Origin: Conexibacter sp.
Lineage (GTDB): Bacteria; Actinomycetota; Thermoleophilia; Solirubrobacterales; Solirubrobacteraceae
Direction of reading: 5' to 3'
Assembly (NCBI GenBank): GCA_025964325.1
Contig: JAOPZA010000144.1
Span: 1 to 46,456 of the forward strand
Length of the DNA stretch: 46,456 nucleotides
Program-made: the position numbers and the translations under genes
The notes under the pieces: generated by a model
Told to the model about the DNA's origin: nothing
Seen by the model: only the letters and a program-made list of their open reading frames with translations
Database searches by the model: none
Shown here: positions 1 through 46,456 of the stretch, piece by piece
Layout of the letters: each line of letters starts with the position of its first letter
How positions within the stretch are numbered: the first letter of the stretch is position 1

Positions 1-115
1 CGCCGCCGGCCGCTGGCGGCTGCGCCGGTGAGCTGCGGCCGGCGAACGACCAGACCGACGCGGCGGCGCACGCGAGCGCGACGGTGAGCAGCAGCGGTCG
101 CCGCAGCGTCCTCAC
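1..115 (-). CDS. 5' end of an exported or membrane-anchored protein, cut by the window edge
   Basis: The GTG start at 115 overlaps the ctaG stop by four bases (GTGA), so this is the next gene of the cytochrome oxidase operon. Only 38 residues are visible: a basic start (RTLRRP), a hydrophobic stretch (LLLTVALACAAASVW) and a proline/alanine-rich tail, which reads as a signal peptide or N-terminal membrane anchor. A SCO1/SenC copper chaperone or another oxidase assembly factor would fit the position, but nothing seen proves it. The Cys lies inside the hydrophobic core and is not an obvious lipobox. Confidence 0.6.
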   Translation of the reverse strand, partial: MRTLRRPLLLTVALACAAASVWSFAGRSSPAQPPAAGG

Positions 116-963
116 CGCGCCCCGTCCACGTAGGCCTCGCGCGCGACCGCGCGCGCCTCCTCCCGCACCAGCCAGCTCCACGAGATCCAGGCCGTCAGCG
201 CCGCCGCGAGGATCGAGCCGCCGGCCCACATCAGCGCGCCGGCCGCGTGCTGGTCGCCGAGGGCGGAGACGCCCATCGCCCGCGCCGGCGCGACGTAGGA
301 CGGGTAGCGGACGTGCGCGGAGATCGACAGGACGACGCCGACGAAGCCCATCGCCGGCATCGCGAGCAGCAGGTAGAGCGTGCGGCCGACCCAGCCCGGG
401 CGGTGGCGGATCGGCTCGATCCCGAGGACGGGCAGCCAGAACAGGATCCCGGTCGCGAGGAACAGCAGGTGCTCGCCGGCGTGGACGGCGGGGTGGCGCA
501 GCGCCGCCTCGTAGAGGCCGGTGAGGTGGCTCGCGAGGATGACGCCGACGAACAGCGTCCAGGTGCTCAGCGGGTGGGTCAGGAGCGCGACGACGCGGGA
601 CCGCAGCAGCCGCGCAAGCGCCTGGCGGCCGCCGCGCGGCAGCGTCCGCAGCGCGAGCGCGAGCGGCGCGCCGGCGACGAGCAGCGGCGCCGCGACGAGC
701 GTCAGCGCGAGGTGCTGTGCCATGTGGATCGAGAGCAGCTCGGTCGCGTAGCCGTCGAGCCCGGAGCAGAGCGCGGCGAGCGCGGCCGCGACTCCGGCGG
801 CGAACGCGGCGGCCCGCGTCCACGGCCAGCCGCGGCCGCGTCCCGCGCGGCGCACGCCCCAGCCGTAGAGCGCGAGCGCCGCGAGCGCGAGCAGGGCGAG
901 CCCGGGGTCGAGCTGCCAGTGCGTCGCGAGGTCGGCGAGCGAGGGCGGGTGCGCGGGCGTCAT
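112..963 (-). CDS. ctaG: Cytochrome c oxidase assembly factor CtaG (caa3_CtaG family)
   Basis: This 283-residue polytopic membrane protein has about seven hydrophobic segments. Family-like features are the HMAQHLALTLVAAPLL stretch near residue 85, a second histidine-rich helix (HAGEHLLFLATGILFW) near 170, and the DQHAAGALMWAGGS segment near the C-terminus. CtaG-type proteins are implicated in delivering copper to CuB of subunit I. The start ATG overlaps the upstream gene's stop (ATGA), which fixes the start and shows translational coupling within the cta operon. Confidence 0.9.
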   Translation of the reverse strand: MTPAHPPSLADLATHWQLDPGLALLALAALALYGWGVRRAGRGRGWPWTRAAAFAAGVAAALAALCSGLDGYATELLSIHMAQHLALTLVAAPLLVAGAPLALALRTLPRGGRQALARLLRSRVVALLTHPLSTWTLFVGVILASHLTGLYEAALRHPAVHAGEHLLFLATGILFWLPVLGIEPIRHRPGWVGRTLYLLLAMPAMGFVGVVLSISAHVRYPSYVAPARAMGVSALGDQHAAGALMWAGGSILAAALTAWISWSWLVREEARAVAREAYVDGAR

Positions 964-1355
964 CGCGCCGCCCTCCGCTCCGGCGCCGCGCGCAGCGCGC
1001 GCCGCTCGGCCGTCCACTCGCGCAGCAGTCCGCCGGCGCCGAAGGCGAAGAGGCCGCCGCCGATGTAGATCAGCCAGGTGCCGACCTCGAGCCCGAAGAG
1101 CGCGAGGCTGAGCGCGATCGCCACCAGCACCGTCGGCCAGCTGACCTCCGTGACGACCTCGTCCTCGACCGTCCGGCGCTGCTGCCGCCGGGCGGCCAGC
1201 TGCGAGCCGGCCGCGAAGGCCGCGGTCGCGACGACGGCGAAGGACGGCAGCAGGATGCTGAGGTAGTCGGTCTCCTCGAAGACGACCCACCCGACCGCGC
1301 CGAGCAGGAGCAGCAGCCCCGCCCACAGCAGCTCGGTCGGTCCCGGCCAGCTCAT
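960..1355 (-). CDS. ctaF: Cytochrome c oxidase subunit IV-like membrane protein (actinobacterial CtaF type)
   Basis: The 131-residue protein has four predicted membrane helices in two pairs: residues about 8-25 and 32-50, then about 78-95 and 98-115. A charged linker with an RRQQRR stretch separates the pairs. Length, four-helix layout and position directly after ctaD match the small actinobacterial subunit IV of the aa3 oxidase. ATGA overlaps on both sides place it inside the operon. Sequence similarity in this family is weak, so the name rests mainly on size, topology and context. Confidence 0.75.
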   Translation of the reverse strand: MSWPGPTELLWAGLLLLLGAVGWVVFEETDYLSILLPSFAVVATAAFAAGSQLAARRQQRRTVEDEVVTEVSWPTVLVAIALSLALFGLEVGTWLIYIGGGLFAFGAGGLLREWTAERRALRAAPERRAAR

Positions 1356-2995
1356 GCGACCGCGCCTCGCGCGTCGCCGCGGTCCTGCTCGGCCTCGCGC
1401 CGGTCGAGCAGCGGCGCGAAGCTGCGCACCGGCGGCAGCGCGTCGAAGTTGTGCGGGGGCGGCGGGGAGCTGGTCGCCCACTCGAGCGAGTGGCCGCCCC
1501 ATGGGTCCGGCCCGGCCGGCACGCGCCGCGTCAGCGAGACCGCCACGTTCAGCAGGAACACGAGGAGCGACAGCGCGATCACCCCGGAGCCGATCGTCGA
1601 GAGCGTGTTGAGCGTCGTCCAGCCGGCGCTGCGCGGGTAGTCGGCGACGCGTCGCGCCATCCCCTGCTCGCCGAGGAAGAACATCGGGAAGAACGTCAGG
1701 TTCATCCCCACCATCGTCAGCCAGAAGTGCCAGCGCCCCAGCCGCTCGCGCAGCATCGTCCCGGTGACCTTCGGCCACCACAGGTAGATGGCGGTGAAGA
1801 GTCCCATCACGCTGCCGCCGAACAGCGTGTAGTGGAAGTGGGCGACGATGAAGTAGGAGTCGGTGTCGTGGTAGTCGAGCGCCGGCGAGCCGATCCAGAT
1901 CCCGGTCGTGCCGCCGATCAGGAACAGCACGAGGAAGCCGAGCGCGAACAGCATCGGGACGCGCAGCCGGATCCGCCCGCGCCACATCGTCGCGAGCGCG
2001 TCGAAGTACTCGATCCCGGCGGGTACGAGCAGCGCCGTCGAGGTGAGCGAGAAGTACGTGTTCTTGACCGCCTCGGTCGTGAACATGTGGTGGCCCCAGA
2101 CCGACATCGACAGCGCCGCGAACAGCAGCAGCGAGATCACGAACGGCCGGTAGCCGAACCAGCGCCGTCCCGAGAAGGTCGCGATCGCCTCCGCGACGGC
2201 GCCGAGGAACGGGAAGAAGACGACGTAGACGACCGGGTGGCCGAAGAACCAGAAGAGGTGCTGGTAGGCGATCGGGCCCTCCGGCGTCGTGAGGACGCCG
2301 CCGAGCTGCCGTTGGGCGAACAGCAGCGCCATCGCGACGATCAGCGCCGGGAACGCGGTCAGCACCATCAGGCAGGAGACGACCTGCGTCCACGCGAAGA
2401 CCGGCAGGCGCAGCATCGTCATGCCGGGAGCGCGCAGCTTGACGATCGTCGCGAGGACGCTGGCGGCCAGCAGCATGCCCGCGACCGCGGCGAGGATCAC
2501 GCCGAAGATCCAGTAGTCGGTGCCGATCGTCGGCGAGTTCGGCATGTCCGACAGCGGCGGGTAGGCGTACCAGCCGACGTCGGCGGCGCCCTGCTGCGTC
2601 AGGAAGCCGGACCACATCGAGAGGCCGCCCATGATCGTCAGCCACCAGCCGGCGAGCGCGAGCCGCGGCCACGCGACGCGCGCGGCGCCGATCTGCAGCG
2701 GCACGAGGTAGATCCCCGCGGCGAGCGCGATCGGCGTCGCGAAGAGGTAGAACATCGTCGAGCCGTGGATCGTGAAGAGCTGGTTGTAGCCCTCTTCGGA
2801 GACGACCTGCAGGCCGGGCTGCGCCAGCTCGGAGCGCATCAGCAGCGCGAGCACGCCGGCGGCGAGGAAGAAGCCGAACGCGGTCACGAAGATGCCGGCG
2901 CCGACGACCTTGTGGTCGGTGCTCGCGAGCGTGCCGACGAGGCCGCCCGGCGTGCGCGGTCGCGGCGGCCGCGCAACCGGAGCGGTCGCGCTCAT
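1352..2995 (-). CDS. ctaD: Cytochrome c oxidase subunit I (heme-copper oxidase)
   Basis: The 547-residue, roughly 12-helix catalytic subunit carries heme a ligands H77 (TIHGSTMFYLF) and H388, heme a3 ligand H386 (VAHFHYT), and CuB ligands H253, H302 and H303 (FGHPVVY and WGHHMFTT). Y257 is the expected cross-linked tyrosine. Several proton-path residues are non-canonical: the helix VI motif is GHPVVY instead of GHPEVY, the D-channel Asp aligns with R106, and the K-channel Lys aligns with E329 (VPAGIEYF instead of VPTGIKxF). No subunit III gene lies in the visible part of the operon, and the protein is too short to be a I+III fusion. Confidence 0.95.
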   Translation of the reverse strand: MSATAPVARPPRPRTPGGLVGTLASTDHKVVGAGIFVTAFGFFLAAGVLALLMRSELAQPGLQVVSEEGYNQLFTIHGSTMFYLFATPIALAAGIYLVPLQIGAARVAWPRLALAGWWLTIMGGLSMWSGFLTQQGAADVGWYAYPPLSDMPNSPTIGTDYWIFGVILAAVAGMLLAASVLATIVKLRAPGMTMLRLPVFAWTQVVSCLMVLTAFPALIVAMALLFAQRQLGGVLTTPEGPIAYQHLFWFFGHPVVYVVFFPFLGAVAEAIATFSGRRWFGYRPFVISLLLFAALSMSVWGHHMFTTEAVKNTYFSLTSTALLVPAGIEYFDALATMWRGRIRLRVPMLFALGFLVLFLIGGTTGIWIGSPALDYHDTDSYFIVAHFHYTLFGGSVMGLFTAIYLWWPKVTGTMLRERLGRWHFWLTMVGMNLTFFPMFFLGEQGMARRVADYPRSAGWTTLNTLSTIGSGVIALSLLVFLLNVAVSLTRRVPAGPDPWGGHSLEWATSSPPPPHNFDALPPVRSFAPLLDRREAEQDRGDARGAVA

Positions 2996-3693
2996 CCCGC
3001 GGCTCCCGCCGCTCCCACGGCGCCTGCCGCGGCCCGGCGCTGGCGCAGCCAGGCGGCGTAGGCGGCCGGCGTCCGCACGTCGACGTCGAAGCGCATCTGC
3101 GCGTGGCGCAGCCCGCAGAACTCCGAGCACTCGCCGCCGTCGCGCCAGAAGCCGGTGGTCGGGAAGATCAGCTCGAACGACGAGCTCGCGCCCGGGTTGG
3201 CGTCGCGCTTGAAGCGGCGCGCGGGGATCCAGAAGGCGTGGATCACGTCGATCGAGACGAGCGTGAAGCGCACCGGCTGGGCGGCCGGCACGACGAGCGT
3301 CGGCGGCGTGCGGTCGCCGCCGAGCTGCGTCACTCCGGTGCCGCGGTAGTCGAAGCGCCAGTGCCATCTGGCGGCCGTCACGTCGATCGTCGCAGTGGCC
3401 GCGGCGCGCGGGTGGTCCTCGCGCGCCTCCGTCGAGAAGGTGCGCCAGACCAGTAGCGCGGCGATGCAGACGAGCACGGCGGCGTACAGCGCCTCCGCGC
3501 GGGGAGCGTCGGCGATCCGGCTCGGACGGCGGCGGCCGCCCGGACCGTCGTCGCCCGGCTCCTGCTCCCCGTCCCGTACGCGGTAGCGCAGCGCCATCAC
3601 CACCACGAGTGCGACGATCACGACGACGACGGCGACCCCGATCGGCAGGTACAGACCGGCGACCTGATCGAACTCGCGTCGGGTGTCGGTCAC
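2992..3693 (-). CDS. ctaC: Cytochrome c oxidase subunit II with CuA centre
   Basis: The 233-residue protein has two transmembrane helices (about 13-36 and 67-83) and a cupredoxin domain. The CuA site is complete: His in IDVIHAFWIP plus the CSEFCGLRHAQM motif. No signal peptide or lipobox is visible, and no cytochrome c domain follows, so this is not a caa3-type fusion. Translation starts at GTG 3693, and the stop overlaps the ctaD start. A 45-bp gap separates it from the upstream DUF190 gene, so the two may be co-transcribed. Confidence 0.95.
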   Translation of the reverse strand: MTDTRREFDQVAGLYLPIGVAVVVVIVALVVVMALRYRVRDGEQEPGDDGPGGRRRPSRIADAPRAEALYAAVLVCIAALLVWRTFSTEAREDHPRAAATATIDVTAARWHWRFDYRGTGVTQLGGDRTPPTLVVPAAQPVRFTLVSIDVIHAFWIPARRFKRDANPGASSSFELIFPTTGFWRDGGECSEFCGLRHAQMRFDVDVRTPAAYAAWLRQRRAAAGAVGAAGAAG

Positions 3694-3738
3694 GACCGCT
3701 TGCCATACCCCGTCGGGGAGCGGCGAAACGGCGCGCGC

Positions 3739-4809
3739 CTACGGGCTCGCGAGGTCGAGGCCGCCGCTGCCGCCGCGCGCATGGCGGGCGCGGAACGCGG
3801 GAACCAGCTCGCTCGTCACCAGGCCGGTCTCCGACGTCAGCTCGTCGACGATCGCGAACGCGCGCCGGATCCCGTCGGGCGTGTCGACGATCGACGCCAC
3901 GAGCGGGACGTGCCGGCGGAGCGCGAGCAGCCGCTCGCCGTGCGGCTCGTGCTCGCCGTGATAGCCCCAGCTGCCGCGCAGCACGGTCGCGCCGCGCGTC
4001 CCGGACGCGCGCAGCCGCGCGATCAGCTCGACGCCGAGCGCGCGGCCGTCGTGCCGCGAGCGCTCGCCCGCGAAGACCATCAGCTTCTGCCAGACGCCGA
4101 GCCCCGAGGGGTCGGTCGCCGGCGCGGGTCCGGGCTCGGCCAGCAGCCGCCCGTCGCGCTTGCAGATGCGGGTGCGCTCGAGCGTGAAGAGCGGCCGCGG
4201 GAGGAGCGCGGCGAGCTCGGGGAGGGCGCGGGCGATCGCCGCGCCGGAGCCGATCGCGACGATCATCAGCGGGACGTCGGCGTTGCGCCCGAGGAGCCGG
4301 CCGCGGCGGCGCTCGCCGTCGACGGTGCCGTCGACGCCGAGCAGCACGGTCGCGCCCGCGAGGCGATGGCGGTGCAGCAGCTCGACGATCGTCACGAACG
4401 CGGGGCGGCCCTCCGCACGTTCCCCACGGCCGCAGTGGATCGTCAGCTTCGTCTCCTCGTGCAGCCGCTCGGGCAGGCGGACCGGATCGATCGCGCCGGT
4501 CAGCAGGCGGGCGCGCTCGAGCGTGACCAGGCCGTGGCTCATCAGCTCCATCAGCTCGGGCAGCGCCGCCTCGATCCGCGGACGGGCGTCCACGGCGACG
4601 GTCACGATCGGCAGGTCGATCGACAGCGACTCGACCCGCTCGGTCTGGAGCCGATGGCCGGGGCCGAAGCCCTCCGTCCCGCGCAGCAGCACGCTCACCT
4701 GGAACGCGTGGCGCGCGTAGACCTCGATCAGGGCCTCCGCGAGCAGGCGGCCGTCGACGGTCGCCCGCTCGCGGGAGTACGTCGTCAGCTTCAGGCAGCC
4801 CTCGTTCAC
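3739..4809 (-). CDS. DUF190 (COG1993) protein with three tandem domains
   Basis: The 356-residue protein is built from three copies of the roughly 100-residue DUF190 fold. Each begins with a short strand and an 'L..ERxxxxGRLLxEAL' type helix (CLKLTTYSRERATVDGR; KLTIHCGRGERAEGR; KLMVFAGERSRHDGR), followed by a GATVLRG-type segment and a 'lPl..s.vD...ri..' strand. DUF190 proteins are usually single-domain and PII-like in fold; three in one chain is unusual. Translation starts at GTG 4809. The gene is divergent from csoR with a shared control region and leads into the cox operon. Function is unknown; a metal- or nucleotide-responsive sensor role is only inference. Confidence 0.85.
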   Translation of the reverse strand: MNEGCLKLTTYSRERATVDGRLLAEALIEVYARHAFQVSVLLRGTEGFGPGHRLQTERVESLSIDLPIVTVAVDARPRIEAALPELMELMSHGLVTLERARLLTGAIDPVRLPERLHEETKLTIHCGRGERAEGRPAFVTIVELLHRHRLAGATVLLGVDGTVDGERRRGRLLGRNADVPLMIVAIGSGAAIARALPELAALLPRPLFTLERTRICKRDGRLLAEPGPAPATDPSGLGVWQKLMVFAGERSRHDGRALGVELIARLRASGTRGATVLRGSWGYHGEHEPHGERLLALRRHVPLVASIVDTPDGIRRAFAIVDELTSETGLVTSELVPAFRARHARGGSGGLDLASP

Positions 4810-4826
4810 AGCCGGCCTCCGCGCGC

Positions 4827-4854
4827 ACCGTACCATACCGGTGGGGGGTACGGT
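4827..4854. promoter_or_regulatory. Probable CsoR operator between csoR and the DUF190/cox operon
   Basis: A perfect 8-bp inverted repeat, ACCGTACC (4827-4834) and GGTACGGT (4847-4854), flanks a G-rich centre. It contains an ATACC...GGGGGGTA core resembling known CsoR boxes (TACC-N-GGGTA type with a G tract). A possible -10 for csoR (TAGACT, 4854-4859) abuts the repeat, so bound repressor would cover the promoter. The 81-bp intergenic region can serve both divergent genes. Confidence 0.6.
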
Positions 4855-4890
4855 AGACTCGGGCTGCAGCCCGCGACCAGGAGACGGACG

Positions 4891-5187
4891 ATGCCCACGA
4901 CGACGACCGAGACCCGTGGCTACACGGCGACCAAGGACCAGTTGACGAAGCGCCTCAAGCGCGTCGAGGGCCAGGTGCGCGGCGTCGAGCGGATGGTCGA
5001 CGAGGACCGCTACTGCATCGACGTGCTGACCCAGATCTCCGCGATCCAGGCGGCGCTCGACAAGGTCGCGCTGGGACTGCTCGACCAGCACGCCCGTCAC
5101 TGCGTCGTCGGCGCGGAGGGCGCCGACCAGGTCGACAGAACCGACGAGCTGATGGCCGCCGTCGGGCGGCTCATGCGCCGCGGCTGA
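4891..5187 (+). CDS. csoR: CsoR-family copper-sensing transcriptional repressor
   Basis: The 98-residue all-helical DUF156 protein shows the family opening (LTKRLKRVEGQVRGVERMV) and the C-H-C copper(I) ligand set: Cys in DRYCIDVLTQ, and His and Cys in HARHCVV. Having all three ligands favours copper sensing over the formaldehyde (FrmR) or persulfide (CstR) branches. A GGAG ribosome site precedes ATG 4891. The stop overlaps the start of a broken ATPase gene. No copA or copZ lies nearby; the likely target is its own promoter and the divergent DUF190/cytochrome oxidase operon. Confidence 0.9.
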   Translation: MPTTTTETRGYTATKDQLTKRLKRVEGQVRGVERMVDEDRYCIDVLTQISAIQAALDKVALGLLDQHARHCVVGAEGADQVDRTDELMAAVGRLMRRG

Positions 5188-5822
5188 TGCAGCCGGCGCT
5201 GGCCGGCCGCGACCCGGAGCTCGCCGCCCTGCGCGACGCCCTCGCCGCCGCCGGCGGTGGCGTCCGACGGGTCGTCGATGTCGTCGGCGAGGCCGGCATC
5301 GGCAAGTCGCGGCTGCTCGAAGCGCTCGCGACGCAGGCGCGCGAGCGCGGCCTCCGCGTCCTCGACGGCCGCGCGGCCGAGCTCGAGCGCGACGTGCCGT
5401 TCGCCCTCTGGGTCGACGCGCTCGACGAGGCGCTGGAGCGCAGCCGCGGGCGTTTGCAGCGCACGCTGGGCGCCGAGACCGTGGCCGAGCTGGGACGCGC
5501 GTTCCCGGCGCTGTCCGATGCGCCGGCCGGGCCGCCGACGAACGCCGGCGAGCGCTGGCGCCTGCACCACGCCGCGCGGGCGGCGCTCGACGTGCTCGCG
5601 GCCGGCGAGCCGTTCGTGCTGCTCCTCGCCGACCTCCACTGGGCCGACCCCGCGTCGTTGGAGCTCGTCGCGCATCTCGTCCGCCGTCCGCCGCGGGCCC
5701 CGCACCTGCTCGTCCTCGCGCTGCGGCCCGGTGACGTCGCGCTGGGCCTGCGTCGGCGACGCGCACCTGGTCGAGCGCGGTGGCGAGCGCCGGCAGGCCG
5801 TAGCCGGCGCGGGCCTCGTTGA
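5187..5822 (+). pseudogene. N-terminal fragment of an AAA ATPase / LuxR-type (MalT-like) regulator
   Basis: The ORF opens with the typical start of large ATP-dependent LuxR regulators (LAGRDPELAALRDAL), a Walker A (VGEAGIGKSRLLEAL) and a Walker B-like LLLADLHWADPASLELV. It then breaks off after LVLALRPGDVALG near 5750. The last 70 or so bases of the ORF are antisense to a glycosyltransferase fragment and carry no ATPase signal. Family members run to about 900 residues with a C-terminal HTH; here only about 185 remain. The start overlaps the csoR stop (TGATG). Translation of a useless truncated ATPase is possible. Confidence 0.8.
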
Positions 5823-6374
5823 GGCGCGGCAGCGCGCGATCCCACAGCCGCTCGCCGAGGCGGGCGAAGACGCGGTCGCGGACGCGACCGAGCGGGCCGG
5901 CGCGGGCTGGAAGCCCGGTCCGAACAGCGGCCGCCCAGGGACGGGCAGCGGCAGCACGGTCGAGCTGAGGACGGCCAGCGGTACGCCGGCGTGCTCGGCG
6001 GCGACCATCGTGCCGAACAGCACCGTCTCGGTCGCGATCGCGTCGGCCGGCTCGCGGGCGAGCTCCTCCAGCACGTCCGCGGCGTAGCGGTCGGCGGGGC
6101 CGACCATGATCTCGTCGCGCAGGATCGCGAAGCTCGCGGCCGGCGTGCGTGCGCCCCAGTCCCGCAGGATCTCGGTGTCGCGACCGCTCGCAGTGCGGTA
6201 CGGAGCGCGCGTCCAGGGGCGGAAGCGGGCGCCGGCGGCCTCGACGTCGGGACGCAGGACCGGGTCGGCGAGGACGCGGACGTCGTAGCCGCGCGCGACC
6301 AGCGCGCCGGCGAGGCCGACGATCGGCGGGCTGACGCCGCCGCCGTCGGGCAGGGTGAACAGGAAGTGGGCCAT
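5750..6374 (-). pseudogene. Truncated, frameshifted MGT-family glycosyltransferase
   Basis: ATG 6374 follows an AAGGAG ribosome site and starts MAHFLFTLPDGGGVSPPIVG, the N-terminal fold of UDP-dependent macrolide-type glycosyltransferases (glycan-binding Gly-rich loop, DVRVLADPVLRPDVEAAG, ARFRPW). The frame is good to about 5910 (FGPGFQPAPA), then shifts by an indel. The continuation (GRVRDRVFARLGERLWDRALPRLNEARAGYGL) lies in another minus frame and stops at the junction with the ATPase fragment near 5750. The whole C-terminal nucleotide-sugar binding half is missing. Confidence 0.8.
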
Positions 6375-6643
6375 CGTGGGCTCCTTGCGGTCGGAGACCC
6401 AGAGGCGCTCGTAGCCGGCCATGAACGCGCCCATCAGGGCGCGCAGCTCGTCGTGGCCGCCGACGGCGGGCGGCAGGGCGTCGTTCGGATAGGCGACGAC
6501 GAGTCGCCCGTCGGAGGCCCACAGCGCGAGCCGGCCCTCGGGGTCCGGCTCGCCAGGGTCCGCAGGTACGCCTGCCAGATAGCCTCGTTGCGCTCGCGGG
6601 CGCCGGCGATCGTGGGAGTGGTGGGTGGTGTGGAGGTCGACAT
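6375..6643 (-). pseudogene. SnoaL/NTF2-like polyketide-cyclase-type protein, frameshifted and truncated
   Basis: ATG 6643 begins MSTSTPPTTPTIAG and continues into a SnoaL-like opening (ERNEAIWQAYLRTLAS). A one-base loss near 6549-6552, in what was probably a CCC run, moves the rest (PDPEGRLALWASDG, then GGHDELRALMGAFMAGYERLW) into another frame. That frame runs straight into the glycosyltransferase ORF, so the C-terminal half of the domain is absent. A sequencing error could explain the single-base shift but not the missing C-terminus. Confidence 0.6.
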
Positions 6644-6803
6644 GGGAACAGACTCGCCGCTGCCGCTCCTGCGTACATGGGGGAGATCCCCCCACCCGGA
6701 CCCCTGTCTCGCGATCGATCCGCGACCCGATCTCACACGATCGCGCCCGCGACCGTCTCACCGCGTGAGCCCTGACCACCCCACGCCGAGGTCTCGTTTC
6801 CCG

Positions 6804-7313
6804 ATGCACGTCACCCGCACCGTCGTGAGTCCGCGCCCGACGCCCCTGCCGCCGTTCGAGCGCGTCGTCGAGCTGCACGGCCCGGCCGTGCTGCGCCTCT
6901 GCGTCGCCCGCCTCGGCCCGGTCCGCGCCGACGACTGCTTCCAGGAGACGATGCTGGCCGCGCTGCGCGCCTACGACCAGCTGCGCGACGCGGACGCGAT
7001 CCGCTCGTGGCTGCTCTCGATCGCGGCCCGCAAGGCCGTCGACCTGCATCGGACCCGAGCGCGCGAGCCCGTTCCGGTCGACGACGTCGAACCGCTCGCC
7101 GGCGGCGCCGAGGCCGTCGTCTTCCGCGACGAGGCGCTGTGGGAGCAGGTGCGCGGGCTGCCGGACAAGCAGCGGCAGGCCGTCACGTTGCGCTACCTGG
7201 CCGACCTCTCGTACCCCGAGATCGCGGCCGCGATGGAGATCGCCGAGCCGGCCGTGCGGCGCAACGTCTTCGAGGGCCTGCGGCGACTGAGAAAGGAGAT
7301 CGCGACCCGCTGA
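6804..7313 (+). CDS. ECF-type RNA polymerase sigma factor
   Basis: The 169-residue protein has only sigma regions 2 and 4. Region 2 includes DDCFQETMLAALRAYDQLRDADAIRSWLLSIAARKAVDLHR, and region 4 the helix-turn-helix LPDKQRQAVTLRYLADLSYPEIAAAMEIAEPAVRRNVFEGLRRLRKE split over about 7150-7300. No anti-sigma factor gene follows; instead the stop overlaps an alkyltransferase gene (TGATG), suggesting control of a DNA-alkylation response. ATG 6804 was chosen because it leaves a short basic N-terminus; the 160-bp leader upstream holds small GC hairpins (around 6679-6692 and 6762-6774). Confidence 0.88.
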   Translation: MHVTRTVVSPRPTPLPPFERVVELHGPAVLRLCVARLGPVRADDCFQETMLAALRAYDQLRDADAIRSWLLSIAARKAVDLHRTRAREPVPVDDVEPLAGGAEAVVFRDEALWEQVRGLPDKQRQAVTLRYLADLSYPEIAAAMEIAEPAVRRNVFEGLRRLRKEIATR

Positions 7314-7990
7314 TGACCTCACAGGATCCCGCCGCCGACCGTCCTAAGGACATGAACGAGATCAACAGCAACCAGAGTGACGAGCTCGCGCTCGCGGCGG
7401 CGCTCGGCGCCGTCAGCGGGCCCGGTCCGGCCGCCTGGTCGCGGGTCCGCGAGGAGCTCGCGCGCCGGGCCGAGGCGGAGGGGCTGATCGACGTCGCCTA
7501 CGAGCGCCACGACTCGCCGCTCGGCTCGATCCTGCTCGGCGCGACCGCCGAGGGGCTGGTGCGCGTCGGACTTCCGGCCGAGGACGAGGACGCGGTGCTC
7601 GACGAGCTCGCGCGGCGCGTCTCGGTGCGGGTCCTGCACGCCTCGCGGGACGCGCTCACGCACGCCCGCCGCCAGCTCGACGAGTACTTCGACGGTGGCC
7701 GCCGGACGTTCGACGTCGCGCTCGACTGGCGGCTCACGCGCGGCTTCCGGCGCGAGGTGCTGCGAGCGACGGCGCAGATCCCCTACGGGCAGACCGCCTC
7801 CTACAAGCAGGTCGCGACGCGCGCCGGCAGCCCGGGCGCGGTCCGCGCGGCCGGGACCGCGCTCGCGACGAACCCGCTGCCGATCGTCGTGCCCTGCCAC
7901 CGCGTGCTCCGTAGCGGTGGCGCGCTCGGGGCCTATCGCGGCGGGCCGGAGGCGAAGGCGCAGCTGCTGACGCTGGAGCGGGCGGGATGA
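7313..7990 (+). CDS. ogt: Methylated-DNA-protein-cysteine S-methyltransferase with N-terminal extension
   Basis: The 225-residue protein repairs O6-alkylguanine by suicidal transfer to the Cys of IVVPCHRVLRSGGALGAYRGG. The helix-turn-helix part (IPYGQTASYKQVATRAGSPGAVRAAGTALATNPLP) is canonical. About 60 residues precede the alkyltransferase fold (QSDELALAAALGAVSGPGPAAWSRVREELARRAE). They do not belong to the family and might interact with the co-transcribed sigma factor. Its end (CTGGAGCGGGCGGGATGA) resembles the ends of the repeat units that follow, and its stop overlaps the first small ORF. Confidence 0.92.
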   Translation: MTSQDPAADRPKDMNEINSNQSDELALAAALGAVSGPGPAAWSRVREELARRAEAEGLIDVAYERHDSPLGSILLGATAEGLVRVGLPAEDEDAVLDELARRVSVRVLHASRDALTHARRQLDEYFDGGRRTFDVALDWRLTRGFRREVLRATAQIPYGQTASYKQVATRAGSPGAVRAAGTALATNPLPIVVPCHRVLRSGGALGAYRGGPEAKAQLLTLERAG

Positions 7991-8076
7991 CTCGCGCAGA
8001 GCGCTCGCATGCCGTGTGCGAGCTCGCCCAGGGGCTCGCTCGCACGGCCCAGGGGAACCTGGAGGGAGCGGCATGA
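7987..8076 (+). CDS. Small ORF, 29 residues, repeat copy 1
   Basis: The ORF runs from the ATG overlapping the first ogt stop (ATGA) to a TGA that overlaps the next ATG. The peptide begins MTRAERSHAVCELAQG and ends RTAQGNLEGAA; it is amphipathic, has one Cys and no signal sequence. A GGAGCGGG stretch precedes it. I know no family for it. Because 86 is not a multiple of three, the ORF is preserved only by the exact stop/start overlap, which argues that reading through the chain is meaningful. Confidence 0.6.
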   Translation: MTRAERSHAVCELAQGLARTAQGNLEGAA

Positions 8077-8162
8077 CTCGCGCAGAGCGCTCGCATGCCG
8101 TGTGCGAGCTCGCCCAGGGGCTCGCTCGCACGGCCCAGGGGAACCTGGAGCGGGCGGCATGA
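8073..8162 (+). CDS. Small ORF, 29 residues, repeat copy 2
   Basis: It encodes the same peptide as copy 1 except for one residue near the end (NLERAA instead of NLEGAA). Its ribosome site GGAGGGAG lies at the end of unit 1, and it is coupled on both sides by ATGA overlaps. The changed bases make its end match the tail of the upstream ogt gene (CTGGAGCGGGCGG), a hint that the unit end derives from that gene. Confidence 0.6.
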   Translation: MTRAERSHAVCELAQGLARTAQGNLERAA

Positions 8163-8248
8163 CTCGCGCAGAGCGCTCGCATGCCGTGTGCGAGCTCGCC
8201 CAGGGGCTCGCTCGCACGGCCCAGGGGAACCTGGAGGGAGCGGCATGA
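8159..8248 (+). CDS. Small ORF, 29 residues, repeat copy 3
   Basis: It encodes a peptide identical to copy 1. Its stop overlaps the ATG of the second alkyltransferase gene, and the unit supplies that gene's ribosome site (GGAGGGAG, spacing about 5). Number and integrity of the copies would therefore influence how many ribosomes reach the downstream gene, if coupling is real. Confidence 0.6.
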   Translation: MTRAERSHAVCELAQGLARTAQGNLEGAA

Positions 8249-8787
8249 GCAAGCCAACGAGATGGACGATCTACGAGAGCCCGTTCGGGCCGCTCGCCCT
8301 CGAGGCGAGCGCGCGCGGCCTGCGCGGGCTGCACTTCCCGGGCGACGGCGGCCACCTCCACGTGCGCGACCGTCGACCGCTCGCGCACGCGAGCGGCATC
8401 CTCGCGGACGCGGCGACGCAGCTGGCCGCGTACTTCGCGGGCGAGCGCGTGGCGTTCGAGCTCGAGCTCGACCTCGGCGGCACGCGGTTCCAGCGCGACG
8501 TCTGGGAGCAGCTGGCGCAGATCCCGTACGCCACCACGATCAGCTACACGGAGCTGGCGCAGCGCGTCGGCCGGCCCGATCGCGTGCGCGCCGCCGGCGG
8601 CGCGGTTGCACGGACCCCGGTGCCGATCGTCGTCCCCTGCCACCGCGTGGTCGCCGTGAACGGGGCGCTGACCGGCTATCGCGGCGGTCTCGAGCGCAAG
8701 CGGGCGCTGCTCGACCTCGAGGCGCGCGGCGCCGCCGGCCTGCCGCCGGAGCCGACCCGGGCGTTCCGCCAGCTCGCGCTCCCGTGA
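8245..8787 (+). CDS. ogt: Second methylated-DNA-protein-cysteine S-methyltransferase
   Basis: The 180-residue protein has the complete fold and the active Cys in IVVPCHRVVAVNGALTGYRGG, with the Asn-hinge/helix segment IPYATTISYTELAQRVGRPDRVRAAGGAVARTPVP. It differs strongly from the upstream copy (no N-terminal extension, different first domain), so the pair is not a recent duplication; the two may prefer different alkyl adducts. Translation depends on the ribosome site inside repeat unit 3. The C-terminal tail (PPEPTRAFRQLALP) extends about 20 residues past the fold. Confidence 0.93.
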   Translation: MSKPTRWTIYESPFGPLALEASARGLRGLHFPGDGGHLHVRDRRPLAHASGILADAATQLAAYFAGERVAFELELDLGGTRFQRDVWEQLAQIPYATTISYTELAQRVGRPDRVRAAGGAVARTPVPIVVPCHRVVAVNGALTGYRGGLERKRALLDLEARGAAGLPPEPTRAFRQLALP

Positions 8788-8820
8788 GCGCCGGGACCTC
8801 CCGAAGGGACCGTGCCGGTC

Positions 8821-9501
8821 TCAGCCGCTGGCCAGGAGCGTGGCGGCCCGCTGCGTCGCCTCGGTGCGGTTGCGGACGCCGAGCTTGCGGTAGATCGCGC
8901 CGGCGTGCTTCTTCACGCTGTCGGCGCCGAGCTGCAGCTCGGCGGCGATCTCGCGGTTCGTCGCGCCGGTCGCGAGCAGCGCCAGCACCTGCCGCTCGCG
9001 CGCGGTCAGGGGCGAGGCCGGCACCTCGCCGTCGCCGACCTGCGCGGGCGCGAGGAAGACGGCAGCGCGGACGGCGCCCGCGACCTGCGCGGCGGTCGCG
9101 CCCGCCGACAGGAAGCCGGCATCGACGCGCCGCACCGACGCGGCGGTCGCCGCGCTCGCGCCGCAGCGCGAGGACAGCACGAGCGCGAGCCCGGGGTGCG
9201 CGGCGCGCAGCGCGCTCGCGAGCGAGTTGACGAACGGGCCGACGTTCGAGATGTCGACAAGCGCGACGTCCGGTCGGTGCGTGCGGATCAGCGCGACCGC
9301 GTCGCGCTGATCGGCCGCCATCAGGCAGCTCGCGACCCACGGCTCGCGCCGGAGGATCAGCGCGAGCCCGAGCCGCGTCGGCTGGTGCGCGTCGACCACG
9401 AGCGCCCGGACCGGCTGCTCGGCGCCCGGACCGGGAGCGACGTCGGCGGCGCCGGAGACCCGTGCGGAGATGTCTGCTGAGGTGCCTGTTCGGGTACTCA
9501 T
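8821..9501 (-). CDS. LuxR/NarL-family response regulator with degenerate receiver domain
   Basis: The 226-residue protein has a receiver-like half (RALVVDAHQPTRLGLAL, VALVDIS) and a C-terminal LuxR HTH (LTARERQVLALLATGATNRE and VKKHAGAIYRKLGVRNRTEA). The phospho-acceptor Asp may remain in ALVDIS, but the acidic pair is reduced to one Asp and the conserved Lys of the GYLLKD motif is lost (GFLSAGA). Control may therefore not be by a kinase; no histidine kinase lies nearby. It is divergent from the sulfur island by 73 bp and its first codons overlap the shared upstream element, so it is the prime candidate regulator of that island. Confidence 0.88.
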   Translation of the reverse strand: MSTRTGTSADISARVSGAADVAPGPGAEQPVRALVVDAHQPTRLGLALILRREPWVASCLMAADQRDAVALIRTHRPDVALVDISNVGPFVNSLASALRAAHPGLALVLSSRCGASAATAASVRRVDAGFLSAGATAAQVAGAVRAAVFLAPAQVGDGEVPASPLTARERQVLALLATGATNREIAAELQLGADSVKKHAGAIYRKLGVRNRTEATQRAATLLASG

Positions 9502-9541
9502 CGGCGCAAAGTCTACAAAGACGACCAGAAAGACCTAGATT
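9491..9541. promoter_or_regulatory. Shared upstream module, copy 1 (before the SsuD-like gene)
   Basis: CGGGTACT-N-ATCGG-NNN-AAAG at 9491-9511, then exactly 23 bases, then CTAGATT at 9535-9541. The same layout with identical spacing recurs at 12017-12067 before the ABC transporter operon. TAGATT could be a -10 element. The left part overlaps the start codon of the divergent LuxR regulator, so binding there would also control that gene. A TAGGAG ribosome site follows at 9565-9570. Confidence 0.55.
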
Positions 9542-9574
9542 CCCTCGGGTCCTCCCTCTACCGCTAGGAGCGTC

Positions 9575-10723
9575 GTGCCCGTCGTCCTGCATTGGTTCCT
9601 GCCCACCAACGGCGATTCGCGCAGCGACCTGAGCCTCGGCAACGCCGTCGGCGCGTCCGGCTCGCGCGTGACCGAGAGCGGCGTCGAGCGCGCGCCCGAG
9701 ATCGGCTACATCGGGCAGATCGCGCGCTCGGCCGAGCAGCTCGGCTTCGAGGCGGCGCTGACGCCGACGAGCAGTTGGTGCGAGGACGCGTGGGTGATCA
9801 CCGCCGGCCTGACGCAGGTGACCGAGCGCTTCAAGTTCCTCGTCGCGTTCCGCCCCGGCCTGCAGCCGCCGCTGCTGGCCGCGCAGATGGCCGCCACCTA
9901 CCAGCGCATCTCCGGCGGGCGGCTGCTGCTCAACGTCGTCGTCGGCGGCGACGACGCCGAGCAGCGGCGCTTCGGCGACACGCTCGACAAGCGCGCTCGC
10001 TACGCGCGGGCGGGCGAGTTCCTCCACGCGATCCGCGAGCTCTGGAGCGGTGAGGTCGTCGACTACCACGGCGCGCACCTGTCGCTCGAGGGCGCGCAGC
10101 TGCCGGCGCCGCCGCTCTGGCCCGACGTCTACCTCGGCGGCTCCTCGTCGGGGGCGGTCGAGGTCGCGGCGCGCTACGCCGACGTCTACCTGACCTGGGG
10201 CGAGCCGCCCGCGCAGGTCGCCCGCAAGCTCGACGGCGTGCGCGAGCGCGCCGCCGAGCTCGACCGCGAGCTGCGCTTCGGGATCCGCCTGCACGTGATC
10301 GCGCGGGAGCGCTCCGAGGAGGCGTGGGCGGAGGCGCAGCGGCTGCTCGACGGCCTCGACCCGGCCGCGATCGCGCGCGCCCAGGCGATCCAGTCGGCGT
10401 CGCAGTCGGAGGGTCAGCGCCGCATGCAGGCGCTGCACGACGGCCGCACCGACGGGCTCGAGGTCTCGCCCAACCTGTGGGCCGGCGTCGGCCTCGTGCG
10501 GGGCGGCGCCGGGACCGCGCTCGTCGGCAGCCACGAGGAGGTCGCGGACCGTATCGCCGAGTACCACGAGCTCGGCATCGACGAGTTCATCCTGTCCGGC
10601 TATCCGCATCTGGAGGAGGCCTACCGCGTCGGCGAGGGCGTGATCCCCGTGCTGCGGCGGCGCGGGCTGCTGCGCGAGCCGCCGGGGCTCGCCGGCGGGG
10701 TCGCGGCGCCGGCGCTGTCATGA
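9575..10723 (+). CDS. ssuD: LLM-class FMN-dependent sulfonate monooxygenase, SsuD-like
   Basis: The 382-residue protein belongs to the bacterial-luciferase superfamily: HWFLPTNGDSR start, SAEQLGFEAALTPTSSWCEDAWV, FKFLVAFRPGLQPPLLAAQMAAT, GGRLLLNVVVGGD, YLGGSSSGAVEVAARYADVYL and the C-terminal SGYPHLEEAYRVGEGVIPVL, all as in alkanesulfonate monooxygenases. These use reduced FMN from a separate reductase to release sulfite from sulfonates. The Cys in the TSSWCEDAW segment matches the SsuD position. GTG 9575 follows a TAGGAG site by 4 bases. The stop overlaps the SfnB-like gene. No flavin reductase is in the window. Confidence 0.9.
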   Translation: MPVVLHWFLPTNGDSRSDLSLGNAVGASGSRVTESGVERAPEIGYIGQIARSAEQLGFEAALTPTSSWCEDAWVITAGLTQVTERFKFLVAFRPGLQPPLLAAQMAATYQRISGGRLLLNVVVGGDDAEQRRFGDTLDKRARYARAGEFLHAIRELWSGEVVDYHGAHLSLEGAQLPAPPLWPDVYLGGSSSGAVEVAARYADVYLTWGEPPAQVARKLDGVRERAAELDRELRFGIRLHVIARERSEEAWAEAQRLLDGLDPAAIARAQAIQSASQSEGQRRMQALHDGRTDGLEVSPNLWAGVGLVRGGAGTALVGSHEEVADRIAEYHELGIDEFILSGYPHLEEAYRVGEGVIPVLRRRGLLREPPGLAGGVAAPALS

Positions 10724-11952
10724 GCTCGACGGCGACGCGCATCCCCGTGATCGGCTCCGAACGCGAGGCGGTCGCGACCGCGCGGACGCTGGCGAGCGCG
10801 CTGGCGGAGGGCGCCGTCGAGCGCGACCGCGCCGGCGCCGGCGCCGTCCCGAGCGCGGCGCTCGCGCTGCTCGACGCCAGCGGCCTGCTCGGCATCACCG
10901 TCCCGCGAGCGTACAGCGGCGCGGAGGTCTCGCCGGCGACGCTCGCGGAGGTGGTGCGGGTGATCGCCGCCGTCGACCCGGCGATCGCGCAGGTGCCGCA
11001 GGCGCACTTCCTGTTCGTCGACGTCCTGCGGGTCTGGGGCTCCGACGCGCAGCGCGCGGCGCTGTTCGCCGACGTGCTGGCGGGCGCGCGGATCGGCAAC
11101 GCGCTGGCCGAGCGCGGCGGCCGACACGCGCAGGACCTGACGACGCGCCTGACGCGCTCGCCGCAGGGGCGCCCGGACCCCCGCCGCCTGCTGCTGGACG
11201 GGCGCAAGTACTACTGCACCGGTGCGATCTCGTCGCGCTGGATCGCCGTCAGCGCGCTCGACGAGCGCGACCGGCTCCTCGTCGCGTTCGTCGCGCGCGA
11301 CGCGGCCGGCGTGCACGTCGACGACGACTGGGACGTGATCGGCCAGCGCGCCACCGTCAGCGGCACGACGACGTTCACGGCGGTCGAGGTCGACCCCGCG
11401 CTCGTGCTCGACTACGCGCGCGCCTACGAGCTGCCGCAGCAGTTCGGCGCGCGGGCGCAGCTCGTGCACGCTGCGATCGAGGTCGGGATCGCGGGCGGCG
11501 CGCTGCGCGACGCGCGCGCCTACCTGCGCGAGCGAGCGCGCCCCGCGACCGAGGCGGTCCGCGCGGGCGCCGCGACGGCCGCGCAGGACCCGCACACGCT
11601 GCTGCGCTACGGACGCGCGGCGACGCAGGTGCGCGCGGCCGAGGCGCTCCTGCGCGACGCGGCGGGCGTGCTCGGCGAGGTCGGCCTGGTTCCCGCCGAC
11701 GCCGCTGCGGCCGCCCGTGGCTCGCTCGCGGTCGCGTCGGCGAAGGCGTTCGGCAGCGAGGTCGCGGTCGCGGTCGCGAGCGAGCTGTTCGCGCTCTGCG
11801 GCACGAGCTCGACCGCCGCCGTCCACGACCTCGACCGCCACTGGCGCAACGCGCGCACGCACAGCGTCCACGACCCGCTCGACTGGAAGTACCACCACCT
11901 CGCCGCCTACGAGCTCGAGGACGTGCCGCCGCCCAACCACGGGCAGCTCTAG
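10720..11952 (+). CDS. sfnB: SfnB-type acyl-CoA-dehydrogenase-fold sulfur acquisition monooxygenase
   Basis: The 410-residue flavoprotein begins with the signature RIPVIGSEREAVATARTLA and continues through an acyl-CoA dehydrogenase fold (LLGITVPRAYSGAEVSPATLAEVVRVIA, DDDWDVIGQRATVSGTTTF, CGTSSTAAVHDLDRHWRNARTHSVHDPLDWKYHH). The SfnB/DszC group lacks the acyl-CoA catalytic base and acts as a flavin-dependent monooxygenase in sulfone, sulfonate or thiophene desulfurisation. It is translationally coupled to the SsuD-like gene. A strong hairpin overlaps its stop codon, ending this unit. Confidence 0.88.
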   Translation: MSSTATRIPVIGSEREAVATARTLASALAEGAVERDRAGAGAVPSAALALLDASGLLGITVPRAYSGAEVSPATLAEVVRVIAAVDPAIAQVPQAHFLFVDVLRVWGSDAQRAALFADVLAGARIGNALAERGGRHAQDLTTRLTRSPQGRPDPRRLLLDGRKYYCTGAISSRWIAVSALDERDRLLVAFVARDAAGVHVDDDWDVIGQRATVSGTTTFTAVEVDPALVLDYARAYELPQQFGARAQLVHAAIEVGIAGGALRDARAYLRERARPATEAVRAGAATAAQDPHTLLRYGRAATQVRAAEALLRDAAGVLGEVGLVPADAAAAARGSLAVASAKAFGSEVAVAVASELFALCGTSSTAAVHDLDRHWRNARTHSVHDPLDWKYHHLAAYELEDVPPPNHGQL

Positions 11953-11986
11953 ATCGGCGATCCACGAATCGCGTGGATCGCCGATC
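11952..11986 (+). terminator. Strong hairpin at the end of the ssuD-sfnB unit
   Basis: A perfect 15-bp stem, GATCGGCGATCCACG (11952-11966) and its complement (11972-11986), encloses a 5-base loop (AATCG), starting on the last base of the stop codon. There is no T tract, as is common for terminators in high-GC actinobacteria. It separates the oxygenase unit from the transporter unit. Confidence 0.75.
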
Positions 11987-12007
11987 ACGTTCGACCGCTT
12001 TCCGGCG

Positions 12008-12067
12008 GTACCCGAGCGGGTACTGATCGGGATAAAGCCGGTAATTTCAGTCGGCTTTATCTAGATT
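12008..12067. promoter_or_regulatory. Shared upstream module, copy 2 (before the ABC transporter operon), with two palindromes
   Basis: CGGGTACT-N-ATCGG-NNN-AAAG (12017-12037), 23 bases, CTAGATT (12061-12067), as in copy 1. In addition GTACCCG/CGGGTAC (12008-12014 and 12017-12023, 2-base gap) forms a palindrome, and GATAAAGCCG/CGGCTTTATC (12031-12040 and 12052-12061, 11-base gap) forms a perfect 10-bp inverted repeat ending on the putative -10. This looks like a regulator-binding promoter. The following gene starts 63 bases downstream. Confidence 0.55.
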
Positions 12068-12129
12068 GCGTCGAGTTCCGGGCGCTGCCGACCGCCGCGC
12101 GCCGCCATCCCCTCCGAGGTATCGACACG

Positions 12130-13854
12130 ATGAGTCTCGAGCATCCCGCCCCGTCCCCGCCCGCCGACACGACCCGCGGCCGCGCCCGGCTGGTCGGGCT
12201 CGCCGCCGCGCTCGCGATCGCCTCGACGCTGTCGGCCTGCGGCGGGGGTGGGGCGTCGGGCGGGAGCGACAGCGCGAGCGCCGGCACCGCCGCCGGCTCC
12301 GGCGCTGCGTCGGGGAGCGCGACGCCGGTCAGAGGCGGCACGATCCGGTACGGCCACGAGCAGGAGCCGCCGTGCCTGACGGGCGGCTGGGTGCAGGAGG
12401 CCTACATCGACCGCCAGCTGCTCGACTCGCTCGTCGCGCAGGAGAAGGGCGGCAAGATCGTGCCCTGGCTGGCCACCTCCTGGAAGGTCTCGAAGGACCA
12501 GAGAACGTGGACCTTCACCCTCAAGCCGGGGATCAGATTCACCGACGGCACGCCGCTCGACGCCGCCGCCGTCGCGAAGAACTTCAGCTACTGGCTCGAC
12601 CCCAGAACCGGCAACAGCACGGTCCAGTCCTACATCGGCGGGTACTACGCGTCGAGCAGGGCGCTCGACGCGACGACGCTGCAGCTCGATCTGAAGAAGC
12701 CGTACTCGCCGCTGCTCTCGTCGCTCTCGCAGGCGTACTTCGGGATCGTCTCGCCCCAGACGCTGGCGAGCGGCGCGGACGCCGTCTGCACCGCGCCGGT
12801 CGGCAGCGGCCCGTTCATCCTCCAGAAGTGGAACCGCGGGCAGAACCTGACGTTCGTCCGCAACCCGAGCTATGACTCGGCGCCCGCCAACGCCAAGCAC
12901 CAGGGCCCGGCCTACGTCGACGGGATCGTCTGGAAGTTCCTCGGCGACCAGACGGTCCGCTACGGCTCGCTCACGAACCACCAGTCGGACGTCATCTACG
13001 ACGTCCCGACGGTCGACTGGCAGGAGGCGAAGGCGCGCTTCGAGGTGCAGCAGTACATCACCCCCGGCACGCCGGTCCGCCTCAGCCTCAACACCAGCAG
13101 AGCGCCCTTCGACGACGTCGCCGTGCGCCGGGCGTTCGCCTATGCGACCGACCGCGCGAACGGGGTCAAGAGCGCGTTCAACGGCGTCATCCCCTACAAC
13201 GGCAACGGCGCGCTGAGCCAGAGCACGCCCGACTACGACGCGTCGCTCGCGAACGCCTACGCGTACGACCCCGGCAGAGCGAACAGCCTGCTCGACGCGG
13301 CCGGCTGGAGCGCGAAGGACGGCGCCGGCTACCGCACGAAGAACGGGAGAGAGCTGACCGTCAAGCTCGTCTACCCGGCCGGATCGGTGATCACCTCCGA
13401 GGGCGTCACGCTGCTGCAGAACATCCAGCAGCAGGCGAAGCAGGTCGGCTTCCACGTCGACCTCGTGCCGGCGACGCCGAGCGAGACGTTCAGCGGCAGA
13501 TACTCGACGCCCGACTCCTACGACGCGCAGCCGTGGTACTGGACCAGCCCGAACGCGGGCGTGCTCTACATCGTCTGGCGCCAGAACCTGAAGGACAGCC
13601 CGAACGGCAACAACGAGTCGTTCTACAACAACCCCGAGCTCGACCGCACGATCGCGGCGGCGAACTCGACGCTCGACCCGGCGAAGCAGAAGCAGCTCTA
13701 CGCCAGAGCGCAGCAGATCATCGTCGCGGAGGCGGCCGTCGTCGGCCTCTACACGCAGACGACCTCGCTGGCGATCGACAGGCGGCTGCGCGACGTGTGG
13801 CTCGAGGACTCGCAGGGCGAGCCGGTGTTCTCCGACGCGTACTTCGCCAGATGA
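12130..13854 (+). CDS. Peptide/nickel-type ABC transporter substrate-binding lipoprotein (SBP_bac_5)
   Basis: The 574-residue protein has a type II signal peptide with lipobox LSAC (Cys37), followed by a Gly/Ser/Ala-rich linker. The body carries the family-5 landmarks: LLDSLV, PWLATSWKVSKDQRTWTFTL, GIRFTDGTPLDAAAVAKNF, GSGPFILQKW and DDVAVRRAFAYATD. In this neighbourhood an organosulfur solute is more likely than a peptide, but that is inference. Arginine is written AGA in many places. It heads a four-gene transporter operon joined by ATGA overlaps. Confidence 0.92.
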   Translation: MSLEHPAPSPPADTTRGRARLVGLAAALAIASTLSACGGGGASGGSDSASAGTAAGSGAASGSATPVRGGTIRYGHEQEPPCLTGGWVQEAYIDRQLLDSLVAQEKGGKIVPWLATSWKVSKDQRTWTFTLKPGIRFTDGTPLDAAAVAKNFSYWLDPRTGNSTVQSYIGGYYASSRALDATTLQLDLKKPYSPLLSSLSQAYFGIVSPQTLASGADAVCTAPVGSGPFILQKWNRGQNLTFVRNPSYDSAPANAKHQGPAYVDGIVWKFLGDQTVRYGSLTNHQSDVIYDVPTVDWQEAKARFEVQQYITPGTPVRLSLNTSRAPFDDVAVRRAFAYATDRANGVKSAFNGVIPYNGNGALSQSTPDYDASLANAYAYDPGRANSLLDAAGWSAKDGAGYRTKNGRELTVKLVYPAGSVITSEGVTLLQNIQQQAKQVGFHVDLVPATPSETFSGRYSTPDSYDAQPWYWTSPNAGVLYIVWRQNLKDSPNGNNESFYNNPELDRTIAAANSTLDPAKQKQLYARAQQIIVAEAAVVGLYTQTTSLAIDRRLRDVWLEDSQGEPVFSDAYFAR

Positions 13855-14789
13855 GCGCCCGCGGCGTGGCCGTCCGCCTGCTCGGCGCGATCGGCGTGCT
13901 GTGGGCGGCGGCGACCTTCACGTTCTTCGTGCAGACGCTGCTGCCGGGCGACCGCGCGACGCTGATCCTCAACCAGGAGAGCGGGCAGACGATCAAGCGG
14001 ACGGCGAGCGAGCTGGCGCCGATCAACGCCAAATACGGCTTCGACGACTCGATCGTCGGCCAGTACCTGCACTACCTCGGCGGGCTGGCGCGCGGGGACC
14101 TCGGCAGCTCCTACCAGCTGCACGAGCCGGTCGCGCGCATCATCGGCGACCAGATCGGCCCGACGATCGTGCTGACCGTCACCGCGCTGCTGTTCGCGTG
14201 GGCGATCTCGCTCGTGCTGACGATCGCGACGGCGAAGCGCGGGCGCGTCCGCTCGACGCTCGGCTCCGGCTTCGAGACGATCGCCGCGGGCCTGCCGCAC
14301 TACTGGCTCGGCGTCGTCCTGCTCGTCGTCTTCGCGATCGACCTGAAGTGGTTCCCGGTCGAGGGCGAGACGAGTCTCTCCGGGCTGGTGCTGCCGGCGC
14401 TGACGCTCGGGATCCCGCTCGCCGGCTTCATCGGCCAGGTCACGCGCGACGAGTTCGAGAAGGTGCTCGACCAGCCCTTCGTCACGTCGGCCCGCGCGCG
14501 CGGGATGGGCGACCTCGGCGTGCGCACGAGACACGCCCTGCGCCATGCCGTGCTGCCGGGGATCACGCTCTCGGGCTGGGCGCTCGGCGCGCTCTTCTCT
14601 GGCGCGGTGATCGTCGAGAGCGTCTTCGCGCGGCCCGGTATCGGGCAGGTGCTCGTCTCGGCGGCCAACGCACGCGACATCCCGCTCGTCTCCGGCGTCG
14701 TGATGCTGCTCGCGTTCGTCTACGTCGTCGCGAACCTGCTCGTCGACCTCGCCTACACCGTCGTCGACCCGCGGATGCGCACGGCATGA
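13851..14789 (+). CDS. ABC transporter permease, DppB/OppB type
   Basis: The 312-residue protein has about six membrane helices. The first is AIGVLWAAATFTFFVQTLLPG, followed by the periplasmic domain typical of DppB proteins (YGFDDSIVGQYLHYLGGLARGDLGSSYQ). The EAA-type ATPase contact loop is SARARGMGDLGVRTRHALRHAVLPG near residue 210, and the end is the family-typical YTVVDPRMR. ATG 13851 overlaps the binding-protein stop. It pairs with the next permease to form the channel. Confidence 0.92.
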   Translation: MSARGVAVRLLGAIGVLWAAATFTFFVQTLLPGDRATLILNQESGQTIKRTASELAPINAKYGFDDSIVGQYLHYLGGLARGDLGSSYQLHEPVARIIGDQIGPTIVLTVTALLFAWAISLVLTIATAKRGRVRSTLGSGFETIAAGLPHYWLGVVLLVVFAIDLKWFPVEGETSLSGLVLPALTLGIPLAGFIGQVTRDEFEKVLDQPFVTSARARGMGDLGVRTRHALRHAVLPGITLSGWALGALFSGAVIVESVFARPGIGQVLVSAANARDIPLVSGVVMLLAFVYVVANLLVDLAYTVVDPRMRTA

Positions 14790-15669
14790 GCGCGATCCAG
14801 CCGTCTCCTGCCCTGCCCGTCGGCGGACCCGCGCCGTCGGCGGCCGTCACCGCCGCGTGGGTCCGCAGCCTGCGCCCCGGCGTCATCCTCGCGTCGCTCG
14901 TCGTGCTGTTCTTCGTCCTGGCGGCGATCGCGCCGGCGCTGCTGGCGCCGCGCGACCCGCTCGCGATCGACCTCGCGGCGAGCCTCAGAGCGCCGTCTGC
15001 CGGCCACGTCCTCGGCACCGACCAGTCGGGCCGCGACGTCTACACGCGGATCGTCCACGGCGCCCGCCAGTCGCTGCTGATCGGGGTCGGCGCGACCGCC
15101 CTCGCGATGGCGGTCGCGATCGCGCTCGGGTTCCTCTCGGGCCTCGGCGGCCGGCTCGTCGACGGCCTCGTCAGCCGCTTCGTCGAGGTGCTCTTCTCGT
15201 TCCCGGTGCTGATGCTCTCGCTGCTGTTCGTGACCGTCTTCGGGCCGAGCGCGACGACCGAGATCGTCGCCGTCGGGATCTCCTCGGCGCCCGGCTACGC
15301 CCGCATGATCCGCGGCCAGGTGCTGAGCGTGCGCGGCTCGGGCTACGTCGAGGCGGCGCGGGCGCTCGGACACTCCTACCCGCGCGTGATCCGCCGCCAC
15401 GTCTTCCCCAACGCGATGCGGCCGCTCGTCGTCGTCGTCACGCTCGGCGTCGGCCAGTCGATCGTGTGGGCCGCCGGCCTCGCGTTCCTCGGCCTCGGCG
15501 TCGCGCCTCCCGCCCCCGAGTGGGGGGCGATGCTCGACGCCGGCCGCAACTACGTCACGCACGCCTGGTGGCTGGAGATCTTCCCGGGCCTCGCGATCGT
15601 CCTCTTCGCCCTGTCGGTCACGACGATCGGCCGCTACCTGCAGCAGCGCCTGGAAGGAGGGCCTGCCCG

Positions 15670-15673
<4 letters not shown>
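14786..15673 (+). CDS. ABC transporter permease, DppC/OppC type
   Basis: The 295-residue protein starts with a cytoplasmic tail and one helix (GVILASLVVLFFVLAAIAPALL). The conserved periplasmic HVLGTDQSGRDVYTRIVHGARQSLLIG follows, then a five-helix core with the EAA loop YVEAARALGHSYPRVIRRHVFPNAM. LGLGVAPPAPEWGAMLDAGRNY is characteristic of DppC-type subunits. ATG overlap with the preceding gene, and its own stop overlaps the ATPase gene. Confidence 0.92.
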
Positions 15674-17363
<1,690 letters not shown>

Positions 17364-17364
<1 letters not shown>

Positions 17365-18737
17365 TGGCGCGCCTGCGCTTCAACGCGTTCAGCATGAACT
17401 GCGTCTCGCACATCACGCATGGGCTGTGGACCGATCCGGACACCCGCCAGCTCGACTACACCGACCTCGGCACGTGGGTCGAGCTCGCGCAGCTGCTCGA
17501 GCGCGGGAAGTTCGACGCGCTCTTCCTGGCCGACGTGATCGGCACCTACGACACGTACCGCGGCGGCCGCGAGGTGGCGGTCCGCGAAGGCCTGCAGATC
17601 CCCGTCAACGATCCGTCGCTGTTGATCCCCGCGATGGCGTACGCGACCGAGCACCTCGGCTTCGCGTTCACCTCCTCGGTGCTGCAGGACCACCCCTTCA
17701 GCTTCGCCCGCCGGCTCTCGACGCTCGACCACCTGACGGGCGGGCGCGTCGCCTGGAACATCGTCACCTCCTATCTCGAGAACGCGGCGCGCAACCTCGG
17801 CTACGGCGCGCTGCCGCAGCACGACGACCGCTACGAGCGCGCCGAGGAGTACGTCGACGTGCTCTACAAGCTGATCGAGGGCAGCTGGGAGGACGACGCC
17901 GTGCTGCGCGACGTGGAGCGCGGGATCTACGCCGACCCGGCCAAGATCCACGACATCGACCATCGCGGCGGCTACTACCCCGACGTCGTCGGCCCGCACC
18001 TCTCCGAGCCCTCGCCGCAGCGGACGCCGGTGCTGTTCCAGGCCGGCTCCTCGGAGCGCGGTCGCGAGTTCGCCGCGCGCCACGCGGAGGCGACGTTCAT
18101 CGCGGCGCGCAGCCCGCACGGCGCGAAGGCGAACATCGACGACGTGCGCGCCCGCGCCGTCCGCCACGGGCGCCGGGCGCAGGACATCCTCTTCTTCCAG
18201 GGGCTGACCGTCATCACCGGCGAGACGGAGGCGGCGGCGCGCCGCAGAGAGGCCGAGATCGAGGAGCGCATCAGCACCGAGGGGATCGCCGCGCACGTCG
18301 CCGGCGGGCTCGGCGTCGACCTCGGCGAGTACGACCTGCAGGAGCCGATCGGCAGCCTCTACAGCAACGGCGTGCAGGGCTTCCTGCGCGCGATGATCGA
18401 GGAGGCGCCGGACAAGACCTGGACCTTCGGGGACCTGCTGCGCCAGCGCGCCGACACGCGCGTCGTGGGCGCGCCAGAGCAGGTCGCCGACCAGCTGCAG
18501 GCGTGGTCAGACGCCGGCGTCGACGGCATCAACCTCGTCTATACGAGGACGCCCGGGACGTTCGCCGACTTCATCGACCATGTCATCCCGGTGCTCCAGG
18601 AGCGCGGCCTCGCGCAGCGCGAGTACGCGCCCGGCACGCTGCGCGAGAAGCTGACCGACGGGGAGCAGGGACCGCGCCTGCCCGACCGCCATCCGGCCGC
18701 CGCGCGGCGCTTCGCCCCCTCGGCGGCGGTCGCCTGA
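17364..18737 (+). CDS. FMN-dependent monooxygenase, NtaA/SnaA/DszA(SoxA) family, copy 1
   Basis: The 457-residue luciferase-like protein carries family hallmarks: FNAFSMNCVSHITHGLW, FDALFLADVIGTYD, DPSLLIPAMAYATEHLGFAFTSSV, FARRLSTLDHLTGGRVAWNIVTSYLENAARNLG, YADPAKIHDIDH, VLFQAGSSERGREFAARHAEATF and GVDGINLVYTRTPGTFADFIDHVIPVLQERGL. Members oxidise sulfones (DszA), NTA/EDTA or related compounds with FMNH2 from a partner reductase. Together with SfnB and SsuD this indicates stepwise oxidative release of sulfite from an imported organosulfur compound. TGATG overlap with the ATPase gene. Confidence 0.9.
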
Positions 18738-20104
18738 TGGGCCGCCTGCGCTTCAACGCGTTCACGATGAACTGCGTCTCGCACATCCACCATGGGCAGT
18801 GGACGCGGCCGGACACCCGGCAGCTCGAGTACGCGAGCCTGGATCCCTGGGTCGAGCTCGCGCAGCTGCTCGAGCGGGGGAAGTTCGACGCGCTCTTCCT
18901 CGCCGACGTGATCGGCACCTACGACAGCTACCGCGGCAGCCGCGACCCCGCCGTGCGCGAGGGGCTGCAGATCCCCGTCAACGACCCGTCGCTGCTGATC
19001 CCGGCGATGGCGTACGCGACCGACGAGCTCGGCTTCGCCTTCACGGCCTCGGTGCTGCAGGAGCACCCGTTCGCGTTCGCGCGCCGGATCGCCACGCTCG
19101 ACCACCTGACGGGCGGCCGCCTCGCCTGGAACGTCGTCACCTCCTACCTCGAGACGGCAGGGCGCAACCTCGGCTGGGGCGGCCTGCCCGAGCACGACGA
19201 GCGCTACGAGCGCGCCGACGAGTACCTCGAAGTCGTCTACAAGCTGCTCGAGGGCAGCTGGGAGGAGGACGCCGTCCAGCGCGACGTCGAGCGGGGGATC
19301 TACGCCGACCCGGCGAAGATCCACGACATCGACCACGCCGGGCGCTTCTACGACGTCGTCGGCCCGCACCTCGCCGAGCCCTCGCGCCAGCGCACGCCGG
19401 TCGTCTTCCAGGCCGGCTCCTCCGAGCGCGGGCGGGCGTTCGCCGCGCGCCACGCGGAGGCCGTCTTCATCATCGCCCGCACGCCGGAGGGCGCCGCCAC
19501 CCAGGTGCGGGACGTGCGCGCGCGGGCGATCGCGAGCGGGCGCAAGGCCGGCGACGTGCTCTTCTACCAGGGCCTCAGCGCGATCCTCGGCGGGACCGAG
19601 GAGGAGGCGCTGCGCAAGCAGCGCGAGATCGACGAGCGGGCGAGCGACGAGGGCTACGCCGCGCACATGGCCGGCAACCTCGGCGTCGACCTCAGCGCGA
19701 TCGACCTCGACGCGCCGATCGGCGAGCTGCGCTCGGCGAACGTCCAGGGCGTCGTGAAGAACCTGATCGAGGCGGCGCCGGACACGACGTGGCGCTTCGG
19801 CGACCTGCTGCGCTACACCGCCGACCTGCGCGTCGTGGGCACCCCGGAGCAGGTCGCGGACCGGCTCCAGACGTGGGCGGACGCCGGCGTCGACGGGATC
19901 AACCTGATGTACCACACGACCCCGGGCTCGTTCGTCGACTTCGTCGACGGCGCGATCCCGGTGCTGCAGGAGCGCGGCCTCGCGCAGCGGGCGTACGCGC
20001 CCGGCACGCTGCGCGAGAAGCTGTCCGACGGCGCCGCCGGGCCGTACCTGCCGGCGCGCCACCCGGGCGCCGAGTTCCGTCGCGCCGCGGCGGTCGGGGC
20101 ATGA
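18737..20104 (+). CDS. FMN-dependent monooxygenase, NtaA/SnaA/DszA family, copy 2
   Basis: The 455-residue protein is very similar along its whole length to the preceding gene: both begin with RLRFNAF and end ERGLAQR-YAPGTLREKL-DG. A tandem duplication is the likely origin. Differences cluster around the cofactor/substrate loops, for example WTRPDTRQLEYASLDPW versus WTDPDTRQLDYTDLGTW, and the acidic region after residue 300. This suggests divergence in substrate rather than a redundant copy. TGATG overlap with copy 1, and its stop overlaps the start of the broken sfnB remnant. Confidence 0.9.
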   Translation: MGRLRFNAFTMNCVSHIHHGQWTRPDTRQLEYASLDPWVELAQLLERGKFDALFLADVIGTYDSYRGSRDPAVREGLQIPVNDPSLLIPAMAYATDELGFAFTASVLQEHPFAFARRIATLDHLTGGRLAWNVVTSYLETAGRNLGWGGLPEHDERYERADEYLEVVYKLLEGSWEEDAVQRDVERGIYADPAKIHDIDHAGRFYDVVGPHLAEPSRQRTPVVFQAGSSERGRAFAARHAEAVFIIARTPEGAATQVRDVRARAIASGRKAGDVLFYQGLSAILGGTEEEALRKQREIDERASDEGYAAHMAGNLGVDLSAIDLDAPIGELRSANVQGVVKNLIEAAPDTTWRFGDLLRYTADLRVVGTPEQVADRLQTWADAGVDGINLMYHTTPGSFVDFVDGAIPVLQERGLAQRAYAPGTLREKLSDGAAGPYLPARHPGAEFRRAAAVGA

Positions 20105-20250
20105 CCGCCGCGACGCGGCCGCACGCGCACGTGATCGGCTCCGACGCGGAGGCGCACGTCTTCGTCTACCTGCCGCGCGAGCACCCCGGCGTGCAGGTCG
20201 GGCAGGACTGGACGGCGTTCGGCCAGCGGGCGACGATCAGCGGCGTGACC
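20101..20250 (+). pseudogene. Remnant of a second sfnB-like gene
   Basis: ATG 20101 overlaps the previous stop and begins MTAATRPHAHVIGSDAEA, the SfnB N-terminal signature. It then jumps to HVFVYLPREHPGVQVGQDWTAFGQRATISG, which aligns with the middle of the intact copy (VHVDDDWDVIGQRATVSG). About 190 residues in between and everything after are missing. The fragment runs into the 3' end of the oppositely oriented thioredoxin gene. An internal and a terminal deletion are needed to explain it, marking the right edge of the sulfur island as a rearrangement site. Confidence 0.8.
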
Positions 20251-20702
20251 TACCCCTGCGCGGCGGCCGCGAGCTGGCTGTCGACCCACGCCCGCAGCCG
20301 CGCCTCGGGCGCCGCGCCGACGAGCCGGTCCAGCTCGCGCCCCTGGTGCAGCAGCAGCAGGAGCGGGATGCCCTGGACGTCGTAGCGCGCCGCGATGTCT
20401 GGCGCGCCGTCGACGTCGAGCTTGACGACCTTCAGCCGGCCGGCGTCGGCATGGCCGATCCGCTCCACGAGCGGCGAGACCATCCGGCAGGGCGCGCACC
20501 ACGCGGCCCAGAAGTCGACCAGCACCGGCATGTCGGCGTCGATCGCGGCGTCGAAGGTGGTCGCGTCGGCGTCGACGATCCACGGCAGCGGGTTGTGGCA
20601 GTTGCCGCAGCGAGGGACGCCGCGCGCGGCGACCGGCAGGCGGTTGCGCCGTCCGCAGTGATCGCAGACGACGGTCGCGACGGCGGCGTCCGGGGCGCTC
20701 AC
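20250..20702 (-). CDS. trxC: Thioredoxin 2 (zinc-ribbon thioredoxin, TrxC type)
   Basis: The 150-residue protein has an N-terminal zinc ribbon with two Cys pairs (VVCDHCGRRN and RCGNCHNPLP) followed by a thioredoxin fold with active site WCAPC, in PVLVDFWAAWCAPCRMVSP. The cis-proline loop is YDVQGIPLLLLL. TrxC-type thioredoxins serve as oxidative-stress reductants. GTG 20702 overlaps the Hsp20 stop (GTGA), so it is the last gene of the small-heat-shock operon, consistent with shared stress control. Confidence 0.93.
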   Translation of the reverse strand: MSAPDAAVATVVCDHCGRRNRLPVAARGVPRCGNCHNPLPWIVDADATTFDAAIDADMPVLVDFWAAWCAPCRMVSPLVERIGHADAGRLKVVKLDVDGAPDIAARYDVQGIPLLLLLHQGRELDRLVGAAPEARLRAWVDSQLAAAAQG

Positions 20703-21211
20703 GTCGATGCGCCCTGCTGCTGGCTCTGCTGCTGGCTCGCCGGCGCGCCCTGCTGCTGGCTCGCGGGCGCGCCCTGCTGCTGGCCTCCGGACGACTCGCC
20801 CGTCGCCTCCTCGCCGCCGCGGACCTCGATGCGGTGCGGTCTGAGCGGCTGCGGCTTCGGCATCCGCACGTTCAGCACGCCGTCGTGCAGCGCCGCCTCG
20901 ACCGCGTCGGGGTCGAGCCCGCGCGGCACGCGGATCCCGCGCTCGAAGCGACCGAAGGAGCGTTCGATCCGCCGCCAGGTACGCGACGGCTCCTGGTCGT
21001 CGCCGTACGGGAACGGCCGCTCGCCGCGGACGGTCAGGACGTCGTGCTCGAGCTCGATCTCGATCTGCTCGGATCTCAGGCCCGGCACGTCCATGAACAC
21101 CGACACGTCCTCGTCGGTGACGATGATGTCGGCGGGGGGGAAGAACCCGAACCCGGCGCGTGGCATGTAGCGGAGGACGTCCCGCTGCAACGGCTCCAGC
21201 AAACTTGACAT
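20699..21211 (-). CDS. Hsp20/alpha-crystallin small heat-shock protein with Gln-rich repeat tail
   Basis: The 170-residue chaperone has a central alpha-crystallin domain (PPADIIVTDEDVSVFMDVPG, IEIELEHDVLTVRGER and GRFERGIRVPRGLDPDAVEA, then HDGVLNVRMPKP). The C-terminal 35 residues are unusual: GESSGGQQQ followed by near-repeats GAPASQQQ, GAPASQQQ, SQQQGAST. These come from a tandem DNA repeat around 20705-20785 (CTGCTGCTGG plus a GC spacer). The usual I-x-I anchor is not obvious. A 37-bp gap separates it from the second Hsp20 gene; probably one operon. Confidence 0.9.
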   Translation of the reverse strand: MSSLLEPLQRDVLRYMPRAGFGFFPPADIIVTDEDVSVFMDVPGLRSEQIEIELEHDVLTVRGERPFPYGDDQEPSRTWRRIERSFGRFERGIRVPRGLDPDAVEAALHDGVLNVRMPKPQPLRPHRIEVRGGEEATGESSGGQQQGAPASQQQGAPASQQQSQQQGAST

Positions 21212-21248
21212 TGCGATCGTCCCTTCTCGTTGGTGATCTCCGGTCGGG

Positions 21249-21734
21249 TCAGCCTCTGCCGACCTCGATGCGGTGCGGCTCGCTGCGCTGCTGCTTCGGG
21301 ATGCGGACCGTCAGCACGCCCTCGCGCAGCGTCGCCTCGATCCCCTCGGGATCGGTCTCGCCCGGCAGCGTGACGTGGAAGTCGAAGCGGCCGACGCGGC
21401 GGGTGCGGCGGCGCAGCACGCCGGCGCGCTCGCGCTCCTTGACCTCGCCGTAGATCGCGAGCTCGGAGTCGCGCAGCTCGACGTTGACGTCGTCGCGATC
21501 GACGCCCGGGAGCTCGGCCTCGACGATCCAGGCGTCCTCGGCCTCCTCCACGTCGACCGCGGGGATCCAGCCGGCGTCGGCGTCGAGCACGCGGTTTTCG
21601 CCGTCGGGCCAGACGCCGCGCAGCATCTGCATGAGCGAGTCCTGCAGCTGGTCGAGCTGCTGCACCGGGTCCCAGCGGGATCCCGTCGGCGCGGGGGCGG
21701 AAGCTGAGGACGAACGACGCGTCGGCAGCGGCAT
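21249..21734 (-). CDS. Hsp20/alpha-crystallin small heat-shock protein
   Basis: The 161-residue protein has an alpha-crystallin domain from about residue 55 (AGWIPAVDVEEAEDAWIVEAELPGVDRDDVNVEL... GRFDFHVTLPGETDPEGIEATLREGVLTVRIPK) and a short tail ending SEPHRIEVGRG. ATG 21734 follows a clear AAAGGAG site embedded in the palindrome GGAGCTCC. A promoter of the YTTGM-N16-NCTAYN type lies upstream at 21772-21798. It heads the hsp20-hsp20-trxC operon, divergent from the dnaK block. No HAIR or CIRCE operator was seen. Confidence 0.92.
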   Translation of the reverse strand: MPLPTRRSSSASAPAPTGSRWDPVQQLDQLQDSLMQMLRGVWPDGENRVLDADAGWIPAVDVEEAEDAWIVEAELPGVDRDDVNVELRDSELAIYGEVKERERAGVLRRRTRRVGRFDFHVTLPGETDPEGIEATLREGVLTVRIPKQQRSEPHRIEVGRG

Positions 21735-21771
21735 GCGGAGCTCCTTTCGATCGGCGGACGCTGACGTTGCA

Positions 21772-21798
21772 AGTAGACCGGGCGGGCGCCAGCGCAAA
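21772..21798 (-). promoter_or_regulatory. Putative promoter of the hsp20 operon
   Basis: Read on the minus strand: TTTGC (21798-21794), 16 bases, TCTACT (21777-21772). This is the same architecture as the other stress-type promoters of the window, here with an ordinary leader carrying a ribosome site before the ATG. Confidence 0.45.
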
Positions 21799-21837
21799 CC
21801 GCCTGGACCGGGCGCGGACAGCGGATATCGCGGTCGT

Positions 21838-21864
21838 CTTGACGGCCTGACACGCCGGCCTACC
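21838..21864 (+). promoter_or_regulatory. Putative promoter before the gene upstream of dnaK
   Basis: CTTGA (21838-21842), 16 bases, CCTACC (21859-21864), then 9 bases to ATG 21874. No ribosome site fits in the remaining leader, so a leaderless or nearly leaderless transcript is likely. This would drive the whole dnaK superoperon. Confidence 0.5.
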
Positions 21865-21873
21865 GGGATCGAC

Positions 21874-22515
21874 ATGACCTCGGTGAGGACGGAGCGCCTC
21901 GACGCCCTGTCGGGCGCACACGACGTGCGCGTGTTGACCTGGACGCGCGAGCTGGCGGACGACGCGCTCGCAGGCCGCACCGTCTGGTGCGCGGCCGCCT
22001 CGCCGGTCGGCAGCGAGCTGGCCGCCACGCTGCGGGGGCGACTGCGCGACGACGGCGTCGCCGTGCGCGCGCTCGAGCGCGCCGCGCAGGAGCTGATCGG
22101 CGCGGCGGTCGCCGCCGACGACGTCGTCGTGCTGCACGACGCGCGCTCGGCCGTGCTCGCCCAGGTGGTGCGCGACCGCGGCGCGCACGCCGTCTGGCAC
22201 GTGCACGTGCGCGGTGGCACGCGCCCCGCCGCGGTCCGCGAGCTGCACGCGCTGCTGCGCGCGGGCGCGCCCGCGGACGCCGTCGACGCCTACGTCGTGA
22301 CGTCGACCCAGTCGCTCGGTCGCGGGCGGCGGGTCGAACGGGTGGCGGCGCTGCTGCCGTCCGCCGACCTGGTCGACGTGAAGGAGCTGGCCGACGCGGA
22401 GCGCGCCGGCTCCGCGCTCGGCTGGAGCAGCGCCCTCGCCGACGTGATCGAGGTCGATCACGAGGATCACGTCGGCGGCACCCTGCACGCGCGGCCAACC
22501 GTCCCGTCCCGCTGA
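21874..22515 (+). CDS. Conserved hypothetical protein heading the dnaK operon
   Basis: The 213-residue soluble alpha/beta protein has no motif I can name with confidence. Segments such as [51 protein letters not shown] and [14 protein letters not shown] loosely recall the N-terminal half of trehalose-synthase/GT-B glycosyltransferases (a 'DVVLLHDPQ...WRCH' pattern), but a nucleotide-sugar domain is absent. The protein contains three histidines in WHVHV and many arginines. It starts 9 bases after a promoter element and ends 14 bases before dnaK, so it is probably co-expressed under stress. Confidence 0.7.
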
Positions 22516-22529
22516 ACGAGGAGCGAATC

Positions 22530-24435
<1,906 letters not shown>

Positions 24436-24443
<8 letters not shown>

Positions 24444-25104
24444 GGACGAGCGTGCCGACGAGCGGCCGGTCCAGGGTGCCGGCGTGAACGAGGGCGCCCG
24501 CTCGTCGGGCGACGAGCCGCCGCGTGCGGGCCCCGGCGCGAGCGAGGGGACCCGCTCGTCGGGCGACGAGCCGCCGCGTGCGGGTCCCGGCGCCGGCGAG
24601 GGGACCGGCTCGTCGGGCGATGCGCCGGCCGAGCGCGCCGCCGAGGAGCAGCAGACGCCCGAGCTGGCGGCCCGCGTCGCGCAGCTCGAGGATCGCTACC
24701 GGCGCGCGCTGGCCGACCTCGACAACTACCGCAAGCGCTCCGCGCGCGAGATCGAGCGGCGGGTCGAGGACGCGCGCGAGGGGCTGCTGCGCGACTGGCT
24801 CGACGCGGTCGACAGCGTCGAGCGTGCGCTGCAGATGGACGCGCCGGAAGGCGGGCTGCAGCAGGGGCTGCGCGCCGTGCTGGAGCAGATGGAGACGACG
24901 CTAGCGCGCCACGGCGTGACGCGGATCGGCGCCGCCGGCGAGCCGTTCGACCCCGAGCGCCACGAGGCGATCGCGGTGCGCGAGACCGGCGACGTGCCGG
25001 ACCGCACGGTGCTCGAGGTGATGCGCTCCGGCTGGGCGGTCCGCGGCCGCGTGCTGCGGCCGGCGCAGGTCGTCGTCGCGCGCGCACCGCAGCCGGCGAC
25101 CTAG
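24436..25104 (+). CDS. grpE: Nucleotide exchange factor GrpE
   Basis: The 222-residue protein has a coiled-coil ([53 protein letters not shown] in parts from about residue 75) and the beta domain ([38 protein letters not shown]). GTG 24436 was chosen: a GCGGAG site lies 7 bases upstream and it overlaps the dnaK stop by 8 bases; an in-frame ATG at 24421 is the alternative. The 70-residue N-terminal arm consists of 18-residue repeats (see the repeat entry). It accelerates ADP release from DnaK. Confidence 0.95.
24487..24648 (+). repeat. 54-bp in-frame direct repeats in the grpE N-terminal arm
   Basis: Units at 24487-24540, 24541-24594 and, degenerating, 24595-24648 encode 18-residue repeats of the form [18 protein letters not shown]. 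The first two differ by only a few bases. The encoded arm is acidic, Gly/Pro-rich and presumably disordered; it precedes the GrpE coiled coil and is absent from typical GrpE proteins. Recent slippage or unequal crossover is the simplest origin. Confidence 0.9.
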
Positions 25105-25115
25105 ACGGGCGCTCG

Positions 25116-26099
25116 ATGCCGACGGCCTATCGCGACTACTACGAGGCGCTCGGCGTGCCGCGCGACGCGAGCGACGACGAGATCCGCAGCGCCTACCGGA
25201 CGTTCGCGCGCAGAAACCATCCCGACGTCAACAAGGAGCCCGGGGCCGAGGACCGCTTCAGAGAGGTCTCCGAGGCCTACGAGGTGCTGCGCGATCCGGA
25301 GCGCCGCGCGCAGTACGACCGCCTCGGCGCGAACTGGCGCGCGGGTCAGGACGTCTCGGGTGCGCAGGGCTTCCGGCCGCAGGACTTCGGCGACGAGGAC
25401 GGCGGCGTGCGGTTCGACTTCGGCGGTGGCGGTGGCGGTGGTGGCGGCGGCTTCGGCGGCGGCTTCGGCGGCGCCGATTTCAGCGACTTCTTCGAGGGGT
25501 TGTTCGGCGGTCGTGGCGCTGGGACGCGCCGGCCGGCGGCCGGCGGCGGCTTCTCGACGCGCGGCGGCGACCACGAGGCCGTCCTCGAGCTCTCGCTCGA
25601 GGAGGCGGCCGCCGGCGGTCGCCGCCGCGTGACGCTCGCCGACGGTCGCGACTACGAGGTCGAGATCCCGCCCGGCGTGCGCGACGGCCAGCGGATCCGG
25701 CTCGCCGGCGAGGGCGGCGCGGGCGTCAACGCCGGTCCCTCGGGCGACCTCTTCCTGCGCGTCCGGCTGAGACCGCACCCGCGCTTCCGCCGCGAGGGCC
25801 CGGACGGGCGCGACCTCGTCACCGACCTCCCCGTCGCGCCGTGGGAGGCCGTGCTCGGGGCGCGCATACCGGTCCGGACCCTGACCGGCACGGCGCGCGT
25901 GCAGGTGCCGCCCGGCTCCTCCAGCGGCCGGCGGCTGCGGCTCAGAGGCCAGGGAATGCCGGGGCGACGCGGCGAGCCGTCCGGCGACCTCCTCGCGGTC
26001 GTGAAGATCGTCGTGCCGAGAAGCGTCAGCGCCGAGGAGCGGCGGCTGTGGGAGCAGCTCGCCGAGACGTCCGACTTCGACCCGCGAGCGGGCGAGTGA
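25116..26099 (+). CDS. dnaJ: DnaJ-type co-chaperone without zinc finger (DnaJ-II/CbpA type)
   Basis: The 327-residue protein has a J domain (YRDYYEALGVPRDASDDEIRSAYR, HPD in RRNHPDVNKEPGAEDRF, YEVLRDPERRAQYDRLG). A Gly/Phe region with ten consecutive Gly follows (residues about 103-122), then two C-terminal beta domains (EIPPGVRDGQRIRLAGEG, LFLRVRLRPHPRFRREG, QVPPGSSSGRRLRLRGQGMP). No CxxCxGxG repeats, so it is CbpA-like; its neighbour CbpM supports this. It stimulates DnaK ATPase and delivers substrates. ATG 25116 lies 11 bases after the grpE stop. Confidence 0.95.
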   Translation: MPTAYRDYYEALGVPRDASDDEIRSAYRTFARRNHPDVNKEPGAEDRFREVSEAYEVLRDPERRAQYDRLGANWRAGQDVSGAQGFRPQDFGDEDGGVRFDFGGGGGGGGGGFGGGFGGADFSDFFEGLFGGRGAGTRRPAAGGGFSTRGGDHEAVLELSLEEAAAGGRRRVTLADGRDYEVEIPPGVRDGQRIRLAGEGGAGVNAGPSGDLFLRVRLRPHPRFRREGPDGRDLVTDLPVAPWEAVLGARIPVRTLTGTARVQVPPGSSSGRRLRLRGQGMPGRRGEPSGDLLAVVKIVVPRSVSAEERRLWEQLAETSDFDPRAGE

Positions 26100-26455
26100 T
26101 GGCGACCGCCGCGCGCCCGAGACCCGCCGCCGTCACGACGCTCGTCGTGCGCCTGCGCCCGCCCTCCGGCGCGGCCGGGGTGGCGCTCGACTCGCTCGCG
26201 CACGACGCCGGCCTGCACCCCGAGCTGGTGCGCCGCCTGATCGCGCTCGGCGCGCTCGGCCCGACCGCCGGCACCCGCGCCGACCCGCGCTACCCGCGTG
26301 ACGCCGCGTCGCGCCTGGCGCGCGTCGTGCGCCTGCGCCGCGAGCTCGGCCTCAGCTGGAACGGCGCACTGCTGGCGTCCGAGCTGCTCGCGCGGATCGA
26401 GCAGCTGGAGGCGCGACTGCGGCGCTACGAGCCCATCGACGACCGTCCGAGGTGA
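26099..26455 (+). CDS. cbpM: CbpM/MerR-like chaperone modulator
   Basis: The 118-residue protein has a MerR-type winged-helix part ([71 protein letters not shown]). In place of the HspR-type DNA-binding hallmark, it is closest in layout to CbpM, which binds the J domain of CbpA and inhibits it. HspR repressor is the alternative, but the usual HspR start (YVIsvAAeLaGvH) and HAIR boxes are missing. It overlaps the dnaJ stop (TGATG) and lies before clpB, the same place hspR takes in other actinobacteria. Confidence 0.7.
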
Positions 26456-26462
26456 CCGAGGC

Positions 26463-29141
<2,679 letters not shown>

Positions 29142-29190
29142 CCGCTCGGCTCGCTTGCCGACGGACCGACCCGGCCTAGTGGTCGTGCAG

Positions 29191-30843
29191 ATGACGACGT
29201 CGCAGCAGCTCGTCGAGACGCCCGACCGGGACGGCGCCTACCCGCGCCTGTCGGAGGAGCAGATCGGGCTGCTGGCGGCGCACGGGCGCCGCCGCGTCAC
29301 GCGCGAGGGCGAGCTGCTCTTCGCGGAGGGCGACGAGGACTACGACTTCTTCGTCGTCCTGTCGGGCAAGGTGCTGATGCTCGAGGGCAGCGGCGAGGAC
29401 CAGCAGCTGATCGCGGTCCACGGGCCGCACCGCTTCCTCGGCGAGCTGAGCCTGCTGACCGGGCAGGCGGCGTTCTTCAGCGCGGTCGTCGGCGAGTCCG
29501 GCGAGGTGCTGCAGGTGCCCGTCGAGCGGCTGCGTCAGCTCGTCACGCAGGACGCGGCGCTCGGCGACCTCGTGCTGCGGGCCTACCTGCTGCGGCGCGA
29601 GCGGCTCGTCGGCCTCGGCGCCGGTCTGCGGATCGTGGGCTCGCGCTACTCGCCCGACACCCACCGGCTGCGCGAGTTCGCCGCACGCAACCGCCTCCCG
29701 CACCGCTGGATCGACCTCGAGGAGGACCGCGGCGCCGAGGCGCTGCTGCGCCAGGTCGGCGTCGCGCCGGAGGAGGCGCCCGTCGTGATCCTGCACGCCA
29801 GCGTGCTGCGCAACCCGAGCAACTCGGAGCTGGCGCGCGCGGTCGGGCTGCCGGCGCTGCGCACGCCCGCGGCGGTCGCCGACCTCGTCGTCGTCGGCGC
29901 CGGCCCGGCCGGGCTCGCGGCCGCCGTCTACGGCGCCTCGGAGGGCCTCGAGACGATCGCGCTCGACGCGATCGCGACCGGCGGTCAGGCGAGCACGTCC
30001 TCGAAGATCGAGAACTACCTCGGCTTCCCGGCCGGCATCTCCGGCGCCGAGCTGGCCGAGCGCGCGACGATCCAGGCGGAGAAGTTCGGCGCGCGGGTGA
30101 CGGTGCCGGCGGAGGCGACGCGGCTCGAGCCGCAGGACGGCCACCACCTCGTCGGGCTCGCCGACGGCTCCGCGCTCGCGGCGCGCACGGTCGTGATCGC
30201 GACGGGCGCGCGCTACCGCAAGCTGCCGGTGCCGCGGCTCGAGGAGTTCGAGGACGTGTGCGTGCACTACGCCGCCACGCTGATGGAGGCGCAGCTGTGC
30301 GCCGGCGAGTCGGTCGCCGTCGTCGGCGGCGGCAACTCGGCCGGCCAGGCGACGATCTTCCTCGCGCGCCACGTCGCGAGGCTGCGGCTGCTCGTGCGTG
30401 GCGAGGAGCTGGGCGAGAGCATGTCGCGCTACCTCGCCGACCGGATCGCGCGCATGCCCGGCATCGACGTGCGCCTGCACACCGAGGTCAGGGAGCTGCT
30501 CGGCGAGGACGGCGACCTCGACGCGGTCGTCGTCGAGGATCTGCACGACGGCCATCGCGAGCAGCTCGACGTCGACCGCCTCTTCGTCTTCATCGGCGCC
30601 GAGCCGCACACGCAGTGGCTCGGGGAGCAGGTTGCGCTCGACGAGCGCGGCTTCGTCCTGACCGGGCCGGAGGCCGGCGACGGCCGCGCGCCGCTGATGC
30701 TGGAGACGAGCCTGCCCGGCGTGCTGGCCGTCGGCGACGTGCGCAGCGGCTCGACCAAGCGCGTCGCCTCGGCCGTCGGCGAGGGCGCGATGGCGGTCCG
30801 GCTCGTGCACGAGCACCTCGAGGACCGCGCTCGACGCGGCTGA
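29191..30843 (+). CDS. FAD-dependent pyridine-nucleotide oxidoreductase with N-terminal cyclic-nucleotide-binding domain
   Basis: The 550-residue protein combines three modules: a CRP-like cNMP domain (GELLFAEGDEDYDFFVVLSGKVLML, RFLGELSLLTGQ), a glutaredoxin/thioredoxin-like middle (RHRLREFAARN region, ILHASVLRNPSNSELARAVGL) and a thioredoxin-reductase-like module (VVVGAGPAGLAAAVYGASEG, IATGARYRKLPVPRLEEFE, VVGGGNSAGQATIFLARH, LAVGDVRSGSTKRVASAVGEGAMAV). The redox CxxC of TrxB is replaced (VHYAATLMEAQ) and the middle module has SPDT in place of a Cys motif, so direct disulfide reduction is unlikely. ATG 29191 was preferred to TTG 29155. Co-directional with clpB after 49 bp. Confidence 0.85.
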   Translation: MTTSQQLVETPDRDGAYPRLSEEQIGLLAAHGRRRVTREGELLFAEGDEDYDFFVVLSGKVLMLEGSGEDQQLIAVHGPHRFLGELSLLTGQAAFFSAVVGESGEVLQVPVERLRQLVTQDAALGDLVLRAYLLRRERLVGLGAGLRIVGSRYSPDTHRLREFAARNRLPHRWIDLEEDRGAEALLRQVGVAPEEAPVVILHASVLRNPSNSELARAVGLPALRTPAAVADLVVVGAGPAGLAAAVYGASEGLETIALDAIATGGQASTSSKIENYLGFPAGISGAELAERATIQAEKFGARVTVPAEATRLEPQDGHHLVGLADGSALAARTVVIATGARYRKLPVPRLEEFEDVCVHYAATLMEAQLCAGESVAVVGGGNSAGQATIFLARHVARLRLLVRGEELGESMSRYLADRIARMPGIDVRLHTEVRELLGEDGDLDAVVVEDLHDGHREQLDVDRLFVFIGAEPHTQWLGEQVALDERGFVLTGPEAGDGRAPLMLETSLPGVLAVGDVRSGSTKRVASAVGEGAMAVRLVHEHLEDRARRG

Positions 30844-30849
30844 GCGCCC

Positions 30850-31413
30850 GTGGACCGGCTGGTGCACCTGATCGTCGACTGGGAGCCGGACGAGCTGGCG
30901 ATCGACGACGTGCTCGTGCGGCTCGCGCTCGCGCTCCCGGGCGTGAGCGTCGTGCTCGAACGGGTCGCGCCCGGCGACACGCTCGCGGCCGGCATCTCCG
31001 TCGCGCGGCACGTGCTGGCCGACACCGCGGGCGAGCGCGTGATCGCGCACGACGTGCACGCCGGCGGGCAGGGTCCCGGGGCGTGGCCCGACGGCGCCGA
31101 GCGCTTCTGCACCGCTCGCAGCCTCGGCGGGGCGCTGGTCGTCGGTGCGAACGTCGGCTGGGCCTGGTCGATCGCGATCGACGGCCTGACCGACCTGCGC
31201 TGCGTCGACGTGCCGGCCGACGGCCTCCCCGGACGACCGCGCGCGCACCTCGCGGAGGCGATCGCGCACACGAGCCGCCACCACGAGCACGCCATCGGCG
31301 CGCGCGTCCCGCACGCGCAGGTGCCGGCGCTGCCGCGCGCGATCGTCGCCTCGCAGGGCTCCCGCTCGCAGGTGCCCGCGGGCGCCTTGCGGCCCCGTGC
31401 GACGGGCCTATGA
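30850..31413 (+). CDS. Possible SAM hydroxide adenosyltransferase-like (DUF62-type) N-domain protein
   Basis: The 187-residue protein resembles the N-terminal domain of the SAM hydrolase/chlorinase family in order of segments: a VHLIVDWEPDE start, a LALPGVSVVLERVAPGDTLAAGISVARHVLA middle, then ERVIAHDVHAGG...ERFCTARSLGGALVVGANVGWAWSIA where the family has VVDPGVG and PDNG motifs. Those catalytic motifs are altered, and the C-domain is lacking, so activity is doubtful. GTG 30850 lies 6 bases after the upstream stop, and its end overlaps the zinc-finger gene by ATGA. Confidence 0.5.
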   Translation: MDRLVHLIVDWEPDELAIDDVLVRLALALPGVSVVLERVAPGDTLAAGISVARHVLADTAGERVIAHDVHAGGQGPGAWPDGAERFCTARSLGGALVVGANVGWAWSIAIDGLTDLRCVDVPADGLPGRPRAHLAEAIAHTSRHHEHAIGARVPHAQVPALPRAIVASQGSRSQVPAGALRPRATGL

Positions 31414-31682
31414 GCTCCGGCATGGCGATCCCCTGCCCGCATGTCGTCCAGATCCGCTCGGTCGTCGCGCGCACGCCGGAGGGCTGCGAGGAGTGCCTGC
31501 GGACCGGCTCGTCCTGGGTCCACCTGCGGCTCTGCCTGTCGTGCGGGCACGTCGGCTGCTGCGACTCCTCGCCCAACCGCCACGCCCGTCGCCACGCCTT
31601 CGCGGTCGCGCATCCGATCGTGCAGTCGTTCGAGCCCGGCGAGGACTGGCGCTGGTGCTACGTCGACGAGGTGTTCGTCTAG
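31410..31682 (+). CDS. UBP-type zinc-finger protein
   Basis: The 90-residue protein consists of one zinc finger of the ubiquitin-hydrolase (UBP) type: CPHVVQ, GCEECLRTGSSWVHLRLCLSCGHVGCCDSSPNRHARRHAFAVAHPIVQSFEP spread over residues 9-75, with the Cys/His spacing of the family. Small bacterial proteins of this kind are often found next to CRP/FAD oxidoreductases like the one two genes upstream. Their ligand is unknown, as bacteria mostly lack ubiquitin. The stop overlaps the convergent DUF5335 gene by four bases. Confidence 0.88.
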   Translation: MSSGMAIPCPHVVQIRSVVARTPEGCEECLRTGSSWVHLRLCLSCGHVGCCDSSPNRHARRHAFAVAHPIVQSFEPGEDWRWCYVDEVFV

Positions 31683-32050
31683 TCGGCGGGCGCGATCGTC
31701 AGCAGCGTGCGCGTCCCGTCGGCCGAGACGATGGTGATCAGCCGCGGCAGCTCTCTCTGCTCCTCGACCCAGACCTCGCGCGGGTGCTCGGCGTAGTGCC
31801 AGAGCGCCGCGGGATAGAGCTGGCCGCGCCCGCCGACCGCGATCGCGATCTCGTCGTCCGCGTCCTCGAAGGTGATCGAGGCGAGCGGCAGGCTGGCCGC
31901 CTCGGGGCCGCCGAGCTCGTCGCCGATCAGCGCGATGCTCACGTCGAGCTCCTCCCCGGCCTCGATCCGCGCGTCGAGGCGCTCGAAGTAGGGCGCCCAC
32001 TGCTCTTGCGGGAGCTGGCGGCCGGCCGGGCGGATCGCGTCGGTTCCCAT
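31679..32050 (-). CDS. DUF5335 family protein
   Basis: The 123-residue protein follows the DUF5335 pattern: LPQEQWAPYFERLDARIEAG, then VSIALIGDELGGPEAASLPLASITFEDADDEIAIAVGG, an HPREVWVEEQ segment and a closing strand (PRLITIVSADGTRTLLTI). The family is found in stress-associated clusters of various bacteria; its biochemical role is unknown. The gene has its own YTTGM-N16-CCTACC promoter sharing a palindrome with the divergent gene. Confidence 0.75.
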   Translation of the reverse strand: MGTDAIRPAGRQLPQEQWAPYFERLDARIEAGEELDVSIALIGDELGGPEAASLPLASITFEDADDEIAIAVGGRGQLYPAALWHYAEHPREVWVEEQRELPRLITIVSADGTRTLLTIAPAD

Positions 32051-32061
32051 CGCGCGCTGTC

Positions 32062-32088
32062 GGTAGGCCGGCGCCGCGGCGACGCAAG
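32062..32088 (-). promoter_or_regulatory. Putative promoter of the DUF5335 gene
   Basis: On the minus strand: CTTGC (32088-32084), 16 bases, CCTACC (32067-32062), then 11 bases to ATG 32050. Its -35 forms one half of the palindrome GCAAGGCTTGC (32084-32094), whose other half is the -35 of the divergent gene. Confidence 0.5.
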
Positions 32089-32089
32089 G

Positions 32090-32116
32090 CTTGCATCCGT
32101 ACGGCGCGAGCCTATC
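32090..32116 (+). promoter_or_regulatory. Putative promoter of the DUF1269-like stress gene
   Basis: CTTGC (32090-32094), 16 bases, CCTATC (32111-32116), then 9 bases to ATG 32126. The two divergent promoters are back to back with -35 elements separated by one base, so the two genes are probably controlled together. Confidence 0.5.
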
Positions 32117-32125
32117 TACGCGGGC

Positions 32126-32629
32126 ATGAGCGATCAGTCCACAGAACACACCAGAACGCAGCCCGCGGTCTACGAGGGACGGCGCACCGTCGCCTCGTAT
32201 CGCACGTATCCGGCGGCCGAGCGCGCGGTCGACTTCCTCTCCGATCGCAAGTTCCCGGTCGAGCGCGTCTCGATCGTCGGCCAGGGCATGAAGCTCGTCG
32301 AGCAGGTCACCGGTCGCCTCACATGGGCCGACGCAGCGCTGCGCGGACTCCTCACCGGCGCCGTCACCGGTGGCCTGATCGGGTGGCTGTTCGCGGTCTT
32401 CAACTGGTTCAATCCGGCGGTCGCGCGGGGCTGGCTGATCCTCGACGGCCTCTGGTTCGGCGCCGTCGTCGGGACGCTCCTGGGCCTGCTGACGTACGCG
32501 CTGACGCGCGGCCGGCGCGACTTCACGTCCGTCTCCGGCATGCAGGCCGACCACTACGACCTGCTGGTGGATGCGTCGGTGGCCGACGAGGCGCAGCGGC
32601 TGCTGCAGGACCTCCCGGGGGAGCCGTAG
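32126..32629 (+). CDS. General-stress-protein-17M-like membrane protein (DUF1269-like)
   Basis: The 167-residue protein opens with the YflT/GSP17M-type fold (VASYRTYPAAERAVDFLSDRKFPVERVSIVGQGMKLVEQVTGR). Two glycine-rich membrane helices follow (ALRGLLTGAVTGGLIGWLFAVF and LDGLWFGAVVGTLLGLLTYALT), then a soluble C-terminal strand (HYDLLVDASVADEAQRLLQ). Such proteins are typical general-stress genes. The start lies 9 bases after a CCTATC element with no room for a ribosome site. Confidence 0.8.
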   Translation: MSDQSTEHTRTQPAVYEGRRTVASYRTYPAAERAVDFLSDRKFPVERVSIVGQGMKLVEQVTGRLTWADAALRGLLTGAVTGGLIGWLFAVFNWFNPAVARGWLILDGLWFGAVVGTLLGLLTYALTRGRRDFTSVSGMQADHYDLLVDASVADEAQRLLQDLPGEP

Positions 32630-32652
32630 GCACCGCGCGCGGCGCCGGGACG

Positions 32653-33789
32653 GTCACCCTCGGCCTGCTGGCAGCGCCCGGACTGTCGGAGGAGCTCGCG
32701 CGCGAGCTCGCCGACGAGCTCGCGCCCCTGCTGGCCGAGCGCGTCGGCGACGAGGTCGCCTGGTCGGTGCGCGTCCGCGCCGACCCGCTCGCGGCTGAGA
32801 CCGGACGCGCTCCGACCGAGATCATCGACGCCGCCCGCCGGCGGATGCTCGAGGAGGGCTGGGACCTCGCGATCGTGCTGACCGACCTGCCGCTGCGGGC
32901 CGGGCGCCGGCCGGTCGTCGCCGACGTCAGCGCGACGCACGGCGTCGGGCTCGTCTCGCTGCCCGCGCTCGGCCCGCTCGGCCTGCGCCGCCGGGTGCGC
33001 GAGGCGGTCCTGCGGCTCGTCGAGGGACTCGTCGGCGAGAGCCTCGAGCTGCGCCTCGACGGCGACGGCGACGGCGCCGGCGACGAGGAGGACCGCGTCG
33101 CGCGCCGGCGTCGCGTCGCGCGTCGGCTCGTCGAGCTGGCCGCGCCCGAGCGGCGCGTCGTCCCCGACGACGACGACATCGACGTCGGCTTCGTCGCCGC
33201 CGTCGTGCGCGGGAACCTGCGGCTGCTCGCCGGGATGGTGCGCGCCAACCGCCCGTGGCGCCTGATCGCGCGGCTCTCGCGCGCGCTCGCGGCGGCCGTC
33301 GCGGCCGTCGTCTTCGCGCTCGTGACGTCGGACATCTGGCGCGTCGCCGACGCGCTCTCGTGGCCGCGGCTGACGCTGCTGACGCTGCTGTCGGTGAGCG
33401 CGATCGTCGCGTTCCTGATCGTCTCGCACGGCCTCTGGGAGCGCGCCGCGCGAGCGCGCGACCGCGAGCAGGCGATCCTCTTCAACTTCGCCACGACGAC
33501 GACGCTGACGCTCGGGGTGCTGTGCCTCTACGTCGCGCTGCTGGCGCTCGCGCTCGCCGGCGCCGCCCTGATGGTCGACGGCGACGTGATGGCTGAGCAG
33601 ATCGGCCACCGCGTCGGCCTCGTCACCTACGCGAAGCTCGCGTGGCTGGCGAGCTCGCTCGCGACGGTCGCGGGCGCGCTCGGGGCCGGACTCGAGAGCG
33701 ACGCGGCGGTGCGCGAGGCCGCCTACGGGTACCGCCCCGAGCGCCAGACGGAGCGCGATCGGCCGGGATCGGAGGAGATCGACGGCTGA
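32653..33789 (+). CDS. Conserved membrane protein of unknown function; start codon unclear
   Basis: About 378 residues. A soluble N-terminal half (LGLLAAPGLSEELARELADELAPLLAERVG..., with DLAIVLTDLPLRAGRRPVVADVSATHGVGLVSLPALG) is followed by four hydrophobic helices (about 213-230, 236-255, 280-305, 318-345). Codon pattern and protein quality begin abruptly just after the preceding stop. No ATG, GTG or TTG occurs in frame there: the nearest upstream in-frame ATG is 32323, deep in the previous gene. A GGGGGAG site at 32616-32622 precedes it. ACG/GTC near 32650 or a base error are possible; the coordinate given is the first well-supported codon. Confidence 0.7.
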   Translation, partial: VTLGLLAAPGLSEELARELADELAPLLAERVGDEVAWSVRVRADPLAAETGRAPTEIIDAARRRMLEEGWDLAIVLTDLPLRAGRRPVVADVSATHGVGLVSLPALGPLGLRRRVREAVLRLVEGLVGESLELRLDGDGDGAGDEEDRVARRRRVARRLVELAAPERRVVPDDDDIDVGFVAAVVRGNLRLLAGMVRANRPWRLIARLSRALAAAVAAVVFALVTSDIWRVADALSWPRLTLLTLLSVSAIVAFLIVSHGLWERAARARDREQAILFNFATTTTLTLGVLCLYVALLALALAGAALMVDGDVMAEQIGHRVGLVTYAKLAWLASSLATVAGALGAGLESDAAVREAAYGYRPERQTERDRPGSEEIDG

Positions 33790-33805
33790 GCCTGCCGGGC
33801 GGCAG

Positions 33806-33832
33806 CTTGCCGCGCGCCGGCGGCGGCCTATC
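33806..33832 (+). promoter_or_regulatory. Putative promoter of the small acidic ORF and usp gene
   Basis: CTTGC (33806-33810), 16 bases, CCTATC (33827-33832), then 12 bases to ATG 33845. Same layout as the other stress-type promoters of the window. Confidence 0.5.
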
Positions 33833-33844
33833 CCTGTCGAGGCG

Positions 33845-34033
33845 ATGGAGCGGTACGGATCGCGACCCGACCAGGAGCACTTCGGCGAGATCGAGCTCGG
33901 GGGCGCGCAGTCGTCGAACCCGCCCGACGACCCGGACATGATCGAGCCGGACGCCGACCCGCTCGACACCGACGTCGAGGACGCCGACCTCTTCCTCGGA
34001 CTCGAGGATGACGACGAGCAGGAGGGTCGATGA
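33845..34033 (+). CDS. Small acidic hypothetical protein
   Basis: The 62-residue protein is strongly acidic: SNPPDDPDMIEPDADPLDTD and VEDADLFLGLEDDDEQEG make up most of the second half. Hydrophobic residues are few, so it is probably disordered. It has its own promoter-like element, and its stop overlaps the usp gene start (ATGA). Both support that it is a real gene. I recognise no family. Confidence 0.65.
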   Translation: MERYGSRPDQEHFGEIELGGAQSSNPPDDPDMIEPDADPLDTDVEDADLFLGLEDDDEQEGR

Positions 34034-34533
34034 CCGGTCCGACGCGGTCGGGACCGGTCCTGATCGGCTACGACGGCTCGGATCCCGCGCAGCAGGCGAT
34101 CCGCGAGGCCGGCGCCCTGCTGCACGGGCGCCGGGCGGTCGTGATCACGGTCTGGAAGACCGGCCTCGGACTCGAGCTCGTCCAGCTGCCGCCGATCGGG
34201 CAGGGCCTGCCGCCGGCGATGCTCGACGTCCGGACCGCGCTCGACGTCGACCGTCAGATGGCCGAGCACGCGCGGCGGCTGGCGCAGGACGGCGCGCGGA
34301 TGGCGGCCGAGGCCGGCTTCGCCGAGCCGGAGGGGCTCGCGGTCGCCGACGACGTCGACACGCCGGTCGCGGAGACGATCGCGAACGTCGCGCGCGAGCG
34401 TGACGCGCAGGTCGTCGTCGTCGGCGGCCACGGCTACGGCCGCGTGCGCGAGGTGCTGATCGGCACGATCACGCGCGACGTCATCCGCCGCGCGCCGTGC
34501 CCGGTTCTCGTCGTCCGCGAGCGCGACGCTTGA
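34030..34533 (+). CDS. Universal stress protein UspA family
   Basis: The 167-residue single-domain protein has the ATP-binding pattern of the Usp fold: PVLIGYDGSDPAQQAIREAG at the start and VVVVGGHGYGRVREVLIGTITRDVIRRAPCPVLVV at the end (G-2x-G-9x-G[ST] motif). It is translated together with the small acidic ORF. The last codons and stop lie inside a 35-bp sequence repeated 52 bp downstream. Confidence 0.92.
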   Translation: MTGPTRSGPVLIGYDGSDPAQQAIREAGALLHGRRAVVITVWKTGLGLELVQLPPIGQGLPPAMLDVRTALDVDRQMAEHARRLAQDGARMAAEAGFAEPEGLAVADDVDTPVAETIANVARERDAQVVVVGGHGYGRVREVLIGTITRDVIRRAPCPVLVVRERDA

Positions 34534-34594
34534 GGGCCGCGGCGGCGGCGGCGGACGATTCGTCGTCCGCGAGCGCGACGCTTGAGGGCCGCGG
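34508..34594 (+). repeat. 35-bp direct repeat at the end of the usp gene
   Basis: The sequence starting TCGTCGTCCGCGAGCGCGAC and ending GAGGGCCGCGG occurs at 34508-34542 and again at 34560-34594, separated by a GGC/GGA-rich stretch. Copy 1 contains the terminal codons and stop of the usp gene; copy 2 lies in the gap before the convergent DUF2267 gene. A 52-bp tandem duplication explains it. Confidence 0.9.
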
Positions 34595-34600
34595 CCAGCC

Positions 34601-35374
34601 TCAGCGCACGAGCGCGGAGACGTACTCGTCGGGCAGCTGCACCGTCACGTCGAGCAGCTCGCCGCCGCCGACCGCCTCGCGCAGGGTCTGGAAGACGGCG
34701 CGGGCGTGCACGAGCGCGAGCGGCGGCGCGACGCGCTCGCGCTGCGCGACGCCGCGCAGGAAGTCGGCCAGCGCCATCCGCCGCGCGCGTCCGGCGCTGC
34801 GGGCCGAGCCGCGGCGCAGCGGCGGATGCAGCTCGACCGGCAGCCGCATGATGAGGTCCTCGACCTCGCCCCCCGCGATCCGCTCGGCCAGCAGCTCGAG
34901 CACCGCCTCGGTCGCGCGCCGCGCGCCGTCCTCCCCGAGCTGGGTGCGGTCGGCGACGCGGCGCAGGAACTCGTCGGCCGCGATCGTGTCGATCTGCAGG
35001 CCGCGCCCGTAGAAGGAGGCGAACTCCCGCGGCAGCTCGGCCGTCATGTCGGCCCATTCCTTCCGCGAGAGCGCGAGCGCCAACGCGGCGAAGACGGCGC
35101 GCGCGTCGCGCTCGGCGGCGCCGAGCGGGACGCCGCCCTCGCGCGCGGCGATGCGGCGCACGAACTCGTCGACGTCGAACGCCTCCGGGCCGGTGCCGAG
35201 CGCGCGGTTCAGCGCCGGCGCCAGCTCGGGCGGCAGCTCGGCCGCGAGGTCGCGTGCCTCGCTGCCGTGGATTCGCTCGGCGAGGGTCTGGAGCGTCGCG
35301 CGGGCAGCCCGGTCGGCCTCATCGCGGTCGCTGCGCCCGGCGCTGACGATCGCGATGAAGCGCTCGTAGTCCAT
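34601..35374 (-). CDS. DUF2267 family protein with two tandem domains
   Basis: The 257-residue protein consists of two DUF2267-like repeats of about 125 residues. Each has a 'xxxARATLQTLAERIxGxEARDLAAELPPELAPAL' helix pair and an 'FDVDEFVRRIAAREGGV' helix: first copy residues 1-125, second from DRTQLGEDGARRATEAVLELLAERIAGG. All-helical and soluble. DUF2267 genes are frequent in stress-response clusters of actinobacteria and proteobacteria; their role is unknown. ATG 35374 lies 9 bases from a CCTACC element. Confidence 0.82.
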   Translation of the reverse strand: MDYERFIAIVSAGRSDRDEADRAARATLQTLAERIHGSEARDLAAELPPELAPALNRALGTGPEAFDVDEFVRRIAAREGGVPLGAAERDARAVFAALALALSRKEWADMTAELPREFASFYGRGLQIDTIAADEFLRRVADRTQLGEDGARRATEAVLELLAERIAGGEVEDLIMRLPVELHPPLRRGSARSAGRARRMALADFLRGVAQRERVAPPLALVHARAVFQTLREAVGGGELLDVTVQLPDEYVSALVR

Positions 35375-35383
35375 ACGCTCGTC

Positions 35384-35410
35384 GGTAGGCCGCTGCACGG
35401 GCGCGGCAAG
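35384..35410 (-). promoter_or_regulatory. Putative promoter of the DUF2267 gene
   Basis: On the minus strand: CTTGC (35410-35406), 16 bases, CCTACC (35389-35384), then 9 bases to ATG 35374. On the other strand the NYN gene also has CCTACC (35435-35440) 9 bases before its GTG, but no matching CTTGC 16 bases upstream. Confidence 0.5.
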
Positions 35411-35449
35411 CGCGTGTGGCCCGCCGCCCGACGGCCTACCTTCGACGTC

Positions 35450-35833
35450 GTGCGTTGGCTCGTCGACGGCATGAACGTGATCGGCTCGCGGCCGGACGGC
35501 TGGTGGCGCGACCGCCAGGGCGCGATGGAGCGGCTCGTCGCCGCGCTCGAGCGCTTCGCCGACACGAGCGGCGACGACGTCGCGGTCGTCTTCGAACGTC
35601 CCCCGCAGCCGCCGATCCCGGCCCGCCGGGTGGAGGTCGCGCACGCGCCGCGCGCGGCCGCCGACGCCGGCGACGACGAGATCGTGCGGCGGCTGGCTGT
35701 CGACCCGGCGCCCAGGTCGATCCGCGTCGTGACGTCCGACCGCGCGCTCGCCTCACGCGCGCTGGCCGCCGGTGCCGAGGTCGAGCCGGCGGCCGCCTTT
35801 CGCGCGCGGCTCGACGACGCGACCGGCAGCTGA
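35450..35833 (+). CDS. NYN-domain (YacP-like) putative ribonuclease
   Basis: The 127-residue protein starts VRWLVDGMNVIGSRPDGWW, the canonical NYN/PIN-like first strand with the metal-binding Asp and Asn. It continues with DVAVVFERPPQP, DDEIVRRLAVDPAPRSIRVVTSDRALASRALAAGAEV, giving the further acidic positions of the fold. YacP/Rae1-like enzymes cut RNA. GTG 35450 lies 9 bases after CCTACC, again without a ribosome site. It is convergent with the next gene after 4 bases. Confidence 0.82.
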   Translation: MRWLVDGMNVIGSRPDGWWRDRQGAMERLVAALERFADTSGDDVAVVFERPPQPPIPARRVEVAHAPRAAADAGDDEIVRRLAVDPAPRSIRVVTSDRALASRALAAGAEVEPAAAFRARLDDATGS

Positions 35834-35837
35834 GCGC

Positions 35838-36338
35838 TCACGCACCCGGCCGCCTGCGCGTCGGCGCCGGCGCCTCCTCTTCGTAGGCGTCCGAATGCTC
35901 GGGCGTGTCGCCGAGCGGCGTCTCGTCGTCGATCCCGACGCCGGGGTGGGGATCGTCACTGGCGGCGGCCGAGCGATCGTGCAGGTGGCCGCCCTCGGCG
36001 ACCGTCTTCTGGCGCACGACCGCGAGCCACAGCGAGAGCCCGGTCATCGGGATGATGCCGGCGGCGATCGCGGCCGCCGCGTACTGCACGCCCGCGGTCG
36101 CGGCGGCGATCGCGCTCAGCACGTACCACATCGCCACGCCGCCGACCGCGGCCCGGAACCAGGGCGGGCGCGGACCCTTCACGCCACGGCCGAGCGCCAT
36201 CCACAGCGAGGCGGCGAACGCGATCAGCGCGAGCGCCATGCCGGCCGCCAGCGCGCTCCAGCGGCGGTCGCTGCCGAGCAGGATCAGCTCGCTGGCGAGG
36301 TAGACGAGGACCCACAGGACGGGTGGCCAGCGTCGCAT
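35838..36338 (-). CDS. Small hypothetical membrane protein
   Basis: The 166-residue protein has four hydrophobic helices (VLWVLVYLASELILLGS; AALAAGMALALIAFAASLWMAL; AAVGGVAMWYVLSAIAAATAG; YAAAAIAAGIIPMTGLSLWLAV) and a 50-residue acidic, Pro-rich cytoplasmic tail with a GHLHDRSAA histidine pair. No family recognised. It starts 6 bases after the HtrA stop, so it is the second gene of that operon. Confidence 0.75.
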   Translation of the reverse strand: MRRWPPVLWVLVYLASELILLGSDRRWSALAAGMALALIAFAASLWMALGRGVKGPRPPWFRAAVGGVAMWYVLSAIAAATAGVQYAAAAIAAGIIPMTGLSLWLAVVRQKTVAEGGHLHDRSAAASDDPHPGVGIDDETPLGDTPEHSDAYEEEAPAPTRRRPGA

Positions 36339-36344
36339 CGCGCG

Positions 36345-37400
36345 CTAGCCCGGCGTCTGGCCGAGCGTGATCCGCAGGGTCGCTCTCGTGCCGTCGGATC
36401 GCACGATGCCGACGGAGACCGTCTGGCCGGGTCGCAGGGTGGCGAGCACCGTCGCGAGGTCGTCGGTCGAGACGATCGGCTTGCCGTCGAGCGAGACGAT
36501 CGCGTCGCCGCGTCTGAGGCCGGCCGCGGCGGCTGGGCCGCCGGGGCGCACGGACGCGACGACGACGCCGACGCCTCCCACCGGCGTCGCGACCTGCACG
36601 CCGAGGAACGCACGGCCCGATCTCGTCACTCTGCCGCTCGCGATCAGCTGATCGGCGATCCGCTTGACCGTGCTGCTGGGGATCGCGAAGCCGATCCCGG
36701 GCGCCTGCGCGCCGCCGAGCTGCGGATCGATCGCCGCCAGCGTCGGGATCCCGATCACGGCGCCGTTCACATCGACGAGCGCGCCGCCGGAGTTGCCGGG
36801 GTTGATCGCCGCGCTCGTCTGGATCGCGGAGGAGATCACGACGCCGTTGCCCTCGCTGACGGTGCGCCCGATCGAGGAGACGATCCCCTCCGTCACGCTC
36901 GAGCGCAGCCCGAGCGGGTTGCCCATCGCGAGCGTCAGCTCCCCGACGCGCACCTTCGTCGAGTCGCCGAAGGTGGCGGCGGTCGGCGAGCCGTCGGTCA
37001 GGCGGATGACGGCGAGGTCGTCCGGCGGGAACGTGCCGACGAGCGTCGCGTTGTGATGGTCGCCGCCCGACAACGTCACGGTGAACGATCTGGCCGATCC
37101 GACGACGTGGTTGTTGGTGACGATGTCGCGCTTCGCGTCGTAGACGACGCCGGAGCCGAGCCCCTGCGCGGTCTCGATCTGCACGACGGCCGGGGAGACC
37201 CGCTGGATCACCTGCTCGAACGTCGCCTGCACGTCGGCTGCGCCGCTCGACGCGACCGGCCTCGCGAGCTTGAGGACGGTCGTGGCGGTGTGGGCGCCAT
37301 CGCCACCTCCTCCGCCGCCGCCGCACCCGGCCGAGAGCACGGAGAGGGGGATGCTCGCAGCGAGCGCGACGGCCGCGGCGGAGCTGGGCGGGAGGCGCAT
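36345..37400 (-). CDS. HtrA/DegP-type serine protease lipoprotein with one PDZ domain
   Basis: The 351-residue protein has a lipoprotein signal (LSVLSAGC, then Gly-rich linker), so it is anchored outside the membrane. The trypsin-like domain shows the triad: His in IVTNNHVVG, Asp in PPDDLAVIRL, Ser in NPGNSGGALVDV. A PDZ domain follows (FLGVQVATPVGGVGVVVASVRPGGPAAAAGLRRGDAIVSLDGKPI). The TEGIVSSIGRTV loop is typical of DegS/HtrA proteins. It cuts misfolded envelope proteins. A promoter element lies 9 bases upstream of ATG 37400. Confidence 0.95.
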   Translation of the reverse strand: MRLPPSSAAAVALAASIPLSVLSAGCGGGGGGGDGAHTATTVLKLARPVASSGAADVQATFEQVIQRVSPAVVQIETAQGLGSGVVYDAKRDIVTNNHVVGSARSFTVTLSGGDHHNATLVGTFPPDDLAVIRLTDGSPTAATFGDSTKVRVGELTLAMGNPLGLRSSVTEGIVSSIGRTVSEGNGVVISSAIQTSAAINPGNSGGALVDVNGAVIGIPTLAAIDPQLGGAQAPGIGFAIPSSTVKRIADQLIASGRVTRSGRAFLGVQVATPVGGVGVVVASVRPGGPAAAAGLRRGDAIVSLDGKPIVSTDDLATVLATLRPGQTVSVGIVRSDGTRATLRITLGQTPG

Positions 37401-37409
37401 GCCCCGCCA

Positions 37410-37436
37410 GGTAGGACGCGCGCTGCGCTGCGCAAA
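37410..37436 (-). promoter_or_regulatory. Putative promoter of the htrA operon
   Basis: On the minus strand: TTTGC (37436-37432), 16 bases, CCTACC (37415-37410), then 9 bases to ATG 37400. No ribosome site between; probably leaderless. Confidence 0.5.
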
Positions 37437-37529
37437 GAGCGCGTCAGCGTGTCGTCACGGCGGATTGCGGACGGGCCCGGCTGTTCGATGGGACGCCGCG
37501 AGCGGGCAGCAGCCGCGCGGATCGCGACG

Positions 37530-37829
37530 CTAGAGGTAGGCGTACATCGTCGTCAGCGAGATCGGCCTGCAGCCGGCGTCGAGGCCGAGCACGAGGACGT
37601 TGCCGCCCGGCTCCTGCCAGGTGACGAGGTGCTCGATCGGGTTCGGCTCAACGGTCGCGAACGTCGCGTCGCGGGTGCGGTCGACGATGCGGATGCCGTT
37701 GCTGTGCCGGATGCGCGAGCCGTCCGGCTGCGACTGCCACCGGGGTGGCTCGGGATTCGGTCTGATCGCTTCGTTCCTTCTCGTACGGGTACGTCGGAGC
37801 GATCTCAGGGTAGCCGGCAGCGTGGACAT
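37530..37829 (-). CDS. Hypothetical protein
   Basis: The 99-residue ORF has an arginine-rich start (RSLRRTRTRRNE), a middle with RWQSQPDGSRIRHSNGIRIVD and a C-terminal part (EHLVTWQEPGGNVLVLGLDAGCRPISL) that looks like a small beta domain. GC skew by codon position is less regular in its first third, so the real start may be the in-frame region after residue 30. No family recognised. It lies 34 bp after the next minus-strand gene's stop and may share its transcript. Confidence 0.45.
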   Translation of the reverse strand: MSTLPATLRSLRRTRTRRNEAIRPNPEPPRWQSQPDGSRIRHSNGIRIVDRTRDATFATVEPNPIEHLVTWQEPGGNVLVLGLDAGCRPISLTTMYAYL

Positions 37830-37863
37830 CGCCCGGACGCCGAGCGCCCGGCTCAGCCTGCCG

Positions 37864-38055
37864 TCATCTCGGCACGACCGGCCGCTCCTCCTCCAGCAGC
37901 GTCACGTGATCCCAGTTGACGTGCAGGTGGCCGCCGAGGCTGCTGACGAGCGCGACCGGGTTGGGATAGTCGCGCCGGACCGCGAGCACGACCTCGTCCT
38001 CGCTCTCCGGGACGACGATGACCTGACCGTTGGCGAAGGCGACGCGAGTGGGCAT
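37864..38055 (-). CDS. Small hypothetical beta-rich protein
   Basis: The 63-residue protein (MPTRVAFANGQVIVVPESED... HLHVNWDHVTLLEEER) has the look of a compact SH3-like or antidote-type beta barrel. ATG 38055 follows an excellent AAGGAG site 6 bases upstream; 17 bases around this start are identical to those around the Hsp20 start at 21734. An in-frame ATG at 38097 would add 14 residues but lacks such a site. Confidence 0.65.
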   Translation of the reverse strand: MPTRVAFANGQVIVVPESEDEVVLAVRRDYPNPVALVSSLGGHLHVNWDHVTLLEEERPVVPR

Positions 38056-38128
38056 GCGGAGCTCCTTCAAAGGATCGACGGGCGCTTCCCACTTCAAGTC
38101 GGCCGCGGCGGCGCGCTGCCAAGGGACG

Positions 38129-38467
38129 CTAGCTCGCCGCCCCCCAGACGAGCAGCGCCTGCGCGTCGTCGGGGTCGATCTTCACGACCACCTGGCCGCC
38201 CTCGGCGACGCCCTGCAGCGTCTGCTCGTGCATCGACTGTCGCGTGCTGACGGCGTAGTCCGCGCCGCTGGCCGGATGGACGGTCAGCTCGAACTCGATC
38301 TGGTGGCCGCCGCCGAACTGGGAGCCGACCTCGCGCATGCCGAGCACCGTCGCGCGGCCTTCGATCCCGGACTGGTTGATCCGCATGATCTTGTCGCGCT
38401 CGCCCATCTGGGCGCGCGGGTTGACGGCCTGCTTGGCGGTGCCTCTGAGCTTGTCGAGGAAGCCCAT
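38129..38467 (-). CDS. Conserved hypothetical protein
   Basis: The 112-residue protein begins MGFLDKLRGTAKQAVNP and has a beta-sheet core (GIEGRATVLGMREVGSQFGG, IEFELTVHPASGADYAVSTRQ, GGQVVVKIDPDDAQALLVWG). The pattern resembles small actinobacterial proteins that regulate or sense the envelope (a DUF3592-like barrel), but without a membrane helix. The upstream strand carries the palindrome GGTTGGGAACCAACC (38555-38569), which could act on this gene as well as on the divergent STAS gene. Confidence 0.6.
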   Translation of the reverse strand: MGFLDKLRGTAKQAVNPRAQMGERDKIMRINQSGIEGRATVLGMREVGSQFGGGHQIEFELTVHPASGADYAVSTRQSMHEQTLQGVAEGGQVVVKIDPDDAQALLVWGAAS

Positions 38468-38554
38468 CGTGTCTCCGTCCGTTCGGGGGAGCCGAACCAA
38501 CCACATGCGCCAGAAAAAGGCAAGCTGGCGGCGGCGGTCGCCGTCCGCACGATG

Positions 38555-38569
38555 GGTTGGGAACCAACC
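38555..38569. promoter_or_regulatory. Palindrome GGTTGGGAACCAACC before a STAS gene
   Basis: A 6-bp inverted repeat with a 3-base centre, located between the divergent genes starting at 38467 and 38638. A closely similar 15-bp palindrome (42965-42979) lies upstream of the second STAS gene of the window. Possible operator of a common regulator. Confidence 0.45.
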
Positions 38570-38637
38570 GGAAGGATGACGATCGTCGCACCGGCCTCTA
38601 CGGTGCGGGCTCGTACCTTCCGACCGGAGCCCATGCA

Positions 38638-38985
38638 TTGCACCAGTACGCCACGACCGAACGTCCCTTTCCGACGCTCACGACCCACGTCCGTCCCGAC
38701 CGCGAGCGCGTCGTCGTCGCGCTGCGCGGAGAGCTCGACCTCGCGAACGTCGGCGATGTCGAGCAGGAGGTCCAGGCGCTCTACGGGCGCGACTTCCCGA
38801 CGGTCGTCCTCGACCTGCGCGGACTGTCCTTCATCGACTCGACCGGGCTGCGGCTCCTCCTGCGCCTCGAAGCGCTGGCGAGCGGCGAGCGGCGGTCGTT
38901 CTCGATCGCCGACGGGAACGGACCCGCGCGCCGGCTGCTCGAGCTGACGGGGCTCGGCAACCACTTCGAGACCACGCGCGTCTGA
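38638..38985 (+). CDS. STAS-domain anti-sigma factor antagonist
   Basis: The 115-residue protein is a stand-alone STAS domain: VVVALRGELDLANVGDVEQEVQAL, VVLDLRGLSFIDSTGLRLLLRLEA with the phosphorylatable Ser in DSTG, then LLELTGLGNHF. Such proteins release sigma factors from RsbW-type kinases. TTG 38638 was chosen because GGAG lies 8 bases before it and the length fits a lone STAS domain; TTG 38557 would add 27 residues of poor quality. Confidence 0.85.
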   Translation: MHQYATTERPFPTLTTHVRPDRERVVVALRGELDLANVGDVEQEVQALYGRDFPTVVLDLRGLSFIDSTGLRLLLRLEALASGERRSFSIADGNGPARRLLELTGLGNHFETTRV

Positions 38986-39027
38986 CGCCGGGGATCGCTC
39001 GGATGATCCGCGCCTCTCCCGACGCGC

Positions 39028-39618
39028 CTATCTGCCCCGCCGCGTGATCCGCCGGATCAGGTCGACGCCGACGTCGCGCAGCTCGAGCAGGTCGCGGCCC
39101 TGCTCGATCGTCACGATCACGAGGTCGCGGAAGCCGCCCGTGACGACGGTCGCCGCCTCGATCGAGAGCGGCCGCACGTCGGCGTCGTGCTGGCTCGCCT
39201 CGTCGACGAGGCGGACGATCAGCTCCGCCCAGCGCCGGTTCATATCGCGCACGCGCGCGCGGCCGGCGGGGCCGAGCCCCGGCGTCTCCTCGATGCAGGA
39301 GCGCACCAGCTCGGGGTCCTCGGCGAGCGCGCCGAGGTACGCGGCGATCGTGCGCTCGACGCGCGCCTCCCACCGCCCCTCGCCCGTCGCTGCCTCCGCG
39401 ATCGTCCGCAGCAGCCCGTCGCTGACGACGTCGAAGAGCGCGAGGAAGCACGCCTCGCGGTCCTCGAAGTGCTGGTAGAACGTGCGCCGCGACGTTCGCG
39501 CGCGGCGTACGACCTCCGCGACCGTCGCCTGCTGGAAGCCGTCCTCGCGGATGGCGTCGGCCATCCCGACGAGGAGCCGGTCGCGGAATCCGCCGGCGCT
39601 GGCGGTGGGGTCGTCCAC
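39028..39618 (-). CDS. TetR-family transcriptional regulator
   Basis: The 196-residue protein has an N-terminal TetR HTH (LLVGMADAIREDGFQQATVAEVVRRARTSRRTFYQHFEDREACFLALFD) and a helical ligand domain with the RVERTIAAYLGALAEDPEL segment. It is the last gene of the P450 operon, 5 bases after the P450 stop; GTG 39618 is the only sensible start. The likely target is the palindrome TTTGACC-TTC-GGTCAAA (42929-42945) at the head of the same operon. Confidence 0.9.
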   Translation of the reverse strand: MDDPTASAGGFRDRLLVGMADAIREDGFQQATVAEVVRRARTSRRTFYQHFEDREACFLALFDVVSDGLLRTIAEAATGEGRWEARVERTIAAYLGALAEDPELVRSCIEETPGLGPAGRARVRDMNRRWAELIVRLVDEASQHDADVRPLSIEAATVVTGGFRDLVIVTIEQGRDLLELRDVGVDLIRRITRRGR

Positions 39619-39623
39619 CGTGC

Positions 39624-40964
39624 TCAGGCGACGGCGACCGCGAGCGGCGTCCGCGCGGCCGGGACCCGCCGGCGCACGATCGCCCGGCCGCCCTCGGCCG
39701 GGCTCCAGGCGACCCCGCGGAACTTCCACGCCTCGTCCGGCGCGTCGGTCGGCAGCAGCTCGACGCGCCGGAGCAGGACGCGCAGGACGACCTCGATCTC
39801 CAGGTGCGCGAACGTCGCGCCGATGCAGCGGCGGATGCCGCCGCCGAAGGGGATCCACGCGTAGGTGTCGGGCAGCGCGTCGAGGAAGCGGTCGGGTTCG
39901 AAGCGGTCGGGAGCGGGGAAGAGCGCGGCGTCGTAGTGCGTCAGCCCGGCGCTGAGGCCGATCAGCACGCCCGGCGGGATGCGGTAGCCGCCGACCTCGA
40001 ACGGTCTGATCGTGTGACGGCCGGCGAAGGCGATCACCGGCCGCATCCGCTGCACCTCGCGGATCGTCGCGTCGCGCAGCGCTCTGCCGCCGGCGTCGGC
40101 CTCCTCGACGAGGCGCGCGAGCAGCTCGGGGTGGCGGCGCAGCCGCTCGACCGCCCAGCTGAGGGTGTGCGCCGTCGTCTCGTGCCCGGCCGCGAGCATC
40201 GTCACGAGCTGGTCGCGGATCTCGGGGTTCGTCATCGGGCTGCCGTCGCCGTGGCGGCCCTGCACCATCAGCGCGAGCACGTCCGGCCGCTGCTCCAGCT
40301 GCGGGTCGCGGCGCGCGTCCTCGATCAGCGTGTCGAGGATCGCGTCGACCTGCGCCCGCAGTCGCAGGAAGCGACCCCACGGGCTGCGGCGGCCGAGGTC
40401 GCGCTGCAGCTGCGGGAAGCGGGACAGGCTGGAGCCCTGCTCGGTCCACGGCGGCAGCAGCTCCTCGAGCTGCTCGAGCCGGCGCCCGGAGGCGCCGAAG
40501 ACCGCGCGCAGGATCGCGCGCAGCGTGATCCGCTGCATCGAGGGGCCGGTCGCGAACTCGACGCCGGCCGGCCAGCGGTCGATCTCCTCTTCCGCGATCG
40601 CCTCGATCAGCGGCTCGTAGGCCTTCAGCCGCTGGCCCTTGAACGGCGGCAGCAGCAGGCGCCGCTGCTCGAGGTGCTGGCCCTCGTCGATCCCGAGCAG
40701 CGAGTTGTCGCCGAGCACCCGGCGCAGCGGGCTTCTGTCGCCGGCGTGCAGGACCGTCGGGTCGGCCGTGAAGGTGTGCTTGATCAGCGCCGGATCCGAC
40801 AGCACGACCATCCGCCCGAGCCCGGCCATGTGCAGCGAGAAGATCGGGCCGTAGCGGCGCCGCTGCCGCTCGAGGAACGGTCGCTGGCGCGTCATCAGCC
40901 CGACCGTCTGCAGCGCCATCGGCATCCGCGGGCCCGGCGGCAGTCCTTCGATCACGGTCGCCAT
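39624..40964 (-). CDS. Cytochrome P450
   Basis: The 446-residue soluble P450 has the proline-rich start (GLPPGPRMP), the I-helix oxygen motif AGHETTAHT, an ExxR motif (EVQRMRP), the PxRFxPDRF meander (PDRFEPDRFLD) and the heme loop FGGGIRRCIGATFAHLE with the proximal Cys. The ordering and the long loop composition are similar to bacterial CYP110/CYP4-like class enzymes, but substrate cannot be read. No ferredoxin or reductase gene lies alongside. Genes upstream (SDR, hydrolase) suggest a small oxidative pathway on a hydrophobic ester or alcohol. Confidence 0.95.
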   Translation of the reverse strand: MATVIEGLPPGPRMPMALQTVGLMTRQRPFLERQRRRYGPIFSLHMAGLGRMVVLSDPALIKHTFTADPTVLHAGDRSPLRRVLGDNSLLGIDEGQHLEQRRLLLPPFKGQRLKAYEPLIEAIAEEEIDRWPAGVEFATGPSMQRITLRAILRAVFGASGRRLEQLEELLPPWTEQGSSLSRFPQLQRDLGRRSPWGRFLRLRAQVDAILDTLIEDARRDPQLEQRPDVLALMVQGRHGDGSPMTNPEIRDQLVTMLAAGHETTAHTLSWAVERLRRHPELLARLVEEADAGGRALRDATIREVQRMRPVIAFAGRHTIRPFEVGGYRIPPGVLIGLSAGLTHYDAALFPAPDRFEPDRFLDALPDTYAWIPFGGGIRRCIGATFAHLEIEVVLRVLLRRVELLPTDAPDEAWKFRGVAWSPAEGGRAIVRRRVPAARTPLAVAVA

Positions 40965-40983
40965 CGGAAGCGTTCCCTCTCTC

Positions 40984-41826
40984 TCAGGACCGGCGCACGA
41001 GCGCGTCGAGCCGGTCGATCACGTCGTAGTAGCGCGTCGGGGCGAGGCGGACGAGCAGGTCGAGCGCGACCGCGTCGGGCCCGACGAGGATGCGCGAGCG
41101 GCCGCGCGCGACGCCCGTGTGGATGATCTCGGCGGCATGCTCGGGCGTCGTGCGCGCGATCGTGGCGAACTCGCGCGCGGCGGCCGCGTGGTCGGCGCTC
41201 CGGTTGCGGAAGTCGGAGCGGAAGCGGGCGTTCTCGACGATCTTCGTCTTGACGCCCCCGGGATGGACGACGACGGCGCGCACCTGCGTGTCGCGCAGCT
41301 CCTGCCGCAGCGCCTCGGTGTAGCCGCGCACCGCGAACTTGGAGGCGCAGTAGGCCGTCTGGTGGGGGAAGCCGACGATCCCGAAGATGCTCGAGGTGTT
41401 CACGATCACGCCCGCGTCCTGGGCCAGCAGCAGCGGCAGGAACGCACGGACGCCGTGGACGACGCCGTGGAGGTTCACGTCCAGGACCCACTCGTCGTCC
41501 TCCGGCGCGGCGTCGGCGACCCCCTGGAGGACGGTCACGCCGGCGTTGTTGAAGACCATCCCGAGCGGCGCGGGAGCCCATGCGGCGACGGCGGCGGCGA
41601 ACGCCATCTGCCCCTGGCGGTCGCGCACGTCGAGCCGCTGGGCGAGGACCGGGCCGTCGATCGAGGCCTCCGTCTCCGCCAGGCCGGCCTCGTCCCAGTC
41701 GGCGAGCGCGACCGGGCAGCCGTGCGCGGCCAGCCGCTGGGCGACCGCGCGCCCGATCCCGGAGCCGGCGCCGGTGACGACGGCGGTGCGGCCGTCCACC
41801 GCCGGTGCGGCCGGACGCCGCCTCAT
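40984..41826 (-). CDS. Short-chain dehydrogenase/reductase
   Basis: The 280-residue classical SDR has the nucleotide motif TGAGSGIG, NNAG (MVFNNAGVTVL), catalytic Ser in IVNTSSIFG and Tyr/Lys in TAYCASKFA. The Asp after strand 2 (ALADWDE) points to NAD(H). A long C-terminal helix pair (LLVRLAPTRYYDVIDRLDALVRRS) is typical of SDRs next to P450s. Its start overlaps the hydrolase stop (ATGA), and the P450 follows after 19 bases. Confidence 0.93.
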   Translation of the reverse strand: MRRRPAAPAVDGRTAVVTGAGSGIGRAVAQRLAAHGCPVALADWDEAGLAETEASIDGPVLAQRLDVRDRQGQMAFAAAVAAWAPAPLGMVFNNAGVTVLQGVADAAPEDDEWVLDVNLHGVVHGVRAFLPLLLAQDAGVIVNTSSIFGIVGFPHQTAYCASKFAVRGYTEALRQELRDTQVRAVVVHPGGVKTKIVENARFRSDFRNRSADHAAAAREFATIARTTPEHAAEIIHTGVARGRSRILVGPDAVALDLLVRLAPTRYYDVIDRLDALVRRS

Positions 41827-42782
41827 GCGCGCGTCTCTCTCGAGGTCGACGTCGACGGGGTCGCGGCCGCGTCGCCGCTCGGTCTCGCGGCCGCGTCGAC
41901 CTGCGCGGCGTGGTCGGCGACCAGCTCGACGAGGCGCGGCCAGGCGCCCACCGGCAGGTCATGGCCCATGCCGGCGATCGTCTCGAGCCGCGCGCCCGGG
42001 ATCGCGGCCGCCGTCGCGCGGGCCCCGGACGGATGCACCATGCGGTCGCGGTCGCCGTGCAGCACCAGGGTCGGGGCCGCGATCCGCCGCAGCTCGGCGG
42101 TGCGGTCGCCGGATCTGATGATCGCCGCCAGCTGGCGCCCGGTCCCGGCAGGGTCGTGGCCGCGGTCGTACGAGAGCCCGGCGAGCGCGCGCACGGCGGC
42201 GGCGTCGAAGGGGAAGCCGGCCGAGCCGATGTGGCGGAACATCGCGACGCTGCGCTCGATCGCGACGTCGCGGTCGGCGGTCGGGCGCGCGAGCATCCGG
42301 CGCAGCGTCGAGGGCGCCGGGCGGCCGACGCGCGCCGCGCCCGTCGTCGACATGATCGAGACGAGGCTGCGCACCAGCTCGGGGTGCTGCGCCGCCAGCG
42401 TCTGCGCGATCATCCCGCCCATCGAGGCGCCGACGACGTGGGCGGGCGCCAGCTCGAGCGCCGTCAGCAGGCCGGCGGCGTCGCGCGCGAGGTCGGCGAG
42501 GACGTACTGGCCGGGGCGGAAGCGACCGGCCAGCAGGCGCGGCGTGGTCGGCGGCGGGACGTTCGCGCGCGTCGAGCGACCGACGTCGCGGTTGTCGAAG
42601 CGCACGACGTGCAGGCCGCGTGCCGCAAGCGGTTCGCAGAACCCGTCGGGCCACGAGACGAGCTGCTGGCCGAGGCCGGCGATCAGCAGCAGCGGCGGAT
42701 CGGCTGGATCGCCGAACGCCTGCCAGCAGAGGCGGGCCCCTCCTCCGACCTCGACGAATCGCTCCTCGCCGGGGCCGCTCAT
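41823..42782 (-). CDS. Alpha/beta hydrolase
   Basis: The 319-residue protein has the fold landmarks LLLIAGLGQQLVSWPDGF (oxyanion hole), HVVRFDNRDVGRST, the nucleophile elbow VGASMGGMIAQTLA (Ser), Asp in TLVLHGDRDRMVHPSG and His in AGMGHDLP. The family includes esterases and epoxide hydrolases; the GASMGG elbow favours an esterase. The C-terminal 30 residues are low-complexity Ala/Ser/Thr. ATG 42782 overlaps the stop of the small ORF upstream. Confidence 0.93.
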   Translation of the reverse strand: MSGPGEERFVEVGGGARLCWQAFGDPADPPLLLIAGLGQQLVSWPDGFCEPLAARGLHVVRFDNRDVGRSTRANVPPPTTPRLLAGRFRPGQYVLADLARDAAGLLTALELAPAHVVGASMGGMIAQTLAAQHPELVRSLVSIMSTTGAARVGRPAPSTLRRMLARPTADRDVAIERSVAMFRHIGSAGFPFDAAAVRALAGLSYDRGHDPAGTGRQLAAIIRSGDRTAELRRIAAPTLVLHGDRDRMVHPSGARATAAAIPGARLETIAGMGHDLPVGAWPRLVELVADHAAQVDAAARPSGDAAATPSTSTSRETRA

Positions 42783-42871
42783 GCCGCCGCCGCGAGGTCG
42801 CGTGCCGCGGCGCCGCCGAAGCCGTCGCCCACGCTGGTGGTCGGGTGCTGCCCTGCCACGTCGATCGGCAC
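42779..42871 (-). CDS. Small ORF (30 residues) heading the hydrolase-SDR-P450-TetR operon
   Basis: GTG 42871 follows a very strong ribosome site (GGAGGGAG, 42886-42879) at 7 bases. The stop overlaps the hydrolase ATG (ATGA). The peptide begins VPIDVAGQHPTTSVGDG and ends GGAAARDLAAAA, with no Cys and no signal sequence. Since a long leader with such a good site directly before a coupled ORF is costly, I think it is translated. It could be a leader peptide for coupling or a peptide substrate. No family recognised. Confidence 0.6.
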   Translation of the reverse strand: MPIDVAGQHPTTSVGDGFGGAAARDLAAAA

Positions 42872-42914
42872 TGCGGATCTCCCTCCGTCGAGCGGTACGC
42901 ACTTGTACCAGCGG

Positions 42915-42945
42915 ACCCTAGCGCGCGGTTTGACCTTCGGTCAAA
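42915..42945 (-). promoter_or_regulatory. Promoter with overlapping TetR-type operator of the P450 operon
   Basis: Minus strand: TTGACC (42944-42939), 18 bases, TAGGGT (42920-42915). The -35 is part of the perfect palindrome TTTGACC/GGTCAAA (42929-42945, 3-base centre), typical of TetR operators. Repressor binding would block the promoter. It lies upstream of the small ORF. Confidence 0.6.
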
Positions 42946-42964
42946 TTGCAGGTGGGCCAGCCGT

Positions 42965-42979
42965 GGTTGGAAAGCAACC
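42965..42979. promoter_or_regulatory. Palindrome GGTTGGAAAGCAACC before the second STAS gene
   Basis: A 5-bp inverted repeat with a 5-base centre, matching 13 of 15 positions of the palindrome at 38555-38569. It stands 98 bases before the GTG of the STAS gene. Confidence 0.45.
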
Positions 42980-43077
42980 ATGCGCACCGCCCGCGCGTCG
43001 AGACGTCGAGCAGCCGCGGGACCGGGGCCGTACGGTGCGTACGAACCCCTCCGTACCCGCCCGCCGCTCCCCCGCCC

Positions 43078-43431
43078 GTGAGTCCCGAATCCCGCTCCCT
43101 CGACCGCTCGTCGCCGCCACCGCCGTTCTCGACGGCCGGTTCGCTCGAGGGCGCGCGCTACCGCCTGCGCCTGGTCGGCGAGCTGGACCTCGCCGCGATG
43201 CCGACCGCGCACGCGGGGCTCGCCGGCGCGTTCGACGCGCCCTGGGAGACGCTGCTGGTCGACCTCGCCGAGCTGTCGTTCACCGACTCGAGCGGCGTGC
43301 GGTTCGTCTTGGAGGCGCGCGCGAGATGCGCGACGGCGGGGCGCGGCTTCGCGGTCCGGCGCGGCCCCGCCGACGTGCACCGGGTCTTCGAGCTGACCGG
43401 CCTCCATCGGGCGCTGCCGTTCGAGGACTGA
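43078..43431 (+). CDS. STAS-domain anti-sigma factor antagonist
   Basis: The 117-residue protein has a Pro/Ser-rich N-terminus and a STAS domain (RYRLRLVGELDLAAMPTAHAGL, LLVDLAELSFTDSSGVRFVLEA with Ser in DSSG, RVFELTGLHRALPFED). GTG 43078 is the in-frame start giving a normal length. It faces the RsbW-like kinase gene tail to tail, forming a probable partner-switch pair. Confidence 0.85.
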   Translation: MSPESRSLDRSSPPPPFSTAGSLEGARYRLRLVGELDLAAMPTAHAGLAGAFDAPWETLLVDLAELSFTDSSGVRFVLEARARCATAGRGFAVRRGPADVHRVFELTGLHRALPFED

Positions 43432-43446
43432 GTCCGGCGCCGCGAA

Positions 43447-43463
43447 GGCTGGCGGAGCCAGCC
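43447..43463. terminator. Hairpin between the convergent STAS and anti-sigma kinase genes
   Basis: GGCTGGC (43447-43453), loop GGA, GCCAGCC (43457-43463): a perfect 7-bp stem in the 53-bp gap between convergent stop codons. Probably a bidirectional terminator; no T tract on either side. Confidence 0.5.
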
Positions 43464-43484
43464 CGAGATCGTGGAATCGATCAT

Positions 43485-43898
43485 CTAGAGCTCGAACCAC
43501 ACGACGGTCGTTCCACGCTCCTCCTCGACGCCCCACGCGCGCGTGACGGCGGCGACGATGCCGAGCCCCCAGCCACCGTCCGTGCTCCGTCTCGCCGGCG
43601 CCGGCGTGAAGCCCGGACCGGCACTGCCGACGCTGACGCGCAGTCCGCCGCCGGTCGTCGCGACGGACAGCTCGATCGTTCCCGCCCCCGTCCGGTCGCC
43701 GTGCCGTACGGCGTTCGTGACGAGCTCAGAGACGGCCAGCAGCGCGGCGCTCAGCCGCGCGTCGCCGCTGCCGAGCAGGTGCGCGAGCGTCCGCCGCGCC
43801 CGCCCCGGCGCGGTCGCGTCGGCGGGGAGGGGAAAGGTCGCCATGCCTTGGAACGGCTCCCCCGCGCTCTCCGAGGTGGTCGTCTGCTCGCGTCCCAT
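43485..43898 (-). CDS. RsbW/SpoIIAB-like anti-sigma factor serine kinase (HATPase_c_2)
   Basis: The 137-residue protein has a GHKL ATPase fold: N-box helix LLAVSELVTNAVRHGD, a G1-like region VSVGSAGPGFTPAPA and the G2 region DGGWGLGIVAAVTRAWGVEEERGTTVVWFEL. The Asp normally found in the G1 motif (DxGxG) is a Ser here, which would weaken nucleotide binding. ATG 43898 is used; GTG 43916 and ATG 43842 are alternatives. Its probable partner is the convergent STAS gene. Confidence 0.82.
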   Translation of the reverse strand: MGREQTTTSESAGEPFQGMATFPLPADATAPGRARRTLAHLLGSGDARLSAALLAVSELVTNAVRHGDRTGAGTIELSVATTGGGLRVSVGSAGPGFTPAPARRSTDGGWGLGIVAAVTRAWGVEEERGTTVVWFEL

Positions 43899-44031
43899 GC
43901 CCAGGGCGCTACCCACCGTTTCGCATGCGCATCCGCGTCACGTCCGTTGATCTCCGCGCGCGGCCGCGGCACGGCGATGCGAGGACAGCGCGATCGCGAG
44001 CGCGACGGTGTCGCCGGCGCCGTGCGGGGTA

Positions 44032-44130
44032 GGTGGTCGGGGCAACCGCGGAGCGACCGGGAGGTGAGGCAGATGCAGCGGCGTTGAGCCATCGCGACCA
44101 GCCGCGCCGTGTGCGCGGCCTGCCACCACC
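44032..44130 (+). other. Possible structured RNA leader of the flavoprotein operon
   Basis: The 236-bp gap before the acyl-CoA-dehydrogenase-like gene has no convincing ORF. GGTGGT (44032-44037) can pair with ACCACC (44125-44130), closing a region with inner pairs GGTCG/CGACC (44035-44039 with 44054-44058) and GGCAG/CTGCC. The region contains GGGGCAACCGCGG, the kind of loop seen in some riboswitches. I cannot assign a class. A ribosome site (AAAGGAAG) follows at 44141. Confidence 0.3.
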
Positions 44131-44152
44131 CGATCGATCGAAAGGAAGCTCC

Positions 44153-45289
44153 GTGTCAGTCCTCGACGAGCTGCCGACGACCGTCGCCACGGTCGTCCGG
44201 CAGCAGATCGCGCCCGCGGCCGCAACGCTCGACCGCCGGCGCGCGTTCCCCAGCGACAACCTGCGAGCGCTCGCCGAGGCCGGCGCGCTCGGACTGCTCG
44301 TGCCGGTCTCCCACGGCGGCGCCGGCGGCGGCCTCGAGGCGCTGAGCGCCGCCTGCGAGGAGATCGGCGGCGCCTGCGCGTCCACCGGGATGACGTTCCT
44401 GATGCACTCCGTCGCGGCCGCGACGGCGGCGAGTGACGCGCCCGCCCACGGGCGCGCCGCCGAGCTGCTGGCCGGGATCGCATCCGGCGCCCTGCTCGGC
44501 ACGCTCGCCTTCAGCGAGCGCGGCACCGGCGCCCATTTCTACGCGCCGGAGCTGCAGGCGGTCCACGAGGAGGGACGCGTCCGCATCTCGGGCCGCAAGA
44601 GCTTCGTCACCTCGGGCGGTCACGCCGACGTCTATCTGGTGCTGGTCCAGAGCGACGAGACGGAGGGGCTCGACTGCTACGTGGTGGAGCGCGACGCGCC
44701 GGGCGTGAGCTTCGACGGCGCCTGGGAGGGACTCGGCATGGCCGGCAACGCGAGCGTCGCGATGCAGCTCGATGACGTCGCCGTCGACGCGGACGCGCGG
44801 ATCGGCGCGCCGGGCGCCGGCGCCGAGCTCGTCTTCGGCGTCGTCGCGCCCGTCTTCCTCGTCGGGCTCGCGGCCGTGAACGTCGGGATCGCGGCGGCCG
44901 CGCTCGCGACCGCGACGGCGCACGCCGCCGGACGGCACTATGCCGACGGCAGCGTGCTCGCGGAGGTGCAGGCGATCCAGCACGCGCTCGCCGACATGGA
45001 CATGGCGGTGCGCGCCACGCGCGGCCTCGTCCGCGAGGCGGCGCGGCTCGGCGACGCCGACGACGACGGCGCGCTCGTGCCGATCATGGAGGCGAAGGTC
45101 GCCGCGACGACCGCCGCCGAGGCGGTCACGCAGCGCGCGCTCGAGGTCTGCGGCGGCCAGGGTTACACGCCCGCGCTGCCGATCGCGCGCCACCTGCGCG
45201 ACGCGCGCGCGGGCGCCGTGATGGCGCCGACGAACCTGGTCCTGCGCAGCTGGATCGGCAAGGCGCTCGCCGGGCTCCCGGTCCCATGA
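44153..45289 (+). CDS. Acyl-CoA-dehydrogenase-fold flavoprotein
   Basis: The 378-residue protein has the family layout: N-terminal helical domain (FPSDNLRALAEAGALGLLVPVSHGGAGGGLEALSAACEEIGG), middle domain (LAFSERGTGAHF, ISGRKSFVTSGGHADVYLV, GLGMAGNASVAMQLDDV) and C-terminal helices ending with the CGGQGYTPALPIARHLRDARAGAVMAPTNLVL segment. The usual glutamate base position and CoA contacts are not evident, and the neighbours encode sulfur-type proteins, so a SfnB/DszC-like oxygenase role is possible. GTG 44153 follows AAAGGAAG. Its stop overlaps the next ATG. Confidence 0.85.
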   Translation: MSVLDELPTTVATVVRQQIAPAAATLDRRRAFPSDNLRALAEAGALGLLVPVSHGGAGGGLEALSAACEEIGGACASTGMTFLMHSVAAATAASDAPAHGRAAELLAGIASGALLGTLAFSERGTGAHFYAPELQAVHEEGRVRISGRKSFVTSGGHADVYLVLVQSDETEGLDCYVVERDAPGVSFDGAWEGLGMAGNASVAMQLDDVAVDADARIGAPGAGAELVFGVVAPVFLVGLAAVNVGIAAAALATATAHAAGRHYADGSVLAEVQAIQHALADMDMAVRATRGLVREAARLGDADDDGALVPIMEAKVAATTAAEAVTQRALEVCGGQGYTPALPIARHLRDARAGAVMAPTNLVLRSWIGKALAGLPVP

Positions 45290-46197
45290 GCCGCGAGGAC
45301 GACCTGATCACGGTGGGCGCCGTCGCCTACCACCCGCGCGTCGTCACGATCTGGGAGGCGTTCCGCGCCTACTTCGCCGACGCCGGCGCGCCGACCGACT
45401 ACGTGCTCTACTCGAACTACGAGCGGCTCGTCGAGGCCGTGCTCGGCGGCGAGGTCGAGATCGGCTGGAACACGAACACGGCGTTCGTCGCGCTCGAGCG
45501 GCGACTCGGCCGCGAGGCGCGGATCCTCGGCATGCGCGACCTCGACGCCAGCTTCGCGAGCGTGCTCGTGACACGCCGCGGCGAGGCGTTCGCCGACCCG
45601 CGCGAGCTCGCCGGCCGCCGGCTCGCGCTCGGCAGCCGCGACTCCGGGCACGCGGCGATCCTGCCGCTGCACTACCTCCGGGAGCAGGGTCTGGATGCGG
45701 CCGCGGCCTGTGAGCTGGTCCGCTTCGACACGGACCTCGGCACGCACGGCGACACCGGCGACTCCGAGCTGCGCGTCGTCGAGGCGGTCGCCGGCGGTCG
45801 CGCCGACGCGGGGGCGCTGGGCGACGCGACGTGGGCGCGCTTGCGCGCCGAGGGCCTGCCGGTCGCGGCCGAGCTCGAGCTCGCGTGGCGCTCGCCGACC
45901 TACTGCCACTGCAACTTCACCGCGCTGCCGTCGCTCGACGCGGCGCGCGCGCAGCGGTGGCAGGCGGCGCTGCTGGCGATGGATCACGACGACCCCGCGA
46001 TGCGCCAGCCGATGGACCTCGAGGGCGTCCGGCGCTGGCTGCCCGGCGACCGCGACGGCTACGCGTCGCTGATCGCCGCCGCGGAACGGCTCGGCCTGGG
46101 GCCTCGGGTTCCCTCGGAAGAACTCGCGCAACGGAAGCCGAGCCCCTGGGCGAGGCTTTCGCGCGCTCGTTCTTCCACCGGGGACGTTGCGCGATGA
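45286..46197 (+). CDS. PhnD/SsuA-like periplasmic-binding-fold protein without signal peptide
   Basis: The 303-residue type 2 binding fold opens LITVGAVAYHPRVVTIWEAFRAYFAD, then VEIGWNTNTAFVALERRLG, RDLDASFASVLVTRRGEAFADPRELAGRRLALGSRDSGHAAILPLHYLREQGLD and VVEAVAGGRADAGALGDATWARL, as in phosphonate/phosphite binding proteins. No signal peptide or lipobox, so it is probably cytoplasmic, perhaps an enzyme or sensor. It is sandwiched between a flavoprotein and a TusA-like gene with ATGA overlaps. The YCHCNFTAL segment holds two Cys. Confidence 0.82.
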   Translation: MSREDDLITVGAVAYHPRVVTIWEAFRAYFADAGAPTDYVLYSNYERLVEAVLGGEVEIGWNTNTAFVALERRLGREARILGMRDLDASFASVLVTRRGEAFADPRELAGRRLALGSRDSGHAAILPLHYLREQGLDAAAACELVRFDTDLGTHGDTGDSELRVVEAVAGGRADAGALGDATWARLRAEGLPVAAELELAWRSPTYCHCNFTALPSLDAARAQRWQAALLAMDHDDPAMRQPMDLEGVRRWLPGDRDGYASLIAAAERLGLGPRVPSEELAQRKPSPWARLSRARSSTGDVAR

Positions 46198-46456
46198 CTG
46201 TGAGACGGCTCGACGCCGAGGGCCTCGAGTTGGGCGGCGGCCTCGAGGTGCTGCTCCAGGCCACGCTCGCGGGGATGCCGGCCGGGGCGTGCGCCGACGT
46301 CGTCGTGCGCTCGCGCGCGGTCGCGCTCGAGCTGCCCGGGTGGGCGCGCGTCGAGGGCCACGAGGTGCTCGACGCGCAGCTCGACGGACGCGGCCCGTTC
46401 GTCGTGCGCGTGCGCCGCGGCGCCGGCGCGCGCGTGCTCGCCGACGCGCTGCCCCC
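46194..46456 (+). CDS. TusA-like protein, 5' part (cut by the window edge)
   Basis: 88 residues are visible. They follow the TusA/SirA pattern: RRLDAEGLELGGGLEVLLQATLAGMPAGACADVVVR, then the ALELPGWARVEGHEVLDAQL helix-strand. The catalytic Cys of the CPxP motif (normally at GLxCPxP) is replaced by GLELGGG, so it cannot carry a persulfide there; the family name is therefore tentative. ATG 46194 overlaps the upstream stop. More domains may follow. Confidence 0.6.
   Translation, partial: MTVRRLDAEGLELGGGLEVLLQATLAGMPAGACADVVVRSRAVALELPGWARVEGHEVLDAQLDGRGPFVVRVRRGAGARVLADALP

Follow-up and report, generated by a model that had tools for sequence, protein, structure and literature searches.

Three apparent mini-genes between two alkyltransferase genes of Conexibacter sp.: tandem copies of a dispersed double-hairpin element found at gene ends

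MIRUs (mycobacterial interspersed repetitive units; Supply et al. 1997, according to the account of that work in PMC12548453) are short interspersed repeats, often in tandem, that lie between co-directional genes. They are apparently mobile, insert at start codons and contain an ORF coupled at -4 nt, with a probably minimal effect on the genes concerned (PMC12548453); at senX3-regX3, for example, 77-bp units stand in tandem (PMC4213456). REPs (GTAG/CGTC super-families) are, in turn, high-copy palindromes at gene 3' ends, between tandem and between convergent genes, which may supply stop codons and of which some are intragenic (PMC3733652). Rickettsia palindromic elements are palindromic repeats placed in frame within protein-coding genes, and they have been described as encoding a conserved peptide (PMC10969869).

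The locus considered here lies in a stretch of 46,456 nucleotides from Conexibacter sp. (contig JAOPZA010000144.1; this whole stretch is referred to as the window), in which an ORF for an ECF-type sigma factor (6804-7313) stands 5' of two genes of the O6-methylguanine methyltransferase family (PF01035 and PF02870), ogt1 and ogt2. Between these two genes there are three units of 86 bp each, read directly from the sequence and also recovered by TRF on the window (7973-8248, period 86, match 96%). Units 1 and 3 show no difference, and unit 2 carries two substitutions (G>C at position 79 and A>G at position 81, in unit numbering). ATGA is found at 7987, 8073, 8159 and 8245, and each unit contains a 29-codon ORF, from ATG to TGA, that overlaps the next ORF by these 4 nt; likewise, the TGA of ogt1 overlaps the ATG of unit 1, and the ATG of ogt2 overlaps the TGA of unit 3. 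A GGAGGG/GGAGCG stretch lies upstream of each following ATG, and the encoded peptides read MTRAERSHAVCELAQGLARTAQGNLE(G/R)AA. The initial annotation, which described complete ORFs chained to one another and to both ogt genes by ATGA, with a ribosome site ahead of each next ORF, is borne out by the letters. The features are given below, including the matches to R1, a covariance model built from a 20-copy alignment whose copies were chosen partly by hand.

7352 to 7990, plus strand: ogt1, O6-alkylguanine-DNA alkyltransferase (Pfam PF01035/PF02870 and gene call).
7987 to 8072, plus strand: unit 1, with the 29-codon ORF 7987-8076 (sequence, TRF, R1 match 7984-8048).
8073 to 8158, plus strand: unit 2, with two substitutions and the ORF 8073-8162 (sequence, TRF, R1 match 8070-8134, 93.3 bits).
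8070 to 8099, plus strand: hairpin A of unit 2, GGCATG-A-CTCG...CTCG-CATGCC (fold, covariation).
8101 to 8132, plus strand: hairpin B of unit 2, GTGCGAG-CTCG...CTCG-CTCGCAC (fold, covariation).
8135 to 8158, plus strand: variable tail of unit 2, with a GGAG ribosome site, GGCGGC and then ATGA (sequence).
8159 to 8244, plus strand: unit 3, with the ORF 8159-8248 (sequence, TRF, R1 match 8156-8220, 93.3 bits).
8245 to 8787, plus strand: ogt2, second alkyltransferase (Pfam PF01035/PF02870).
46083 to 46179, plus strand: a further copy of the element in the window (R1 match, 42.4 bits).

Hairpins A and B are present likewise in units 1 and 3, which also carry equivalent tails.

The initial annotation knew of no such repeated mini-cistron in a DNA-repair operon. 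About a hundred copies are, however, located at unrelated genes, and MIRUs are already known as coupled intercistronic repeats (PMC12548453); the units of the array do not belong to a repair operon in particular: a dispersed element stands here in three copies in tandem. A blastn search with the array against its own genome finds a dozen further places (70-93% identity), and a single unit used as query has matches in relatives too. The element is dispersed in this genome (G000) in about 75-110 copies, mostly at gene ends: R1 detects 84 at E<=1e-3 and 110 at E<=1, and 73 are counted with stricter filters. The same model finds 63 copies in G035, a genome in a single contig, and 5-39 in five of six congeners; tandem copies occur in G035 and, in the genome studied here, at C115, C80 and C54. 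With stricter fast filters, R1 places the element in 8 of 25 genera of the family (30 of 146 genomes), and the 295 other genomes sampled from the phylum gave no match. The further copy in the window continues the frame of the ORF 45286-46197 and forms its C-terminal tail, which ends in ...AAERLGLGPRVPSEELAQRKPSPWARLSRARSSTGDVAR*; this copy is divergent, with extra sequence inside hairpin B, and another ORF follows close behind. A different tandem repeat of the window (24456-24627, period 54, 3.2 copies, 86%), located in the N-terminal part of the ORF 24436-25104, has a period divisible by three and finds no more than short, weak matches in the rest of the genome, and on these grounds seems to be a protein repeat of the ordinary in-frame sort.

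As regards its structure, the unit folds as two hairpins (from folding and from reading the copies by eye) in a fixed order, each with an outer stem that varies, an internal loop (CTCG...CTCG) and, innermost, a short stem-loop, so that the layout of the element is a paired double hairpin of ~65 bp plus a short tail whose sequence varies from copy to copy. The covarying stems are GGCATG/CATGCC and GTGCGAGC/GCTCGCAC. In the 20-copy alignment 90% of the cells are paired and 12 pairs are altered on both sides, a number that none of 500 shuffles reaches, and 63 further distinct copies, taken independently from three other genomes, give 264 double-change cells vs 74 after shuffling (0/500). The proposal that each unit can fold into hairpins was, then, right about there being two of them, but not about the stems, because those that covary differ from the GCTCGCA/TGCGAGC pairing put forward; this alternative pairing is missing, by eye, in GGAACC-type copies and looks incidental. 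Searching Rfam with the array and with 12 loci holding other copies gives no meaningful match, on which ground a known structured RNA was rejected. Mispairs in the stems, summed over the alignments with the edge pair excluded, are G-U in 61 cases and A-C in 56; strand-specific RNA pairing was rejected on the absence of a G-U excess, and the near-equal counts lend no support to selection on the sense RNA. The copies at convergent gene ends (for instance, G000 C232:2215-2280 and C31:9130-9195) often form a distinct subtype, with hairpin B reading TTGCGGGTGTTCGC...GCGAAACCCGC; they are untranslated, begin at the stop codon and may be a form akin to a terminator or to an mRNA end.

The element is positioned at stop codons in the four genomes in which its placement was scored. 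Gene junctions, as well as gene starts, were called with a purpose-written codon-usage gene caller, according to which 99 copies lie between tandem genes on the same strand as these, 13 between tandem genes but reversed, 22 between convergent genes and 3 between divergent genes; in operons, the following gene usually starts 10-26 bases past the modelled part. One copy (G000 C189:10975-11041, L128) occurs, in frame, within an ORF of 707 codons for a membrane protein, in a Gly/Pro-rich linker. In another place (G000 C18:22800-22851, L011) a partial second copy gives a possible start and the first codons of the downstream ORF, whose N-terminus resembles, by eye, that of an MFS transporter (MTRAGRSHAERDTTARPGLLLAAVCLGG...).

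How the reading frame crosses the element was assessed on the single copies located between co-directional genes <=60 bases away (n=74, four genomes). An ORF that reaches the next start codon crosses 64 of these copies; in 30 of the 64 it is the frame of the upstream gene itself, which thereby gains a fused tail, and in the other 34 it is a mini-ORF that begins at the upstream stop, nearly always with a 4-nt overlap. After random deletions of 1-2 nt inside the elements, only 258 of 4440 cases (5.8%) were still bridged, a control that breaks frames by design and tests, therefore, frame and stop placement jointly. The remaining 10 of the 74 copies were scored as unbridged, at least one of them (C29) through a mis-called start codon, while others look real. 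Relative to the element, the three possible frames are used 35, 14 and 15 times and, because all three are used, different copies give unrelated peptides, such as MTRAERSHAVCELAQGLARTAQGNLEGAA in the array, MSDPTGLGQRPRLRGESSPEARSRAWKATP at C54 and VERSARASRSIGRTRLEARSSGIRKDQR at C74. The codon score per codon is +0.37 for genes (sd 0.08), about -0.1 for the unit ORFs and -0.56 for the fused tails. Since three frames are used and the codon usage is unlike that of genes, there is strong evidence that the conserved feature is translational continuity and not the peptide.

The same junction may be found in different states. In the MAG of Candidatus Siliceabacter maunaloa (L167), with the same sigma-ogt1-ogt2 order, ogt1 and ogt2 are joined directly by ATGA; that genome is distant (78% identity in ogt1 and 62% in ogt2) and may instead have lost the element. 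The initial annotation had singled out homologous loci lacking any ORF in relatives as telling against the mini-genes; L167 is indeed such an empty site, but what it shows is insertion (or loss), and not the absence of a real feature. Two junctions vary between congeners. The hisZ-hisG junction holds the element in G002, G003 and G004, of which G002 and G004 read it as a fused tail, and consists of a plain ATGA/GTGA overlap, without it, in G000, G001 and G005; murG-murC contains two tandem units in G035 and a plain ATGA in its congener G014. One junction even combines both modes of bridging, a fused tail in G000 (C34) and a free mini-cistron in G004 (430226). At least 8 junctions are occupied in two congeners, and at some of them the two elements have similarities of 0.91, 0.86, 0.86 and 0.85, vs means of about 0.70-0.74 for random pairs; judging by this resemblance, the highly similar ones have probably been inherited, while the elements at other shared junctions are not so alike.

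Among the known kinds of repeats, the closest are MIRUs, which use the same coupling trick, and REPs. Like the former, the element is interspersed, in tandem at some loci and located between co-directional genes, and 34 of its 74 intercistronic copies are mini-ORFs, most with exact 4-nt overlaps, as in the coupling at -4 nt; the ogt array resembles, as far as the descriptions can be compared, the tandem 77-bp MIRUs of senX3-regX3. Unlike MIRUs, it also has fused-tail and intragenic copies, uses three frames, occurs at convergent ends and forms a covarying double hairpin, and the lineages differ, the R1 matches (fast filters, 295 other genomes of the phylum included) being confined to this family rather than mycobacterial. 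With REPs it shares being a high-copy palindrome near gene 3' ends, but it consists of two unlike hairpins in a fixed head-to-tail order, with CTCG/CTCG internal loops and without the terminal GTAG/CGTC tag (alignments A1-A3), and the systematic bridging by ORFs is a feature of its own. A RAYT-driven REP was discarded because no Y1 transposase (PF01797) was found in the host genus, in G000-G006, by a search that does pick up this family in other relatives and in the control genomes. The likeness to Rickettsia palindromic elements lies in the in-frame insertion (the fused tails and the one internal copy, C189); nevertheless, the element is found mainly at gene ends, in three frames and with peptides that differ. 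The papers searched gave no example that unites a double hairpin, bridging in all frames and two modes.

We consider it likely that the three mini-genes represent a tandem array formed by a dispersed element, similar to both REPs and MIRUs, whose insertions in this family fall at gene ends. If ribosomes could not traverse its hairpins, an inserted element would break the coupling of translation and leave the downstream gene exposed; between coupled genes it would then be tolerated only where the upstream ribosomes pass through it and re-initiate on the next gene. The copies expected to survive are those in frame, either as an extension of the upstream protein or as a mini-cistron overlapping its neighbours by 4 nt, and the peptide made from a unit would be a by-product. 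The triple array probably arose by duplication of one inserted unit and, because each unit has 86 bp (2 mod 3) and is bounded by ATGA on either side, ogt1 and ogt2 stay coupled whatever the number of units, which explains how such an array can stand between them. The initial annotation's ideas of a translational relay and of a recent duplication survive in part, in that the unit connects a stop to a start and one element, copied in tandem, makes up the array.

Other explanations can be weighed against that of a tolerated insertion. Are the three units real? As the genome is a draft of 251 contigs, there is some doubt about the copy number of three, and the identity of units 1 and 3 would suit an assembly artefact hiding a single unit; this is nonetheless very improbable, given that two bases set unit 2 apart, that the junctions at C80 and C54 have two diverged copies each and that tandem pairs are also present in the single-contig G035 (2363530/2363619 and 4499104/4499190). 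Is there, instead, a functional peptide of 29 residues made in three copies from the ogt operon, as was initially suggested? The ORFs are complete, with ribosome sites and overlaps, and the same frame is open, by eye, in other GGCATGACTCG-type copies. However, the remaining copies use all three frames, yield unrelated peptides and are often fused to the upstream gene, the C-terminal third differs between copies, the unit ORFs score below genes in codon usage and have no Pfam match, and the operon exists without units in L167. A peptide gene was rejected on frame and codon usage, and we regard this possibility as extremely remote.

A third possibility, less than probable but to be taken seriously, is that the element is more than tolerated, acting as an RNA or DNA module at gene ends that is useful to the host and tunes operon expression (through mRNA stabilisation, ribosome pausing or the rate of reinitiation). 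The strong orientation bias, the placement at stop codons and the heavy covariation speak for it, and work cited in PMC12306157 reports that translation is lowered by E. coli REPs close to stop codons. The junctions occupied in two congeners, some with elements far more alike than random pairs, point in the same direction, as similar elements at orthologous positions across species would also fit a retained function. Against it, the balance of G-U and A-C mispairs gives no sign of selection on a sense-strand RNA, the range is patchy (8 of 25 genera) and the same junction may or may not have the element inside one genus.

As a tentative proposal, which we hold as possible rather than probable, a so far unrecorded family of strand-oriented double-hairpin elements might mark the stop codons of ~100 genes per genome in one Thermoleophilia-type family, serving as a portable translational relay that combines a covarying structure, an open frame without peptide conservation and copies that, at one junction, can change from mini-cistron to C-terminal tail or back. 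A practical caution is that ORFs of this kind should not be annotated as small proteins. The empty, fused and mini-cistron states of one junction in congeners provide, besides, natural variants for testing coupling and the tolerance of strong hairpins. What looked like mini-genes becomes evidence for the spread of a mobile-looking repeat through operons, made possible by maintaining translation in any frame and in two modes.
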